A stretch of 64,000 nucleotides of DNA, from the NCBI RefSeq assembly GCF_000092425.1, contig NC_014221.1, forward strand, positions 1,369,001 through 1,433,000. Direction: 5' to 3'. This DNA comes from Truepera radiovictrix DSM 17093 (GTDB taxonomy: Bacteria; Deinococcota; Deinococci; Deinococcales; Trueperaceae). Within the stretch, counting starts at the first letter, position 1; every line of letters starts with the position of its first letter. The notes under the pieces were generated by a model. It searched no databases, was not told the origin of the DNA, and worked only from the letters and a program-made list of their open reading frames with translations. Of the stretch, positions 1 to 64,000 are shown in pieces. The position numbers and the translations under genes are program-made.

Positions 1-683
1 CCGGCGATGACGCCCGAGTTGGCGCCGCTCCCGGCGCAGTCGAGCACCCGCACGGCGAAGAGCCTGACCCCTTTAGCTACCCCGTAGGTGCTGCCGCCGA
101 CGGTGCCGGCGACGTGCGTGCCGTGGCCGTTGCAGTCGCTCGAGCCGCGCCCGTCGCTGATCGCCGTGACCCCACCGACGACGCGCCCGCCGAACTCCTG
201 GTGGTCGGCGCGGATACCGGTGTCGATGACGTAGACGGTGACGTCGGGAGCGGTGGTGTTGTAGGTGTAGCGCCCGTCGAGGGGGAGGGTGCGTTGGTCG
301 ATGCGGTCGAGCCCCCAGGTAGCGTTCGTTTGGGTCGCGCTCAAGCTCACCACCTGGTCCTGCTCGACGTACGCCACCCGCGGGTCGCTCTGGAGGCGCC
401 TGAGCGCAGCCTCATCGACGTTTTCGGCGACGAAGCCGTTAATAACGCGCAGCGGGAGGGTCATCTGCACCCCCAAGTCGGCGGCCACGCGGCTGACGGA
501 GAGCGCGAAGTCCTCGGCGCCCTGAGCCTGCGCCGCGAGCCCCCGGTCCTCCGCGCTTAACGCGACGATGTACTGCCCTTCAATGGGGGTGCCCGCCTGC
601 GGCGCCGTTTCGGGGAGGGCGGTGTCGACGCGGCCGCAGGCGGCGAGGAGAAGCAGGATGAAAGGGACCCAAAAACGCTTCAT
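1..683 (-). CDS. Subtilisin-family (S8) serine protease, 3' end outside window
   Basis: Secreted serine protease of the proteinase K type; 227 codons are visible before the window edge. The N-terminus is a lipoprotein-type leader (LLLLAAC, Cys16), so the precursor is exported and may be lipid-anchored. Residues about 37-105 resemble the inhibitor_I9 propeptide (GQYIVAL to [10 protein letters not shown]). The catalytic Asp is in VYVIDTGI (about residue 157) and the catalytic His in GHGTHVAG (about 190); the oxyanion Asn and catalytic Ser lie beyond position 1. The frame is open throughout. The start at 683 has AAGAGG six bases upstream. dtd ends 275 bases upstream on the same strand, so this is probably a separate unit. 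Confidence 0.93.
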
Positions 684-957
684 CGGCTACCTCTTGAGTC
701 TGGTGTTCTCCCGACGCGGCGCGCGAGCCAAAAGCTCCTGGGGCGCGCTGGGTGCTGGCCCCCCGTGCGTCCAGTCGGCCCGGGTTCGAGAGACGTCCGC
801 ACCCTATCACGTGTGGCGGAGCTCAAAAATGAGAGTGATATGAAACAGCGCCATCGTGAAAGTGGCAGCTAAAGCGTCTGGAACGGTAAAAACCCACCTA
901 AAGATAACTTAAAGAAGGAGCGGCGTTAAAAATTTTACTTCTCGCATTTTAAAGGGT

Positions 958-1395
958 TCAGAGCTCGAGCATCAGGGTGACGGGGCCGTCGTTGGTGAGG
1001 CTCACCTGCATGTCGGCGCCGAAAACCCCCGTCGCGACCTCGAGCCCCTGCCCTTTAAGCGCCGTGACGAAGTGACCGTAGAGCTTCTCCGCGCGCTCCG
1101 GCGGGGCGGCGTCCGTGTAGCTCGGGCGGTTGCCCCGCCGCGCGTCGGCGTAGAGGGTAAACTGGCTGATCACCAGAGCCGCCCCCCCGACGTCGCGGAC
1201 GCTCCGGTTCATCTTGCCCGCTTCGTCGCCGAAGATGCGGAGCTTGGCGACCTTTGCCGCGAGCGCCTCCGCCCGCGCCGCGTCGTCGCCACTGCCTACC
1301 CCGAGCAGGACGAGCAGCCCCGCACCGATGGCGCCGACGACCTTCCCGCCCACCTCGACGCGGGCGCAGCTGACGCGTTGCACAAGCGACCGCAT
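958..1395 (-). CDS. dtd: D-aminoacyl-tRNA deacylase
   Basis: Hydrolyses D-amino acids (and Gly mischarged on tRNA-Ala) from tRNA, a cytoplasmic proofreading enzyme. At 145 residues it has the usual family length. The two active-site signatures are visible: SQFTLYAD near residue 78 and the C-terminal [11 protein letters not shown], the Gly-Pro motif family. The N-terminus [15 protein letters not shown] is typical. It is the last gene of a three-gene unit: its ATG shares one base with the stop of the DUF1844 gene (TGATG), so translation is probably coupled. Confidence 0.96.
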
Positions 1396-1679
1396 CAGCT
1401 TGGCGCGTCGGGCCTCTCGGGAGGCGTCCCGGGGGCGCTGAGCCGCGCCTGCAGGGTGCTGATCGCGTGGTGCAGGGCGCTCTGCTCGGTGTCGTCTAAG
1501 TTGCCGCGGGTCTTGTCCTGGAGCATGAGCAGCAGTCCCAAGCTCCGCTCGCCGGTGCGCCGCGCGAGCAGGCCGTCGCGGCTCAGGTGCCGCGCCATGG
1601 GGCTATGCTCTTCGCCGAGGGCCGCTTCGGCAGAGCTTAAAAGCGAGTGCACCAGGCCGATAAACCGCGGGTCGGCCAC
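1395..1679 (-). CDS. DUF1844 family small protein
   Basis: Small protein of 94 residues of unknown function. The core ([19 protein letters not shown], then [18 protein letters not shown]) matches the DUF1844 pattern of two helices followed by the LxMLxxKTxGNL motif. The GTG start at 1679 is chosen because it overlaps the stop of the upstream glycosylase gene by one base (TAGTG) and begins exactly at the conserved region; longer readings of the frame run inside the glycosylase gene. The C-terminal 15 residues are Pro-rich. It lies between udg and dtd in a tight operon. Confidence 0.82.
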
Positions 1680-2299
1680 TAGAAGAGCCCCTCTTGGCGC
1701 GCCGTGTCGACGACGAACACGGCGGGTTTCGGTCCGAGCTCGTCGATCGCCGCTTTGAGCGCCCGGATGTCTTGCCACATGAGCCACTTCGGGGAGCCGC
1801 GTTCGCGGCTCGGGTTGCGCAGCAAGTAGGCGGGGTGGAACATCGGAAACACCCGCACGCCGTGCCACGAAAACCACCTGCCGCGGGTTTTGGTGATGCC
1901 CTCTTTTGTCCCCGCAAAGTACTGCGTCGGAAAGTTGCCCAACGTCGCGATGATCTGCGGGCGGATCAGCCGCAGCTGCTCTAGGAGCAAAGGGGCGCTC
2001 GCCTCGATCTCCTCGGGTTTGGGGTTGCGGTTGCCGGGCGGGCGGTACTTGAGGATGTTGGTGATGTAGACGTCTTCGCGTTCGATGTGGGCGCTTTCAA
2101 GGATGCGGTCGAGGAGCTGACCGGCCCGCCCGACGAAGGGGCGGCCCAGGAGGTCTTCGTCCTCGCCCGGCGCCTCACCGACGATCACCACGTCGGCGTC
2201 GGGGTTGCCCTCACCGAAGACGAGGTTGTCCGAGAGCTCCGCGAGCGCTGCGGGTTTCGGGGTGTTCCGGGCCTGCTGCTCGAGGTCTGAAAGCGTCAT
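1679..2299 (-). CDS. Family-4-type uracil-DNA glycosylase lacking the Fe-S cysteines
   Basis: Base-excision repair enzyme that removes uracil from DNA. The 206-residue protein carries both family-4 active-site motifs: GEAPGEDED (about 41-49) and FHPAYLLRNPSR near the C-terminus, plus VYITNILKYRPPGNRNP. It follows the Thermus enzyme closely as I recall that sequence. Odd: canonical family-4 enzymes bind a 4Fe-4S cluster through four Cys, but this protein contains no Cys at all; the positions read Thr/Pro near the N-terminus, Tyr in LKYRPP and Ser in IEASAPL. The ATG at 2299 is chosen because TACACT lies 7 nt upstream (leaderless pattern) and because the homology begins there. First gene of the udg-DUF1844-dtd unit. 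Confidence 0.93.
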   Translation of the reverse strand: MTLSDLEQQARNTPKPAALAELSDNLVFGEGNPDADVVIVGEAPGEDEDLLGRPFVGRAGQLLDRILESAHIEREDVYITNILKYRPPGNRNPKPEEIEASAPLLLEQLRLIRPQIIATLGNFPTQYFAGTKEGITKTRGRWFSWHGVRVFPMFHPAYLLRNPSRERGSPKWLMWQDIRALKAAIDELGPKPAVFVVDTARQEGLF

Positions 2300-2473
2300 G
2301 GGGCCTAGTGTACCGCGCCAGGGCGCCCGCACGAGCATCTGGCCGGGTACGCAGCGGCCGTCGCGGGCCGTGTCGGGTACGCATCTTTCGGCGACGGGCC
2401 CGCGGCTCCCACTGTCCACGCACCCCGCGCGTAAGACGCCGAGCGGCTCAGCGTGACGCGCTCGGTAAGGGGT

Positions 2474-2857
2474 CTACTTGGCTGCGGCTTGGGCGAGCTT
2501 GGGGCGCTGGCTGCGGACCTCGCGGCGGACTTTGGGCTCGAGGCCGATCATCAGGAAAAAGTTTTCGAGCGCGTTCTCCTGCCCCTTGATGTCGGCGTGC
2601 TCCCCGTCGGGGGTGCCGCTCACGAAGGGGAGCGCTTTGTAGGCCTCGAGCGCAGCGTGCACGACGGCGCTGGGGCTCTGCGTTTCGGCGATCTCGGTGA
2701 GCTGCGCGTAGACGCTGCGCCGCGCTTCGGCGTGCGAGCGAAACGCTTCGGGGTTGTCGGTCTCGGGCGCGCGCAGCACGTCCTGCTTGGCGATGCGGCG
2801 GTAGTGCTTGAGGCCTCTAATGATCTCGTCCGAGCTCAGAACCACCCTTACGTCCAT
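2474..2857 (-). CDS. Conserved-looking protein of unknown function
   Basis: I do not recognise this 127-residue protein. It begins MDVRVVLSSDEIIRGLKHYR, is rich in charged residues and Ala, has no membrane segment or signal peptide, and looks alpha-helical and cytoplasmic. The ATG at 2857 is preceded by GGGAGAG about 7 bases upstream. The 174 bases between it and the udg start hold the udg promoter. Upstream is a 395-base non-coding stretch with a perfect sigma-70 promoter pointing toward this gene, so it may be transcribed with a leader of about 295 nt. Confidence 0.7.
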   Translation of the reverse strand: MDVRVVLSSDEIIRGLKHYRRIAKQDVLRAPETDNPEAFRSHAEARRSVYAQLTEIAETQSPSAVVHAALEAYKALPFVSGTPDGEHADIKGQENALENFFLMIGLEPKVRREVRSQRPKLAQAAAK

Positions 2858-3252
2858 CTGTCACTCTCCCTTTTCCCTTTCACGTGCTCTCAACGTATGT
2901 CGCCCTATCTATACCCTAATTTGGGGTTTTGGGGGGTCGACTCCTTTATATTCTCCCGCAGGTTCTAGGTGTTGAGTGCAGGCGTTTGGCGTGCGCGAGC
3001 CGGTTGCGTGGCTCCGGCGGGCCGTGGCGACGGTGGCGCTTGCACGAGACGGCTGTGAGCGGCGAAGGGGTGAGGCGACGCGGCGACCAGGCCACGCCCG
3101 AAAGGCTCGCTCCTCCCTTGGGCGCTGGTTGGTCGTCAAGGGCGCCCGTTGATGCAGCATTATAGGGGTGGGTGCAGGGGCTGTCAAAATGACCTGTGAG
3201 ACGCCCGGGTCACGGCTAGCGGTGGGGTGCCAGCAGCGCCGCTCGGGGTTCG
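2858..3252. other. Non-coding stretch: long leader or RNA gene candidate
   Basis: No convincing ORF on either strand. On the minus strand a consensus promoter starts transcription near 3152; the predicted RNA is GC-rich and runs about 295 nt to the start at 2857. The TCAACG close to its 5' end could pair with CGTTGA near 2891-2896, closing a domain of about 260 nt, but this is only six pairs. I see no T-run terminator before the gene. It does not match tmRNA, RNase P RNA or SRP RNA signature sequences that I know. Confidence 0.4.
3159..3187 (-). promoter_or_regulatory. Perfect sigma-70 consensus promoter
   Basis: On the minus strand TTGACA (3187-3182) is followed by exactly 17 bases and TATAAT (3164-3159). 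Both hexamers and the spacing are the consensus. Expected transcription start is near 3152, reading toward the gene at 2474-2857. In a 70% GC genome an exact match is unlikely by chance. Confidence 0.8.
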
Positions 3253-3501
3253 CTACGCCTCGAGCTTTTTGAGCGGTACGGGGGGGCGCTGCGCCCGCCC
3301 CTCGCGCAGCTCGCCGGGGTAGCGCGTGAGTTCGCCGATCGCCTCGGCTTCGGTGGAAAACCCGCAGCTGCGGCACTCGAGCTCGGAAAACCCCTCGGGG
3401 TAGCGGTAGGTCACGGTGTCGGTGCTCGCGCACTGCGGGCACCTTTCCCCCTCTTCAAACCCCTCCGCGCCAAAGTCCCACCCCTGCGGCCGATCGGTCA
3501 T
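3253..3501 (-). CDS. Small zinc-ribbon protein
   Basis: An 82-residue protein with two CxxC knuckles, CPQC at about 21-24 and CRSC at about 43-46, the spacing of a zinc ribbon. Function unknown; it could bind nucleic acid or be a partner subunit. The ATG at 3501 has CGGAGG about 7 bases upstream, and TACACT lies 20 bases upstream, giving a short leader of roughly 13 nt. It stands between the aldolase gene and the strong promoter at 3159-3187 and is probably monocistronic. Confidence 0.75.
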   Translation of the reverse strand: MTDRPQGWDFGAEGFEEGERCPQCASTDTVTYRYPEGFSELECRSCGFSTEAEAIGELTRYPGELREGRAQRPPVPLKKLEA

Positions 3502-3550
3502 GGCAAAGCCTCCGGCGTCTAGTGTAGCGGACGCCGGAGGTAAGAGGGGA

Positions 3551-3582
3551 CGCTGGGCGACGCCCCGGGGCTGCGCCCAGCG
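3551..3582 (-). terminator. Inverted repeat between aldolase and zinc-ribbon genes
   Basis: CGCTGGGCG (3551-3559) pairs with CGCCCAGCG (3574-3582), and the loop can extend the stem through GCCCC/GGGGC. It lies just after the aldolase stop on the minus strand and could end that transcript, but no long T-run follows, so the assignment is tentative. Confidence 0.4.
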
Positions 3583-3587
3583 CGTCG

Positions 3588-4508
3588 CTACGCCTTGCCC
3601 ACCGACTTAAAGAGCTCGAGGCGTTTGCGCACGACCTCTTTCATCTCGTCGCGGGCGGGCCCCAGGATCTTGCGCGGGTCGAACTCACCGGGCTTTTGCC
3701 GCAGCACCTCGCGCACGCGCGTCGTAAACGCGAGGCGCAAGTCGGTGTCGGTGTTGATCTTGGCGATACCCTGCTCGATGGCTTTTTGCACGTCCTCGTC
3801 GTGGATCCCAGAAGCGTACTGCAGTTCGCCGCCCGAGGCGCGAAAGCGTTCGACGAGGGCGTTCGGCACGCCGCTCGCGCCGTGCATCACGAGCGGGTTG
3901 GGGATGCGCGCGGCGATCTCTTGGATGCGTTGGTGGTCGATAAAAGGGCGCCCCTTGCCCTTGTTGGCGCCGTGCGAGGTGCCGATGGCGACGGCCAGGT
4001 AGTCCGCGCCGGTCGCCTGCATAAAGCGTTCGGCCTCGTCGGGTTTGGTGAGGATCGCCTCCTCTTCGGAGACCACGACGTGCTCTTCGATACCGCCCAG
4101 ACGCCCGATCTCCGCCTCCACCGTGACGCCCACGGCGTGCGCGGCCTCCACCACGCGCTTCGTCTCGCGCGTGTTGGTCGCCTCGTCCTCGTGCGATTTG
4201 TCGATCATCACCGAGGAGAAGCCCCATTCGATACACTGCATGCACGACTCATATGACGAGCCGTGGTCGAGGTGCACGGCGACCGGTACCGTCGCCCGCT
4301 TGGCCTCGTGGATGACCATGTCGACGAGCTGACGTTTGCCGTACTTGATGGCCCCTTCGGAGAGCGCCAAGAGCACGGGGCTGCGGGTCTCCTCAGCTGC
4401 CTCGAGGATGGCCTGGGTGATCTCCATGTTGTTGGTGTTAAAGGCGCCGACGCCGTAGCCGCCCGCGCGGGCCGCCGCGAGGATCTCGAGTCCGGTAAGA
4501 AGTGGCAT
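3588..4508 (-). CDS. fba: Class II fructose-bisphosphate aldolase
   Basis: Cleaves fructose 1,6-bisphosphate to the two triose phosphates, or condenses them, in glycolysis and gluconeogenesis; zinc-dependent and cytoplasmic. 306 residues, normal for the family. Visible motifs: YGVGAFNTNNMEITQAI at the N-terminus, the metal-binding HLDHGSSYE (about 80), SVMIDKSHEDEATN, VAIGTSHGANKGKG, and MHGASG. The ATG at 4508 stands 6 bases after TATACT on the minus strand, the leaderless pattern, and has no Shine-Dalgarno sequence. A GC-rich inverted repeat follows the stop. Confidence 0.97.
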   Translation of the reverse strand: MPLLTGLEILAAARAGGYGVGAFNTNNMEITQAILEAAEETRSPVLLALSEGAIKYGKRQLVDMVIHEAKRATVPVAVHLDHGSSYESCMQCIEWGFSSVMIDKSHEDEATNTRETKRVVEAAHAVGVTVEAEIGRLGGIEEHVVVSEEEAILTKPDEAERFMQATGADYLAVAIGTSHGANKGKGRPFIDHQRIQEIAARIPNPLVMHGASGVPNALVERFRASGGELQYASGIHDEDVQKAIEQGIAKINTDTDLRLAFTTRVREVLRQKPGEFDPRKILGPARDEMKEVVRKRLELFKSVGKA

Positions 4509-4619
4509 GGGGGGAGTATACCAAGTCGCTGAAGGCGGCTTTCGGCAGGGGGGGCGGTGTACCGGCTGTCGCGTCTGGGTGTGCGTGGGGGGCCCGGCGC
4601 CTTGTGGTAGGCTGAACCC

Positions 4620-4904
4620 ATGGGGATGCTCGAGCTCGGCCGCACGCGGTCACAAAAACGCAAGGTCAGCGTCCTCTTGACCGCTCTTCACCTGCTGGCG
4701 CTGGGGGCCCTCGTCGCCCTCTTCTGGCTTGCCGGCGGCCCCCCAGCGACGCCCCTGGGCGGAGCGCTGCTGGTCGTCGCGACGACGCTCTGGCTGCTGA
4801 GCTTTGTCCTGCTCTGCGTCAACGTCGCCTATTACGTCTTCGCTTACGTCATCCACCCCCCTAGAGGTCGAGAAACGCCTTCAGAGCGGCGTTCACGGCC
4901 CTGA
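4620..4904 (+). CDS. Small membrane protein, two predicted TM segments
   Basis: 94 residues of unknown function. Two hydrophobic segments lie at about 17-41 and 48-76, with a basic N-terminus (RTRSQKRK) and a basic C-terminal tail. The ATG at 4620 follows TAGGCT by 6 bases, the leaderless pattern, which supports it being a real gene. Its last 44 bases overlap the 3' end of mqnB on the other strand. It is transcribed away from fba; the two leaderless promoters are back to back. Confidence 0.68.
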   Translation: MGMLELGRTRSQKRKVSVLLTALHLLALGALVALFWLAGGPPATPLGGALLVVATTLWLLSFVLLCVNVAYYVFAYVIHPPRGRETPSERRSRP

Positions 4905-5541
4905 CGGCGCCGGGGAGGTCCCAGCGGGCCTTGTCGCGTTCGCCGACCCGGTTGCTGACGCCGCGCACCTCGGCGAAGGGCACCTTGAGAGCGGCGCAGA
5001 CCTGCGCGGCGGCGGCGCCCTCCATCGACTCGATGGCGGCGCCGAAGCGCGCGTAGAGGCGCGCTGCGGCCCCAAAGCTGCCCGTGACGCACTCCGAGGT
5101 GCCGAAAAGGACGCGCGGCGCGCGCGCCGCTTCGGCGAGGGCGGCGCTCAGCGCGAGGTCGGTGGGGAAGTGGTTGAAGCGGGGTGGGGGACCCGGCAAG
5201 AGGGGGAAACCGAGCGCCTCCATGTCCTGCCAGCCGCGCTCTAGTTGCACGCCGGTGTCCATGTGCACCTCGCCGCTCGCGACCGCGACCCCCCCGAGGG
5301 GGAGGCCAGAGGCGGCGAACGCCCCGCCGACGCCGAACTGCACGACGGCCTCGGGGGCGAGCTGCTGCAGGGCCAAAGCGAGCCCGGCGGCGGTGTTGAC
5401 CTTGGCGACCCCCAGGTGGGCGAGGTAGAGCCCACCCGGCAGCGCGTAGAGCTCGCCTAGCGGGAAAGGGCGCGCCCGCCAGGGGAGTGCCTTGAGCGGC
5501 GCGGCCTCGAGCGCGGTCGCCGTGATCAGGAGCGTAGACAC
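4861..5541 (-). CDS. mqnB: Futalosine hydrolase (menaquinone biosynthesis)
   Basis: Releases hypoxanthine from futalosine to give dehypoxanthine futalosine in the alternative menaquinone pathway. The 226-residue protein has the nucleoside phosphorylase fold: MSTLLITATALEAAPL, GVGGAFAASGLPLG, and the active-site ESMEGAAAAQVCAALKVP, ending with VRGVSNRVGERDKARWD, typical of MqnB rather than of 5'-methylthioadenosine nucleosidase. It is the last gene of the gltX-ftsY-acetyltransferase-mqnB series and overlaps the preceding gene by 16 bases. Other mqn genes are not in the window. Confidence 0.9.
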   Translation of the reverse strand: MSTLLITATALEAAPLKALPWRARPFPLGELYALPGGLYLAHLGVAKVNTAAGLALALQQLAPEAVVQFGVGGAFAASGLPLGGVAVASGEVHMDTGVQLERGWQDMEALGFPLLPGPPPRFNHFPTDLALSAALAEAARAPRVLFGTSECVTGSFGAAARLYARFGAAIESMEGAAAAQVCAALKVPFAEVRGVSNRVGERDKARWDLPGAVRAVNAALKAFLDL

Positions 5542-6244
5542 CAGACCTCGAGACCGCTCGCCGCTAGAGCTTCACGGTTGACACGGTCGCAGCGAACACG
5601 GTTGAACAGGTAGGTGAACAGGTAGGCGCGCAGACCGCGCGCGTCCGCTTCGAACGCGAGGCGCGCGGTGAGCGCCGCGCGGGCTTCGTCGCTAGCGGCC
5701 TCGAGGATAGGAGCGCAGAGCATGCCAGCTGCGCTGAGCGTCACCATCGCGCCGACCGGCCGGTCGCGGTAGGCTACGAAGGCCTCGAGGTCTGCCCCTT
5801 GCTGCAGCGCCCGCGCGGCGGTCTGTGCCGCGGCGGCGCCGTAGGGGGGGAGGCCGTAGACGGCTGCGAGCACCTCGCCGAGGGCGCGCGCCTGTGCCCA
5901 GCTCACCTGTTCGGTGATGATCTCGCCCGCCGTCGGGGGCGCGGTGGGCGCTTCGAGGGGCTGCCAGGAAAGGCGCGCCCAGCGGGTAAAACCGGCCCCC
6001 CGCAGCGCCCCCGATAGGTCGCTCTGGGAAAGACCGGCGTCGAGCACGACCGACGCGTCTACCCCCTGCGCCGCGTAAAAGGCGGGCGCGCGGGCGACCG
6101 CGTCGGCGTCGGGGTACCAGAGGGCGTTGGCGAGGACGAAGGGGGCGAGCGTGTTGACGAGCGCGCGCCCCCTTCCGAGCGCCTCGCTGCGCTGCGCGAA
6201 GCGCTCCCAGAACCCGAACGCCAGCGCGTAGGGGGGGGGTTCAA
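5526..6244 (-). pseudogene. GNAT-like protein gene with 5' G9/C9 tract and frame break
   Basis: The gene follows ftsY directly. A TTG at 6244 overlaps the ftsY stop (TTGA), the usual coupling form, but a run of nine G on the plus strand (6231-6239) puts that start out of frame with the body. One extra base in the run would give a continuous product beginning MNPPPYALAFGFWERF and ending at 5526 (about 239 residues). The body reads well through WYPDADAVARAPAFYAAQG and a central VAYRDRPVGAMVTL, which resembles a GNAT acetyltransferase strand pair (inference). The only in-frame ATG/GTG/TTG start I see in the body is a GTG at 6047, which would yield 173 residues. Overlaps mqnB by 16 bases. Confidence 0.65.
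6231..6239. repeat. Homopolymer G9 tract at the start of a gene
   Basis: Nine consecutive G on the plus strand, C9 in the gene sense, at codons 3-5 of the acetyltransferase-like gene. Its length decides whether the ftsY-coupled TTG start is in frame. Tracts of this kind are typical sites for replication or transcription slippage, and also for sequencing error. Confidence 0.9.
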
Positions 6245-7185
6245 GCAGCCGTCGGCTCCGGCATGTCGAGAAGCGCCCTGACGTAGGCCGCCGCGTCGTA
6301 GGGTTGCAGGTCTTCGGCCTTCTCCCCGACGCCGATGAACTTGATCGGCAGCCCCAACTCGCGCACGATGGGGAGCAGGATACCGCCCTTGGCGGTGCCG
6401 TCGAGTTTGGTGACGATCACGCCCGTGAGCCCGACCGCCTCGTGAAACTTCTTGGCCTGCGCGAGCCCGTTCTGGCCGGTCACCGCGTCGAGGACCAACC
6501 AGACCTCCTTGGGTTCGTCGGGGTCGGCTTTGGCGATCACCCGCTTGACCTTTTTAAGCTCTTCCATGAGGTTGTGCTTGGTGTGGAGGCGGCCAGCGGT
6601 GTCGACGAACAGGAGGTCGTAGCCGCGGGCGCGGCGCTGCTGCGCGGCGTTAAAGGCGACCGCGCCCGGGTCGGAGCCGTCGGGGCCGGTGACGGTGGGG
6701 ATGCCCAGGCGCTCCCCCCAGACCTCGAGCTGCGCGGTGGCGGCGGCCCGGAAGGTGTCGCCGGCGGCGAACATCACGCGCCGACCGCGCTCGGTGTAGT
6801 ACTGCCCGAGTTTGGCGATGGTGGTGGTTTTGCCGACGCCGTTGACGCCGACCACCATGACCACGCTGCCTCTCACCTCGACGGTGTGGCGCGTGACGTC
6901 GAGGGTAAAACCGACGCGCCGCAGCTTTTGGCGCATCCGGTCGGGCTCGAGCTGATCCAAAAGGGCTTTTTCGAGGGCTTCGCGAAACGAGACGCCCCGT
7001 TCGCGCTCGCGTTTGGCCTCCGCGACGACCTCGGCGGCGATCTTAGAACCCGTGTCGGCGCCGATAAGGGCGAACTCGAGGTCGTCCCACGGCATCTCCC
7101 AGACCGAGCCGAGGTCGCGCACGTCGGTCGTGAGCACGTCGCGCGTCTTGCCGAGGCCCCGTTTAAGGCGGTCGAACCACGACAT
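6241..7185 (-). CDS. ftsY: Signal recognition particle receptor FtsY
   Basis: SRP receptor GTPase that delivers ribosome-nascent chain complexes to the membrane translocon. 314 residues, the short form without the acidic A domain. N domain about 1-90, then the GTPase: P-loop GVNGVGKTTTIAKLG (about 115), GDTFRAAATAQLE (I-box), DTAGRLHTK, and TKLDGTAKGG. Its ATG shares one base with the gltX stop (TAATG), and its stop overlaps the TTG of the next gene, so this is a tight operon. Confidence 0.97.
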   Translation of the reverse strand: MSWFDRLKRGLGKTRDVLTTDVRDLGSVWEMPWDDLEFALIGADTGSKIAAEVVAEAKRERERGVSFREALEKALLDQLEPDRMRQKLRRVGFTLDVTRHTVEVRGSVVMVVGVNGVGKTTTIAKLGQYYTERGRRVMFAAGDTFRAAATAQLEVWGERLGIPTVTGPDGSDPGAVAFNAAQQRRARGYDLLFVDTAGRLHTKHNLMEELKKVKRVIAKADPDEPKEVWLVLDAVTGQNGLAQAKKFHEAVGLTGVIVTKLDGTAKGGILLPIVRELGLPIKFIGVGEKAEDLQPYDAAAYVRALLDMPEPTAA

Positions 7186-8693
7186 TATAGGGGCGCCCCT
7201 TCGCGACTTTCATCCGCGCTGTGCGCGTCTTTGGGCGGTTTGACGGGCCTATCGTCGGGGAGCCCTTGGGTCAGCGCGGTCAGGGCGCGCCCGAGGCGCC
7301 CGAGGACCCTTTCGCGCCCGAGAAGGCTCACGACTTCGGTCATCCCCGGCGAGTGGGTTGTGCCGGTAAGCGCGGCCCGCAGCGGTTGCAACACCTTGCC
7401 CATACCGACGCTCTGCGACTGCACGTAGTCGTGGAGCAGGTCGTCGACCGAGTCCTCGTCGAAGGAGTCGAGGCGGGCAAAGGCGCGCTCGAGGTCTTCA
7501 AGGTAGGCTTGGCCGCTCTTGAGCTTTTTCTTCGCCTCGTCGGTGTAGGCGAAGTCCTCGGTGAAGAAGTAGGGGTGCTCGGCAAAGTCGCGCAGCGTCT
7601 CGGCGCGCGGCCGGAGCACTTCGAGGACGTCGAGCAGGTAGTCCTCGTCGTTCCACGAGAGGCCCGCTTCCTGCAAAAAGGGTTTAACCCGCCGCGCGAG
7701 CTCCTCGAGGGGCAGCTCGCGCAGGTAGCGCGCGTTGTAAAAGCGCAGCCGCTTGGGGTCGAAGATGGAGCCGCCTAGCGACACGCGCTCGAACGAAAAG
7801 TGCGCGATCATCTCCTCTAGGGTGAAAAACTCGCGCCCGTCGGGCATGCTCCACCCCATGGTGGCGAGGTAATTTAAAAACGCTTCGGGGAGGATGCCCT
7901 GACGGCGGTAGGACTCTAGGTTGGTGTCGTCTTTGCGTTTGCTGAGCTTTTTACCGGCGGCGTTTTTCAAGACCGGCATGTGCACCCACACCGGTTCGGG
8001 CCACCCGAACGCCCGGTAGAGCAGCACGTGAATCGGTGCGGTCGGCAGCCACTCCTCACCGCGCACCGCGTGCGTCACCCCCATGAGGTGGTCGTCGACG
8101 ACCACCGCGAGGTGATAGGTCGGCAGCCCATCGCTCTTTAAGAGCACGGCGTCGGGCACCTCGCGGTTGGGGATACGAACCTCGCCGCGCAAAAGGTCAC
8201 GCACGACCGTTTCCCCCTCGTCCGGGGTCACGAGGCGCACGGCGAAGGGCTCGCCGGCCGCGGCGCGGCGGTCGGACTCCTCCTTGGAGAGCGCTCGAGC
8301 GCGCCCGTCGTAACCGTGGCCGAGGCCCTTGGCCTGCAGCTCGAGGCGGATGGCCTCGAGCTCCTCGGGGGTTTCAAAGGCGCGGTAGGCTTTGCCCTCG
8401 GCGAGGAGCTGCTCGGCGTAGCGCGCGTAGAGGGCGCGCCGTTCGGACTGGCGGTAAGGGGCGTTAGGCCCCCCTTTTTCGGGGCTCTCGTCGGGTTCTA
8501 GGCCGAGCCAGCGCAGCGCCTCGTAGAGGCGGGCTTCGGCCTCCGGTCGGTAGCGCTTCTGGTCGGTATCCTCGATGCGGAGGATAAAGGTGCCCCCTTG
8601 CTGTTTGGCGAACACGTAGTCGAACAGGCTCATGTAGGCCGTGCCGACGTGGGGGTCGCCGGTCGGTGAGGGGGCGATGCGTGTGACAGTCAT
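7185..8693 (-). CDS. gltX: Glutamate--tRNA ligase
   Basis: Charges tRNA-Glu (and possibly tRNA-Gln) with glutamate. 502 residues, class I synthetase. The HIGH-type motif is in RIAPSPTGDPHVGTAY at the N-terminus and the KMSKS-type motif is KKLSKRKDDTN (about 245). The ATG at 8693 is chosen over the TTG four codons earlier because GGGAGGT lies 4-5 bases before it. TAAACT (8716-8711) lies 17 bases upstream of the start of the coding sequence and may be its -10 box. First gene of the gltX-ftsY operon; an IS element sits about 120 bases upstream. Confidence 0.97.
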   Translation of the reverse strand: MTVTRIAPSPTGDPHVGTAYMSLFDYVFAKQQGGTFILRIEDTDQKRYRPEAEARLYEALRWLGLEPDESPEKGGPNAPYRQSERRALYARYAEQLLAEGKAYRAFETPEELEAIRLELQAKGLGHGYDGRARALSKEESDRRAAAGEPFAVRLVTPDEGETVVRDLLRGEVRIPNREVPDAVLLKSDGLPTYHLAVVVDDHLMGVTHAVRGEEWLPTAPIHVLLYRAFGWPEPVWVHMPVLKNAAGKKLSKRKDDTNLESYRRQGILPEAFLNYLATMGWSMPDGREFFTLEEMIAHFSFERVSLGGSIFDPKRLRFYNARYLRELPLEELARRVKPFLQEAGLSWNDEDYLLDVLEVLRPRAETLRDFAEHPYFFTEDFAYTDEAKKKLKSGQAYLEDLERAFARLDSFDEDSVDDLLHDYVQSQSVGMGKVLQPLRAALTGTTHSPGMTEVVSLLGRERVLGRLGRALTALTQGLPDDRPVKPPKDAHSADESREGAPL

Positions 8694-8807
8694 GGGACCT
8701 CCCAAAGTCTCTCTAGTTTAGCCCAGACCCTTAGAAGCCGCCGTTATGCGTAAGGGAAGGTGTGGCTTGTGACCCGTGGCGTCTAGAGGTGTTTTACGAG
8801 CCCCAAG

Positions 8808-8811
8808 CTAG
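8808..8811. repeat. Target-site duplication CTAG, left copy
   Basis: CTAG at 8808-8811 is repeated at 9629-9632, flanking the IS element. It fits the YTAR target preference of IS5-family elements. Because CTAG adjoins symmetrical ends, a 2-base TA duplication is an equally valid reading. Confidence 0.7.
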
Positions 8812-8828
8812 GTTCTGTTGACGTTTCA
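8812..8828 (+). repeat. IS left inverted repeat
   Basis: GTTCTGTTGACGTTTCA; its first 11 bases match the right end exactly, the remainder only partly. Confidence 0.85.
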
Positions 8829-9586
8829 CCGTAGCCAGATGAGGGTAGAGGCAAAATGGAGGAAACTGAGGTAATTGCGAGCGAGCTTGTCGAAGCGCGA
8901 GAAGCAACGTCTGTAGTGTTTCAGCTTGCCAATGAAACATTCGATGAGGTGGCGTTCTTTGTAAAGCTCCGGGTCATACGCGCTGGGGTCTTTGCGATTT
9001 GACCTGGGTGGAATAACCGCTTGTGCTCCGTTCTCGGCGATAGTGGTGCGGATGTGTTCGGCGTCGTAGCCTCTGTCGCCAAGAACGAAGTCGGCTTCGT
9101 ACCCCGTCAGCAAGGCCTCAGCGTGAGGTGCCTCGTGCGCTTGACCTGCCGTGAGCAAGAGACGCAAAGGATTGCCCAAAGCATCGACGGTTACGTGAAT
9201 CTTGCTGCTGAACCCACCTCTGCTGTAACCGAGGGCTTGCGCTTCTTGCCCCCTTTTACTTTGGGTGCGCCCGCAGCACAAGCATGTGCGCGAATCACTG
9301 AGCTGTCAATCATTACGCTTTCCATATCGGGGTCGGCGGCAAAATGCTCGAACATCTCATGCCAGACTCCCCGCTCGCTCCAGCGGTCAAAGCGTTTGTA
9401 GACGCTGTTCCAACTGCCATACTTCTCTGGCAACAAGCGCCACTGTGCGCCGCTGCGGTCCATCCACATCACAGCCTCGATAAAGCGTTTGCACTTACGC
9501 GCTTTGCCCACATGTACCCGAGGGTGCTCGCGTAGAAACTTGAGGATTTTTCGCCACTGGTCTTGCCTGAGTTCTACCGTGCTCAT
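8826..9586 (-). CDS. IS5-family transposase, OrfA/OrfB by -1 frameshift
   Basis: OrfA starts at the ATG at 9586 (MSTVELRQDQWRKILKFL) and runs to 9191; OrfB runs in the -1 frame from about 9281 to 8826. Together they make one DDE transposase of about 250 residues: first Asp in MIDSSVIRAHACAAGA (OrfA), second in FVLGDRGYDAEHIR, and Glu in ERHLIECFIGKLKHYRR (OrfB). The frames meet at an A4G5 tract (9248-9256 on the minus strand), a plausible slippage site, after KVKGG in OrfA. N-terminal DUF4096-like domain, then DDE_Tnp_1. The stop falls inside the left inverted repeat. Confidence 0.88.
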
Positions 9587-9611
9587 ACCTATTTCTAGCA
9601 TCTACGCTCGT

Positions 9612-9628
9612 TAAAGTGTCAACAGAAC
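9612..9628 (-). repeat. IS right inverted repeat
   Basis: Read from 9628 downward on the minus strand it is GTTCTGTTGACACTTTA, matching the left end over 11 bases and then with a few mismatches. Confidence 0.85.
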
Positions 9629-9632
9629 CTAG
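9629..9632. repeat. Target-site duplication CTAG, right copy
   Basis: Matches CTAG at 8808-8811 on the other side of the IS element. Confidence 0.7.
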
Positions 9633-9645
9633 GCGCCACGACCAG

Positions 9646-10497
9646 CTACCGCGGCGGCCCGGCGTCGACGAGCACGTCGAGGGGCTCGAGCCCGCCAAAG
9701 AGCACGAACGCGAGCACGGTAGCGCCCAGAGCGACGCGGTAGAGCACGAAAGGCAAGTAGGAGTGCGTGCTGACAAAACGCAGCAGCCAGGCGATCGAGG
9801 CGTAGCCGGTGACAAACGCGAGAAGGGTGGCGAGCAGCGTCGGTGCGAGCCCCGCGCCCCCTTCGGCGAGCGCGTCGGGGAGCTTGTAGAGCCCGGAGGT
9901 GACGACCGCCGGGATGGCGAGCAAAAAGGCGTAGCGGGCCGCGGTGGCGCGTTCGTAGCCGAGCGCGAGCCCCGCGCTAATCGTCGCCCCCGAGCGCGAC
10001 ACCCCCGGCACGAGCGCCAGCGCTTGCGCCAAGCCGTAGAGGAGCGCGTCGCGTACGGTGAGCTCCTCCAAACGCTTGTGGTGGCGCCCCGTGCGGTCGG
10101 CGATAAAAAGAACGACCCCGAGGCCGATGAGCGTCCCCGCGATAAGCCGCAGGTCGCGCGCCACGGTGTCGATCTGCGCCTCGAACAGCAGCCCCAGGAC
10201 GCCTATGGGGAGCGTACCGACGAGGATGTACCAACCCATCCGGGCGTCTAGGCTTTGGCGGAGCGCGGGGCGAAAGAGCGAGCGCAACCACATAAGGCCG
10301 ATGCGCAGCAGGTCGCGCCAGAAAAAGAGGATCACGGCCGCTTCGGTGCCGATTTGCGAAACGGCGGTAAACGCCGCACCCGGGTCCTTCCAACCGAAGA
10401 GCGCGGGGAAGATGCGCAGGTGCGCGGAGCTAGAGATCGGTAGAAACTCGGTGAGACCCTGCAAAACACCTAAAACAGCAGCCTGAAAGAGATCCAT
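9646..10497 (-). CDS. uppP: Undecaprenyl-diphosphatase
   Basis: Integral membrane phosphatase that recycles undecaprenyl pyrophosphate, the cell-wall lipid carrier (BacA family). 283 residues, usual length, with about eight hydrophobic segments. Both signature motifs are present: LQGLTEFLPISSSAHLRI near the N-terminus and PGVSRSGATISAGLALG in the second half. The ATG at 10497 begins exactly at MDLFQAAVLG and has AGGA about 8 bases upstream; longer readings add non-homologous Arg-rich sequence. Downstream of the rplM-rpsI terminator, so separately transcribed. Confidence 0.95.
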   Translation of the reverse strand: MDLFQAAVLGVLQGLTEFLPISSSAHLRIFPALFGWKDPGAAFTAVSQIGTEAAVILFFWRDLLRIGLMWLRSLFRPALRQSLDARMGWYILVGTLPIGVLGLLFEAQIDTVARDLRLIAGTLIGLGVVLFIADRTGRHHKRLEELTVRDALLYGLAQALALVPGVSRSGATISAGLALGYERATAARYAFLLAIPAVVTSGLYKLPDALAEGGAGLAPTLLATLLAFVTGYASIAWLLRFVSTHSYLPFVLYRVALGATVLAFVLFGGLEPLDVLVDAGPPR

Positions 10498-10669
10498 GGG
10501 GCGTCCTAAGGGGCGCGGCCCGCGAGCGCGATGTCGGCGGACGACCCGCCACGAGCGCCACCGGCCGAAGAGGGGTTGCACTTGCTACCGGTACCACCGT
10601 TGACTCTGAAGGTGGGTGCAGGGCGACGCCGTTTCGCGGGAGGGCGTCGCCAACCAGGTGCTACCCGCC

Positions 10670-10701
10670 AAAAAAAGAGGCTGAGCCGAAACCCAACCTC
10701 T
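10670..10701 (-). terminator. Rho-independent terminator of the rplM-rpsI operon
   Basis: On the minus strand AGAGGTTGGG (10701-10692), loop TTTCGG, CTCAGCCTCT (10685-10676) form a 10-base-pair stem with two G-U pairs, followed by a run of T (10676-10670). It starts 22 bases after the rpsI stop. Confidence 0.88.
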
Positions 10702-10722
10702 GCGCGTCGTCTGCCGAGGGCG

Positions 10723-11109
10723 TTAGCGCTTGCTGTACTGCGGCGCGCGGCGCGCTTTGCGCAGGCCGTACTTTTTGCGTTCGACCTCGCGGGCGTCGCG
10801 CGTGAGGTAACCGCCGGGTTTGAGGCGCGCGCGAAACTCGGGGTTAGCGGCAACCAGCGCGCGGGCGACGCCGAGCTTGATGGCGTCGGCTTGACCGCTC
10901 GGACCGCCGCCCTTGACCGTGATCAGGGCGTCGTAGCGGCCGGCGGTGCCGGTCACTTTAAGGGGCTCGAGGGCTTGCACGCCGACCAAGATGCCGCGGA
11001 AGTAGTCCTGGAACTCCTTGCCGTTAACCACGATGCGGCCCGCACCGGGGCGCAAAAACACCCGCGCGACGGCGGCCTTGCGGCGTCCCGTACCGTAATA
11101 CTGTTCCAT
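10723..11109 (-). CDS. rpsI: 30S ribosomal protein S9
   Basis: Small-subunit ribosomal protein whose C-terminal tail reaches the P-site tRNA. 128 residues, normal. [22 protein letters not shown] at the start, [21 protein letters not shown] in the middle and the basic end [17 protein letters not shown], the family's diagnostic tail. Its ATG overlaps the rplM stop by one base (TAATG). Followed by a strong terminator. Confidence 0.98.
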
Positions 11110-11531
11110 TAAAGGCTCATCTCCTTGGGTTGCTGCGCGCTGTGGGGGTGCGTGGGACCGCTATAGACTTTGAGGCGGCGGATCATCCGGCGGCCCAGGC
11201 GGTTTTTCGGCAGCATCCCCCAGACGGCGTGCTCGAGGACGCGCTCGGGGTGTTTGGCGAGCGCCGCGCGGGCCGTGGTCTTTTTGAGGCCCCCTTGGTA
11301 GCCGCTGTAGCGGGTGTAGACCTTTTGGTCGAGCTTGTTACCCGTAAAGACCACCTTGTCGGCGTTGACGACGACGACGAAGTCGCCGCAGAGCTGGTTT
11401 GGGGTAAAGTCAGGTTTATGCTTGCCGCGCAGCACGCTAGCGATCTTCGTCGCTAGCCGCCCGACCGTCTGCCCTTCGGCGTCGACGAGCACCCAACCGT
11501 TTTGGGCGGTTTTGGGAAAGTACGTTTTCAC
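11109..11531 (-). CDS. rplM: 50S ribosomal protein L13
   Basis: Early-assembling large-subunit protein. 140 residues if started at the GTG at 11531 (MKTYFPK), which places AGAGG 8 bases upstream; the GTG two codons earlier (11537) would leave only 2 bases to the same Shine-Dalgarno sequence. Visible family blocks: [27 protein letters not shown] and [32 protein letters not shown]. First gene of the rplM-rpsI operon. A TATGCT about 85 bases upstream of the start (near 11620) is a possible -10 box. Confidence 0.97.
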
Positions 11532-11537
11532 GTTCAC

Positions 11538-12279
11538 ATCCTCTTTTGATTTGTCTTCAGGGCGCTTGGTGACGACCGGGAGAGTCGGGGCCAGCCGTTC
11601 ACAAGACCAAAGGCCACTCTAGCATAGGTACGTGCGCGCCGTAAAGCCGCCCCAAAACGGCACGAGGCGCGAACGCCGCTCACAAATCTCGGGAGCGCGG
11701 TCGCCAAACCCGCCTTGCGAGGGCGCAGCCGGTCAGATGCGGCTAGCGGTCACCGCGCAGCCGCGTGGGTTTTGCGGGCCGAGCGAGCCGAAGCGCCCTC
11801 GATCGCGCTCTGGCTGACCCTAGCTGGCACACAGCGCTCGTGGGGTGCGGCGTGCTCGCGGCGCCGCAGCTCCTTGGGTGCTCGTGGTGCCTGCTGCTAC
11901 GTGGTGCCCCACGAGCTGCGAGGGGGTAAACTAAAGAGGCGGGTAAAGTAAAGCTTTACATAGCTCGCCCAGCCGCCCCCTGCTAGGCTAGCGCCACGCC
12001 TCGGGGGGCACCGGGACGCTCTTGCCGGACGCTACGCCTCGTTTAAAGGTGCTGGGGGGAGGCGGAGCGCGGCGCCCTCTAATGGGGCGCAGCCAATCTT
12101 GCGGTAAAGGAGTGAGTCATGGAGGCGCCGGGGCCTCGACAGATGCACGCTATAAGCCGACGGGGGCGAAGCCGAAGTGTGGGGCGCCGACCCGTGTGGG
12201 GTGGGCAGACGGGTCGGTCGGTTGCGCCTGGAGCCGCGCGTCGCGGCTGCGCTCGCTCCCGAGCGGCGCCAAGGGCGCT
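11538..12279. other. 742-base non-coding stretch
   Basis: No ORF with coding character. It holds the rplM leader and a probable promoter near 11620 (minus strand). Two inverted repeats are visible: GCTCGTGGGG (11836-11845) with CCCCACGAGC (11907-11916), and GTAAAG (11943-11948) with CTTTAC (11954-11959) in the most AT-rich part. Reading frames extending the phosphatase gene upstream of 12280 look like non-coding sequence. I cannot assign a function; a small RNA or a decayed gene is possible. Confidence 0.5.
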
Positions 12280-12939
12280 GTGAAACTCTTTTTCGTCCGT
12301 CACGGCGAGACCGATTGGGCGAGCCTCGAGGCCCGCGGGGTGCGCGGTTGGGCGCGCTCGTTCGCGCCGCTTACCGCGCGCGGCAGGTTGCAGATAGACG
12401 TCATCGCGAGCGACTACCGCCTGCAGGAGGCCGAGGCGATCTTGACGTCGTCGTACGCGCGGGCGCTCGAGTCCGCCGCGCGGCTTTCACGCGCGCTCGA
12501 CAAACCGCTTCACGTCGAGTACGACCTGCACGAATGGCTCCCGCAGAAGGACTCCTTGGGCGAGATGGACGACGAGATCATCCGTCACGCCAACGAGCAG
12601 CTCAGCTACTACACGGGTTTTATCCCCTTTCCCGACCGGCGCGTCTGCGCCGACCCGCACCGCCCGGCGGCTCTAGAGCGCCGCGTCCCGGTCGCCGAGC
12701 GCAGAGCGCCGCCGCCCGAAGCGCGCAGTTGGGAGAGCGTCGAAGAGGTGCGCGAGCGGGTCTTCGGGGTGTTGCGCCGTTACAGCCACCTAGAGACCCT
12801 GATCGTGGTGTCGCACGCGGTGGTCATTACCAGCATGCTCGGCGTGCAGCGCTCGGTCGACCACGCCGAGATCGTCCCGATGGAGTTCGACCTTAAGCAG
12901 CTGGGGCTGAGCGCAGCGGCCGCAAAGGTGCCCACGTAG
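12280..12939 (+). CDS. Histidine phosphatase family protein
   Basis: Member of the phosphoglycerate mutase-like (histidine phosphatase) superfamily, substrate unknown. 219 residues. The RHG motif is in FVRHGETDW at residues 5-13; the second catalytic His is in LIVVSHAVVITSML near the C-terminus, and SSYARALESAARLSRAL is the usual middle block. The GTG at 12280 is chosen because it starts two codons before the first strand and has AAGGG about 5 bases upstream; the frame is open further upstream but has no coding character. Confidence 0.85.
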   Translation: MKLFFVRHGETDWASLEARGVRGWARSFAPLTARGRLQIDVIASDYRLQEAEAILTSSYARALESAARLSRALDKPLHVEYDLHEWLPQKDSLGEMDDEIIRHANEQLSYYTGFIPFPDRRVCADPHRPAALERRVPVAERRAPPPEARSWESVEEVRERVFGVLRRYSHLETLIVVSHAVVITSMLGVQRSVDHAEIVPMEFDLKQLGLSAAAAKVPT

Positions 12940-12999
12940 CCACGTAGGCCGCCCCGAGCTCGGCTAGGCAGGGGGGGGTCGCGGGTGTAGAGTGGCGTC

Positions 13000-13575
13000 G
13001 TGAACGCCCTGGTCCTCACCGGTCCTACCGTGCGGCTCGAGCCGCTCGCCCGGGAGCACGTAGCGCCCCTGATGGCGATCGCCAAAGCCCACGCCGAACA
13101 CTACCGCTACACCTCGACGCCGACGACCGACGCGGAGGCAGAGGCCTACTTCGAGCGCGCCTTTCGCGAACGCGAGGCGGGTCGGGCCTACCCCTTCGCC
13201 CTCGTGCGCGAAGGCCAGGTCGTCGGGACGAGCCGCCTCGCCGAGGTGCGTTTGGACCACCGCAACTGCGAGCTCGGGTATACCTGGCTCGCGCCCGAGG
13301 TCCAGGGGACCGGGGTCAACCCCGAGAGCAAGTACCTGCTCCTTCGCTTCGCCTTCGAGACCCTCGAGCTGCTGCGCGTCTACTTCTACACGGACACGCG
13401 CAACGTGCGTTCGCAGCGCGCGCTGGAACGCCTGGGCGCCGTCTACGAGGGCACGCTGCGCGCCGAGCGGATCATGCGCGACGGCTACCTGCGCGACACC
13501 AAGGTGTACGCGATCTTGCAGCGCGAGTGGCCGGGGGTGAAAGCGACGTTAGAGGCGCGCTTGGGGCCCTTCTAG
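13000..13575 (+). CDS. GNAT acetyltransferase, RimJ/RimL type
   Basis: Acetyl-CoA-dependent N-acetyltransferase of the type that modifies ribosomal protein N-termini or small amines; substrate unknown. 191 residues. N-terminal LTGPTVRLEPLAREHV, central ELGYTWLAPEVQGTGVNPESKYLLL, and C-terminal TDTRNVRSQRALERLGAVYEGTLR and MRDGYLRDTKVYAI are characteristic of this group. The GTG start at 13000 is 6 bases after TAGAGT, the leaderless pattern. Convergent with the Crp/Fnr gene, which ends 30 bases downstream. Confidence 0.9.
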   Translation: MNALVLTGPTVRLEPLAREHVAPLMAIAKAHAEHYRYTSTPTTDAEAEAYFERAFREREAGRAYPFALVREGQVVGTSRLAEVRLDHRNCELGYTWLAPEVQGTGVNPESKYLLLRFAFETLELLRVYFYTDTRNVRSQRALERLGAVYEGTLRAERIMRDGYLRDTKVYAILQREWPGVKATLEARLGPF

Positions 13576-13604
13576 GCTGCGCCACATCGCAACCGCCGCA
13601 GCGG

Positions 13605-14300
13605 CTAGCGGACGCCGTGCAGGATCTCCTCCAAGCCGTCGGGGTCTTTGATGAGCACCTCTTTGGGGCGCGTGCTGATGACCCCCTCCTCCTCGAGCGC
13701 TTTAAGCGCGCGCGTCACGGTTTCGCGGCTCGTCCCCGCGAGGCTCGCGAGCTCCTGGTGGGTCAGGCGTAAAAGGGCGTGGCCCGTCTCGCCAAAGTCG
13801 ATGTGCCCCCCCCAGTAGAGGCGCAAGATGACGTAGGCGACTCGCCCCTGGGCGTCTTTGTAGGAGAGCACCTGCGCCTCGTCGCCCATCCCCCGAAGGC
13901 GTTGCGACAGGGTGTTGGCGACGTTGAGGCTGATGCTCGGGTACTCCCTTAGGAGCCGTTCGAAGTCGTCTTTAAAGAGCAAGTAGACGTGCGTCTCGCG
14001 CAAGCACACCGCCGTCGCGCTCCGCCCCCCCTCCCCCAAAAGGGCCATCTCGCCGAAGAACTCGGGGGGTTTAAGGATGGCGAGCGTTTTTTCGTGGCCC
14101 TCGAGGTCGATCTTAAAGAGCTTGACGGTGCCTTTGTGGAGGATGTAGAGCACCTCGCCGCGGTCGCCCTCGCGAAAGAGCACGGTGTCGGCGTCGAAGG
14201 TGCGGGGTTGCACGGCTTCGGAGACGATCTCGAGGGCGCGCGCGGGGGCCTTGTGAAAGAGCGGAACCTGCGCGAGGAAGGTGGGGTCAGCAGTGCGCAT
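13605..14300 (-). CDS. Crp/Fnr-family transcriptional regulator
   Basis: Dimeric DNA-binding regulator, 231 residues. N-terminal cyclic-nucleotide-binding-type beta roll (about 12-125, with FREGDRGEVLYILHKGTVKLF and FGEMALLGEGGRSATAVC), then the dimer helix and a C-terminal winged helix-turn-helix with LTHQELASLAGTSRETVTRAL (about 180-205). FGEMALL and the R-SATA block resemble cAMP-binding members, so a nucleotide ligand is possible; there are no Fnr-type Cys clusters. The ATG at 14300 has GAGG 7 bases upstream. A 24-codon leader ORF ends 9 bases before the start. Confidence 0.93.
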   Translation of the reverse strand: MRTADPTFLAQVPLFHKAPARALEIVSEAVQPRTFDADTVLFREGDRGEVLYILHKGTVKLFKIDLEGHEKTLAILKPPEFFGEMALLGEGGRSATAVCLRETHVYLLFKDDFERLLREYPSISLNVANTLSQRLRGMGDEAQVLSYKDAQGRVAYVILRLYWGGHIDFGETGHALLRLTHQELASLAGTSRETVTRALKALEEEGVISTRPKEVLIKDPDGLEEILHGVR

Positions 14301-14309
14301 CGTGAGACC

Positions 14310-14384
14310 TCAACCGGTGACGTGTCGGTGGACGCGCGGGGCGCCCGGAGAGGGGGTCCCGAAAAGGGGAGCAGGGCGGGTCAT
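14310..14384 (-). CDS. Leader ORF (24 aa) upstream of the Crp/Fnr gene
   Basis: A 24-residue ORF beginning MTRPAPLFGT and rich in Pro, Arg and His. Its ATG at 14384 lies 7 bases after TAGGCT (14397-14392), the same leaderless arrangement as at many other starts here. It stops at 14310, 9 bases before the ATG of the regulator and overlapping the approach to its GAGG. Ribosomes loaded here could reinitiate on the regulator (inference). Confidence 0.6.
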   Translation of the reverse strand: MTRPAPLFGTPSPGAPRVHRHVTG

Positions 14385-14448
14385 TGCTGAAAGCCTACCA
14401 TAGCGTGTGAAAAAAGATACCTTTTCGGAGCGCGGTATAGTGCGGAGC

Positions 14449-15150
14449 GTGAACCCACCCGCCCCGACGTACGAACCTGCGCAGGTGAGGGCGCTCGCGT
14501 GTCGCCAGCTGACCCGCACCTTCCCCACGCCGGGGGGCCCCTTACACGTCTTGCGGGGGGTCGACCTAGAGGTCGCGCCGGCGCAGATCGTCGCCATCTT
14601 GGGGCCTTCGGGCTCGGGTAAGAGCACCTTGCTGCACCTTTTGGGTGGCCTCGACCGGCCGAGCAGCGGGGTGGTGCTGTGGGGCGCGCGCGAGGTGCAG
14701 GGGTTGCCGCAGGGGGTGCTCGCGCGCGAGCGCGCCCGGACGCTCGGGCTCGTCTTTCAGCATCACTACCTGCTAGAGGACTTGACGGTGCTTGAAAACG
14801 TGACCCTGTCGGGACGCTTGCGAGGGCGCGTCGACGAGGCGCGCGGCCGCGACCTCCTGGCGCGCACGGGGCTATTAGAGCGCGCTTCGTTCCTGCCGCG
14901 GCGCCTCTCCGGCGGGGAGCGCCAGCGCGCCGCCGTCGCGCGCGCCCTCTACAACCGTCCGCGCGTCGTGCTCGCCGATGAACCGACCGGCAGCTTGGAC
15001 CGCGTCAGCGCCAGAAGCGTCTACGAACTCCTCGCGCAGCTCGCCCAAGAGGAGGGGAGCGCCGTGGTGATGGTGACGCACGACGAGGGGCTCGTCGAAC
15101 GGGTCGACGCCCGCTTTCGCCTGCAAGACGGGGTGCTCGTCCCCGCTTAG
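14449..15150 (+). CDS. ABC transporter ATP-binding protein, LolD/MacB type
   Basis: ATPase subunit of an exporter or lipoprotein-release type ABC system. 233 residues: Walker A GPSGSGKST, Q-loop LVFQHHYLLEDLTVLENV (the HHLL-type sequence of LolD relatives), signature LSGGERQRAAVARAL, Walker B VVLADEPTGSLD, H-loop VMVTHD. The GTG at 14449 is chosen because TATAGT ends 7 bases before it; an upstream frame start at 14407 would precede the promoter. No permease gene is adjacent, so it is an orphan ATPase here. Divergent from the Crp/Fnr gene. Confidence 0.9.
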   Translation: MNPPAPTYEPAQVRALACRQLTRTFPTPGGPLHVLRGVDLEVAPAQIVAILGPSGSGKSTLLHLLGGLDRPSSGVVLWGAREVQGLPQGVLARERARTLGLVFQHHYLLEDLTVLENVTLSGRLRGRVDEARGRDLLARTGLLERASFLPRRLSGGERQRAAVARALYNRPRVVLADEPTGSLDRVSARSVYELLAQLAQEEGSAVVMVTHDEGLVERVDARFRLQDGVLVPA

Positions 15151-15220
15151 GGGCGCCCCAAGCCGCGCGGCGGTCTCCGCGAGCGGCCCCTGACGCCGCG
15201 GTTCGCCGCGCGGCGTGTGC

Positions 15221-15360
15221 TAGACTCGGTGAGCATTGGACTGCGGACGTGTGGCGCTTGGGGGTGCGGCTACCGCACCACCCCGGGGGTGGTGCGGGAC
15301 CGGTAGGCGGGGGTGGGGGCCACGCGGCGCGTCGACCAGTGCAACATCCTGGAGGTCAAG
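15221..15360 (+). promoter_or_regulatory. Promoter and structured leader of the importer operon
   Basis: TAGACT (15221-15226) is a probable -10 box, giving a leader of about 128 nt. The leader contains a perfect 12-base-pair inverted repeat, CCGCACCACCCC (15273-15284) with GGGGTGGTGCGG (15286-15297), and ends with GGAGG 5 bases before the GTG at 15361. A stop-free frame of 42 codons from a TTG at 15236 ends in a GTGA overlap with the structural gene, a possible leader peptide. Confidence 0.5.
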
Positions 15361-16926
15361 GTGAAACGAGTTGTGGCGGCGTTGACGGCGTTGTTGGCGC
15401 TCGGGTCGGGGAGCGCGCAGACCCTCGTTTTCGGTCAGAGCGGCCTGCCGGTCAGCATGAACGCGGCGACCGACGGAAACTCGCTGACGGTGATGTACCA
15501 GGTGCTCGAAAACCTCGTCTTCGTCGAACCGGGGGGTACCGAGCTGATGCCGGGGCTGGCGACCGCGTGGGAGAGCAACGACGAGGGGACGGTCTGGACC
15601 TTTACCCTGCGCGAAGGGGTGACCTTCCACGACGGCACCCCCTTTAACGCCGAGGCGGCGAAATTTAACTTCGACCGCTGGAACGACCCCGAGTTCGAGT
15701 TCGGTTTCCGCGACGAAGGGGCCACCTACGAAGCGTGGGGGTACGTCTTCGGGGGCTTTTTGGGGGATGAAGCGGCCGTGCTGAGCGAGGCCAACGTCAT
15801 AGGTGAGTACACCCTCGAGCTCGTGCTCACGCGCCCCATGGGCTTTCTGCCGGCGGCGCTCTCGTCGTCGTACTTCGGGATGCATAGCCCGGCGGCGATC
15901 AGGGAGGCGGGCGCCGACTACGGCACGCCGACCGTCGGCGCGGTGGGCACCGGCCCGTTCCGCTTCGTCGAGTGGGTCGACGGCTCTCAGGTCACCCTAG
16001 AGCGCTTCGAGGACTACTGGGGCGACGCGGCGGGCGTCGAACGCCTCGTGTTTCGCGGTATCGAGGACCCGACCGCGCGCTTGGCCGAGCTGCAAGCGGG
16101 GAGCATCGACATCGCCGTCAACCTCTCGCCGGACGACCGCGCGACGGTCGAAAACGACCCCAACCTCGAGGTCGTGACCGCTGAGAGCAACCTCAACGTC
16201 GGCTACCTGGCGATGCACCAGGCCAACGAACCGTTTGACGACCCCTTGGTGCGCCAAGCGGTCGCCCACGCGATCGACTGGAACGAGATCGTGGCGGCCT
16301 TTTTCGGCGAGGATGCGGTCGTCGCCACGCAGTTCGTGCCGCCCGGCCTCATCGGCCGCGACGAGAGCCTCGAGCCCTACGCTTATGACCCCGAACGCGC
16401 CCGCGAGCTGCTCGCCGAGGCGGGCTACGAGGGCGGCTTCGCGACCGAGCTCTGGTACATGCCGGTGTCGCGCCCCTACTTCCCGGCGCCCGAACCCATC
16501 GCCGCGGCGATGGCCTCGTACCTCGCGGACGTCGGGATTCAGGCGAGCTTGATGACGCAGGACTGGGGGACCTACCTCGACAGCTACCAGACCGGGGCGT
16601 TCCCCATGTACATGCTCGGTTGGAGCGCCGACTTCGCCGACCCCGACAACTTCCTCTACACCTTCTTTAGCGCCGCGCAGCAGCAGAGCGACCTGGGTTG
16701 GAACGACCCCGAGGTCGCGCAGATGCTCGAAGAGGCGCGCCAAGAGCCCGACGAGGAGGTGCGCGCGCAGCTCTACGCGGAGGTCAACCGCCGCGTCCAC
16801 GAAGCCGTGCCCTCGATTCCGGTCGCGCACAACCCGGTCCTTAACGCCGTTCGCGCGGGCGTCGAGGGCTTTATGCCGAGCCCTTTGGGGAGCACAGTAC
16901 CCTTTAGCACGGTGACCAAGGACTAA
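15361..16926 (+). CDS. Peptide-type ABC transporter substrate-binding protein
   Basis: Extracytoplasmic solute receptor, family 5 (DppA/OppA-like). 521 residues with a Sec signal peptide (VKRVVAALTALLALGSGSAQ, cleavage after SAQ). Family blocks: VWTFTLREGVTFHDGTPFNAE (about 80-100), VGAVGTGPFRFVEW, LAMHQANEPFDDPLVRQAVAHAI, and MYMLGWSADFADPDNFLYTFF. The start is set at 15361 by the GGAGG before it and by the signal peptide. Heads an operon with two permeases, an FAD oxidase and a small membrane protein. The ligand is unknown: peptide, nickel chelate and sugar-acid binders share this fold. Confidence 0.93.
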   Translation: MKRVVAALTALLALGSGSAQTLVFGQSGLPVSMNAATDGNSLTVMYQVLENLVFVEPGGTELMPGLATAWESNDEGTVWTFTLREGVTFHDGTPFNAEAAKFNFDRWNDPEFEFGFRDEGATYEAWGYVFGGFLGDEAAVLSEANVIGEYTLELVLTRPMGFLPAALSSSYFGMHSPAAIREAGADYGTPTVGAVGTGPFRFVEWVDGSQVTLERFEDYWGDAAGVERLVFRGIEDPTARLAELQAGSIDIAVNLSPDDRATVENDPNLEVVTAESNLNVGYLAMHQANEPFDDPLVRQAVAHAIDWNEIVAAFFGEDAVVATQFVPPGLIGRDESLEPYAYDPERARELLAEAGYEGGFATELWYMPVSRPYFPAPEPIAAAMASYLADVGIQASLMTQDWGTYLDSYQTGAFPMYMLGWSADFADPDNFLYTFFSAAQQQSDLGWNDPEVAQMLEEARQEPDEEVRAQLYAEVNRRVHEAVPSIPVAHNPVLNAVRAGVEGFMPSPLGSTVPFSTVTKD

Positions 16927-16931
16927 CGTGT

Positions 16932-16953
16932 GAGGGTGGGCACGCCCACCCTC
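16932..16953 (+). terminator. Intercistronic hairpin, possible attenuator
   Basis: GAGGGTGGGC (16932-16941) and GCCCACCCTC (16944-16953) form a perfect 10-base-pair stem just after the receptor gene stop. No T-run follows, so partial termination or 3'-end protection of the receptor mRNA is more likely than a full stop; the permeases follow 43 bases later. Confidence 0.55.
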
Positions 16954-16995
16954 TAGCTTTCGCAGCCTTGTATCGTCTCGCTTCGAGGAGCTTTC

Positions 16996-18051
16996 GTGAC
17001 GCGGTATCTTGTTCGGCGCATCTTGGGGCTTATCCCCGTGCTCGTCGGTGTCAGCTTGCTCGTGTTTACGCTGACGCGCATCGTCCCCGCCGACCCCGCA
17101 CTCCTGATCCTGGGCGAGCGCGCTTCGCCCGAGGCTCGAGCGCGGCTTCAAGAGCAGCTCGGCCTTAACCGCCCGCTCTTTTTCAACCTGCAAAGGGCCC
17201 GCGAGACGGGGAACCCGGCGGCGCTCTTGGATTCCCAATATTTCGCCTTTGTCGGCGGCGCCCTCACGGGCGACTTGGGCCGCTCGTACTTTACCCGCAT
17301 CGACGTGCGCGCGGGGCTCGCGCAGCGCTTTCCGGCGACCTTTGAGCTGGCGGTGGCCGCGATGCTCTTCGCGCTTTTCGTCGGTATCCCGGCGGGGGTC
17401 CTAGCGGCGCTTCACCGCGGCCGCGTGCTCGACACGGCGCTGATGCTTGGGGCGCTTTCCGGGGTGTCGTTCCCCGTCTTTTGGCTGGCGATCATCCTTA
17501 TCTACGTCTTCGCTGTCAACCTAGGGTGGTTTCCGCCCTCGGGGCGCCTGGACGTCTCGCTGAGCCTGCGGCCGATCACCGGCCTGTTCGTCCTCGACGG
17601 GTTGTTGCGCGGCCGCCCGGATATCGCCTGGGACGCGCTGCGCCACCTCGTGCTGCCGGGGATCGCGCTGGGCACGATCCCCTTAGCCATCGTTGTGCGG
17701 ATGACGCGGAGTGCGATGTTAGAGGTTCTCGGTCAGGACTACGTCCGCACGGCGCGCGCCAAGGGGTTGCAGCCACGCTTGGTAGTCAACAAGCACGCCC
17801 TGCGCAACGCCCTGCTACCGGTCGTGACAGTTGTCGGGCTGTCGTTCGGCAGCCTCCTGTCGGGCGCTATTCTGACCGAGACGGTGTTCTCGTGGCCGGG
17901 GATCGGGCGCTGGATCTACGACGCTATCGCCGCGCGCGACTATCCCATCATCCAAGGCGGGGTGATCTTCGTGGCCTTCGTCTTCGTCGTCGTCAACCTC
18001 CTCGTCGACCTCTCCTACGCGCTGATCGACCCGAGGATCCAGTATGCGTAG
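16996..18051 (+). CDS. ABC transporter permease, DppB/OppB type
   Basis: Inner-membrane channel subunit, 351 residues, with a first TM at about 9-28 followed by a long periplasmic section and five C-terminal TMs. Opening sequence MTRYLVRRILGLIPVLVGVS and PADPALLILGERASPEARAR are typical of DppB. The cytoplasmic EAA loop reads DYVRTARAKGLQPRLVVNKHALRNALLP. GTG start with GAGGAG 6 bases upstream. Works with the permease at 18094 and the receptor at 15361. Confidence 0.93.
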   Translation: MTRYLVRRILGLIPVLVGVSLLVFTLTRIVPADPALLILGERASPEARARLQEQLGLNRPLFFNLQRARETGNPAALLDSQYFAFVGGALTGDLGRSYFTRIDVRAGLAQRFPATFELAVAAMLFALFVGIPAGVLAALHRGRVLDTALMLGALSGVSFPVFWLAIILIYVFAVNLGWFPPSGRLDVSLSLRPITGLFVLDGLLRGRPDIAWDALRHLVLPGIALGTIPLAIVVRMTRSAMLEVLGQDYVRTARAKGLQPRLVVNKHALRNALLPVVTVVGLSFGSLLSGAILTETVFSWPGIGRWIYDAIAARDYPIIQGGVIFVAFVFVVVNLLVDLSYALIDPRIQYA

Positions 18052-18093
18052 CGGCGCGCGCGGCGCGGTGGGGGCGACCAGAGGGGTGAACGC

Positions 18094-19074
18094 GTGAACG
18101 TCACCGATTCCGGTGGGGCGGCCGCGTCGGTGGGGGCGCTCGCGGGCCGGACGGAGCGGCGGCGCACCCGAACCCAGGAGCTGCTGCGCCGCTTTTTTCG
18201 CAACCCGACCGGCGTCACGGGGCTCGCCATCGTGGGCTTTTTCGTGCTGGCGTCGCTTTTGGCGCCCCTGCTGCACCCCTACGACCCGACCACCGACCGC
18301 AACCTGCGCCTGCGCCTTGCCCCCCCGTCGTGGACGTTGAGCGAGGAGGAGCGCGCCGAGCTGAGCCGGCGCGCGGGTCAGGAGATCACGCGCTGGTCGC
18401 TGCCCTTTGGCGCCGACGAGAACGGGCGCGACCTGTTGGTGCGGGTCTGGCACGGGGGGCGCATCAGCTTGCGGGTCGGGCTCATGGCGGTCGGCATCGC
18501 GGCGGTCATCGGGGTGCTCTTGGGGCTTCTGGCGGGGTACGTGGGCGGCTGGCTCGATACGGTGGTCGTCTGGCTGGTCGACATCCTGCTCGCTTTCCCC
18601 GGCATCTTGCTGGCGATCGCCATCGTCGCGACGCTCGGGCCGAGCCTGACAAACGCGCTCATCGCCATTTCGATCACGCAGATCCCCGCGTACGTGCGCA
18701 TCACCCGCGCGGTGGTGTTGGGGCTGCGCACTTCGGAGTACGTGCAGGCGGCGCAGGCGCTGGGTTCGGGGGGCGCCCGCGTCGTCTTCCGGCACATCTT
18801 CCCGAACAGCCTCTCGCCCATCTTGGTGCAGCTCACGCTCTCGATCGGCGTGGCGATTCTGGACGTGGCCGCCCTCGGCTTTTTGGGGCTCGGGGCGCAG
18901 CCACCCAACCCCGAGTGGGGGGTGATGATCCGCGACGGCTACCGCCAATTCCTGCGGGCGCCCTGGATGAGCATCTTCCCGGGGCTGGCGATCTTCTTCT
19001 CGGTGGTCGGCTTTAACCTCTTGGGCGACGCCATCCGCGACGTGCTCGACCCGCGGCTGAAGAGTGTCTCGTAA
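18094..19074 (+). CDS. ABC transporter permease, DppC/OppC type
   Basis: Second channel subunit, 326 residues. An N-terminal cytoplasmic part of about 40 residues, a TM at about 46-65 and five more TMs; periplasmic block PFGADENGRDLLVRVWHGGRISL and EAA loop EYVQAAQALGSGGARVVFRHIFPNSLSP are diagnostic. End block LGDAIRDVLDPRLKSV. It follows the first permease by 42 bases. No OppD/OppF ATPase gene follows; the ATPases must be supplied from elsewhere. Confidence 0.93.
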   Translation: MNVTDSGGAAASVGALAGRTERRRTRTQELLRRFFRNPTGVTGLAIVGFFVLASLLAPLLHPYDPTTDRNLRLRLAPPSWTLSEEERAELSRRAGQEITRWSLPFGADENGRDLLVRVWHGGRISLRVGLMAVGIAAVIGVLLGLLAGYVGGWLDTVVVWLVDILLAFPGILLAIAIVATLGPSLTNALIAISITQIPAYVRITRAVVLGLRTSEYVQAAQALGSGGARVVFRHIFPNSLSPILVQLTLSIGVAILDVAALGFLGLGAQPPNPEWGVMIRDGYRQFLRAPWMSIFPGLAIFFSVVGFNLLGDAIRDVLDPRLKSVS

Positions 19075-19085
19075 GGCGTTGTGAG

Positions 19086-20462
19086 GTGACTGTGGACGCG
19101 CTTTATGATCTTTTACGACCCGACCAGGTGAGCACGAGCCCGTCCGAGCGGGCGCTGCACGCCCGTGGGGAGTCCTACGACGAGGGGGTGCTGCCCGACG
19201 CGGTGGTGTTCCCGGAATCCACCGAGGACGTCGCGCGCGTTTTGCGCTACGCCCACCAGCGCGGCGTGCCCGTGACGCCGGTGGCGGTCAACTCGAGCCT
19301 AGAAGGCCACACCGTCCCGCTGCACGGCGGCCTGTCGCTCGACCTGACCCGCATGAACCGCGTGTTGGAGTACCGCCCGCAGGACCTGTTGGCCGTCGTG
19401 CAGCCCGGCGTCACCTACCCGCAACTCAATGAGCGCGCGCGCCGCGACGGGCTCTTTTTCCCCGTGGACCCCGGCGCGCACGCCTCGCTAGGCGGGATGA
19501 TCTCGACGAACGCCTCCGGTACGGCGGCGGTGCGTTACGGCGTGACGGCGGACTTCGTGCTGGCCTTGGAGGTCGTGCTGCCGACGGGTGAGGTGATCCG
19601 CACGGGCTCGAGGGCGCGCAAGTCCGCGAGCGGCTACAACCTTACAAAGCTCTTCTGCGGCGCCGAGGGCACCCTGGGCGTCATCACCGAGGCGACGGTG
19701 CGGCTCGTCGGGCTGCCCGAAGCGGCGGCCGCCGCGCGCGTGCCCTTCGCGGACGTGGAGGCGGCGACGCGCTTCGTGACCGCGCTCATCCAGGCGGGGG
19801 TGCCGGTCGCGCGCTGCGAGCTCGTCGACCCCTTGAGCATAGCGGCGGTGAACGCCCACTCGGGGACGCGCTACCCGGAGGAGATGACGGTGTTTTTAGA
19901 GTTCCACGGTAACCCCGCGGGGATCGCCGAGGAGGTCGCGCTCGCGCGCGAGCTCGCCGAGCACCACGGGGCGCTAGCGTTCGAGGCGAGCCACGACGCG
20001 GCGGCGCGCGCCGAGCTCTGGCACGCCCGCCACGGGGCCTTTTACGCCATCGTCGCCCAGAACCCCGGCAAGCGGAGCCTGATTACCGACCTCGCCGTGC
20101 CCATCTCGGCGCTGCCCGAGGCCGTGACGCGCTCGCTAGCCGCGTGCCGCGAGGCGGGCTTCTCGGCCTACCTCATCGGGCACGTCGGCGACGGCAACTT
20201 CCACCTGACCATCTTCTACGATGCGGGTGACGCGGGGCAGGCGCAGCGCGTGGCGGCGCTCGGCCACGCGCTCGTGGCGCTCGCGCTCTCGCTCGGGGGC
20301 ACCTCGACGGGCGAGCACGGGGTGGGGCTGCGCAAACTGCGCTACATGGCGCGCGAACACGGCGCTGCACTGGACGTGATGCGCACCCTTAAGCGCGCGC
20401 TGGACCCGCACAACATCATGAACCCGGGCAAAAAGGTGCCGCTAGGGGAGATCGAGACGTGA
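19086..20462 (+). CDS. FAD-linked oxidase, glycolate/D-lactate dehydrogenase type
   Basis: FAD-binding 2-hydroxyacid dehydrogenase (GlcD/DLD family, VAO/PCMH fold), 458 residues. The FAD domain lies at about 38-215 (GVTYPQLNERARRDGLFFPVDPG, ASLGGMISTNASGTAAVRYG, YNLTKLFCGAEGTLGVIT) and the C-terminal oxidase domain carries GHVGDGNFHLTIF, GGTSTGEHGVGLRK and LDPHNIMNPGK. It oxidises a D-2-hydroxy acid to the 2-oxo acid. It starts 11 bases after the permease stop, so it belongs to the importer operon, which hints that the imported compound yields a hydroxy acid (inference). Start could also be the GTG two codons later. Confidence 0.9.
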   Translation: MTVDALYDLLRPDQVSTSPSERALHARGESYDEGVLPDAVVFPESTEDVARVLRYAHQRGVPVTPVAVNSSLEGHTVPLHGGLSLDLTRMNRVLEYRPQDLLAVVQPGVTYPQLNERARRDGLFFPVDPGAHASLGGMISTNASGTAAVRYGVTADFVLALEVVLPTGEVIRTGSRARKSASGYNLTKLFCGAEGTLGVITEATVRLVGLPEAAAAARVPFADVEAATRFVTALIQAGVPVARCELVDPLSIAAVNAHSGTRYPEEMTVFLEFHGNPAGIAEEVALARELAEHHGALAFEASHDAAARAELWHARHGAFYAIVAQNPGKRSLITDLAVPISALPEAVTRSLAACREAGFSAYLIGHVGDGNFHLTIFYDAGDAGQAQRVAALGHALVALALSLGGTSTGEHGVGLRKLRYMAREHGAALDVMRTLKRALDPHNIMNPGKKVPLGEIET

Positions 20463-20473
20463 GGGTGGGGCCT

Positions 20474-20664
20474 ATGGGCTTCTACGAGGTCGTGATCCTG
20501 CTCGCGTCCCTGGGGTTGCCACCTGGGTGACGTGGGCGATCTTCACGTCGCAAAAGCACACCCTTACCCATCAACTGCTCTTTTTGCTCGTTACCTGGCT
20601 CGTCTCCCTCATCGGGCCGGTAGCGACGCTCGTCTTGCTTCGGCGACCGGTGGCGGGGGGTTAG
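20474..20664 (+). pseudogene. Small membrane protein with a frameshift at a G-run
   Basis: An ATG at 20474 with GAGGGTGGGG upstream opens MGFYEVVILLASLG, then the frame ends at a TGA 18 codons on. The neighbouring frame continues sensibly as VATWVTWAIFTSQKH, a second hydrophobic segment LLFLLVTWLVSLIGPVATLV, and stops at 20664. One extra G in the G4 run near 20512 would join the halves into a 63-residue protein with two TMs. Last gene of the importer operon; its end overlaps the end of nagA. Either a true break or a sequencing error. Confidence 0.55.
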
Positions 20665-21794
20665 CGGACGCGCTGGCCTGAGCGGTAGACCCTTTCAACC
20701 TCGAGCCTTTCATTCATGACCACCAGGTCGGCGCGGAGGCCGACCTCGAGCCGCCCTCTATCGCTTAGGCCTAGGTAGCGCGCGGGCGTCTCCGACAGGA
20801 GGCGGCTCGCGCGCGCCAAGGGCACCCCCGCCGCGACCGCGTGGCGCAGCGCGGCGTCCAAGGTCAGCACGCTCCCCGCGAGCGTCCCGTCCGGCAGCCG
20901 CGCCGCCCCGCCCCGCACGGTGACCCGCTGTCCGCCGAGCTCAGTCTCGCCCTCGCCGAGGCCGCACGCGCGGATGGCGTCGGTCACGAGGTGGAGCCCG
21001 CTGGGTTTGGCGGCGAGGGCCGCTCGAAAGCTCCCCGGGTGGACGTGGTGCAGGTCCAAAATGAGCTCGCTGAAGGCCGCCGCGTCCGCCAGCGCGGCCC
21101 CGACGGCGCCGGGGTCGCGCCCCGCGAGGCCCCCCATGGCGTTGTAGAGGTGGGTAAAGCCCAAGGTGCCGCCCGCCGCCCGCACGGTCTCAGCGAGCGC
21201 CGCGACCTGCTCGAACGTCGCGGCGGTGTGCCCGACGCTGACGCGCACCCCCGCCGCGGCGAAGCGCCGCGCTGCGTCGCACGCCCCGGGCAGTTCGGGG
21301 GCGAGCGTCACCACGCAGACGACGCCCGCGGCGAGCACCGCGTCCACGCGCTCCGGCGTGGGAGCGACCGCGTAGGGCGGTTGCGCCCCCAACCGCTCGG
21401 GGTTTAAAAAGGGGCCCTCGAGGTGCACCCCCGGCAGGTCGGGTAGCTCCGGGCTGGCCTCGGCGCGCACCGCCCGCACCCCCTCCAAAGCCGCCAGGAC
21501 GCGCCCCCACGGGTTCGTGATGGTCGTCGGCAGGAGCGTCGTGGTGCCGTGCTGCAGGTGCAGCCTGCCGAGCGCCCGCACCCCCTCGGGGCCGTCCATG
21601 GTGTCGCCGCCGCCGCCGCCGTGGACGTGCGTGTCGATAAAACCGGGCAGGATCAGGGGGCCGGCGGCGTCACCGGTTCGCTCGAGGCGCCGGAGGTGGG
21701 TGCCAAACTCGAGCCGCCCGGGCACGACACCCTCGGGCAGCACGAGGCGTCCAGTGAGGGTCTGGAGGGGCGCGGGCTTTTGTAGGGGCGTCAT
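20661..21794 (-). CDS. nagA: N-acetylglucosamine-6-phosphate deacetylase
   Basis: Amidohydrolase that makes glucosamine 6-phosphate and acetate during amino sugar catabolism or wall recycling. 377 residues. Metal and substrate motifs: GFIDTHVHGGGGGDTMDG (about 55), HLEGPFLNPERLGA, VSVGHTAATFEQ, FTHLYNAMGG, LDLHHVHPGSFRAAL and the catalytic Asp in LVTDAIRACG. End block LGLSDRGRLEVGLRADLVV. The ATG at 21794 is 6 bases after TAGAGT, the leaderless pattern. No nagB or transporter is adjacent. Confidence 0.94.
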   Translation of the reverse strand: MTPLQKPAPLQTLTGRLVLPEGVVPGRLEFGTHLRRLERTGDAAGPLILPGFIDTHVHGGGGGDTMDGPEGVRALGRLHLQHGTTTLLPTTITNPWGRVLAALEGVRAVRAEASPELPDLPGVHLEGPFLNPERLGAQPPYAVAPTPERVDAVLAAGVVCVVTLAPELPGACDAARRFAAAGVRVSVGHTAATFEQVAALAETVRAAGGTLGFTHLYNAMGGLAGRDPGAVGAALADAAAFSELILDLHHVHPGSFRAALAAKPSGLHLVTDAIRACGLGEGETELGGQRVTVRGGAARLPDGTLAGSVLTLDAALRHAVAAGVPLARASRLLSETPARYLGLSDRGRLEVGLRADLVVMNERLEVERVYRSGQRVR

Positions 21795-21846
21795 GAGCGC
21801 ACTCTACCGCGCGTGAAGGGCGGTCCGGGGGTTAGATTAGGGCGTC

Positions 21847-21876
21847 ATGCCGCCCCTCGCAGAAAGGCCACCGTGA
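21847..21876 (+). CDS. Leader ORF (9 aa) upstream of the AEC transporter
   Basis: MPPLAERPP followed by TGA. The ATG lies 8 bases after TAGATT (21833-21838). The stop overlaps the transporter start as GTGA (21873-21876), a coupling arrangement. The AAAGG inside the ORF can serve as Shine-Dalgarno sequence for the downstream GTG. Confidence 0.5.
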   Translation: MPPLAERPP

Positions 21877-22787
21877 CCGCTGCGCTTTTCAACGTCCTCT
21901 TACCCGTGTTCGTCGTGCTCGCCGCCGGGGCCGTGCTGGGCCGCACGCTGCGGCTCGAGATCGCGCCCTTAAACCGCCTCGCGCTCTACGGCGCGGTGCC
22001 CGCGCTCGTCTTCTCGTCTCTGGCGACGACCGCGCTGGCAGCAGCTGACATCGGCGTGCTCGTGGCGGGTCAGCTCCTCTTTCTGCTGACGATAGCGCTC
22101 GCGGCGCTCGCGTGCTCGCGCCTCCTGGAGGGGGCCAAGCGGCGCGCCTTCGTCGCGACGAGCCTCTTCGGCAACGCCGGCAACATGATGCTGCCGCTCG
22201 CGCTCTTCGCGTTCGGTGAAGCGGGGCTGGAGCGCGCGCTGGTGCTCTTCGTCCTCTCGTCGGTGGTGCTCTTTTCCTGCGGGCCGCTCGTGCTGGCGCC
22301 GAGCCGCGGGTTTCGCGAGTTGCCCTTGGGCGGCGTGCTGCGGCTGCCGGTGCTCTGGGCGGCCCTGTTGGGGCTCACCTGCAACGCGCTCGGGGCGCTG
22401 CCGCCAGCCGGGGTGATGCGCGGCCTTGAGCTCCTCGGCGACGCGGCCATCCCCCTGGTGCTCCTCGTGTTGGGGCTGCAGATCGGTAGCGCGGGGGTGC
22501 TCCGGCCGAGCCCCATGACCCTCTTCGCGGCATCCTTTAAACTCGTGGGCGGGCCGCTTGTGGGTTTCGCGTGCGCGTGGCTCGTCGGTGCGCGCGGCCT
22601 CGACCTCGCGGTGCTCGTGCTGCTCGCGGCGATGCCGCCCGCAGTCAACACGTTCATGCTCTCCTTGGAGTTCGGCGGCGACGCCGAGGAGGTCGCGCGC
22701 ACGGTCGTGGTGGCGACCTTCGGGGCGGCTCTAAGCGTCTCGGCGACGCTGTGGCTGCTCGGTGCGCTGCAGGGCGTCGGGTTCTAG
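21873..22787 (+). CDS. AEC-family (auxin efflux carrier-like) transporter
   Basis: Integral membrane transporter of 304 residues with about ten hydrophobic segments in two halves, the AEC/bile acid-arsenite fold. Bacterial members export or import dicarboxylates such as malate; substrate here unknown. Signature residues: NRLALYGAVPALVFSSLA, SLFGNAGNMMLPLALFAFGE (helix break), AIPLVLLVLGLQI and AMPPAVNTFMLSLEFGGD. The GTG at 21873 is chosen because AAAGG lies 5 bases upstream and a leader ORF overlaps it. Its stop overlaps the convergent gene by 4 bases. Confidence 0.88.
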   Translation: MTAALFNVLLPVFVVLAAGAVLGRTLRLEIAPLNRLALYGAVPALVFSSLATTALAAADIGVLVAGQLLFLLTIALAALACSRLLEGAKRRAFVATSLFGNAGNMMLPLALFAFGEAGLERALVLFVLSSVVLFSCGPLVLAPSRGFRELPLGGVLRLPVLWAALLGLTCNALGALPPAGVMRGLELLGDAAIPLVLLVLGLQIGSAGVLRPSPMTLFAASFKLVGGPLVGFACAWLVGARGLDLAVLVLLAAMPPAVNTFMLSLEFGGDAEEVARTVVVATFGAALSVSATLWLLGALQGVGF

Positions 22788-23887
22788 GGGCCAGCCTCGA
22801 GCGCCACCTCGAAGCGCCCGCTGGCCGCGTCGAAACGCAGCAGCCCCGAACGCTGCGCCCCTACGAGCAACTCGGTCGCGCGGTCGTAGTCGGCGACGCC
22901 CGCGCCGACGCCCTGGCTGCGCAAGTAGGTGTCGTAAAAGAGCGTCTGCAGCCAAGCCGCCGGGCGCGGCGGGAGGAAGCGGTCGTAGACCGCCCGCAAG
23001 GCCGCAATGTCCTCGCGCGCGACCGCGGGGAGCGCCGCGTAGAGCTCCCGGTAGGCGTCTCGCTCCAGACTGCGTGCGGCCCTTGAAAAGAGCGTCAGCG
23101 CGGTGCTGTAGCGCAACAAGGGGTCGTCTGCGGTGAGCCCCGCGAGACCCGTCACGAAGTCCGTCTCGGCCTCGCTGCCGTAGCCCGCGAGGTGCGCCAG
23201 CTCGTGGAGCGCCGTGCCGAGGGCGTAGGGGAGGGGGAGGGCGCCGTCGACGTGCGCTTCTAACGTCCACGGCACGACGATGCCGGTCGCCTGACCCGAG
23301 AAGATAAGCAGCCCCGGCGGGGTGCGTTTGACGTAACGCGGCAGGGTGAGGGTGCGACCCTCGAGGGCCGCCACGGTCTTTTCGAGCGCCGTGCGCGCCG
23401 CCGCGACCCCCCGCGCCCACGCGTCGGGGGGCCTCTTCGCCGGCGCGTCTTGCGCGATGACCTGCGCGAGGTCTCTCGCGAGCTGCGCGACCTCGGCGCT
23501 CCGGGTGGGGCCCTCGGGGAGGCCGTAGCGGGTCTCGAGCGGCGTCCGCGCGTAGTTGGCGCCCCACATGACGAGAAAGAGTGCCCAGAGGACGGTGCCG
23601 AAAAAGAGCGCGCGCAGCCCCCAGCGTTGGAGGAAGGTGCGAAGACCGAGGCGCCGCCACGACCTGACGAGGCTCACGCCGAGCCAGAGCGCGCCGCCTA
23701 GTCCCAACAGCCCCGCGAGCGAGAAGGGGAGGGCGCCCGTGACCGGGATGATCGCGCGCGCCACGCCCGCGTAGAGCACGGGGGTGTACACGGCGTCGAT
23801 CCACGCGGCGGGGGGTGGGGCGAGCGTCCAGACGAGCAGCAGGAGTGCCGAGAGGGCCCAGAGGGTGATGGGGAGGAGGCGACGCAC
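22784..23887 (-). CDS. DUF3810-type membrane protein with a HELAH motif
   Basis: 367 residues. Three hydrophobic segments at about 4-22, 53-73 and 88-110 are followed by a soluble domain carrying LGTALHELAHLAGYGSEAETDF (about 243-264), a zinc metallopeptidase HExxH with a downstream Glu, as in DUF3810 proteins. Peptidase activity is inferred from the motif only. The GTG at 23887 is 6 bases after TAGGCT (leaderless pattern). Substrate unknown; the active site would face the outer side if the third segment spans the membrane. Confidence 0.8.
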   Translation of the reverse strand: MRRLLPITLWALSALLLLVWTLAPPPAAWIDAVYTPVLYAGVARAIIPVTGALPFSLAGLLGLGGALWLGVSLVRSWRRLGLRTFLQRWGLRALFFGTVLWALFLVMWGANYARTPLETRYGLPEGPTRSAEVAQLARDLAQVIAQDAPAKRPPDAWARGVAAARTALEKTVAALEGRTLTLPRYVKRTPPGLLIFSGQATGIVVPWTLEAHVDGALPLPYALGTALHELAHLAGYGSEAETDFVTGLAGLTADDPLLRYSTALTLFSRAARSLERDAYRELYAALPAVAREDIAALRAVYDRFLPPRPAAWLQTLFYDTYLRSQGVGAGVADYDRATELLVGAQRSGLLRFDAASGRFEVALEAGP

Positions 23888-23943
23888 CTTTTTAGCCTAC
23901 GCTGCTGCCGGTCGAACGGGGTAAAGGGTACCTAAAGGCCCTC

Positions 23944-26181
23944 TCACCGAGCGTTCTTGGGGGCCGCGCGGGCCGGTGTCCGCTTGCGCCTACGCTTTCG
24001 GAAGCGCGCGTGGGGAGGGCCCCGCACGTACCCCGCGAGCCGCTCGTAGCGGTCTCTGTCTAGAAGCCACCACCCCTCGCCCGCGCTCTGGAAGCCGGCG
24101 GCGGCGAGCGCCTCGGTGAAGCTGCCCGTCCGCTCGTCGGCCCCCACCTGAAGCTGCACCACCCGCAGCCCCAGGTGCTCGAACGCGAGCCGCACGGCCC
24201 CCCTTAGCACCGCCGCGCGCGCCCAGGGGAGGACGCAGCGACCCGGCGGCGGGTTGAAAGCGAGGTGCCCCGCAGCCGCCTCCCGGAACAGGCGCACGGT
24301 GAGCCCCGCGCCGCTCTCGAGCACCACGGGCGCGCCGAGCCCGTCCGTCCAGACGGCGACGCCCGCGTGAGCGGTGCGGTAGGCGGGCCCGGGGGGCGGC
24401 AAGCGGGCGTCGTAGCGCTCGGAGCGCTCGTGCGTCAGCTCCCGGAGGCGCCGCCGCAGGCGTTCGCGGTCGCGCTCCGTCAGCCGCGTGGGGTCGGCGA
24501 GCCGGTCTTCGATCGCCAACGCTTCGTCCTCGAGCCGCCCTAGCGCCGCCTCCGGGTCCTCCGCCTCCTCGGGGTCGGGCGCCGCCAGCTCCGGCAGGTC
24601 GGGCTCGAGCCGCCGCGTCCCCGCGAAAAAGCCCGCGAGCCCGCCCCGGTACTCGGTGAGTTCGCCGTCTTGGATGGCCAAGACCCGCTCGGCCACCCCC
24701 TCGACGAGCGCCGCGTCGTGCGTCACGAGCACCACGGCGGCCTCGGTGCCTTGTAGGGCGGCCTCGAGGCGCTCGGTGGTGGCGGCGTCGAGGTGCTCGC
24801 TCGGTTCATCTAAAAGCAGCACGTTGGCCTCGGTCGCCATCACAAGGGCCAGGGCGGCGCGGGCGCGCTCGCCACCCGAGAGGGTTTCGGGAAGCGCGTC
24901 CCACGCGCTGCTCAGCTCGGCGAGCGCCAAGAGCGAGCGGGCGCGCGGCTCCGAAACGAAGCGCGTGAGGTGTTCGCTTAGGGGCACCCCGTCCTCTAGA
25001 CCCCGCGTCTGCTGGTCGAACAACGCCAGACGAACCCCGCGGGCGTACCGGACGGTGCCCTCGGGGTGTTCGGAGGCCGCTTCGCCCGCGAGGAGCCGCA
25101 GCAGGGTGCTCTTGCCGCTCCCATTGGCCCCGACGACGGCGAGCTTGTCGCCCGCGTAGAGGCGCACGTGCGCGTCCGCGAGGAGCGTCCGTCCGCCGCG
25201 CTCGGCGCGCAGGTGCCGCGCCTCGACGAGGACCTCGCGGGGGCGAGGCGCTTCGGTGCCCAGGGCGAGCGGCGCTGCGCGCGCGGGCGTCACCTCCGCA
25301 CCCCCCGCCAAGCGCGCCAAGCGCTGCGCCACCGCCTTCCGGCGCTCGGCCGTGGGTTGGGCCCGCAGCCTCTGCGCTAGTAGCGCCCGCTCCCTGGCGC
25401 GGCGCCGCGTCTCCCTGGCAGCGCGCAAACTGGCGTGCTCGCTCTGCGCCCGAAAGCGGCTGTAGGGGCCGCGGTAGCGCGTGAGCTGCCCCCCGTGCAG
25501 GTGCAGCGTGTGGGTCGTGACGGCGTCTAAGAGCGCGCGGTCGTGCGAAGCGAGCAGGAGGGCCGCCGGATGGGCCGCGAGCGCGCCCGCTAACCAGCGC
25601 CGGGCCGGCAGGTCGAGGTAGAGGCTCGGTTCGTCGAGGAGCAGCACATCGGGCCGCTCGGCGAGGGCGCGAACCAGCGCGAGGCGCACCCGCTCACCGC
25701 TCGAGAGGGTCTCGGCGCCGCGCGCCTCGTTTGCGTCACCCAACCCCACCTGCGCGAGGTGCGCGCGCAGCGCCGCCTCGGCGGTGTAACCGCCCGCGCG
25801 TTCAAACGCCTCGAGCAGCGCCCCGTAAGCCTCCAAGCGGTCCTCGCCGCGGCTGAGGCGCACCTCTTCGCCCCTCAGGGCGGCCTCGAGCTCCCGCACG
25901 TGCGCGAGCGCCCCCGCCGCGACCTCCCAGACGGTGCCGCGCAGCGCGCCGCCCCCCTGCGGCACATAGGCCACGCGCAACCCGGGCGCGCGCACCACCC
26001 TGCCCTCGTCCGGGGCGAGCTGGCCCGTCAGGAGCGCCAGCAGCGTGCTCTTACCCGCGCCGTTGCGCCCGACCAGCCCGACCTTCTCCCCGGCGCGCAG
26101 CGACAAGCTCACCCCGCGCAGCAGCGGCTCCGGTTGGCCCCGGTGGCGGTAGGTGAGGTCGGTCGCGCGCAGCAGCTCCAC
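23944..26181 (-). CDS. ABC-F ATPase fused to a GNAT-like C-terminal domain
   Basis: 745 residues. Two ABC domains: Walker [12 protein letters not shown] (about 39), signature [11 protein letters not shown], Walker B VLLLDEPS; then Walker [12 protein letters not shown] (about 350), [11 protein letters not shown] and [15 protein letters not shown] proteins act on the ribosome, in translation control or antibiotic protection. Odd: after a charged linker ([19 protein letters not shown]) there are some 150 further residues with GNAT-like pattern ([20 protein letters not shown], then [23 protein letters not shown]) and a basic tail ([14 protein letters not shown]). The GNAT assignment is inference. 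GTG start 7 bases after TAAGCT. Confidence 0.85.
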
Positions 26182-26348
26182 GCGCTCTAGCTTACAGAGC
26201 GGGGTGCCCCGCGGTCCGCTCCGCCCCTACCGCGCCGCCCACCCGCCGGCTGAGGGGGCGGTGCGAGAGCCCCTTGAGCTGCGGGGCCTCGAGCGCGCGG
26301 GCTGGCTGCCCGTGCTGACGACCCACGCTCTGCGCCCCGCTGGTCGGT

Positions 26349-26843
26349 TTACCACCCCCACGTCCCCGGCCCCCCCTTGAACGGCCCGACGATGTCCCCC
26401 GTGATCCACCCCCCGTAGAAGTCGCCCGCTTGCGCCGTGACCCGTTCGCCGTCCACCCAGCAGCTCTCCACGCGGCTCGGGTAGAAGGCCAGGTAGTCCT
26501 TGAGCGCCTCGTAACCGGGCGCGGGGTGGGGGTAGCTCCAGGCGGCGCTCTCGCTCCGCCGGCCGCCGGCGTGCAGCGTCCAGTAGACCGCGCGGCCCTT
26601 GAATTCGCACAGGGTGCTGCGCGCCGTCCTCTCCAGCAGGTCGAGCCGCACGTCCTCGGGCGGGAAGTAGTAGACCGGTGGGTGTGAGGTCTCGAGCACC
26701 CGCAGCGCCCGCCGCGTTTCGGCGACGGTGACGCCCGCGAACGCGACGCGCAGGTGTCTGGTGGTGGGCTCGAGCTTTGGTGGGCGCGGGTAGTCCCAGA
26801 CGGACTCCTGGCCGGCTTTCGGGGGGATGCGTCGGGGGGGCAT
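26349..26843 (-). CDS. DUF427 domain protein
   Basis: 164 residues with one DUF427 domain (about 40-150): VYYFPPEDVRLDLLERTARSTLCEFKGRAVYW, then PGYEALKDYLAFYPSRVE and the C-terminal DFYGGWITGDIVGPFKGGPGTWGW pattern. Function unknown; members occur in many bacteria and fungi as single-domain proteins. The ATG at 26843 is 6 bases after TAGAGT, the leaderless pattern. It is divergent from the photolyase gene. Confidence 0.88.
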   Translation of the reverse strand: MPPRRIPPKAGQESVWDYPRPPKLEPTTRHLRVAFAGVTVAETRRALRVLETSHPPVYYFPPEDVRLDLLERTARSTLCEFKGRAVYWTLHAGGRRSESAAWSYPHPAPGYEALKDYLAFYPSRVESCWVDGERVTAQAGDFYGGWITGDIVGPFKGGPGTWGW

Positions 26844-26998
26844 GGGGCTACTCTAGGCGCGCCACCCCCTAAACGGCGTAAGGCGGCGCCACAGTCGTGC
26901 TAGAAGCGTGCTGGGAACGCACCGGGAACGCGTCGAAGGCGCCCGTCACCGTAAGCCCCGCCGCTGCGGTGCGCGCGCGCGGCGCCCAAGATGGCGCT

Positions 26999-28366
26999 AT
27001 GACAGGCGTTCAGGACGCGCGCGTAAAGGCCCTCAACGACCACGACCTCGCGGACGGGCGCTACGTCCTCTACTGGATGCAGCAATCGCAGCGCGCGCGC
27101 TTCAACCACGCGCTCGAGCACGCCGCGATGTGGGCGAACGACCTCAACAAACCCCTCTTGGTCGCCTTCGGGCTGATGGACGACTACCCCGAGGCGAACG
27201 CGCGGCACTACGCGTTTCTGTTAGAGGGGTTGCAGGACGTCGCCGAGGCGCTCGCGGAGCGCCGCATCGCGTTCGTGGTGCAGCGGGGGCGTCCGGACGA
27301 GGTGGCGCTGCGCCTCGCACAGGACGCTGCGCTGCTCGTCTGCGACCGCGGCTACTTGCGGCACCAGCGCCTCTGGCGCGAGCGCGTGGCCCGCGAGGCC
27401 CGCTGCAGGGTGGTGCAGGTCGAGAGCGACGTGGTGGTGCCCGTGGAGGTGGCGTCGGACAAAAAGGAGCACGCCGCGCGCACCCTCCGGCCCAAGCTCA
27501 CGCGGCACCTGGAGACGTACCTGCGCGACGTCGAGGAGGTGGCGCTGCGCGCGCCGTCACGGGAGCTCGGGGTCGAGGGGCTCGACCTCACCGACCCCGG
27601 GGCGCTCCTGGCGTCTTTAAAGCTCGACACCAGCGTCGCGCCGGTTCGGCGCTTTCGCGGCGGCACCCGCGAGGGGGAGCGGGTGCTGCGGGCCTTTTTG
27701 AGGGAGCGTTTCGGCGACTACGCGGCGACGCGCAACCAGCCCCAGACGAACAACGTCTCGCACATGAGCAAGTATCTGCACTTCGGGCAGATCTCGCCCG
27801 TGTTCGTCGCGCTCGAGGTGCAGCGGGCGGGTGCGGGCAAAAACGCCGAGGTCTACCTTGAGGAGCTCATCGTGCGCCGCGAGCTGCCGATGAACTTCGT
27901 GTTCTACGAACCCCACTACGACCGCTACGACGCCCTCCCCGCGTGGGCGCGCAAGACTTTGGACGAGCACCGCGGCGACGCGCGCGAGCACCTCTACACC
28001 CGCGAGCAGCTCGAGGCCGCCGAGACGCACGACCCCTACTGGAACGCCGCTATGAAGGAGATGTTGCACACGGGCTACATGCACAACTACATGCGCATGT
28101 ACTGGGGCAAGAAGATCCTCGAGTGGTCGCCCTCGCCGGAGGAGGCCTTTGAGACGGCGCTGCATCTCAACAACCGCTACTTTTTGGACGGCCGCGACGC
28201 CAACTCGTACGCCAACGTCGCCTGGGTGTTCGGCCAACACGACCGCCCCTGGGCGGAGCGGGCGGTTTGCGGCAAGGTGCGCTACCTGTCTGCGGGCGGG
28301 CTCGAGCGCAAGGCCGACCCGAAAGCCTACGTCCGCAAGGTCGAGGAGCTCATCGGGGCCGCGTGA
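26999..28366 (+). CDS. phr: Class II CPD photolyase
   Basis: Light-dependent repair of cyclobutane pyrimidine dimers; binds FAD. 455 residues. The antenna-type alpha/beta domain spans about 20-150 (RYVLYWMQQSQRARFNHALE) and the FAD domain carries class II blocks: NNVSHMSKYLHFGQISP, YLEELIVRRELPMNFV, HDPYWNAAMKEML, GYMHNYMRMYWGKKILEW and NRYFLDGRDANSYANVAW. The ATG at 26999 is chosen because homology starts at about residue 12; the frame is open upstream without coding character. No clear Shine-Dalgarno sequence. Confidence 0.95.
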   Translation: MTGVQDARVKALNDHDLADGRYVLYWMQQSQRARFNHALEHAAMWANDLNKPLLVAFGLMDDYPEANARHYAFLLEGLQDVAEALAERRIAFVVQRGRPDEVALRLAQDAALLVCDRGYLRHQRLWRERVAREARCRVVQVESDVVVPVEVASDKKEHAARTLRPKLTRHLETYLRDVEEVALRAPSRELGVEGLDLTDPGALLASLKLDTSVAPVRRFRGGTREGERVLRAFLRERFGDYAATRNQPQTNNVSHMSKYLHFGQISPVFVALEVQRAGAGKNAEVYLEELIVRRELPMNFVFYEPHYDRYDALPAWARKTLDEHRGDAREHLYTREQLEAAETHDPYWNAAMKEMLHTGYMHNYMRMYWGKKILEWSPSPEEAFETALHLNNRYFLDGRDANSYANVAWVFGQHDRPWAERAVCGKVRYLSAGGLERKADPKAYVRKVEELIGAA

Positions 28367-28414
28367 AGCTGGATGCCGTACTTTTGCCGTAGACTGTCAG
28401 CATAGGAGGGGCTC

Positions 28415-28639
28415 ATGGCCTCGTCGAACGCGCGGACGGTGCGCCTCACCGTCGACCTCTCGCCCGAACTCAACGCGCTCTTAGAGGAGTTGGCGCGCGC
28501 CTCGCACACCTCTAAGAGCGAGGTGCTGCGCCGCAGCATCGCCCTCATGGACTTTGCGCAGCGCGCCAAGCGCGAAGGGAAAAAGGTCGGCGCCGCGACC
28601 CCCGACCAAGAGCTCGCCACCGAAGTCGTCGGTTTCTAG
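28415..28639 (+). CDS. Ribbon-helix-helix (CopG-type) DNA-binding protein
   Basis: 74 residues: strand TVRLTVDLSPE followed by LNALLEELARASHTSKSEVLRRSIALM, the beta-alpha-alpha pattern of an RHH repressor or antitoxin. AGGAGG lies 5 bases before the ATG and TAGACT (28390-28395) gives a leader of about 12 nt. No toxin-like gene follows; the next gene, 44 bases on, encodes a small membrane protein. Could be a free-standing repressor. Confidence 0.82.
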   Translation: MASSNARTVRLTVDLSPELNALLEELARASHTSKSEVLRRSIALMDFAQRAKREGKKVGAATPDQELATEVVGF

Positions 28640-28683
28640 CCCTTTCAGCACGCCCCCGCCTCGACCCCGTCGGCGGCTCCCTC

Positions 28684-29004
28684 ATGCCTGACCTGCAGGG
28701 CAGCGATCCCAAAGCCTACAACCTTCAAGACGCCCTCGGCCCCAACATGACCGTCGAGGTGCGCACCGAAGAGCACCCCGACGACCGCGCCGCGCGGCTC
28801 GTGCGCGAGCGGCGCGAGCACCTCTTCGGCCTGTGGGTCAAGGGGGCCGTGTTTTTGCTGCTCGTCGCCGCGCTCCTCTATAGCGGCTGGCGGCTGCAGG
28901 ACCCGGCGCTCGACCCTCACAACCGCGAGCTCGCCGTAAGGGTCATAACGTCGATCATCACGGGTTTTCTCGGCTACTTCGTGGGGCGCCGAGAGGGCGC
29001 CTAG
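28684..29004 (+). CDS. Small membrane protein, two TM segments
   Basis: 106 residues of unknown function. A charged N-terminal cytoplasmic part of about 55 residues (EVRTEEHPDDRAARLVRERRE) is followed by TM segments at about 60-78 and 88-102 and a short end GRREGA. No clear promoter or Shine-Dalgarno sequence before the ATG; it probably shares the transcript of the ribbon-helix-helix gene 44 bases upstream. Confidence 0.65.
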   Translation: MPDLQGSDPKAYNLQDALGPNMTVEVRTEEHPDDRAARLVRERREHLFGLWVKGAVFLLLVAALLYSGWRLQDPALDPHNRELAVRVITSIITGFLGYFVGRREGA

Positions 29005-29051
29005 CGGCCCGGGCGACGGTGCGGACGGGGGGAGCGCCTTAGACTAAACGG

Positions 29052-29906
29052 GTGAAGCGTAAGGGTCTGCGCCGCAACGTCACGCGCGAGATAGCTCGCC
29101 TCGACCCGGTCCGGGACCATCAGCGCATCGTGTACCTAACGAGCGCCTTCGACCTGCCCTGGGACTCGCAGCGCGCGCTCGAGCGGGCGCTCTTGCGCAC
29201 CTTCGGGGTGCCGCACAGCTCAAAGCTGATGGTCGCGACGGGCGAGTTCGTCCACCGCACCCAAAAGCGCTACGACGACACGGTGATCCTCGTGAGCACG
29301 ATCGGCCTTTGTGGCTACGACTCGCCCCCTGGCCGCGCCGCGATCCGCCGGATGAACCAGATCCACCGGCGTTACAAGATCCCCAACGACGAGTTTTTGT
29401 ACGTGCTCTCGACCTTCGTCTTAGAGCCCCTGCGCTGGAACGCCCGCTTCGGCGTGCGCCCTTTAAGCGACAACGAGCGCGCGGCGATCTTTCTCTTCTG
29501 GCGCGAGGTCGGGCGGAGGATGGCGATCCGCGGGATCCCGGACACCATCGCCGAACTCGAGCGCTTTAGCCTAGCTTACGAGCGCGAGCACTTCGCCTAT
29601 AGCCCCGACAACCAGCTTTTGGCCGAGGTGACCCGCGACCTCTTTCTCAGCTGGGTGCTCCCCAGACCGCTCCGGCGTTTCGGCAAACCCGTCGTTCACG
29701 CCCTGTTCGACGCGCGAATGCGCCTCGCCTTCGGTTTCGCGCTGCCGCCCTGGTGGGTGCGCGTGGGCGTCGTCGCGGCCCTTAAGCTCCGCGCCCGCGT
29801 CGCGCGCCTTTTGCCCCCGCGCCGCAGACCCTACACCCTGCCGCCGACGCGCACCTATCCGCGCGGGTACCGGCTCGAGGAGATCGGACCGGCACATGTC
29901 CCCTGA
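29052..29906 (+). CDS. MpaB-like oxygenase family protein (DUF2236-type)
   Basis: 284 residues. The central region (MNQIHRRYKIPNDEFLYVL, then STFVLEPLRWNARFGVRPLS) resembles the ER-bound oxygenase MpaB group, heme proteins related to latex-clearing protein. Candidate heme ligand His is in NQIHRRY (about 105). A basic, Pro-rich C-terminal tail (LLPPRRRPYTLPPTR) follows a hydrophobic stretch. Substrate unknown. The GTG at 29052 is 6 bases after TAGACT, the leaderless pattern. Confidence 0.75.
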   Translation: MKRKGLRRNVTREIARLDPVRDHQRIVYLTSAFDLPWDSQRALERALLRTFGVPHSSKLMVATGEFVHRTQKRYDDTVILVSTIGLCGYDSPPGRAAIRRMNQIHRRYKIPNDEFLYVLSTFVLEPLRWNARFGVRPLSDNERAAIFLFWREVGRRMAIRGIPDTIAELERFSLAYEREHFAYSPDNQLLAEVTRDLFLSWVLPRPLRRFGKPVVHALFDARMRLAFGFALPPWWVRVGVVAALKLRARVARLLPPRRRPYTLPPTRTYPRGYRLEEIGPAHVP

Positions 29907-29951
29907 CGCCCTCTCACGCGCGCTCACGGCGCGCCGTGTCACACTAGAACC

Positions 29952-30296
29952 TTGGACACCCTGCAACCCACGCTGCTAGCGACGCTTTTGGGCCTCTTCT
30001 GCCTCGTGCTCGTGCGCGTGGGGCGCGTTCCGCAGCTCTCCGGGGCGGCGCTCCTCAAAGGGGGGGCGTTCGCGGCGCTCCTCGTCGCGCTCGCCTTCTC
30101 GGACTACCCGGCGTCGTGGCGCCTGGCGGACCTCATGGCCTACCTCGCCGAGGTGACGCTGGCGCCCTTTCGCGTGCTGCTGGTGATCGTTATCGGCGCG
30201 GCGCTCTTTGGCGGGATGCTCGGGCTCCTCTACCTCGTGGGTCGCGGCCGCCGACCGCGGGGGCGCGACCTCGCCTTGCGCCGCGAACAGGAGTAG
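29952..30296 (+). CDS. Small membrane protein, three TM segments
   Basis: 114 residues of unknown function, with hydrophobic segments at about 5-24, 33-50 and 72-96 and a basic C-terminal tail (GRGRRPRGRDLALRRE). The proposed TTG start at 29952 has no Shine-Dalgarno sequence; CACACT ends 6 bases before it, a weak version of the leaderless pattern. It lies 45 bases after the MpaB-like gene and 21 bases before the next gene. Confidence 0.6.
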   Translation: MDTLQPTLLATLLGLFCLVLVRVGRVPQLSGAALLKGGAFAALLVALAFSDYPASWRLADLMAYLAEVTLAPFRVLLVIVIGAALFGGMLGLLYLVGRGRRPRGRDLALRREQE

Positions 30297-30317
30297 CGCC
30301 GCCGGTAAGCTGTAGGG

Positions 30318-30860
30318 ATGGAGAAGACGCACCAAACCGCCCTGGTGATCATCCCGCCGCCGACGGTGTGGGGGCCCATCCAGGAGATTCGCCGCCTTCA
30401 CGACCGGCAGTTCCGGCGCTGGATGCCGCACCTCACGCTGCTCTACCCCTTCGCCCCCAAACGCGACTTCAACCGGGTCTTGCCCGAACTGGCGCCGGTA
30501 GGGTGGGAGCAGCGGCCTTTCGAGGTGACCCTGGCGCGCTTTTCCTGGTTTCGCCACGGCCAGGAGCGCTACACGCTGTGGCTCGCGCCCGAGCCCCGAG
30601 AACCCGTCGTAGCGCTTCAGGAGGCGCTCTACCGGGCGCTGCCGAGCTTTGGTGACACCCGCTCGTTTAAGGGCGGTTTTACCCCGCACCTCAGCGTCGG
30701 GCAGGTCGCGGGCAAGGGGCGGTTGCGGAGCCTCGTGGAGGAGCTGTCGGCGTCGTGGGAGCCCGTGCGCTTTACCGTCTCGGAGGTGTGCCTCATCTCC
30801 CGCAAGGCGCCGCCCAACGACATCTTCCAGGTCGACCGGAGGATCGTGCTGGAGGGGTGA
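30318..30860 (+). CDS. 2'-5' RNA ligase / 2H phosphoesterase family protein
   Basis: 180 residues with the paired HxT/Sx motifs of 2H phosphoesterases: PHLTLLYPF (about 39-47) and PHLSVGQ (about 121-127). Such proteins hydrolyse or form 2',5' or cyclic phosphodiester bonds in RNA or nucleotides; the substrate cannot be told from sequence. The ATG at 30318 is 6 bases after TAAGCT, the leaderless pattern. Convergent with the hydrolase gene at 30911-31741. Confidence 0.87.
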   Translation: MEKTHQTALVIIPPPTVWGPIQEIRRLHDRQFRRWMPHLTLLYPFAPKRDFNRVLPELAPVGWEQRPFEVTLARFSWFRHGQERYTLWLAPEPREPVVALQEALYRALPSFGDTRSFKGGFTPHLSVGQVAGKGRLRSLVEELSASWEPVRFTVSEVCLISRKAPPNDIFQVDRRIVLEG

Positions 30861-30910
30861 GCGGCGCGCGCTCGCGCGACCCGCGCGGCGGCACGCCGCT
30901 AGGCACGCCG

Positions 30911-31741
30911 CTACAACAGCTCCCGCTCGAGCCGCTCGCAGAGCCCGGCGAACTCGGGGCCACCGGGCGCGATGAGGTGATGGCTGCCGGGCACCTCGAA
31001 GAGCGTCACGGGGCCGCCGAGGCGCAGCGCCAGGCGGCGGGTGTCGGTAGCGGCGACGGTGTCGTCATCAAGCCCCTGGATGACGAGCGCGGGCGCCCGC
31101 ACGCGGGGGGCGGCGCGGTAGGCTTCGGCGCCGAGGCGCTGCAGCTCGACGAGCGCGGAGGTCGGCAGGGCGACCTGCGTGCGGAGCGCCTCCTGCACGG
31201 CGGGGTCGTCGAGGTCCAAGCTGGGCTCGAGCCGCGCGAACTGCGCCCGCACGGTGCTGGCGCTAAAGTCGGTGTTCTCGAAGGGCCTCAGCTCGCGCAC
31301 CGCGTACTGCAGCGCGGGGAGCCACCGCGCCCTGGGGTCGCGCAGCCGCCAAAAAGGGGCCAAGAGGACGAGCTTGTCGGGGGGGGCGCCTCTGGCGGCG
31401 ACCTGAAGCGCGAGGGCGCCCCCCATCGAAAAGCCCAATAGGACCGTCTGCGCCCCTTGCCCCTCGCGCAGCGCCTCCCAAGCGCGGCGCGCCGCCCCGA
31501 GCCACGCCGCGCGGCGCGTCTTGCCGAGGTTGGGGATATCGGCGCCGAAACCCGGCAGCAGCGGGGCGTGGACCCTAAAGCCGCGCGCGGCGAGCCAGCC
31601 CCCTAGCGCCCGCAGCTCCGCCGGCGTCCCCGGGAACCCGTGCACGAGAAGGGCGCGGCGGGGGCCCTCGCCCAACCAGAAGTCCTGGTGCCGCTCGTGA
31701 CCGTAGAAGCGTGCAGCGTCCACGCCGTGATGCTGACACAA
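30911..31741 (-). CDS. Alpha/beta-hydrolase, carboxylesterase-like
   Basis: Serine hydrolase of 276 residues. Oxyanion region LLVHGFPGTPAELRALGGWL, nucleophile elbow GFSMGG (Ser about 99), acid Asp in IQGLDDDTVAATDTRRL and His in PGSHHLIAPG (about 257). The layout resembles monoacylglycerol lipase/EstD-type carboxylesterases. Start uncertain: TTG at 31741 or the GTG six codons later; no clear Shine-Dalgarno sequence or TANNNT box in the expected place. Confidence 0.85.
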   Translation of the reverse strand: MCQHHGVDAARFYGHERHQDFWLGEGPRRALLVHGFPGTPAELRALGGWLAARGFRVHAPLLPGFGADIPNLGKTRRAAWLGAARRAWEALREGQGAQTVLLGFSMGGALALQVAARGAPPDKLVLLAPFWRLRDPRARWLPALQYAVRELRPFENTDFSASTVRAQFARLEPSLDLDDPAVQEALRTQVALPTSALVELQRLGAEAYRAAPRVRAPALVIQGLDDDTVAATDTRRLALRLGGPVTLFEVPGSHHLIAPGGPEFAGLCERLERELL

Positions 31742-31822
31742 AAGCGGCAGGGAGAAAGCGACGAACGCTCACGTGGGCGCCCCTCCGACGGCCGGCGCTG
31801 GCGGCGCGCGCTAGAATGAGGC

Positions 31823-33610
<1,788 letters not shown>

Positions 33611-33634
33611 GTTTGCTGCCCTAGCGCCCCGGTT

Positions 33635-34474
33635 TTAGGGCACGTTGCGCGGGTAGACGCGGGTGCTCAGTGGCGCTAAACCGGCGGGGGCCGTCAGCGC
33701 CTTGCCGACGCGGCGCTGCAGCATCCTGAGCTCAAAGGCCACCGAGTAGACCGTACCGCCCTGTTCGTCGGTGCTAAACATCGTGTAACGGGGCGCGAGC
33801 GTGGTCGGCTGCACGTAGTCGGCCAGCATCTGCGCCGAGCGGCTGCGGTAGAGGTCGGGCCGGTCGAGGGGGGGCTGTGCGACCTGGTCGAGCGTGCGGT
33901 CGACGCCGTCGAAGAGGTTGGCGCGGTACTCCATCAGCACCCAGGTGTCGTCGTTTTGGGGGTCGTGAGGTGGCGCCGAGGCGAGGCCGGAGCGCACGAG
34001 CGTCCCGCGGTGCACCGGGTAAAACGCGTGGAAGGTAAAGCAAAACTGCCGGTTGGCGTTCTTGACGCTCGTCGAGGCGGCGTTGGCGGGGCACTGGCCG
34101 CGACCGGTCGGGGGCAGCAGCAGCGCGATAAAGGGGTCGGTGCCGACGCGCCACTGCTGGCCCGCGCCGCTACGGGTGGTGTTTTGCGTGGTTGCGCCGC
34201 TCTGCGAAAGTTGGATGGCGCTGCCGCTCGGGTAGACGTAAAACGCGTTTTGGAGCTTCGCGGCGACGAACTGCTGGGCGATCTGCGCCTCGCTGAGCAG
34301 TTCGTTACGCGCGTTCAGCTCTCCGGAAGCGCGCAGCGAGCCGCCAAACACTTGGGTAAAGGCGAGCATGAGCACCCCCATGAGGGCGGCGGCGACGAGC
34401 AGCTCGACGAGGGTCATGCCGGCGTTGTGGCTAGGGGTGTGCGGTGAGGTGCTAGGGCGGTAGGGGTGCTGCAT
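33635..34474 (-). CDS. PilW-type minor pilin
   Basis: 279 residues. The prepilin peptidase site and hydrophobic helix are visible at about 21-40: AGMTLVELLVAAALMGVLM (cut after Gly, Glu at +5 of the mature protein). The long C-terminal domain has two Cys (RGQCPANAA and NRQFCFTFHAF) that may form a disulfide. The ATG at 34474 is chosen two bases after the upstream gene's stop. Last gene of a four-gene minor-pilin operon; role in type IV pilus initiation and DNA uptake is inferred from the operon. Confidence 0.85.
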   Translation of the reverse strand: MQHPYRPSTSPHTPSHNAGMTLVELLVAAALMGVLMLAFTQVFGGSLRASGELNARNELLSEAQIAQQFVAAKLQNAFYVYPSGSAIQLSQSGATTQNTTRSGAGQQWRVGTDPFIALLLPPTGRGQCPANAASTSVKNANRQFCFTFHAFYPVHRGTLVRSGLASAPPHDPQNDDTWVLMEYRANLFDGVDRTLDQVAQPPLDRPDLYRSRSAQMLADYVQPTTLAPRYTMFSTDEQGGTVYSVAFELRMLQRRVGKALTAPAGLAPLSTRVYPRNVP

Positions 34475-34476
34475 GG

Positions 34477-34962
34477 CTACGGCTTCGGTACGTCGAGCGT
34501 GAGGTGGCTCTGGGTACCGTCGTCGGCGCTCAAGGTGACTTTGAGGCGCTTTAGCGGGGGGATGGTGGCGGGGCTTGTGGCGGGGCACGTCTCGTGCCAC
34601 GTCAGGCGGCTGACCTCGTTACCGCGGCGATCGAGCGCCCACACCTCGAGCTGCAGCCGCGCGCCACTCACGCGTGGCAGCTGAAAACAGGTCTTCTCGT
34701 AGCGTTCGCGGTTTTGGGCGCGCAGCTTCTGCTGCGCCTCCGACTCTTGGCTGCCGTCTGCGGGGTAGGGAATAGCGCGCCACTGGCCCCGAATGCTCTC
34801 GGCGATCTCTTGGGCTTGGGTGGTGAGCCGGAGCGTCCGACCGCTCACCGCCGTGCGCGCAAAGAGCTGTGTCAGCGGCGACAGGACGACGGTCATCAGC
34901 ACGCCTAGGATGACGATCGAGGCGAGCACTTCAAGGAGCGTCAGGCCGCGCGCCGACTTCAC
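34477..34962 (-). CDS. PilV-type minor pilin
   Basis: 161 residues. The prepilin site is at the very start: VKSARG then LTLLEVLASIVILGVLM, with Glu at +5. Two Cys (EKTCFQLP and WHETCPAT) may pair. The GTG at 34962 overlaps the stop of the preceding pseudopilin gene (GTGA), which settles the start; the open frame upstream of it is a shadow. Third gene of the operon. Confidence 0.86.
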   Translation of the reverse strand: MKSARGLTLLEVLASIVILGVLMTVVLSPLTQLFARTAVSGRTLRLTTQAQEIAESIRGQWRAIPYPADGSQESEAQQKLRAQNRERYEKTCFQLPRVSGARLQLEVWALDRRGNEVSRLTWHETCPATSPATIPPLKRLKVTLSADDGTQSHLTLDVPKP

Positions 34963-35399
34963 GGACCGACTCCCGTATACACTTTGCCGGTCACCCCTAT
35001 GACCCGAACGTAACGCGGCTGAGCGCGGCCGCGCTGCAGCTCGACGGTTAAGGTCACGTTGGTGCCGCTCGTTTCGCCAAAAGGGGCGTGGTAACGGATA
35101 GCTGTCGGCGACGGGGTCCTTAGCTGTGTCCCCGCCGGCAGCCGGCGCTCGGTGCTCCGGCCGTTGATGGTCAGGGTATACGCGCTCGCCGTGGTCGCTC
35201 TGACCTCGAGCTCGGCGTTCTGGTTGTAGCGCTGGGCGGCGCTCCGCGCCCGCTGCAGGTCCCCGACGAGCTGCGCGCTCGCTTCGGCGAGGCGGCTGCG
35301 GTTGATCGCCCCCGTAAAGAGCACGCCCCCTACGCCTAACAGGAGCCCTATACAGGCGCAGACGATCAGGAGCTCGAGGAGCGTAAACCCCTTGCTCAT
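34959..35399 (-). CDS. FimT/GspH-type pseudopilin
   Basis: 146 residues: MSKG then FTLLELLIVCACIGLLLGV, a type III signal with a very short leader, followed by a beta-rich domain (AYTLTINGRSTERRLPAG). GspH/FimT members cap or prime the pilus. In Thermus a comparable gene sits in the pilA1-A3/comZ group. Its ATG overlaps the stop of the large upstream gene (ATGA) and its own stop overlaps the next start (GTGA). Confidence 0.87.
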   Translation of the reverse strand: MSKGFTLLELLIVCACIGLLLGVGGVLFTGAINRSRLAEASAQLVGDLQRARSAAQRYNQNAELEVRATTASAYTLTINGRSTERRLPAGTQLRTPSPTAIRYHAPFGETSGTNVTLTVELQRGRAQPRYVRVIGVTGKVYTGVGP

Positions 35400-37597
35400 G
35401 GGCTAGCGACCTGTTGCCAGATCCCCCGCCCGACGCCGAGCATGGCGCGGTTTTGCCAGGTGACGGGGGCGTGTGGGTTGGTGATGTCGGCTTGGTCTGG
35501 AAAAAAGGGGGGGGCGTAACCGTCGTTAAAGCGGGGGTCGTAGGTGTAGTTGCGGATGTAGCCGCCACTGCCCGTGCTAATCGTTTGGGATTGGTGTTCG
35601 ATCACGCCGCCTAGGAGGTTGAGGCGAACCCTTCGCCCGTTGACCAACCCCAGGTTTTCGTTGTGCCGCGCCGCGCCGAAGCCCTCGCCCTTTCTGGCGC
35701 TCGTCGGCGAGCTGCTGATCTGCTTGGTCGCCATGATCGAAGCGTGGATGGTGAGGTCTCGGTTGTTGGCGCCGTCAGCGAGGATGCTGCCGCAGCGCAG
35801 CGGGGGCGAGGGGGTCTCGTTGCACTTGTCGCCGCTTGAATAGATGCCTAGCACGTTCACGACGTTTTTATTGGTTTCAGTCGGGATGTGCGTGTAGGTG
35901 ATGTCGTCTTTGAGCAGCACGCGTCCGGTTGAGGTCACCATCAGCTTGCTGTGACCCGCGATGTCGGGGGCGCTGGTGCCGTCGCCGCGCATGTCGTTGA
36001 TGTTGCCGTCGACGTAGATCATGCCGTTAAACTTGCCCGTCAAGGTCCGCGTCGTGTTGCCGCTACGGACCGTCCAGCTGCCGTTGGCGTTCTCCTCGAA
36101 GGTCGTGGTCGTTGATCCTTGGCGGAGGCGAATCACTTGACGCCCGCTGCTGGTCGACAGCCTCAGCTCGTCGACGTCGCCTTTGACGTAGATGCCGCCG
36201 CCAATGTTGACGCTCGGGTCGTTGTTCCAGGTCGTCGCTTGGTTGGGGGTGTTCGCGCCGTCCCCGCGGCTATAGTACACCCCCTCGGGGAGCACGCCGG
36301 GAACCGTCTGGGTTTCGGTAATCGTCCGCGTCTCCGTCCGCCAACACTCGGGGAGGTGCGCCCAGAAGGAGAAGTGGCAGTACCAAGGAAGCGGTGAGGC
36401 GGGGACGCGCACCGTCTCCGTTCGGGTCGTCGTCGTGGTCTGCGTGATTTTAAGCCCCCACGCCGTTTGCATCTCGGCGTCCGTAAGGTCGCGTTTGTCT
36501 TTGGGGTCGCCGCCGAACGAGGCGCGCTTCTGGTTGTTGCTGTTGGTAGGGAGCGCGATGCAGTCTTCCAGGTCGAAGCGAGGGGGCAGGAGCGGGTTGG
36601 TAAAGGTTCTGCGAATATCCGGGTTGTTGAAAAAGGTGTCGTCAAAGGTGGTAACGAGGCTTGTCAAGCCGCTGTAGCCGGAGAACCGCGCCGACTTCGC
36701 GCAGCTCGTAAATTCGCTCGTAAAGGTCGGCGTCCTCCCGGAGGAGGCGGAAAAATTAGGACGCGTGTTGGTGTGAACCGGACCGTCAAAGACCTCGTCG
36801 GCCCCAAATGACAGCGGGTCACCCGAGGTGCTCGTCGTCTCGTTGCGAAAGACGAAGTTGCGCGCAAACGACGGCACAAAGATGCTTAGGGTGTTGGTGC
36901 CGCTGACTTGCTGTACGATCCTGCGGGTGGCTACCGTGCGGTTATCGAGGCGCACCTCTCCCGTCGAACGGATTTCGGGGACGGCGAAGGTGAACTCGTA
37001 GGTGTTAGGGCTCCGGAAGGTAAAGCTCTCGGGCAGAAGCTGATAGGAGACGCGGTAGAGCACCTCATGTCCTTGGCCTGCGCGGCTGATAGTGGAGACC
37101 ACCGGGGTCCCGGAAGCGAGCGCTTCCCAGTAGGCTGCGGGCTGCATACCGCCGTACTCCTCGGCGTTTGCGGGGATGTAGCGGGTAAAGAGCGCAAACG
37201 CATTGCGGGCGTCGACCCCTCTTACCGTGCAGGACGTGACGTTTTGCGAGAAGTCGAGGTTTCTCCCGCAGAAGTTCGTCGCCTGCGTTCGCAGGTCGAC
37301 GACGCTCGTGTTGCGGACGCTGACCTTGTTGAGGAGCGCGTTGACGTCTTGGAGGTGCGCTTGGGCCCGTGCGAGACCCGACTCGGCCGCGTATTGGGCT
37401 TGCAGCGTGACGGCTTGGTCGACGGTGAGGCGCCGACTCGTGAGGCTAACAGTAGCGCTTATGGCGATGATCGTCGTTGAGAGCACCACGGCGGCGAGGA
37501 GCACGACGATGAGCGCAACACCTTGCGTCCTGCGCTCTGGAGTTGGCGTCCGCTGGAGGACATGCGGGGAGGCGCGCGGGGACCACTTGGCCGGCAT
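35396..37597 (-). CDS. Large ComZ/PilX-like pilus-associated protein
   Basis: 733 residues. One N-terminal membrane helix (about 24-45, GVALIVVLLAAVVLSTTII) without a clear prepilin cleavage site, then PilX-like DQAVTLQAQYAAESGLARA and a long extracellular region rich in Ser, Thr and Asn. The second half (GGGIYVKGDVDELRLST, MIYVDGNINDMRGDG) reads like DUF4900/beta-solenoid repeats, and a Cys- and Trp-rich insert (PLPWYCHFSFWAHLPECW) lies near the middle. Thermus ComZ has similar size, position and design; I take this as its counterpart (inference). The ATG at 37597 lies 7 bases after TACGCT. Heads the minor-pilin operon. Confidence 0.78.
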   Translation of the reverse strand: MPAKWSPRASPHVLQRTPTPERRTQGVALIVVLLAAVVLSTTIIAISATVSLTSRRLTVDQAVTLQAQYAAESGLARAQAHLQDVNALLNKVSVRNTSVVDLRTQATNFCGRNLDFSQNVTSCTVRGVDARNAFALFTRYIPANAEEYGGMQPAAYWEALASGTPVVSTISRAGQGHEVLYRVSYQLLPESFTFRSPNTYEFTFAVPEIRSTGEVRLDNRTVATRRIVQQVSGTNTLSIFVPSFARNFVFRNETTSTSGDPLSFGADEVFDGPVHTNTRPNFSASSGRTPTFTSEFTSCAKSARFSGYSGLTSLVTTFDDTFFNNPDIRRTFTNPLLPPRFDLEDCIALPTNSNNQKRASFGGDPKDKRDLTDAEMQTAWGLKITQTTTTTRTETVRVPASPLPWYCHFSFWAHLPECWRTETRTITETQTVPGVLPEGVYYSRGDGANTPNQATTWNNDPSVNIGGGIYVKGDVDELRLSTSSGRQVIRLRQGSTTTTFEENANGSWTVRSGNTTRTLTGKFNGMIYVDGNINDMRGDGTSAPDIAGHSKLMVTSTGRVLLKDDITYTHIPTETNKNVVNVLGIYSSGDKCNETPSPPLRCGSILADGANNRDLTIHASIMATKQISSSPTSARKGEGFGAARHNENLGLVNGRRVRLNLLGGVIEHQSQTISTGSGGYIRNYTYDPRFNDGYAPPFFPDQADITNPHAPVTWQNRAMLGVGRGIWQQVASP

Positions 37598-38057
37598 GGC
37601 CTTCAGCGTAGCGTTCTGCGCGCCCGCTCTCTGCGAAAAATCCGCCACGGGCGTACGGAGGGCTTGGCCGCTTAGAGCCCCATGCGACGTGTGGCGACGC
37701 CGCGTGTCGTCGGCTACGCCTTGACGCCGAAGGTAACGCTGAGGTCGCTCCGGTAACCGGGCCTCAGCACGGCCTCACCGCCCGTGGGTGCTGCTAGGCA
37801 CCGACCGTAGCGTGGCGAGGGGCGGGTGGTTTCTCGGGAGAGCGTGGTAGCCCGCAAACCGGAGGCCACGAGCGTAGAGGCGCCGCAGACTTAAAACCGC
37901 TAACCTAGGGCGCTCGTTCCGCTCGCTTAGCCTAGGCCATCTCCTAGAGCGGGCTCACCGGCTCGCAACACCTCGGGGGTTCTGGTGGGCCTTCGGGTAG
38001 CTTCACGGTTCTTCGCTCTAATCCAAGGCGTTCGCTCGAGCGGGGTATAGTTGGCTC
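37598..38057. other. 460-base non-coding stretch between divergent genes
   Basis: Holds the two back-to-back leaderless promoters, TACGCT for the ComZ-like gene (37610-37605, minus strand) and TATAGT for scpB (38046-38051). Between them I see no ORF with coding character and no RNA signature. CCTAGG occurs at both ends of a short palindromic segment around 37910-37935 but nothing further can be said. Confidence 0.5.
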
Positions 38058-38600
38058 GTGAGTGAACACGTGACGTCGCGCGCCAGGGGCCTTCTCTGCG
38101 CGGCGCTGCTCGCCGCCGGGCGGCCCCTTGGCGCTCGTGAGCTCGCTACGGTGCTCGGTGTGGCGCAAGGCGAGGTGGCGAGCCTCGTAGCGGCGCTGCA
38201 GGCGGCGCTGCAGGCGCAGGACTTGGGGCTCGTGGTCGAGGAGGTCGCGGGGGGCTACCGCCTCGTCGTGGACCCCGCGCTGACCCCGGCGCTGTCGCCC
38301 CTGCTCGCCCCGCCGCCGCTGCCCGCGCTCTCGGCGGCGGCGCTCGAGACCCTCGCGCTCGTGGCCTACCAGCAACCCATTACGCGCGGGGAGCTCGAGG
38401 CGGCGCGGGGTGCGTCGTGCGCGTCGACCCTGGAGACGCTGCAGGAGCGCGAGCTCATCAAGGTCGTCGGCCGCAAAGAGGTGATCGGGCGGCCGCTGCT
38501 CTACGGCACCACGGAGCGGTTTCTTTTGGAGTTCGGCCTCAAGTCGCTGCAGGACCTGCCCCCCTTGGAGGAGGCGCCGACCGACTTTTTGCGGGGCTAG
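38058..38600 (+). CDS. scpB: Segregation and condensation protein B
   Basis: Kleisin-interacting subunit of the SMC-ScpAB condensin, two winged-helix domains. 180 residues. The second domain holds LSAAALETLALVAYQQPITRGELEAARGA (the family hallmark LAIIAYxQPITRxEIExIRG), then LIKVVGRKEVIGRPLLYGTTERFLLEFGL. GTG start 6 bases after TATAGT, the leaderless pattern. scpA is not in the window; convergent with the kinase-fold gene. Confidence 0.95.
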   Translation: MSEHVTSRARGLLCAALLAAGRPLGARELATVLGVAQGEVASLVAALQAALQAQDLGLVVEEVAGGYRLVVDPALTPALSPLLAPPPLPALSAAALETLALVAYQQPITRGELEAARGASCASTLETLQERELIKVVGRKEVIGRPLLYGTTERFLLEFGLKSLQDLPPLEEAPTDFLRG

Positions 38601-38659
38601 GCGCTGGCTGCGGCCGGGCCGCCGTTATCTGGGGTCAGCGAGCGCGCCGACAGCTAGAG

Positions 38660-39532
38660 CTAGAGGGGCGGCCTGTCTTTGAGGCGTTCAGCGAGCTGCA
38701 GGCGGTAGCGCGCGATCTGGTGCGGGAGGTGGGTGAGCGCGCGCGCGTAACCGAGCAGCGTGAGGTGCAGCTGGTAAAACGTCAGGCGTTCGCGCTCCCA
38801 CACCGATAGGGGGCCGTAGCCGCGCAAAAAGGCTTTCTGCACCCCCCGCGCGGCGAGGTCGGTGAAGTAGATGGCGGCGAGGTCCACCATAGGGTCGGCG
38901 CGGCTCGCGTCAAACCAGTTAAGCACCTTGACGACGCGCCCCCTGGGCGGGTCGAAGAGCAGCGCGTCGGCGTTTGGGGAGCCGTGGCAGAGGGCGATGG
39001 GGGCCCCCTCGACGGTCTCTAAGCCGCGCTGCAGGGCGCGCGTGAGCTTCGGGGTGTCGACCATGTGGTCTTTGACGGCGTGCACAAGCGCCCGCTGCCA
39101 CTGCGCCTCGAGCGCGTCGCCGAGGCGCCGCCCTTCGCTCTCGGGGTAGGCGAGGTCGCCCGCTAGGTCGGCCCGGACGTGGTGCAGCGCGCGCAGCGTG
39201 CGTCCCCAGGCTTCGGCCGCTCGGGCTCGGGCGCGCTCGTCGAGGTGCGGCCACGCGTCGGCGAGCGTCGGCGAGGGGAGGTAGCGGGTGATGAGGTAGG
39301 GGTACTCGAGCCGCGTGCGTGTCGTGTCGGCGCGCACGATGGGGGGGCACAGCTCGGGGAGCAGCTTGGCGGCGGCGACGCAGCGGCCGATCTTGGGTTC
39401 TTGCGGCGCGCGTTGGTTGATCCACAGCACCTGCTCCTCGCCGGTAGCCAGGAGGACGTAGTAGGCGGCGTCCAAAGGCTCGGTCTCGAGCCGCTGCCAA
39501 GCGAGGATGGGGGTGTCAAAAACGCGCGTCAA
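38660..39532 (-). CDS. Aminoglycoside phosphotransferase-fold protein, catalytic residues replaced
   Basis: 290 residues if started at the TTG at 39532. The APH/choline kinase fold is recognisable: nucleotide-side ATGEEQVLWINQRAP, LITRYLPSPTLADAWPHLD, then LCHGSPNADALLFD and VLNWFDASRADPMVDLA. In active kinases these blocks read HGDxxxxN and xxDWxxAxxGDPxxDL. Here the catalytic Asp is Ser and the metal-binding Asp is Asn, which suggests a pseudokinase. Start uncertain: the frame is open to an ATG at 39694, but the added region is Arg-rich and lacks homology. Convergent with scpB. Confidence 0.75.
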   Translation of the reverse strand: MTRVFDTPILAWQRLETEPLDAAYYVLLATGEEQVLWINQRAPQEPKIGRCVAAAKLLPELCPPIVRADTTRTRLEYPYLITRYLPSPTLADAWPHLDERARARAAEAWGRTLRALHHVRADLAGDLAYPESEGRRLGDALEAQWQRALVHAVKDHMVDTPKLTRALQRGLETVEGAPIALCHGSPNADALLFDPPRGRVVKVLNWFDASRADPMVDLAAIYFTDLAARGVQKAFLRGYGPLSVWERERLTFYQLHLTLLGYARALTHLPHQIARYRLQLAERLKDRPPL

Positions 39533-40041
39533 CCGCTGTGGGGGGGCGCTATGGCAGACCCCCAGCCGAGACCCCCTGACGCGCGCGCCGCCGGGGCGCT
39601 GCCGCTCTATGCGCTCCACATCGCCTTCTTTCCGCCCCCGACGGCTCCCTCTCGGGTGGCCGTGTGACCGCTGCACGTCGCTTTCTGTCAGCATAGTGTA
39701 AAGGAGCAGCGTTTGAGAAGGGTGGCAGCCACCGTTTCCAGACCGCCCCGCGACACCCCCCGAGACGTCGCCCCAGTAGGGAGTCGGCGACGCCCTTTTC
39801 GGGGGGGAGCGCCGTCGCCGACAACGACCAGCTGCCTGCTGCTACGGGGGGTTGCGCACGCTCGAGAAGCGCCCCACATCCCCGGTGCAGGTGACGGCCG
39901 TGGGCGGAGCGCGCAGCCACGCCAGGCCGCCCGGGCCACGGGCACCGGTTTGGCGTCCCGGAGGTGGAGGCGCGACGTTGACGAGCAGTGCCCTGCAAAA
40001 GGTCCTAGTCAAGCTCTGCGGGATCTAGTAGATTGAACCTT
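39533..40041. other. Non-coding stretch before the XRE-cupin regulator
   Basis: About 500 bases without a convincing gene (its first part may belong to the kinase-fold gene). Contains TACACTATGCT near 39697-39707 on the minus strand, a possible promoter, and a strong inverted repeat: GTCGGCGACG (39783-39792) with CGTCGCCGAC (39813-39822), 20-base loop. No T-run is adjacent. The end of the stretch holds the promoter of the regulator. Confidence 0.45.
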
Positions 40042-40059
40042 ATGTCCAGATTATTGAAC
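40029..40059 (+). promoter_or_regulatory. Promoter of the XRE-cupin gene with ATTGAAC direct repeats
   Basis: TAGATT (40029-40034) is the probable -10 box, 7 bases before the leader ORF start. The heptamer ATTGAAC overlaps it (40032-40038) and recurs at 40053-40059, a 21-base period or two helical turns. The same heptamer forms a palindrome at 45677-45693. This is the position expected for self-repression. Confidence 0.6.
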
Positions 40060-40116
40060 ACACCCCGGCAGCGCGGCGCTCGCCTGACGCCTGAGCGGCC
40101 GTCTGCGGCGCGATGA
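40042..40116 (+). CDS. Leader ORF (24 aa) upstream of the XRE-cupin regulator
   Basis: Starts MSRLLNTPRQ and is rich in Arg and Pro. The ATG lies 7 bases after TAGATT, the leaderless pattern, and the stop overlaps the regulator's ATG as ATGA (40113-40116). Translation of the regulator is therefore likely to be coupled to this ORF. Second ATTGAAC half-site lies inside it. Confidence 0.62.
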   Translation: MSRLLNTPRQRGARLTPERPSAAR

Positions 40117-40676
40117 ACCGCCACCACCTGGGCCACCGCCTGCGCGCGCTGAGGCTGGCGCACGGCTACACCCTGCAGCAGGTCGCCGAGCGCAGCGGGC
40201 TCTCGCGGTCGTTTCTCTCGATGCTCGAGAACGGCCGCACGAACGTCTCGGCCGTGCGCCTGCAAAAGCTCGCGGGGGTGTTCGGTTTGGGCCTCAGCGA
40301 CCTGTTGCCGAATGAGGGCGGCCAGAGCGGCCTGCGGGTGCTGCGCGCGGGCGAGGGGGAGCGCCTAGCGGGGTTTCCCCCCGGCGTCGAGGCCACGCTC
40401 TACTTCCGGGACCCGCACCGGCGGGTGCAGCCGGTGCACCTGACGCTGGGGCCGGGGGCGGTGAACCACAACGAGGAGGGGCACGCGGGCGACGAGTTTC
40501 TCCTCGTGTTAGAGGGCCGCGTCGAGGTGGCGGTGGGGGAGGGGGACTTCACCGTGCTCGAAGCGGGGGACGCGGCGTTCTACTCGAGCGCCCTGCGCCA
40601 CACCTACCGCAACCCCGGTCCGGAGACGGCGCGCCTACTCACCCTGAACGCGCCCCACAGCTGGCACCGGTTGTAG
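40113..40676 (+). CDS. XRE-family regulator with C-terminal cupin domain
   Basis: 187 residues. Helix-turn-helix at about 4-62 (LGHRLRALRLAHGYTLQQVA, ERSGLSRSFLSMLENGRTNV), cupin at about 105-180 (NHNEEGHAGDEFLLVLEGRV, VLEAGDAAFYSSALRHTYRN). Proteins of this design (PuuR-like) repress catabolic operons for polyamines, amino acids or related compounds, the cupin sensing the ligand. Cupin residues His, Glu and His are present, so metal binding is possible. Its neighbours on the minus strand are the importer and M24 genes that I propose it controls. Confidence 0.9.
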   Translation: MNRHHLGHRLRALRLAHGYTLQQVAERSGLSRSFLSMLENGRTNVSAVRLQKLAGVFGLGLSDLLPNEGGQSGLRVLRAGEGERLAGFPPGVEATLYFRDPHRRVQPVHLTLGPGAVNHNEEGHAGDEFLLVLEGRVEVAVGEGDFTVLEAGDAAFYSSALRHTYRNPGPETARLLTLNAPHSWHRL

Positions 40677-40866
40677 CGGGTGTCATCCGGTCGGCTGCGC
40701 CCGCAGGGCAACAAGCGTCGCCACGCACCTTTCGATACCCGTAGCGACCACTTACGGACCTGCCGGGTCGGGCCCCTCTAGGCGCCCGTACAGGGTCGTG
40801 AGGTGCCGCAGACCGCAGGGGCCTAGCCACGCGCTACAGGCCACGTGCCCCATCTACGTGGCTGCG

Positions 40867-41790
40867 CTACCCCCCCTCATCGAGCCGCGTGTCGAAGACG
40901 TCGCGCAGCCCGTCGCCGAGGAGGCTAAAGCCGAGCACCGTCAGGGTGATGGCGAGCCCCGGGTAGAGCGTGACGTGCGGCGCCGTGCGGATCGCTTCGC
41001 GCCCGATGCTGAGCATCCGGCCCCAGCTGATCTCGGGCGGCTGCGTGCCGAGCCCCAGAAACGACAAGGACGCCTCCGCGACGATGGCCGTGCCCATCCC
41101 GAGGGTGCTGAGGACCAACGCGGGCGCCCAGGCGTTCATCAGGATGTGCGTGAGCACGCGCGCGTGCGACCCGCCGAGCGCCCGCGCCGACTCGACGAAC
41201 TCCTCTTCGCGCAAAGCGAGCACGTCGCTGCGCACGAGGCGCGCCATGGTCGGGATGCGCACGACGGCGATCGCGAGCATCGCGTTGACGATGCTCGGGC
41301 CTAAAGCGGCGACGATGGCGATCGCCAAGAGGATGCCGGGGAGCGCCAAGAGCACGTCCATGACGCGCATGATGAGGTTGTCGAGCCAACCCCCCGCGTA
41401 GCCCGCCACGGCGCCCAGCAGCACCCCGAAGACGAGCGACAAACCGGTCGCCACGAACCCCACCAGCAGCGACACGCGCGCGCCGAACACCAGGCGGCTC
41501 AGGAGGTCGCGGCCCAACTCGTCGCCGCCCAAAACGTACTGCGTGTTGAGCCGCCCCGCGACCACGAGCCCGCGCGGCGCCTCGTAGCGCGCCCAGATGT
41601 CCTGTGCGTGCGGGTCCATGGGCGCTAACCACGGGGCGAAGAGGGCGACCAGCACGAGCGCGGCGATGAGCCCGCCGCCGATCACCACGTTCTTGTTGCG
41701 CAGCGCTCGACCCACCCAGCGTGGGCGCGCCGAAGCGCCCACGCTGGGGCGCGCGGCGTCCACGGGGTCGCCGGTCGCGCGGCTAGTCAT
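40867..41790 (-). CDS. ABC transporter permease, DppC/OppC type (second importer)
   Basis: 307 residues: N-terminal extension of about 30 residues, TM at about 37-58, periplasmic block YVLGGDELGRDLLSRLVFGARVSL, and EAA loop EEFVESARALGGSHARVLTHI. End block LLGDGLRDVFDTRLDEG. Overlaps the upstream permease gene by 8 bases, so translation is coupled. Last gene of the minus-strand operon M24 peptidase-receptor-permease-permease. Confidence 0.93.
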   Translation of the reverse strand: MTSRATGDPVDAARPSVGASARPRWVGRALRNKNVVIGGGLIAALVLVALFAPWLAPMDPHAQDIWARYEAPRGLVVAGRLNTQYVLGGDELGRDLLSRLVFGARVSLLVGFVATGLSLVFGVLLGAVAGYAGGWLDNLIMRVMDVLLALPGILLAIAIVAALGPSIVNAMLAIAVVRIPTMARLVRSDVLALREEEFVESARALGGSHARVLTHILMNAWAPALVLSTLGMGTAIVAEASLSFLGLGTQPPEISWGRMLSIGREAIRTAPHVTLYPGLAITLTVLGFSLLGDGLRDVFDTRLDEGG

Positions 41791-42766
41791 AGCGGATCCT
41801 CGGGTTTAAGAAGCCGTAGGAGAGGTCGACGAGGAGGTTTGCCAGGGCGAAGACGACCGCCAGCATGAGGACGCTCCCCTGCACCACGGGAAAGTCGCGC
41901 TGATTGATGGCGTCCACCGTGAGGCGCCCGAGCCCGGGCCAGGCGAAGACGACCTCGGTGACGATCGCGCCGCCCAAAAGCGCCCCGAACTGCAAGCCGA
42001 TCACCGTCACGACGGGCAAGAGCGCGTTGCGCAGCGCGTGCCCAAAGACCACGCGGCTCGGACGCGCCCCCTTCGCGCGGGCGGTGCGCACGAAGTCGCG
42101 GCGCAGCACCTCGAGGAGGCTCGAGCGCGTCAGGCGGGTGATGAGCGCCATGATCGACGCGCCGAGCGCCACGGCGGGGAGCAGGAGGTGGCGCAGCCCG
42201 TTCCACAAAGGGGTGGGGTCTCCCGCCGTGAGGAGCGCCGTGAACCCTTCTGTAAGCGCCGGGCCGCGCCCGAAGATGGGCAGCCAGCTCACGTGAAGGG
42301 CCACCGTGCTTAAGAGCACCAGCCCGACCCAGAAGTTGGGCGCCGCCACCCCGATAAGGGCGGCGATCATGCTCGTAAAGTCGAGCCAGGTGTTGCGCCT
42401 CACCGCCGCCAACACCCCCAGCGGGACGCCGACGACGACCGCCAGCGCGAGGGAGGCCACGGCCAGCTCGAGCGTCGCCGGGAGGCGCTCTAGGATGAGC
42501 CGCAGCACCGGCGCCCCCTGCCGGATGGAGACGCCCAGGTCACCCCGCAGGGCCTGCGCGAGCCACCGCCCGTACTGCTCATAGAGGGGCCGGTCGAAGC
42601 CGTACAGCTGGGTGAGGCGCGCCACCTCGTCGGGCCGCGCCTGCTCGCCCAGCATGATGCGCACCGGGTCGCCCGGCGAGAGGTGCACGAGCAAAAAGAC
42701 GATGACCGAGACGCCCCAGAGCGTCACGGCCAGGAAGAGGAGGCGTTTGAGGAGAAACTGGAGCAA
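41783..42766 (-). CDS. ABC transporter permease, DppB/OppB type (second importer)
   Basis: 327 residues with six TMs: MLQFLLKRLLFLAVTLWGVS at the start, then HLSPGDPVRIMLGEQARPDEV and EAA loop DFVRTARAKGARPSRVVFGHALRNALLP. TTG start with AAGGA about 8 bases upstream. Forms the channel with the permease at 40867. No ATPase subunit gene in the operon. Confidence 0.93.
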   Translation of the reverse strand: MLQFLLKRLLFLAVTLWGVSVIVFLLVHLSPGDPVRIMLGEQARPDEVARLTQLYGFDRPLYEQYGRWLAQALRGDLGVSIRQGAPVLRLILERLPATLELAVASLALAVVVGVPLGVLAAVRRNTWLDFTSMIAALIGVAAPNFWVGLVLLSTVALHVSWLPIFGRGPALTEGFTALLTAGDPTPLWNGLRHLLLPAVALGASIMALITRLTRSSLLEVLRRDFVRTARAKGARPSRVVFGHALRNALLPVVTVIGLQFGALLGGAIVTEVVFAWPGLGRLTVDAINQRDFPVVQGSVLMLAVVFALANLLVDLSYGFLNPRIRYD

Positions 42767-42829
42767 GGCGGGTTCCTTGTTGCTAGGTGGGTCGCGGGTG
42801 GGGGAGGGCGGTAGGCGTCCCCGGGCGTG

Positions 42830-44335
42830 TCAGCGGGCTTTTTCCACCAAGTGCAGGTCTTGGAAGGTCGCCGAGACGTACGGGTGGAGCTGCCAACCCG
42901 TGATGGTGTCGTGGTTAACGCCGATCTCCTCGGTGTTGTTGATAAAAGCGAAGGGCGCGTCGGCCATCAGCACCGCTTGGGCTTCCCGGTAGACCGCGTT
43001 GCTCTCCTCCGAACCGGGCTCGAGCCTCCGTCCCTCCTCCAAAAGCGCGTCCAGCTCGGGGTTGGTGTAAGCGATGTAGTTGTTGTCCCCGCGCGAATGG
43101 AAGAGCTCGAACATGGCGTAGTTCGGGTCGACGTTGCCGGTCCAACCGAGCAAGAAGAGGTCGAAGTCGGCCGTGTCGGTGTCCAGGATGCGGTCGATAA
43201 AGGCACCGAACTCCTCGACGAAGACCTCGAGGTTGACGCCGACTTGCGCCGCCTCGAACTGCAGCACCTCGGCGATCTGGACGCGCACGGGGTTCTCGTT
43301 CGTGTGGAGCCGTAAGGAGAGACCGTCACCGTAACCCGCCTCTTCGAGCAGCTCGCGGGCGCGCTCGGGGTCGTAGTCGTAGCGCGGCACGTCTGGGTTG
43401 TACCAGGGCACGCCGGGGGCGATGGGGCCGGTGGCGACCGAACCGATCCCCTGCAAGATGCGTTCGACGATGGCCTCGCGCGGGATAAGGTGGCCTATCG
43501 CCTGACGCACCCGCACGTCCGACAGCGCCTCGTTGCGGAAGTTGAAGCCCACGTACGCGTGCCCCAAACCGACGGCGCGCTGGACGGTGATCCCCTCGGT
43601 CGCCTCTAGACGCGTCACCTCGGCGGGGACGACTTGGCCGTGGTAGAGGTCGATCTCGCCGCCCTCGAAGGCTAGGAGCCGGGTGGCGTCTTCGGTGATG
43701 GGCCGAAACTCGACCGCGTCGACCTGTGCGCGCCCGCCCCAGTAGTCCTCGTAGGCGCTTAACACCATGCGGTCGTCACGCGCCCACGACTCGAACACGA
43801 AGGGCCCCGTGCCCACCGGGTTGCGGCCGAAGTCCCCTTCTTCCCCGAGGTCGGCCGGGACGATGTGGAGCCGCGCGATGTTGTTGAGGATAAAGGCGTT
43901 CTCACCCGACAGGTCGAAGCGGACGGTGTGCTCATCCAAGACCTCGATGTTGGTGATGTCCTCCAAAAGCCCCGGGTTGGCGCCCGGGTTGTCGGGGTTT
44001 AACACCCACTCGAAGGTGTAGCGGACGTCCTCGGCCGTAAAGGGGCGCCCGTGGTGGAAGGTGACCCCCTGGCGCAGCGCGAAGGTGACGCTGCTCCCGT
44101 CCTCGGCGAACGTCCACGACTCGGCGAGGCGCGGCTGCAAGGTGAGGTCCTCGGGGCTGTAGGTTAGCAGCGTCTCCATAATCGGGTACATGCGCTGGTA
44201 CGAGTAGGCGTCGTAGGTGGTGCGCGGGTCGAGGTCGGAGGCTTCGGCGACGGTGGCGATCACCAGGCGCGTCTGCGCGAAGGCGGTGCTAGCGAGGAGC
44301 GCGCAGCTAAGGGCGAGGGCGAAGGGGCGTTTCAT
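42830..44335 (-). CDS. Peptide-type ABC transporter substrate-binding protein (second importer)
   Basis: 501 residues, family 5 receptor with a signal peptide (MKRPFALALSCALLASTAFA, cut near AFA-Q). Blocks: VTFALRQGVTFHHGRPFTAEDV, GRNPVGTGPFVFESW, DVRVRQAIGHLIPREAIVERIL, FLLGWTGNVDPNYAMFELFHS. AGGAGG lies before the ATG. It follows the M24 gene by 30 bases, so the imported ligand is probably the substrate of the M24 enzyme, an oligopeptide or amide (inference). Confidence 0.93.
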   Translation of the reverse strand: MKRPFALALSCALLASTAFAQTRLVIATVAEASDLDPRTTYDAYSYQRMYPIMETLLTYSPEDLTLQPRLAESWTFAEDGSSVTFALRQGVTFHHGRPFTAEDVRYTFEWVLNPDNPGANPGLLEDITNIEVLDEHTVRFDLSGENAFILNNIARLHIVPADLGEEGDFGRNPVGTGPFVFESWARDDRMVLSAYEDYWGGRAQVDAVEFRPITEDATRLLAFEGGEIDLYHGQVVPAEVTRLEATEGITVQRAVGLGHAYVGFNFRNEALSDVRVRQAIGHLIPREAIVERILQGIGSVATGPIAPGVPWYNPDVPRYDYDPERARELLEEAGYGDGLSLRLHTNENPVRVQIAEVLQFEAAQVGVNLEVFVEEFGAFIDRILDTDTADFDLFLLGWTGNVDPNYAMFELFHSRGDNNYIAYTNPELDALLEEGRRLEPGSEESNAVYREAQAVLMADAPFAFINNTEEIGVNHDTITGWQLHPYVSATFQDLHLVEKAR

Positions 44336-44365
44336 AGGGACCTCCTGAGGCTGGGCATGGTGCGG

Positions 44366-45553
44366 CTAGATGAGGGTGAGTTCTCGGGGGGGCGTGCTGA
44401 GGAGTTCGGCCCCCTGGGCGGTCACGAGCACGTCTTGCTCGAGCCCAATGGGCGCCCCGCTCTGGCCCGTCACGCCGTGCACCACGGGTTCGACGGTGTA
44501 GACCTCGTTTTCGCGTAAGGGGACGTTGCCGCGCTCCCCGTAGCGGGCACCCAGGGGCGCTAGAAGCGTGCCGCCGTCGTGGACGGTGCGACCGATCTGG
44601 TGGCCGAGCGCGTGGGGGTAGGGGGTGATGCCCCCCGCCTCGAGGTGCTCGCGCGCGACCGCGTCGATTTCAAACCCGCGCTTGCCGGGGGCGATGGCGT
44701 CGATCGCGCGCATCATGGCACCCCGGCCGGTGACGAAGCGGTGCTGGACGCTTTCGGGCGGCCCGCTCTCCCCCTCGCGGCGGGCGTAGTAGGTCCGCTG
44801 GATGTCGCTGGTGTAGCCCTCGACGTAGACGCCCATGTCGACCACCACCACATCCCCCGGCGTGACCCGCGCCTCGCTCGCGGGGCGGTGGCCGATGCCC
44901 GCGTTCCCGACCATGACGTTCGCGCCGTCGCCGAACGAGTGCGTGACGCCGTAGTGGCGGTGGCGGGCCTTGACGAACGCGGCGGCCTCGAGCTCGCTCA
45001 CCCCCGGACGCAAAAACGCCCCCAACTCGTCCAAGACGCGCTCGGTCACCCGCACCGCCTCGCGGATGCGGCGCACCTCCTCGGGGGTCTTCTGGCTGCG
45101 CAGCGCGTCCAAGATCCCCTGCGCGCTCCGGATGCGGCTCTCGAAGTCGTCCCAGCCGAGCACGCGCCTGAGTTTCCGGTAGAGGCCGACGCTCAGGCCG
45201 TCGGCTAGGGGGTCGCTCTCGCTAAAGTCGAGCGCCAGCGTCTTCGGCTGGGCGCGCTCTAAAAGCGCGCCTAGCGGCGCCTCGAAACCGCCTTGCCCGT
45301 AGGGGGTGATCGCAAAAGCGCCGCTCGCGGCAATCGGCGCGACGTCGTAGTCGGCGACGACGGCGAACTTCTGGCCGCTTTTGGTCAAGAGAAAGGCCGC
45401 TTCGCCGACCATCTCGGTGTTGGCAAAAAGCAGCGTGGCGGGGTCGCTCCCCTCGCGGCAGAGCACAAGCCACGCGTCGGCCTCCAGGCTCGGCAGCAGC
45501 GCGTCTAGCTGCGCCTGCTTCTCGCGGATGAGGGTGAGGTCGCTCGGTGTCAT
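44366..45553 (-). CDS. M24-family peptidase/hydrolase (Xaa-Pro peptidase-like)
   Basis: 395 residues, creatinase/aminopeptidase P architecture: N-terminal creatinase-N domain (1-150) and C-terminal pita-bread domain. All five metal ligands are visible: Asp in VVVVDMGVY, Asp in TSDIQRTYY, His in PHALGHQIGRTVHDGG, Glu in VYTVEPVV and Glu in IGLEQDVL. Likely hydrolyses Xaa-Pro or a related amide. Transcribed from a strong divergent promoter (TTGACA, 17 bases, TACACT) just beside the ATTGAAC palindrome. An 8-codon leader ORF overlaps its ATG. Confidence 0.9.
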   Translation of the reverse strand: MTPSDLTLIREKQAQLDALLPSLEADAWLVLCREGSDPATLLFANTEMVGEAAFLLTKSGQKFAVVADYDVAPIAASGAFAITPYGQGGFEAPLGALLERAQPKTLALDFSESDPLADGLSVGLYRKLRRVLGWDDFESRIRSAQGILDALRSQKTPEEVRRIREAVRVTERVLDELGAFLRPGVSELEAAAFVKARHRHYGVTHSFGDGANVMVGNAGIGHRPASEARVTPGDVVVVDMGVYVEGYTSDIQRTYYARREGESGPPESVQHRFVTGRGAMMRAIDAIAPGKRGFEIDAVAREHLEAGGITPYPHALGHQIGRTVHDGGTLLAPLGARYGERGNVPLRENEVYTVEPVVHGVTGQSGAPIGLEQDVLVTAQGAELLSTPPRELTLI

Positions 45554-45576
45554 CGGGCGGCTTTCTCGGGTCTCAT
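45550..45576 (-). CDS. Possible 8-aa leader ORF upstream of the M24 gene
   Basis: MRPEKAAR then TGA, the stop overlapping the ATG of the M24 gene as ATGA (45553-45550). AAAGGAG lies about 13 bases upstream, a long spacing. Not leaderless: transcription should start near 45638. Reported because the same overlap appears before the regulator at 40113; alone it could be chance. Confidence 0.35.
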   Translation of the reverse strand: MRPEKAAR

Positions 45577-45644
45577 CTGGGTCGGGTCGCTCCTTTTGCG
45601 CTTGGGTGGCTGAGTGTTTATGCGGCCGCGCGGAAGTTCTTTAG

Positions 45645-45673
45645 AGTGTAGTCCCGGCAGCAGAGGGTGTCAA
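45645..45673 (-). promoter_or_regulatory. Sigma-70 promoter of the M24/importer operon
   Basis: On the minus strand TTGACA (45673-45668), 17-base spacer, TACACT (45650-45645). Expected start near 45638, leader about 85 nt. The palindrome at 45677-45693 ends 3 bases upstream of the -35 box, so a bound regulator would block or contact RNA polymerase. Confidence 0.8.
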
Positions 45674-45676
45674 GAT

Positions 45677-45693
45677 ATTGAACTTCGTTCAAT
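45677..45693. promoter_or_regulatory. Perfect palindromic operator ATTGAAC-TTC-GTTCAAT
   Basis: A 17-base inverted repeat with 7-base arms between the divergent M24 and flavin reductase genes. The arm equals the half-site repeated in the XRE-cupin promoter (40032-40038 and 40053-40059). On the plus side its right arm occupies the expected -35 region (TTCAAT, 17 bases, TATGCA at 45711-45716). Confidence 0.7.
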
Positions 45694-45752
45694 GAAGTGA
45701 AATAGTGGGGTATGCACCCCCACACCCCCTTGCGACCTCGAGGCGCTGCGTC

Positions 45753-46367
45753 ATGAGTGCGCCCCTAGGCCCCGACGCGCCCTCCCCCCTCGTCTGCACC
45801 GCCCCGCCGACGCGCTTTTTCGGCTACTACCCCGGCACGGTCGCCGTCGTCACGGCGGCCGCCGACGGTGACCGTAACGTCATGAGCGCGGGCTGGCACG
45901 CGGCGCTGTCCGCCGAACCGCCCCTCTACGGGGTGGCGGTGGCGCCGGAGCGCTACACCTACGGGTTGCTGAGAGCGAGCGGCGCGTTTGCCGTGCACTT
46001 CCTCCCCTTCGGGCGCGCCGACGCGGTCGCCGGCGCGGGGAGCTTGAGCCGCCACGAGGGGGTCGACAAGTTCGCGGCGCTCGGCCTCGCGTGGCGCCCC
46101 GGCACAAAGACCCCCGCACCCATCTTGCAAGACGCCTACCTCGCCTACGAGTGCCGCCTCCAGAACGCGCTCCCGACGGGCGACCACACCTGGTTCGTCG
46201 GCGAGGTTGTGGCGCTGCACTACCGTCCGGAGGCGTTCGGCGAACGCCTGATGCAGGCGAGCGAGCGGGTCGCGCCCGCGGTCTACTACGGCCGGGCGAC
46301 CTACGAGGCGTTGGGGGCGGGCGAACGGGCCGTCTTCCCACCGGACGCGTTTAGGGAGCGGGCGTGA
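45753..46367 (+). CDS. Flavin reductase-like (FMN-binding split barrel) protein
   Basis: 204 residues. Core GYYPGTVAVVTAAADGDRNV, MSAGWHAALSAEPPLYGVAV, YTYGLLRASGAFAVHFLPFG and NALPTGDHTWFVGEVVAL follow the flavin reductase-like pattern of DIM6/NTAB proteins, which bind FMN and reduce flavin or act with it. The ATG at 45753 starts at MSAPLGPD; AGGCG precedes it. First gene of the plus-strand half of the cluster; its stop overlaps the next start (GTGA). Confidence 0.85.
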   Translation: MSAPLGPDAPSPLVCTAPPTRFFGYYPGTVAVVTAAADGDRNVMSAGWHAALSAEPPLYGVAVAPERYTYGLLRASGAFAVHFLPFGRADAVAGAGSLSRHEGVDKFAALGLAWRPGTKTPAPILQDAYLAYECRLQNALPTGDHTWFVGEVVALHYRPEAFGERLMQASERVAPAVYYGRATYEALGAGERAVFPPDAFRERA

Positions 46368-47626
46368 AGCTCCTGCCTTTGGCACGGCAAGCGGAGGTCA
46401 CCAACGGCTGGCTCCGCGAGCGGCTGCGGGCGGTGCTCCCCGAGGTGATGCGGCGCGCGCGCGTCGACCTCTGGCTGGTGGTCGCCCGCGAGTACAACGA
46501 GGACCCCGTCTTGCCGAGCCTCCTACCCGCCCCCATGATGGGCGCGCGGCGCCGCACGATGCTCGTCTTTCACGCGCCCGAGGGGGGCGCTTTCGAGGCG
46601 CTGGCGATCGCCAACGCGGGCGTCGGACTTGACGGCTTTTACACGCCGATGTGGGACAAGACGATGCTCGCCGAGGCCGCCGAGGACCAGTGGGCGTGTT
46701 TGCGGCGGGTGGTGGCCGAGCGGAACCCCAAACGCATCGGGGTCAACGTCAGCGCCGAGATCGCCTTCGCCGACGGGCTCTCCAAAAGCGAACACGACGC
46801 GCTCATGGCGGCGCTCGGGCCGGAGCTGGCCGCGCGCTGCGTGAGCGCCGAGGAGGTGGTCGTCGGGTGGTTGAGCCGCCGCCTAGAGGGTGAGATCGAA
46901 GCCGCGGACGGTATCAACGCCCTGGCGCACGGCCTCATCGCGGAGGCGTTTTCACCCCGCGTCGTGCACCCGGGGGTGACGACCGCTGTGGAGGTCGCCT
47001 GGTGGCTGCGCGAGCGCGCGCGGTCTCTGGGCCTGGGCTGCTGGTTTCAACCCTCGGTGTCCATCCAGCGGCGCGGCGAACACCTGGGCGACCTCGGCAG
47101 CAGCCCGGACGCGGTCATCCGCCGCGGCGACCTGTTGCACTGCGACTTCGGGTTGCACTACCTGGGGCTCGCGACCGACACCCAACAGAACGCCTACGTG
47201 CGGCGGCTCGGTGAGAGCGGCCCCCCGGCCGGGATGGTGGCGGCGCTCGCCAAGGCTAAATGGCAGCAGGAGCTCTTGGCGGCCGAGATGGTCATCGGGC
47301 GCAGCGGCAACGAGGTGCTGCGCGCGGCGCGCGCGGCGATGGCGCGCGCCGGCCTCGAGGGCCGCATCTACACCCACCCCATCGGCTATCACGGGCACGG
47401 GGCGGGGCCGATGATCGGCCGCTACGACAACCAGGAGGGGTTGCCCGGCGCGGGCGAGCTGCGCCTGCAAGACGCCACCCTCTTCTCGTTCGAGATGTTC
47501 GTCGAGCACGCGTTGCCGGAGTGGGACGGGCAGCGCATCAAACTGGCCACGGAGCAGTGCGTGGCGTTTCGCGGCGGGGAGGTCCACTTCCTGGGGGGGC
47601 GGCAGACCGCGTGGCACCTCATCTAG
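46364..47626 (+). CDS. Second M24-family hydrolase
   Basis: 420 residues, divergent from the M24 protein at 44366. N-terminal MKLLPLARQAEVTNGWLRER and VDLWLVVAREYNEDPVLPSL, then the pita-bread domain with all five ligands: Asp in LLHCDFGLHY, Asp in LATDTQQNAY, His in YHGHGAGPMIG, Glu in LFSFEMFVEH and Glu in LATEQCVAF. Function unknown; M24 members include prolidases, creatinase and ectoine hydrolase. Starts with a GTGA overlap on the flavin reductase gene and overlaps the next gene by 16 bases, so the three are one coupled unit. Confidence 0.87.
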   Translation: MKLLPLARQAEVTNGWLRERLRAVLPEVMRRARVDLWLVVAREYNEDPVLPSLLPAPMMGARRRTMLVFHAPEGGAFEALAIANAGVGLDGFYTPMWDKTMLAEAAEDQWACLRRVVAERNPKRIGVNVSAEIAFADGLSKSEHDALMAALGPELAARCVSAEEVVVGWLSRRLEGEIEAADGINALAHGLIAEAFSPRVVHPGVTTAVEVAWWLRERARSLGLGCWFQPSVSIQRRGEHLGDLGSSPDAVIRRGDLLHCDFGLHYLGLATDTQQNAYVRRLGESGPPAGMVAALAKAKWQQELLAAEMVIGRSGNEVLRAARAAMARAGLEGRIYTHPIGYHGHGAGPMIGRYDNQEGLPGAGELRLQDATLFSFEMFVEHALPEWDGQRIKLATEQCVAFRGGEVHFLGGRQTAWHLI

Positions 47627-49095
47627 ACGCCCCCGGGGCCCCGGCACCGGTCGAGCGCTGCGAGCTGGCGCCGGGACTTTCCGTCTCCCGCGTCCTCACC
47701 GGGCTCTGGCAAGTGGCCGACATGGAGCGCGGCGGCAAGCTCGAGCCGCGCGCCGCCGCGCGCGCCATGGTGCCCTACGTGGAGGCCGGGCTGACGAGCT
47801 TCGACATGGCCGACCACTACGGCTCGGCGGAGGAGATCGCCGGGACCTTCGGCCCCCGCAGCCCCTCGGGCACCCCCGTGCAGCGGCTCACCAAATGGGT
47901 GCCCGAACCCGGCCCCCTGACCAAAAGGGACGTGCGCGCGGCGGTGGAGCGCGCCCTGCGGCGCCTCCGGACGGAGCGCCTGGACCTGTTGCAGTTTCAC
48001 ACCTGGAGCTACGCCGACCCGAGCTACCTAGACGCCCTCTTCTGGCTCCAGGAGCTGCAGGCGGAGGGGCTCGTGGCGCACCTCGGGCTGACGAACGTCG
48101 ACGCGGCGCACCTGCGGCTGGTGCTCTCGAGCGGCCTTGAGGTGGTCTCCAACCAGGTGTCGTTTTCGCTCCTCGACCAGCGGGCGGCGGGGGAGATGAC
48201 GGCGCTCTGCCTCGAGCGGGGCGTCAAGCTGCTCGCCTACGGCACCCTCGCGGGGGGCTTTCTGTCGGAGCGCTGGCTGGGGCAGCCGGAGCCTGCCTGG
48301 GAGCGCCTGACGACCTGGTCGCAGCGCAAGTACCGCCGCTTTATCGAGGCGGCGGGCGGCTGGGGGGCGTTCCAGGGTGTTTTGCGGGCGGCGGCGCACG
48401 TGGCGCGGCGCCACGGCGTGTCGGTCGCCAACGTCGCCGTGCGGAGCGTTCTCGAGCAACCCGCCGTCGGCGGCGTGATCGTCGGCGCGCGCCTCGGCCA
48501 GAGCGAGCACCTTGACGACACGCTGCGCGTCTTTTCGTTTCGCCTCGACGAGACCGACCGCGCGGCGCTCCGCGGCGCCCTCTCGGCCCTCGCGCCAATC
48601 CCCGGCGACTGCGGCGACGAGTACCGCCGCCCGCCCTTTTTGACCGCCGCGGGCGACCTCAGCCACCACGTCGCCACCTTTCCGCCCCCCTACCCGAGCT
48701 GCACCCGCGCGGACGGTCGGCGCGTGGCGCTGAGCGGCACCCCCTGGGAGGCGCTGGCCGGGTACGCCCGCGCGGTGCGCGTCGGGGACCGCATCCTCGT
48801 GTCGGGGACCACGGCGACCCACGGGGGGCGGCTAATTGGCGGGGCGGACGCCGCCGCGCAGTTTCACTTCGCGGTGGACAAGCTCGAGGGCGCCCTGAGG
48901 TCGCTCGGGGGCCGCCTGGAGGACGTCGTGCGCACGCGCGTCTATGTCCGCGACCTAGCGGACTGGGAGGCGGTGGCGCGGGCGCACGGGGCCAGATTCA
49001 GGGAGATCAGCCCCGCCAACACGCTCGTGCAGGCGGGGCTGGTGGGGGAGGGGTACTTGGTGGAGCTCGAGGCGGAGGCGGTGGTGGGGGGCTGA
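47611..49095 (+). CDS. Aldo/keto reductase fused to a RidA-family domain
   Basis: 494 residues. Residues about 15-340 are an aldo/keto reductase with the full tetrad: Asp and Tyr in SFDMADHYGSAEE, Lys in RLTKWVPE, His in LLQFHTWSY, and an NADPH-binding end (VGGVIVGARLGQSEHL). From about 365 on is a RidA/YjgF trimer-type domain (YARAVRVGDRILVSGTTATH, VVRTRVYVRDLADWEAVARAH, VELEAEAVVGG). The Arg that activates water in RidA enzymes (in the PARS block) is Asn here (SPANTLVQAG), so it may bind rather than hydrolyse imines. The GTG at 47611 overlaps the M24 gene end. Confidence 0.88.
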   Translation: MAPHLDAPGAPAPVERCELAPGLSVSRVLTGLWQVADMERGGKLEPRAAARAMVPYVEAGLTSFDMADHYGSAEEIAGTFGPRSPSGTPVQRLTKWVPEPGPLTKRDVRAAVERALRRLRTERLDLLQFHTWSYADPSYLDALFWLQELQAEGLVAHLGLTNVDAAHLRLVLSSGLEVVSNQVSFSLLDQRAAGEMTALCLERGVKLLAYGTLAGGFLSERWLGQPEPAWERLTTWSQRKYRRFIEAAGGWGAFQGVLRAAAHVARRHGVSVANVAVRSVLEQPAVGGVIVGARLGQSEHLDDTLRVFSFRLDETDRAALRGALSALAPIPGDCGDEYRRPPFLTAAGDLSHHVATFPPPYPSCTRADGRRVALSGTPWEALAGYARAVRVGDRILVSGTTATHGGRLIGGADAAAQFHFAVDKLEGALRSLGGRLEDVVRTRVYVRDLADWEAVARAHGARFREISPANTLVQAGLVGEGYLVELEAEAVVGG

Positions 49096-49192
49096 AGCGG
49101 GCGCTGAGGGGGCGTTCCTGGCCTCAGACGCCCCGAGCCGGGCGTGACCGACGGCACTAGCGCGCCGCTGCGCAAACGGTTAGCCTGTTTTT

Positions 49193-49954
49193 ATGGCAGC
49201 AGCTGCCCTGGAGCTTCGCGGCCTCAGCAAGCGCTTCGGCGCCGTGCGGGCGGTTCACGAGCTCGATTTGCGCGTCCCCCAGGGCGAGCTCTACGCCCTC
49301 TTGGGCCCCAACGGCGCGGGTAAGACCACCACCTTGCGGATGGTGGCGGGGCTGCTGGCACCCGACCGAGGGGACGCTCTCATCCTGGGCGCGAGCGTTC
49401 GGGAGCGCCCGACCGAGGCCAAGCGGGCGCTCGCCTACCTCCCCGACGATCCCATGCTCTACGGCAAGCTGCGGCCCGGCGAGTACCTCGAGTTCGTGGC
49501 AGGGCTCTGGGGGGTGCCCCCCGAGGAGGCGGCGCCGCGCGCAGAGGCGCTTTTGGAGCGCTTCGACCTGTGGCGGCACCGGCGCGACCTCACCGAGACC
49601 TTTTCACGCGGTATGAAGCAGAAGCTAGCGCTCGCCGGGGCGCTCGTCCACGCGCCCAAGGTGATGATCCTCGACGAGCCCCTGACGGGCCTCGACGCGG
49701 CGGCCGCGCGCGACGTCAAGGCGCTCCTCGCGGACTTCGTGAGCGCGGGCAACACCGTGGTCTTGACCACCCACATCATGGAGGTCGCCGAACGCTTGGC
49801 CGAGCGCATCGGCATCCTGAGCGGCGGGAGCTTGCGCGCCGAGGGCACGCTGGCCGAGCTGCGCGCCCTGAGCGGCGGCGAGGGCAGCTTGGAAGAGGTC
49901 TTTTTGGAGCTCGTCGGGGACGGGGCCGAGCAGCAGGAGAGGGCTGGGGCGTGA
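49193..49954 (+). CDS. ABC exporter ATP-binding protein
   Basis: 253 residues, ABC-2 type ATPase: Walker A GPNGAGKTTTLRM (about 42), Q-loop YLPDDPMLYGKLRPGEYLEF, signature FSRGMKQKLALAGALV (Ser-Arg-Gly instead of Ser-Gly-Gly), Walker B MILDEPLTGLD, H-loop LTTHIMEV. The ATG at 49193 is 6 bases after TAGCCT, the leaderless pattern. Its stop overlaps the permease GTG (GTGA). Substrate unknown. Confidence 0.93.
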   Translation: MAAAALELRGLSKRFGAVRAVHELDLRVPQGELYALLGPNGAGKTTTLRMVAGLLAPDRGDALILGASVRERPTEAKRALAYLPDDPMLYGKLRPGEYLEFVAGLWGVPPEEAAPRAEALLERFDLWRHRRDLTETFSRGMKQKLALAGALVHAPKVMILDEPLTGLDAAAARDVKALLADFVSAGNTVVLTTHIMEVAERLAERIGILSGGSLRAEGTLAELRALSGGEGSLEEVFLELVGDGAEQQERAGA

Positions 49955-51465
49955 GGCCGGGCTCCTGGCTCTGGCTCGTGCGGCACGACCTGCGCCTCGG
50001 CTGGCGCGACCTGGCGGCGCGTTGGAACCCGCGCCTCGTCGCCGCGCTCGTCCTCGGCGCGCTCGGGGTGGTTCATCTGGTGCTCTGGCTGCTCCTGCGC
50101 GAGGTCCGCCTCGAGCTCTCGGACGAGCTGCACACCGCCCTGCTCTGGGTCGTGACCGGCGGTCTCGCGCTGGCCTTTGTCCTGGCGCTCGGCTTCGGGA
50201 TGAACCGCAGCCTGCTGATGCTCTTCGAACGCGGCGACCTGGACCTCCTCCTCTCCTCGCCGGTGTCCGCTCGAGCGGTCTTCGCGAGCCGCGCGACGGG
50301 CGTCGCTTTGAGCGTGCTCCTCGCGTTCGCCCCCTTCGTGGTGCCGCTCGTGAGCGCCGGGGTGATGCTCGGCCTGCCGCGGCTGCTCGGCCTCTACCCA
50401 GCGCTGTTGGCGCTCGCGCTAGTGGCCTCGAGCCTGGGCCTGCTTGTCGTCCTCTGCCTGGTGCGGCTCGTCGGCGCGCGCGCCACCCGCACCCTGACGC
50501 AGATCCTAAGCAGCCTCGTCGGCGCGGCGCTCTTTCTCGCGTACTACTTCGTGCTCCTTACGGGGTGGCGGCCGCCCTGGCAGCTAGGGGACGGCGCGCC
50601 GCTGCCCGGGCCGGACAGCCCGCTCTGGTGGCCGGCGCGCGCCGCCCTGGCCGAACCCCTGCCGCTCGCTATCGGCCTCATGCTCGGCGCGGGGCTCTTC
50701 TGGCTGACGGTTGCGCTCACCCACCGCCGCTTCGTCGCCGGTACGCAGGCCGCCCTAAGCGTGCGGCGGCGCGCCGCGGCGCACCGCGGGTCCTTGCGCT
50801 TCCGGGGCGGGTTGTTGTGGGTGGTGTTCGCCAAGGAGTGGCGGCTGCTCCGGCGCGACCCCTACCTCCTCTCGCAGACGCTGCTGCAGGTGCTCTACCT
50901 GATCCCCTTGGCCTTTTTTCTCTTTCGCGGCGAGGACGGTTTTACCGGCCTGCCCCCCGGCGCGCTGGGGGTCGGTGTGGTCCTGCTGGCCGGCACCCTC
51001 GCGAGCACCCTCACGCGCATCTGCGTCGCCGCCGAGGACGCGCCCGAGCTCCTGGCGGCCGCGCCGCTGCCGCGCGGCCGCCTGCGCTGGCTCAAGCTGG
51101 GGGCGGCGCTGACACCCCTGTGGCTCTTGTGCCTGCCGCTCGTAACGACGCTCGCTCTGCGGGGCACGCCGGGCTGGTGGTGGATCCTCCTCGGCTTCGC
51201 CGGCATGACCCTCTCGGTGGGTGTGATCAACGTCTGGAGCGCGCACCCCATCCCTCGCAGCGACCTCTTTAAGCGCCAGGGCTACAGGGACCGCGACGTG
51301 GTGCTCACCCTTATCGAAGCGCTCCTCATCTTCGCCTGGCTGGGCGCGACTTGGGGGTTGGTGGTGGGCGCGTGGTGGGGATGGCTAGCGCTCGCCTTGG
51401 GGCTGCTGCTGCCGGGGGTCGCCTACGGGCGCTACCGGGAGCAGGGTTCGGGGCTGAGCTACTGA
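49951..51465 (+). CDS. ABC-2 type exporter permease
   Basis: 504 residues with about twelve hydrophobic segments, an unusually large ABC-2 permease of duplicated appearance. Visible blocks: FGMNRSLLMLFERGDLDLLLSSPVSARAVFASR (the cytoplasmic helix that meets the ATPase) and, in the second half, VFAKEWRLLRRDPYLLSQT and APELLAAAPLPRGRLRWLK, a second copy of the same logic. The GTG at 49951 overlaps the ATPase stop. With the ATPase it forms a complete exporter. Confidence 0.88.
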   Translation: MRPGSWLWLVRHDLRLGWRDLAARWNPRLVAALVLGALGVVHLVLWLLLREVRLELSDELHTALLWVVTGGLALAFVLALGFGMNRSLLMLFERGDLDLLLSSPVSARAVFASRATGVALSVLLAFAPFVVPLVSAGVMLGLPRLLGLYPALLALALVASSLGLLVVLCLVRLVGARATRTLTQILSSLVGAALFLAYYFVLLTGWRPPWQLGDGAPLPGPDSPLWWPARAALAEPLPLAIGLMLGAGLFWLTVALTHRRFVAGTQAALSVRRRAAAHRGSLRFRGGLLWVVFAKEWRLLRRDPYLLSQTLLQVLYLIPLAFFLFRGEDGFTGLPPGALGVGVVLLAGTLASTLTRICVAAEDAPELLAAAPLPRGRLRWLKLGAALTPLWLLCLPLVTTLALRGTPGWWWILLGFAGMTLSVGVINVWSAHPIPRSDLFKRQGYRDRDVVLTLIEALLIFAWLGATWGLVVGAWWGWLALALGLLLPGVAYGRYREQGSGLSY

Positions 51466-51543
51466 CGTGTGGCGCCGCGGGTGGTGCAGCGAGCACCCCC
51501 TTGCGACCGTCACCCCTAGGCCGTAGGGCCCTATGCTGTAGGG

Positions 51544-52182
51544 ATGGACTGCTGCGACCCCAATGGCCTTGACCGCATGTTCGCCGCTCCGCTCGTCCGC
51601 TGGGAGCTGCGGGCGTACCGGCGGCGCGGGCTCAACCGGCGGCAGCGGGAGATTGTCGCGCTGCTAGGCCCCCTCGCGCCCGAGACCTCGGTGCTCGACA
51701 TCGGCTGTGGGATCGGCGCCCTCGGCGTCACCTTGTTGGCAAAAGGCGCCGGTGAGGGGACGTTCGTCGACCTCTCCTCGGCCTACCTCCAAGCAGCTCG
51801 CGAGGTCGCCGCCGAGGCGGGGGTGGCGGCGCGGGCTGCTCTTTACCGCGACGACTTCGCAACCTCGGCGCGCCCGTACCCGTGCGCCGACGTGGTGCTG
51901 CTCGACCGGGTGGTGTGCTGCTACCCGGAGGGCGCGGCGCTGCTCGAGAAAGCGGCGCGCCACAGCCGGCGTACGCTCGTCTACAGCTACCCGCGGCCCC
52001 TCTGGTTCATGCCGCTCTTTCGGGCGCTCTGCGCTCTCGGTATGAGGCTCATGGGCCAGCGCTACCGGTTTTTCCTGCACGACCCGGACGCGCTCCTGCG
52101 GGCGGCGACCGCGGGGGGTGGGGTCCACGTCGCGACCCGCCGGGTGGGCGTGTGGGGGCTGGTGAGGGTGAGCAAGCGCTAA
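51544..52182 (+). CDS. Class I SAM-dependent methyltransferase
   Basis: 212 residues. SAM motif I is SVLDIGCGIGALGVTLLAKG (about 50-69), motif II region GEGTFVDLSSAYLQAAREVA, and DVVLLDRVVCCYPEGAAL, which resembles magnesium-protoporphyrin-type methyltransferases (D-R-V-C-C-Y-P). Two Cys start the protein (MDCCDPNGLDRMF). Substrate unknown. The ATG at 51544 is 6 bases after TATGCT, the leaderless pattern. Confidence 0.86.
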   Translation: MDCCDPNGLDRMFAAPLVRWELRAYRRRGLNRRQREIVALLGPLAPETSVLDIGCGIGALGVTLLAKGAGEGTFVDLSSAYLQAAREVAAEAGVAARAALYRDDFATSARPYPCADVVLLDRVVCCYPEGAALLEKAARHSRRTLVYSYPRPLWFMPLFRALCALGMRLMGQRYRFFLHDPDALLRAATAGGGVHVATRRVGVWGLVRVSKR

Positions 52183-52235
52183 CGGTGTCCCTGCCCCCGC
52201 GCGCCGAGGTCTAGCGCGCACAGCCGACCCGCAGC

Positions 52236-52673
52236 TCAGCTGGGACGCCCCCGGCCGGCGAGAAACCGGATCGCGGCGGCGTAGCCGTCGGGTCCTAGAC
52301 CGGCGATCGTCCCCACGCAGACGCCCGCGACAAACGAGTGGTGGCGGAAGCTCTCGCGCGCGTGGATGTTGGAGAGGTGCACCTCGACGACGGGCAGGGG
52401 GATGCTCGACACCGCGTCGCGCAGCGCCACCGAGGTGTGGGTGAGGCCGCCGGGGTTGAGGACCACCCCCTGAGCGCCCTCGTCGGGCGCTTCGTGAAGC
52501 CACGTGATGAGCTGCCCCTCGAAGTTCGATTGGCGGCACACGACCGGCACGCCGACCTCCCGCCCCCAGGCGGCGCACTGCGCCTCGAGCGCCTCTAGGG
52601 TCGCCGAACCGTACACCGCCGGTTCGCGGCGGCCCAGCATGTTGAGGTTGGGGCCGTTGAGGACGAGGATCAC
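52236..52673 (-). CDS. aroQ: 3-dehydroquinate dehydratase, type II
   Basis: Third step of the shikimate pathway. 145 residues, dodecameric type II enzyme: [17 protein letters not shown] (start, catalytic Tyr in the flexible loop), [52 protein letters not shown]. The GTG at 52673 overlaps the aroB stop (GTGA) and begins exactly at the conserved MILVLNGPN. Last gene of aroC-aroK-aroB-aroQ. Confidence 0.96.
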
Positions 52674-53797
52674 CGCGAGACCTCCTCGAGCCCGGCTAGA
52701 CGCGCTTGCAGCGCCGTCCACGCCGCGCGCAGTTCGCGCTCGGTCACGTCGCCCGCAATGACGGGCGACGTGACGCGCTCCAAAAGCACCCAGCGCTGCT
52801 GCGCCTCGCCCCGAGCTCGGCTCAGGTGCTTTTTGTCGCGGGCGATAAAGGGGAGCAGGTCGTCTAAGCTCAGCTCGGGGAGCGGCGCGGGGGCGACCCA
52901 CGCCACAAAGCGCGCGACCCGTTCGGTCTCGTCGGCGTAGCCGCGCGCAGCGCTTAAAAGGGCGGCGAACAGCAACCCGTAGGCCACCGCGTCGCCGTGA
53001 GAGAGGCGGTGCTGGGTGGCGGCCTCGAGCGCGTGCGCCAAGGTGTGCCCGAGGTTGAGGTGCGCCCGCACCCCCCCTTCGCGCTCGTCTCGTGCCACGA
53101 TCGCCGCTTTGACCGCGACGGAGCGCGCGACGGTTTCTGTCAAAAACGCCGCGGGGCCGTCGCGGCGAAATTCGGGGCGGGTGACCGCCTCCAAAAGCCA
53201 CGGGTCGGCTAGAAGCCCGTGTTTAAAGAGCTCGACGGCGCCGGCGCGAAACTCGCGTTCGGGGAGGGTGCGCAGCACGGTGGGGTCGATCAGCACCGCT
53301 CTAGGCTGCCAAAAGGCGCCGACCAAATTTTTCCCCTCGGGGAGGTTGATCCCCGTCTTGCCCCCGACCGCGGCGTCGACCATGGCGAGCAGGCTCGTCG
53401 GCAGCGCGGCGAAGGCCAGCCCGCGCATGTACGAAGCGGCGACGAAACCCGCCAAGTCGCTCACCACCCCGCCGCCGAGGGCGAGCACCGCGTCGTGGCG
53501 GGTAAAGCCCTTTCGGGCGAGCTCGCTTAAGAGCGCCCCAAACTGGGTGAGGGACTTGCTCGCTTCGCCCGCCGCTACGGGGCAAAAGGTGACGCGCGCC
53601 CCGGCGCCCGCCAGGCTCCGGACGACGCGCTCGGCGTAGTGGGGCGCTACGTTCTCGTCGCTGATGAGCGCGACGTTAGGGGCGCTCACCGCTTCGCCGA
53701 CTCGAGCCAGCACCCCCGGTTCGACGTGAACGTCGTAGGGGGGGGTGGTCTGCACCGTGAGTGTGATCCGTCGGTGCGTCGCGCCAGGGTCTCTCAT
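52670..53797 (-). CDS. aroB: 3-dehydroquinate synthase
   Basis: NAD- and metal-dependent cyclisation of DAHP to 3-dehydroquinate. 375 residues. Motifs: [22 protein letters not shown] (NAD), [29 protein letters not shown]-type segment, [11 protein letters not shown], and metal-binding [13 protein letters not shown] and [12 protein letters not shown]. The ATG at 53797 overlaps the aroK stop (ATGA), which excludes the longer open frame. Slightly longer than usual at the C-terminus. Confidence 0.96.
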
Positions 53798-54372
53798 CGT
53801 CTCCTTTCGGCTTCGCGCGCCTCGCGCCACGCCCACAGCTTCTCGACGATCTCCTCGACGACGTCGCTGCTGTGGCGCCCGTCGGTCGACACGTGAAAGC
53901 TCGCGGCCGCGTCGTAGGCGCTTTGGCGGGCGTTCAAAAGTTCGCGGATGCGCCCCTCGGGGTCGCCGATCTCCAAAAGCGGGCGTTTGTGGCGCCGCGT
54001 GCGCCGGTAGATGGTTTCGGGGCTCGCGGTGAGCACGATCACCGGGCCGCGGCTTAGGAGCATCCGCCGGTTCGCCTCGCGCATCACCGTCCCACCCCCC
54101 GTGGAGATCACCGCCTCGTCGAGGCGCAGGCAGCGGCGCACGACCTCGCTCTCGTAGTCGCGGAAGACCGCCTCGCCGTAGAGCTCGAAGAGTTCGGGGA
54201 TGCGCATACACGACACCCGCTCGACGACGCGGTCGGTGTCGATGAAGTTGAGCCCCAAGCGGCGCGACAGCTCCCAACCGATGCGGCTTTTGCCGGTCCC
54301 CATAAACCCCGCCAGCGCGAGCCAGGTCACGGGGCGCTCGAGCCGCAGCCGTCTCGGGGCGCTGCTGGCCAT
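53794..54372 (-). CDS. aroK: Shikimate kinase
   Basis: Phosphorylates shikimate at O3. 192 residues: P-loop LAGFMGTGKSRIG (about 21-33), shikimate-binding NFIDTDRVVE, ISTGGGTVMREANRR, and the lid Arg region RRTRRHKRPLLE. The ATG at 54372 has GAGAGG about 6 bases upstream; a GTG one codon earlier is less likely. It follows aroC by 59 bases and overlaps aroB by 4. Confidence 0.95.
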   Translation of the reverse strand: MASSAPRRLRLERPVTWLALAGFMGTGKSRIGWELSRRLGLNFIDTDRVVERVSCMRIPELFELYGEAVFRDYESEVVRRCLRLDEAVISTGGGTVMREANRRMLLSRGPVIVLTASPETIYRRTRRHKRPLLEIGDPEGRIRELLNARQSAYDAAASFHVSTDGRHSSDVVEEIVEKLWAWREAREAERRR

Positions 54373-54431
54373 CACGCGCCTCTCGGGGTGTCGGGGAGAC
54401 GTCGCCTGTACACGTTACGCTCGCCGGGCGG

Positions 54432-55607
54432 TTAGAAGGTGCTGGCGAAGTCGCGGTGAGCCGCCACCCGCTCGGTGATCTCGCGCACCGTGTCGGCGCC
54501 GAACTTCTCCATCAGAGCGTCCGCCAGGATAAGCGCCGACATCGCCAACACCACGATCGAGGCCGCTGGTACCGCCGTCGTGTCGCTCCGCTCGCGGGCG
54601 GCGTCGGCGGCCTCGTGCGTCAGCACGTCGACCGTCGGGAGCGGTTTCATAAGGGTGGCGATGGGTTTCATCGCGGCGCGCACCACGAGCTCTTCGCCGG
54701 TGGTCATGCCCGCCTCGAGCCCCCCCGCGCGGTTGCTCTGGCGGTAGTAGCCCGCCTCGCCAGGATGCTCCGCCGCGCTCCGGTATCCGATGGGGTCGTG
54801 GACCTGGCTGCCGGGAGCCCCTGCCGCCGCCCAACCGTCGCCGATCTCAACCGCCTTGATGGCTTGAATGCTCATCACGGCCCCCGCGAGCCGCCCGTCG
54901 AGTTTGCGGTCCCACTGGGTGTGGCTCCCCAGCCCCACCGGCAGCCCCCGAAAGCGCGCCTCGACGACGCCCCCCAAGGTGTCGCCGCTGCGTTTGGCCT
55001 CGTCGATCCGCGCGATGATGGCGGCCTCGGCGTCGCGGTCAAAGGTGCGCAGCGGGCTCTCGTCGAGGTCACTGAGGCGCTCCCAGTCCATCCCGCCGTC
55101 GCACGGGATGCCGCCCAGCGCGACCACGCGGGCGCACGCCTGGACGCCGACGGTCTCTAAAAGCCGCAGCGCGATGGCCCCCGCCGCCACGCGGCTCGCC
55201 GTTTCCCGCGCCGACGCGCGCTCCAAAACGTCGCGCAGGTCTTTGTGGCCGTACTTGATGCCGCCCGTGAGGTCGGCGTGGCCGGGCCGCGCCTCGGTCA
55301 GCGCGCGTTTGCGCGGTTCGCCCCCGGGTAGCGGCGACATGATCTCGGACCAGTTGCGCCAGTCGCGGTTTTCGATCTGCAAGCTGATGGGGGCGCCCGT
55401 CGTGCGCCCGGCGCGCACCCCCGCGAGGATCTGGGCGCAGTCGCTCTCGATGACCATGCGCCGACCCCGCCCGTAGCCCCCCTGGCGGCGGCGCAGCCAC
55501 GGGTCGATGTGTTCGCTCGCGACGAGCGCTAACCCAGCGGGGACGCCATCGAGCAAGACGGTGAGGGCCGGGCCGTGCGACTCGCCGGCGGAGAAAAACC
55601 TCAGCAT
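54432..55607 (-). CDS. aroC: Chorismate synthase
   Basis: Final step to chorismate, needs reduced FMN. 391 residues. Family blocks: FFSAGESHGPALTVLLDGVPAG, RRQGGYGRGRRMVIESD, GVRAGRTTGAPI, TEARPGHADLTGGIKYGH, ASARETASRVAAGAIA and SNRAGGLEAGMTTGEELVV. The ATG at 55607 lies 6 bases after TAAGCT, the leaderless pattern, so the aro genes can be expressed separately from the pil operon that ends 80 bases upstream. Confidence 0.97.
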   Translation of the reverse strand: MLRFFSAGESHGPALTVLLDGVPAGLALVASEHIDPWLRRRQGGYGRGRRMVIESDCAQILAGVRAGRTTGAPISLQIENRDWRNWSEIMSPLPGGEPRKRALTEARPGHADLTGGIKYGHKDLRDVLERASARETASRVAAGAIALRLLETVGVQACARVVALGGIPCDGGMDWERLSDLDESPLRTFDRDAEAAIIARIDEAKRSGDTLGGVVEARFRGLPVGLGSHTQWDRKLDGRLAGAVMSIQAIKAVEIGDGWAAAGAPGSQVHDPIGYRSAAEHPGEAGYYRQSNRAGGLEAGMTTGEELVVRAAMKPIATLMKPLPTVDVLTHEAADAARERSDTTAVPAASIVVLAMSALILADALMEKFGADTVREITERVAAHRDFASTF

Positions 55608-55687
55608 CTTCCCAGCTTAGCACGCACCTCTCGGGTGGTCGCGGCCCCGCTGTGGCGAGCACACGGGCGCGCCGCAGGGGGCTGGGT

Positions 55688-57370
55688 CTACTCGAGCACG
55701 TTGGCGGTGACGATAATAAGAAGTTCGGTATTCAATTCGGTAGCGGTGTTTGTGGAGAACAGGTTACCTACCACAGGTATATCGCCTAGGCCGGGAACGC
55801 TCCTATTGGACGCTACAACTTGATTTTGGAGAAGTCCACCTAGGACGACGGTTTGTCCTGGTTGTAGCGTGATTCGAGAGTTGGCTTTGCGAGTTAGAAA
55901 CTCGGTTATCCTCCCTTCCGCATCGCGTAAGCTCGGCGTATCTACGCGCGCACAGAGATCAAGAATGACTGAGTTATTGTTGGCGACTTGTGGCGTAAAG
56001 CCGACGATGACGCCGTAGGGGATCTCGTCCCTGGTGACCCCTCCGGCCTCATCCCTTACGTAGTTGTATTGCGTCCCTCCAGCTTGGAGTGTAGCGACGC
56101 CGTTATTGAGCACGGTCACGTTGCTGTCATCAACGCGCCTTGAAAGCCCCTGTTCTTCGTAGACGTCGAGAATGGCTCCCAGGTTAAAACCAGCGATGGC
56201 GCGTTGCGCATCAAAGACGAAGCTCAGACCTCCCTCTCCTGAAAAGAGGGTTGTCGAAAACCGGTCCATGGCTGCAGTCAAGTTGAGGCCAAGGCGCTCG
56301 CTTGCATTTGCAGAGACTTCTTGGATGCGCACCTGGACGTTGATTTGCCGCTCCGGCCGGTCGAGTGTCTTGATAAGCTCTGCAATTTCTTCTTGGATGC
56401 TCACAGGTGCTGTGACGATAAGTTGGTTTGTGCGGGGGTCAGCTGATATAGCCAGAGAGGGTGTCTCCAGAGCTTCACTGTTTGGTATAGGCGTAACGCC
56501 CTCTGTGTTAACTGCACCTTGGTTTGTTGCTTGAGGAGTAGACAGATCAGCGGTACTACACAAGTCAGTTACGCTTCGTTGTTCGGAGGAGCCGAGCGTA
56601 TTGGTGGAAAAGATCGTGCCAAGAAGTACGCCCGCTAGGTTGCTCGCGCGAGCGTAAGAAAGCGGATAGACGCGTCGCACCCTCGCCACTTTACTTCTGT
56701 CGTAGCGCTCGAGCAGCTCCGCAACCCGCTCCTGCTGCGCTGGCGCGCCCCGAACGCTGATGAGCCCCAGCTCCTCGAAGGCGGTGACGTCGACGCTCTC
56801 GGAGGCGAACTGCGCAGCTAAAAACGCGGCGAGCTGCTCGGGGCTGCTGTTGACCGCGTAGGTGCGCACGTCGCGCGTTTCGCGCGCCTCGGTGCGCGTT
56901 TCAAAGAGGCCGGCGAGCACGGACGGCGGCCCGATGACGACGATGTCGGGGTCGCGCAGGACGTACGTGAGGCCGTTTAAGCTGAGCACGATCTCCCAGA
57001 TCTCGCGAAAGGGTTTGGGTTCGCCGATGTCGTAGCGGACGACCGTGTCGGGGACGCCTTGGGTGATGGCGGTGAGGCCGACCGAGCGCGCGAGCGCCTG
57101 CAGCATGGCGCTCAGCGCCTCCCCCTCGGGGCCCGTGCGAAAGCTGACCGGCGCGTCGAAGCGCGCCTCGGCGGGGAGCGGGGCGACCTGCGCGCGCGCC
57201 GCCGGCGCCGTCGTCTCTGCGGGGGGCGCTTCCTGGGCGACGGCGAGCTGCACCGCGCCGGCGATCAGGGCGCAGGTGAGCTGAGTTGCGACGCCCCGAA
57301 GGAGGCGCACGTGCGGGACGAAGCGCCATCTCTGCGCGAGGGGCGAGTGGGCTGGGGGGAGGCTTGTCAT
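55688..57370 (-). CDS. pilQ: Type IV pilus secretin PilQ
   Basis: Outer-membrane channel for pili and DNA uptake. 560 residues: signal peptide ending near AVQLAVAQ-E (about 45), N0/N1-type domains (about 60-240; RYDIGEPKPFREIWEIVLSL, YPLSYARASNLAGVLLG) and the secretin core with VRIQEVSANASERLGLNL, QPGQTVVLGGLLQNQV and PGLGDIPVVGNLF near the C-terminus. Odd: from about 56690 down to 55690 base composition falls to about 50% GC, against about 70% in the N-terminal half. GAGGGGGAG precedes the ATG. Last gene of the pil operon. Confidence 0.95.
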   Translation of the reverse strand: MTSLPPAHSPLAQRWRFVPHVRLLRGVATQLTCALIAGAVQLAVAQEAPPAETTAPAARAQVAPLPAEARFDAPVSFRTGPEGEALSAMLQALARSVGLTAITQGVPDTVVRYDIGEPKPFREIWEIVLSLNGLTYVLRDPDIVVIGPPSVLAGLFETRTEARETRDVRTYAVNSSPEQLAAFLAAQFASESVDVTAFEELGLISVRGAPAQQERVAELLERYDRSKVARVRRVYPLSYARASNLAGVLLGTIFSTNTLGSSEQRSVTDLCSTADLSTPQATNQGAVNTEGVTPIPNSEALETPSLAISADPRTNQLIVTAPVSIQEEIAELIKTLDRPERQINVQVRIQEVSANASERLGLNLTAAMDRFSTTLFSGEGGLSFVFDAQRAIAGFNLGAILDVYEEQGLSRRVDDSNVTVLNNGVATLQAGGTQYNYVRDEAGGVTRDEIPYGVIVGFTPQVANNNSVILDLCARVDTPSLRDAEGRITEFLTRKANSRITLQPGQTVVLGGLLQNQVVASNRSVPGLGDIPVVGNLFSTNTATELNTELLIIVTANVLE

Positions 57371-57387
57371 CTCCCCCTCAGCGTAAG

Positions 57388-58380
57388 TCAGGGTCTTAGC
57401 GGAAGCCTGTGACGAACGTCGGTTCGCTCCCCGTAGGCGAAGGCGGCCGCGTCGGGCGTCAGCTCGACGAGCACCACCTCGCTCCCCGGCAGGGCCTCGC
57501 CGACGGCGAGCAGGATGGGCCCGTCGTGCTCTTGGGTGCGGAAGACGCCGGTGCCGGTACTCATCGCGGTAAACACCACGCCGCGCTCGTCGAGAAGGCG
57601 CTGTACGGTGTTACCCGCCGCCTGCGCCTCTCGGCTGTGCGCGAGCTGTAGGGGGGGAGGTGGTTGGAGGGGGGTGGTCGCCCCCGCTGCGGTCGCCGAA
57701 AGACCGGCAGGGCGCTGCGTTACGGGCGTGCCGGGCTCGAGCGGCGGTACGCGCAGGGCGGCGACCTCGGCGAGCGCGCCCCCCCTCGCCGCGTGCGCGT
57801 CAGCGCCCTCCCACGCGAGGGGGCGCGGAGTTTGAGGGGTGGCGGAAGCCTCGAGGCGTCTTGGCAGCTCCCCTGGTCGCGTCAGGGGGGGGCGTGGTGT
57901 CGGGGTCGGGATGAGCTCGCTGAGGTCGGGTGGCCCCTCCACCACGCTCTCGGGGGGGGGAGGCGGCGCGCTGACCTCGGCGACCGGAGGGGGCGCTACC
58001 GGCGGGGGTTCGGCGACCGCCGGTGGGGTTTCGGTGTCTGGCGCCGGGCCGAAGAGCGCCGAGAACGGGTTGGCGATCGCCGCTTGGTCGGCGGCGGGGG
58101 GCTGCTCAGCGCCTCGTGGTGCTGGGCTCGCCGCGTCCGGCCCCGCCTCCTCTGGTAGGGGGATGAGAAACGGCAGCTCGGCGATGCGGAGGTCCGCGGT
58201 CACTTCGGGCGGCGTCGCTGCGGGGAGGGGGGGAGCCCCCCCCGTCATAGCGGCGTCGTTCGCCGGTGGGGGGGTGTCGGTGGGCGTCGGGGCTGCGGGG
58301 GTGGCGAGGGTCCAGCTCAGACCCAAGCTCAGGAGTGCGAGCGCGGTGCGCCAGGGCGAGCGGGGCGTCTTACGGCTCAT
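57388..58380 (-). CDS. PilP/PilW-position protein, Pro-rich
   Basis: 330 residues with an N-terminal signal or anchor (ALALLSLGLSWTLATPAA, about 13-30) and a low-complexity region rich in Pro, Ala and Glu (about 30-250). Only the C-terminal 80 residues look folded (QRLLDERGVVFTAMSTGTG, GEALPGSEVVLVELTPDA), like a PilP HR domain. By position between pilO and pilQ it corresponds to PilP, or PilW of Thermus, linking the inner-membrane PilM-N-O complex to the secretin. Its ATG overlaps the pilO... next stop by 4 bases. Confidence 0.75.
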   Translation of the reverse strand: MSRKTPRSPWRTALALLSLGLSWTLATPAAPTPTDTPPPANDAAMTGGAPPLPAATPPEVTADLRIAELPFLIPLPEEAGPDAASPAPRGAEQPPAADQAAIANPFSALFGPAPDTETPPAVAEPPPVAPPPVAEVSAPPPPPESVVEGPPDLSELIPTPTPRPPLTRPGELPRRLEASATPQTPRPLAWEGADAHAARGGALAEVAALRVPPLEPGTPVTQRPAGLSATAAGATTPLQPPPPLQLAHSREAQAAGNTVQRLLDERGVVFTAMSTGTGVFRTQEHDGPILLAVGEALPGSEVVLVELTPDAAAFAYGERTDVRHRLPLRP

Positions 58381-59090
58381 GGGCGTTCGTCCGCGGCAGG
58401 CTCCCCCGCAGCCGCCTCATCGCCCATGACCTCATCGCCTATGACCTCGTCGGCGCTAACCTCATCGCCCATGCTCCCGTCGCCTGCCAGGACGAAGACC
58501 GTAAAGTCGTAGCTGGCGCTTAGCAAAGGGTCGCTGCTCGACTCGTTGGTGCTCAACCCGACGCGCTCCACCCTAGCGAAGCGGGGGAGCGTCTCGAGCG
58601 CCTCCAAAAAGGCGATGGTCTGGCCGTAAGTACCCTGGGTGCTGAGCGAAAACCCCAGGGGCCGCACCCCTTCGACGCTGGCGCTGCCCAAACCGGTGTG
58701 CTGCAGCGCGCTTAGGGTCACCCCCGCGGCGCTGCTGGCCTCACGCAGGTAGTCGAGCAGCTCGGCGACCTCGCGCTGCGGGGGGAGCTGTACCAAAAAG
58801 CGGTCCCGTTCGGCCTCTAAGCGCGCGATCTCGCCGCGCAGCGCCGGGAGGTTGGCGCGCGCGGCGCGCCCTAGCGCTACCTGGGTCTCAAGGCCCTGCA
58901 CGCTCGCCTCGAGTTCGCTTAGGCGCAGCGTCGTCGGCGTGTAGAGGTTGAAGTACCAGAGCATGAGCCCGAGCGCCGTCACGGCGGCGCTCAGCATAAG
59001 CAGGTGGCGGCGGCTCAGCTTGAGTGAGGGGGAAGCGGCGTTCTCACGCGTCCAAAACCCGCTCACGCCCTTTAGGGTAAGCCCTCTCAC
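58377..59090 (-). CDS. pilO: Type IV pilus assembly protein PilO
   Basis: Bitopic inner-membrane protein, 237 residues. A TM lies at about 28-48, followed by a coiled coil (LSELEASVQGLETQVALGRA, ALRGEIARLEAERDRFL) and a ferredoxin-like domain (QREVAELLDYLREASSAAG). Heterodimerises with PilN. Odd: the C-terminal 25 residues are an acidic run of repeats of the form GDEV, MGDE and SADEV. GTG start overlapping the pilN stop (GTGA); its own stop overlaps the next ATG. Confidence 0.9.
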   Translation of the reverse strand: MRGLTLKGVSGFWTRENAASPSLKLSRRHLLMLSAAVTALGLMLWYFNLYTPTTLRLSELEASVQGLETQVALGRAARANLPALRGEIARLEAERDRFLVQLPPQREVAELLDYLREASSAAGVTLSALQHTGLGSASVEGVRPLGFSLSTQGTYGQTIAFLEALETLPRFARVERVGLSTNESSSDPLLSASYDFTVFVLAGDGSMGDEVSADEVIGDEVMGDEAAAGEPAADERP

Positions 59091-59767
59091 GGGGTGTCTC
59101 CTTCGCTGCTTTCGGCTGGCATCGCTGGATAATCGGCGTCTGGGTTGTCGGCGTCGCCGGTGAGGGCCGCGCCGATGGTCAGGTTAAAGGTGTAAAAACC
59201 GCTCTCCTCGCGCGTGAGGTCGCGCAGCATCACGCCGAAGTCCGGCGCCCGCTGAAGCTCACGGACGTAGTCGGCGACGACGCCGGCGCTACCCGCAACG
59301 CCCGCAACGTCCATCTCGACGACCGCTGTGAGGTCTTCGTAGACGCCCTCGGCGCGGCGCTGCTCGCTCGTGGCCGCGTCGAGGGCGCGCATCTCGAGCG
59401 TCTGGAAGGCCATACGCGTCGCGGGGTCCTCGCGGGCGGGGGGGCGGGTCTCGAGCATGGCGAAGAGCTGCTCGGAGAAGAGGATTTGGTTTCCCTGCAC
59501 CTCCTGGGCGATCGCCTGGAGCTCGCCGAGGGCGCTGCGGCGGTTCTGTAGCGCGCTCTGCTCGGCGATAAAGCGGCTTAGGGCGCGCTGTTCGGCGCGC
59601 AGCGCGCTCTCACGCGCCTCCAAGCGCGCCTGTTCCGAAGACACCCCCATCTGCAACCAGCCAGCACCGAGGAGCGCGACGAGGGGCAGCGCTGCCGCCG
59701 CGAGCGTGTAGGGGTCGGCGCGGCGGCGCCGCCGGAGCGTCTTCGGCAGGAGGTTGATGGTGATCAC
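59087..59767 (-). CDS. pilN: Type IV pilus assembly protein PilN
   Basis: 226 residues. The N-terminus ITINLLPKTLRRRRRADP holds the INLLP motif that docks into PilM, followed by a TM at about 22-41, a coiled coil (LEARESALRAEQRALSRFIA) and a periplasmic ferredoxin-like domain. Pairs with PilO. GTG start overlapping the pilM stop (GTGA). Confidence 0.92.
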   Translation of the reverse strand: MITINLLPKTLRRRRRADPYTLAAAALPLVALLGAGWLQMGVSSEQARLEARESALRAEQRALSRFIAEQSALQNRRSALGELQAIAQEVQGNQILFSEQLFAMLETRPPAREDPATRMAFQTLEMRALDAATSEQRRAEGVYEDLTAVVEMDVAGVAGSAGVVADYVRELQRAPDFGVMLRDLTREESGFYTFNLTIGAALTGDADNPDADYPAMPAESSEGDTP

Positions 59768-60963
59768 GGGCCGCTAACCCCCCGCAGCGCGAGCCCGAGC
59801 GGTACCCCGAACTCGGGGCCGAGATCTTTGAGCGCGTGGGCGTCGCCGTGCTCACCGGGCGAGACGGTGAGCCACGGGTCGCCGAGCTCGACCCGCAGAC
59901 TGAGCGTGCGGCCGAGCGCCGCAGGCAGCCCGTGCAGCTTGGCGCCGCCGCCGGCGAGCAGCAGCCGACTGATGTGGGCGTCGCCCGACTGCACCCGGAA
60001 AAACTCCAGGCTGCGGCGGATCTCGGTGGTGAGCTCGGCGACGACGGGTCGGAGCGCTTCGTAGACGCGTTCGGGGCTCGGCGCTCCCGGGGGGGCTGGT
60101 GCGGCGGCTTCGGGTGACACGCCGCCGGTGCCGGGGGGGAGCGCCCCGCCGTAGCGGAGCTTGAGCGCCTCGGCGCTGTCGAAGTCGAGCCCAAAAGCGC
60201 GCTGCAGCGCCGTGGTGAAGTCGTCGCCGGCGACGCCCAGGTTGCGGTTCATGAGCACCCGCTCGCCGCGCACGAGGGTGATGGTGCTGCTCGAGGCGGC
60301 GACCTCGACGACCACCCCGATCTCGTCGTCTTCGGTGTAGGCGTCCCCCACGAGGGTGCTGCGGTTGAGGCGCTCGCCTAGCAGCGAACCCTTGAGCGCG
60401 CGCAGGAGCGCAAACGGTTTGATGTCTAAGACTACCGGCTCGAGCCCCGCGCCCCGCAGCGCGTGAGCGAGCTGCGTGACGAGGTCGAGCCGCGTCGCCG
60501 CGACGACCACCTCGATCTCGCCGCCGTCGGGGACATCATCGGGGTGGTCGAGGATAAAGTAGTCGAACGCCACGTCGTCAATCGGGAAGGGGATGTAGCG
60601 CTCCGCCTCCCAGGGGATCGCTTTTTGGAGGTCTTTGAGGGGCATCTTGGGGAGCTGCAGGTTGCGCGTGATGGCGAGCCGGTTGGAGACGGCGGTGACC
60701 ACCGAGCGCTGGCGCACCCCTGCCGCCTCGAAGAGGGTCTGCAGCTCGCCCTTAAGGGCTGCTTCGTCGAGGATGCCGTCGTCGTGGATGACGCCGGGGG
60801 GCATGGGGCGCACGCCGAGGTGTTGCAGCGTAGGGGGGGTGCCGGGGCGCAGCGCAACGACTTTGAGCGCGCTCGTACCGACCTCGAGGCCGACGGCGAG
60901 GTGGCGCCGGGCCAGGAGGCGAGCAAAAGGGACGCGTCGGGTGCGGGTCGCGGGCGTGACCAT
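59764..60963 (-). CDS. pilM: Type IV pilus assembly protein PilM
   Basis: Actin-like cytoplasmic ATP-binding protein, 399 residues. Phosphate-1 block VGLEVGTSALKVVAL (about 26), SHS2 insertion KAIPWEAERYIPFPIDDVAFDY, phosphate-2 VVVEVAASSSTITLVRGE and adenosine block LLLAGGGAKLHGLPAAL. A Pro/Ala-rich loop lies at about 295-315. The ATG at 60963 has GAGGAGGGGGAG upstream; TACAGT near 60994-60999 is the probable -10 box, giving a short leader. First gene of pilM-N-O-(P/W)-Q. Confidence 0.94.
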   Translation of the reverse strand: MVTPATRTRRVPFARLLARRHLAVGLEVGTSALKVVALRPGTPPTLQHLGVRPMPPGVIHDDGILDEAALKGELQTLFEAAGVRQRSVVTAVSNRLAITRNLQLPKMPLKDLQKAIPWEAERYIPFPIDDVAFDYFILDHPDDVPDGGEIEVVVAATRLDLVTQLAHALRGAGLEPVVLDIKPFALLRALKGSLLGERLNRSTLVGDAYTEDDEIGVVVEVAASSSTITLVRGERVLMNRNLGVAGDDFTTALQRAFGLDFDSAEALKLRYGGALPPGTGGVSPEAAAPAPPGAPSPERVYEALRPVVAELTTEIRRSLEFFRVQSGDAHISRLLLAGGGAKLHGLPAALGRTLSLRVELGDPWLTVSPGEHGDAHALKDLGPEFGVPLGLALRGVSGP

Positions 60964-61002
60964 AGCGCTCCCCCTCCTCGGGGAACAGGGAGACTGTAAC
61001 AA

Positions 61003-61282
61003 CTCAGGCGGGCTAGAGAGATAAAAAATGTCGCTTGCGCCAGAGGGCTGTGGTGGGCGGCTCTATGGTGTCAGACGGCGCGCTGCTTATAGCGGGCTGC
61101 AGGCTTGGGGTACGCGCTTGTAGGTGCTTTTGCGGCGGCGAGGCGGCGTGTGACGGATGAGCAAAACCGCTCTGTGTACGAATAACCATGGGGACTTACG
61201 TATCTCAGCCTATACTAATCTATACTAAACGGCGAACAAGAAAGGTCGCCTTGCTCAACGTGGGTGAGATGGGAGGAGGGGT
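61003..61282. promoter_or_regulatory. Divergent promoter region with tandem TATACT boxes
   Basis: AT-rich intergenic stretch between pilM and the lipoprotein gene. A 10-base tandem repeat carries TATACT twice, at 61211-61216 and 61221-61226, each a good -10 box for the plus strand; no consensus -35 is evident. The leader to the ATG at 61283 is about 50 nt and ends with GGAGGAGGGG. The pilM promoter lies at the other edge. Confidence 0.55.
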
Positions 61283-62767
61283 ATGCGGCATTTTGGAAAT
61301 AGCACTCGACGCACGCTCTCTTGGGGTGGGGCTCGAGGTAACAGGGGACTTGGCTGGGTGCTCGCGCTCTCCATCCTATCGGGTTCGCTCATCGCTTGCT
61401 CTACGGGTGTTCGCGACGACGTCGCGCCCCCGGAGGTCGAGCTGCCGGCGTCACCTGAACCTGTGCGGACGCTGACGACATGGACCATCGACCCCGACTT
61501 CGACGTCGCGCAGCTTGACGATCCGCAGACGCGCGCCTGGTACGAGCGGGTCTACACCGAGATCGCGCACGAGCGGACGAGGCGCTGTCTGCCGCCCTCG
61601 GCGACCCCGGAGGACTACCCACATTACCCCGCCTCGGGGACGCTCGCGGCGTGTTCGGGGGTCAAGCACTACGTCGGCCGCGGCCTCAACTTCTATGTCA
61701 CCTCGCTCCTCAGCCTCTTTCGCGTGACGGGTGACGCGGCGCTGCTGCAGGAGGTCGACCGCGTCATGGAGCTCGCGCGCGCGCAGCTCGCCGACACGAA
61801 CGGCGACGGTTACCGCAACTGGCGGTGGCTGAAGCGCATCGACTCGAGCGACTTCAACCTTAAGGAGGAGTCGTTAGCACACGGGTTCATCGCTCAGGTC
61901 GCCTACGTCTTTACGCAAAACGCCGCGCTCAGCACCCCCGAGCACCCGTACGCGGCGCGCGCGGCCCTCTGGCTCGAGTACCTCCGGGACGACTTCGAGG
62001 CGAAGTGGGCGCAGCGCAGCGCGACGCGCGCGTCACGCGGACTGCCGCGGCACTCGCTCTTTCACCCCTACATGGAGCTGCTGCGCTACACCGTCTACAT
62101 GGCGAAGCTCTTCCCGGAGGACCCGCGCTACGCGGCGCTGCGCGACGACATGACGCGCACGGCGCTACATGAGTTTCGGGAGGACATGACCGAAGCGGGC
62201 CCTGCGCTCGTGTGGTCGCACCGGATGCGGTGGGCGGCTGAGGACCCGGAAGCGTGCCTCGTCTTTCAGATGGGTACCTATCCGCAGCAGACGATGCTAG
62301 TCTTTGCCGACTTGGCGCTCGAGGGGCACGCCGGGTTTGCCGACGCCGAGAAGCTGCGGGCGCTCTCCCGCACGCTCTCGGAGTCGCTGCTCGAGCCTAA
62401 CCGGTGGGGCTTTATGTATAAAGACGTCGGCGGCCTGAGAAACGGTAGCCTCGAGCTCCCGGGCAGCCGGAAAACGGCGGTGATCGACGGTTGGTGCTTT
62501 ATGGAGTCGCCAGCATCGATCATGGGCAGAGAAGCGGACAACTTCCGCTCAGAGGGGTCGTACCGCCTGCTCACGTGGGGGTTTCTCGCCGCCTTTGCCC
62601 CGGAGCCCGGCACCCCCCTCGAGGCGACCAAGATCTACCGCACCAACCGCGAGGTCTACGGGGATCCCTTCTCGGCGGCGACGCCGCGGTCGGCGCTGCA
62701 CATCCCGGTAGCGATGGCGTTTGCGCGCCTTTTTCACGCCCAGGGCTACGCGCTCGGAGCACCCTAA
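61283..62767 (+). CDS. Lipoprotein of unknown function, probably all-helical
   Basis: 494 residues. A basic N-terminus and hydrophobic core end in the lipobox LIAC-S (Cys about 39), so it should be lipid-anchored outside the cytoplasm. The mature part is rich in Trp, Tyr and helical repeats (YVGRGLNFYVTSLLSLFRVTGD, LADTNGDGYRNWRWLKRID, AHGFIAQVAYVFTQNA), reminiscent of alpha/alpha-toroid glycan lyases and hydrolases, but I cannot name a family. NGDG may bind calcium. Strong Shine-Dalgarno sequence before the ATG. Convergent with ftsH; a 16-base-pair hairpin follows. Confidence 0.75.
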   Translation: MRHFGNSTRRTLSWGGARGNRGLGWVLALSILSGSLIACSTGVRDDVAPPEVELPASPEPVRTLTTWTIDPDFDVAQLDDPQTRAWYERVYTEIAHERTRRCLPPSATPEDYPHYPASGTLAACSGVKHYVGRGLNFYVTSLLSLFRVTGDAALLQEVDRVMELARAQLADTNGDGYRNWRWLKRIDSSDFNLKEESLAHGFIAQVAYVFTQNAALSTPEHPYAARAALWLEYLRDDFEAKWAQRSATRASRGLPRHSLFHPYMELLRYTVYMAKLFPEDPRYAALRDDMTRTALHEFREDMTEAGPALVWSHRMRWAAEDPEACLVFQMGTYPQQTMLVFADLALEGHAGFADAEKLRALSRTLSESLLEPNRWGFMYKDVGGLRNGSLELPGSRKTAVIDGWCFMESPASIMGREADNFRSEGSYRLLTWGFLAAFAPEPGTPLEATKIYRTNREVYGDPFSAATPRSALHIPVAMAFARLFHAQGYALGAP

Positions 62768-62788
62768 CGCTTGACGATAAGGCGAGCG

Positions 62789-62824
62789 CGAAGCGGGCGT
62801 TAGAACGCTCTAACGCCCGCTTCG
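62789..62824. terminator. Perfect 16-bp hairpin between convergent genes
   Basis: CGAAGCGGGCGTTAGA (62789-62804), loop ACGC, TCTAACGCCCGCTTCG (62809-62824). It starts 22 bases after the lipoprotein stop. There is no T-run on either side, so it may act as a bidirectional barrier or a protein site as well as a terminator. Confidence 0.55.
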
Positions 62825-62867
62825 TAGGGCTTGGCGGTTTCACGCGTTGCTGCAGGATCAGGTGCGT

Positions 62868-62891
62868 CTAGGGCGCCCTTTTTTGTTTTTT
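62868..62891 (+). terminator. Second terminator-like sequence
   Basis: GGGCGCCC (62871-62878) followed by T6, G and T6. The stem is short, but the T-rich tail suggests this is where plus-strand transcripts from the lipoprotein gene end, before the ftsH stop at 62934. Confidence 0.45.
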
Positions 62892-62933
62892 GTCGTGAGA
62901 GCCCCCCTGGCTTCGTACGAACCGAGATACCTG

Positions 62934-64000
<1,067 letters not shown>

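Follow-up and report, generated by a model that had tools for sequence, protein, structure and literature searches.

We propose that a 17-bp palindrome in Truepera radiovictrix is the operator of an XRE-cupin transcriptional regulator encoded in the same stretch of DNA, and that this regulator represses the promoter of an M24 peptidase and peptide-importer operon over its -35 box, acting locally and also on its own gene. This reading comes from sequence comparison, and we give it a probability of about 0.8. The palindrome, the genes around it and the related half-sites discussed below (Table 1) lie in a 64,000-nucleotide stretch, here called the window. Because relatives with the regulator have the same sequence in the same position and most of those without it lack the sequence, we regard the system as a solid but ordinary local switch; it is a metabolic switch of known type, and its operator layout is modestly unusual.

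Table 1. Features of the predicted switch, numbered from the first nucleotide of the window.
Feature	Position	Strand	Basis
Half-site ATTGAAC, first direct-repeat copy, upstream of the regulator gene	40032..40038	+	sequence
Half-site ATTGAAC, second direct-repeat copy, upstream of the regulator gene	40053..40059	+	sequence
XRE-cupin transcriptional regulator, 187 aa, HTH_3 + Cupin_2	40113..40676	+	domain search
DppC-type permease	40867..41790	-	
DppB-type permease	41783..42766	-	
SBP_bac_5 peptide-type substrate-binding protein	42830..44335	-	
M24 family peptidase (Xaa-Pro peptidase-like), first gene of the importer operon	44366..45553	-	
Sigma-70-like promoter TTGACA-17-TACACT of the M24/importer operon	45645..45673	-	promoter scan; arrangement kept in relatives
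Everted element TGTCAA-GATA-TTGAAC (minus strand GTTCAA-TATC-TTGACA)	45668..45683	.	most conserved part of the predicted operator
17-bp palindrome ATTGAAC-TTC-GTTCAAT (IR3), predicted operator	45677..45693	.	sequence and conservation in relatives
Flavin-reductase-domain protein, first gene of the divergent operon	45753..46367	+	
Second M24 family peptidase	46364..47626	+	
Aldo-keto reductase fused to a RidA-like domain (start codon approximate)	47704..49095	+	

Direct reading of ATTGAACTTCGTTCAAT confirmed a perfect 17-bp palindrome with the arms and spacer first described. Such a repeat could be a functionless chance product of an A+T-rich promoter region, and perfect 7-3-7 inverted repeats are indeed common in the window, which has a G+C content of 69% and where we counted 14 against about 10 expected (6-14 in shuffled sequences, mean 9.75). 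The palindrome per se is thus not beyond chance; the pairing of its half-site is. ATTGAACTTCGTTCAAT is the only A+T-rich member of the 14, and the heptamer ATTGAAC occurs four times in the window (shuffle mean 1.49; at least four in 4 of 100 shuffles), in the two arms and in the direct repeat before the regulator gene and, as the original prediction had it, nowhere else. Across the whole genome of 3,260,398 bp, the original prediction's own refuting test, whether such pairs are frequent elsewhere, turned out in favour of the prediction: ATTGAAC pairs, with gaps of 0-30 bp and in any orientation, were found at two sites only, the palindrome and the direct repeat, 5.6 kb apart. A control search gave zero matches, and extrapolation from the shuffle rate of the window gives a chance expectation of roughly 0.05 pairs for some 76 half-sites, with a probability of about 0.001 for two or more. 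The genome holds no second copy of the palindrome at 0-2 mismatches, and matches at three mismatches equal the control in number. The close pairs are unique genome-wide, and the palindrome is conserved at one and the same promoter in different families and on plasmids, which already contradicts a chance origin and leaves that explanation scarcely credible.

The palindrome was predicted to lie 3 bases from the promoter of the M24/importer operon, and it does: ATC separates it, on the minus strand, from TTGACA (45673-45668), which leads through a 17-nt spacer to TACACT (45650-45645). This is the sole sigma-70-like promoter that our scan detected in the intergenic region. Two other placements fared less well, since the scan returned no sigma-70-like promoter where the palindrome had been thought to cover the -35 region of the opposite, plus-strand operon, and none where the direct repeat had been thought to cover the -10 box of the regulator gene. 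A G+C-rich hairpin (arms GTGGGG and CCCCAC around TATGCAC, window 45705-45723) lies between the palindrome and the start of the flavin-reductase gene and was scored as terminator-like on the minus strand by the scan.

The regulator has the domain order of the XRE-cupin class, an N-terminal XRE helix-turn-helix (HTH_3, residues 10-64, E 1.7e-15) and a C-terminal cupin (Cupin_2, residues 109-177, E 7.3e-15), both above the curated cut-offs. Its predicted sites also resemble those of the class: a conserved palindromic candidate operator of 17 bp at a promoter, where about 15-25 bp is typical, and predicted sites, judged from sequence, at the regulator and operon promoters less than 6 kb apart, in keeping with the small local regulons of the class and its binding sites beside the regulator's gene. 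Before the regulator gene, ATTGAAC does occur twice, 21 bp apart, as originally noted, and the TTGAAC of the second copy has a weak left partner, GTCCAG, 4 bp upstream. In three relatives that belong to another genus (G028, G007 and G019) and whose regulator gene is set apart, the regulator start is preceded at about 50 bp by repeats like GTTCAA-N4-TTGAAC, clear in G028 and G019 and weak in G007; there the half-sites form an everted repeat, in contrast to the direct repeat of the window. Two points count against the operator model: in geometry the direct repeat matches neither the palindrome nor the everted repeat seen in the relatives, and the scan detected no clear promoter at the regulator gene. 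Across the everted repeat, each of the three relatives has an uncharacterised gene of about 310 codons divergent from the regulator (L040 904-1836, L042 378-1310, L041 ~3892-4821), which may be a further target.

Among 111 Deinococcota genomes searched, close relatives of the regulator (~46-56% identity, E <1e-37) are present in six other genomes, G028, G007, G019, G041, G025 and G037; relatives are labelled uncultured Trueperaceae, and G041 is of the same order. A regulator-profile search of the genome contigs returned only three loci (L051, L052 and L053), with L051 and L052 on contigs already sampled. The layout in G007, G019 and G028 is that of the window, with M24, binding-protein, DppB and DppC genes facing a flavin reductase and a second M24 gene (in G028 the locus is split over two contigs), and in all three a palindrome with 0-1 mismatches precedes the TTGAC of the M24 promoter by 3 bp. 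The M24 genes of G025 and G041 are more distant, and there the regulator gene closes the operon; a single perfect palindrome stands at the M24 promoter of G025, and G041 has two, one for each of its two divergent M24 genes. In G037 the M24 gene forms an operon with a diverged regulator, and the site there is no better than a weak one with three mismatches. The perfect palindrome occurs in 3 of the 111 genomes, each with a close relative of the regulator and each time at an M24 promoter, and the control gave none; a search across the phylum at two mismatches was at background in many A+T-richer genomes and uninformative. As a side observation, a TANNNT-like box lies about 6 bp ahead of the start of the divergent flavin-reductase genes in relatives (L041 ~11350, L042 ~7780), which suggests that their transcripts are leaderless.

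The same arrangement is found on plasmids of three Deinococcus strains (L136-L138). Here a regulator with 44-47% identity is encoded at the end of an M24-binding protein-permease-permease operon, following dppC as it does in G041 and G025, and the operon faces additional M24 genes; on each plasmid the divergent M24 promoter has the palindrome, with 0-1 mismatches, 3 bp from TTGAC. This spacing is seen at eight promoters of Trueperaceae and G041 and at three plasmid promoters. Its presence on plasmids means that the M24/importer/XRE-cupin module may move within the phylum.

Orthologues of the first M24 gene (~55-59% identity) that occur without a close relative of the regulator, at 11 loci in 10 genomes, provide a natural control. 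The palindrome is present at none of these 11 loci and at four of the four M24 orthologues that have the regulator, and in G016, G023 and G031 the promoter is kept as TTGACA-17-TACGCT with no palindrome beside it. Fisher's exact test gives P = 0.0007, or 0.003 if G035 is counted against the association, values that are uncorrected for kinship and serve as a guide only because species are not independent. G035 has the site and no detected regulator; its assembly is 79% complete and the contig ends inside dppC. A candidate regulator on its contig C60 proved to be an unrelated small helix-turn-helix protein.

The case of G035 would fit a model in which some other transcription factor uses the sites, with the XRE-cupin gene as a further target or a bystander, and binding by the XRE-cupin protein is itself a prediction. 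We consider such a factor quite improbable: the site is found together with the regulator both in genomes and on plasmids, the half-site matches the target locus of PuuR in Escherichia coli, and there is one site locus per genome, which suits a local regulator. Uniqueness of the pair, recurrence at M24 promoters that come with the regulator and absence from the 11 loci that lack it together support the original proposal that palindrome and direct repeat are a shared, predicted operator of the XRE-cupin protein.

By comparing promoters we found that the most conserved part of the predicted operator is the everted element made up of the promoter-proximal half-site and the -35 box. At 14 of 14 promoters the proximal half, the 3-bp spacing and TTGAC are invariant, a degree of conservation inflated because the promoters were picked out by the proximal-half/TTGAC anchor, and three importer promoters of Deinococcus have no recognisable distal half. 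An unanchored check with the 15-base signature GTTCARTATSTTGAC, searched as the pattern GTTCA(A/G)TAT(C/G)TTGAC, gave seven matches in the 111 genomes, one in each of seven genomes and all at this promoter; the reversed control gave none in the same genomes. Among these predicted operators, the invariant element is GTTCAA-N4-TTGAC and not the 17-bp palindrome as such, and the -35 box may itself act as a half-site. A tentative extension, which we think somewhat less probable than its converse, is that the operator is an array of three half-sites, ATTGAAC-N3-GTTCAAT-N2-cTTGACa, in which the -35 box would be the third, the palindrome would be an optional addition to the GTTCAA-N4-TTGAC core, and half-sites in inverted, everted and direct geometry would all be acceptable to the regulator. 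With the -35 box as third half-site, a PuuR-like regulator would therefore read a promoter element directly. If the -35 box serves as a half-site at all, the protein would be placed on it, and the position of the palindrome centre, near -47 and out of phase for classical activation, would no longer be a difficulty.

The fixed 3-bp spacing could also suit an activator. Bound immediately upstream of the -35 box, the regulator might stimulate the M24/importer promoter in the manner of lambda CI at PRM, and a constant distance in 14 of 14 promoters is what contact with sigma or the alpha-CTD would lead one to expect. Yet the palindrome centre lies about half a helical turn from -41.5, the usual activator position, the conserved everted element overlaps the -35 box itself, the promoters already have good -35 boxes, and in G025 the divergent gene has its start codon a mere 15 bp or so beyond the site. 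NceR of Neisseria gonorrhoeae, an XRE-family protein that binds at and upstream of the -35 box, is a reported activator (PMC10470515); the XRE-cupin regulators of Pseudomonas aeruginosa with defined regulons all inhibit neighbouring genes (PMC7901475). Activation is in our judgement unlikely, more plausible all the same than control by a separate factor.

For repression, we envisage that TTGAAC half-sites are read by one dimer of the regulator, or perhaps by two dimers spread over three half-sites; at the M24/importer promoter the last half-site would be the -35 box itself, so that the bound protein would cover it and block RNA polymerase. It would probably also block the divergent flavin-reductase operon, and the weaker half-sites before the regulator gene would probably mediate autoregulation. 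A peptide-like ligand in the cupin domain would release the regulator; from the gene content, we guess at a peptide or an Xaa-Pro compound. The importer operon consists of a binding protein and two permeases (window 40867-45553; L041-L044; L136-L138). No ATPase was seen in the window operon (40867-45553) or beside the operon on the annotated plasmid loci (L136-L138), and the importer may borrow its ATPases from another importer.

For Trueperaceae and Deinococcus, in which few metabolic regulators have known sites, a promoter palindrome that carried no annotation now leads to a specific prediction naming the regulator, its operator and the operon it targets, with a 15-base signature that can be used to annotate the switch in further genomes. 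One candidate precedent, Rv0023, was rejected, as its match to GTTCAA came through primers and probes only and its real site is TATA-N3-TTTT. In other work, 223 XRE motifs have been predicted (PMC12565409).

A close parallel, judged from published descriptions, is PsdR of P. aeruginosa, which represses dppA3, for a dipeptide-binding protein, and mdpA, for a metallodipeptidase, through the palindrome TTAAG-N5-CTTAA (PMC7901475, PMC10965056). The two systems share XRE-cupin domain order and have as targets, real or predicted, neighbouring genes that encode a peptide-binding protein and a metallopeptidase, and the 15-bp PsdR site is alike in arm and spacer geometry; the half-site is different, our site reading TTGAA-N5-TTCAA in place of the PsdR operator sequence, and here the genes encode M24 peptidases and a DppBC importer whose function is predicted. 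DbuR of Pseudomonas putida is likewise an XRE-cupin repressor, with a 20-bp palindrome at the promoter of an adjacent operon (PMC12724383). It controls neighbouring genes of amino-acid catabolism, among them those for a Rid protein and a transporter; its palindrome is unrelated in sequence and it is concerned with D-branched-chain amino acids. PuuR of E. coli is an XRE-cupin protein similar to ours over its full length at 25% identity, and the puuA-puuD region that it targets (L134) contains ATATTGAACA and ATAATGAACA, read by us from the E. coli sequence itself, which are close to the ATTGAAC half-site. PuuR controls putrescine use, in contrast to the role predicted here, and our regulator scores 58.9 bits, far below the cut-off of 211 for the PuuR family (NCBIfam NF007408 equivalog). 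The predicted switch extends to Deinococcota the XRE-cupin pattern of local control over peptide or amine use, with a half-site that resembles the one at the PuuR locus.
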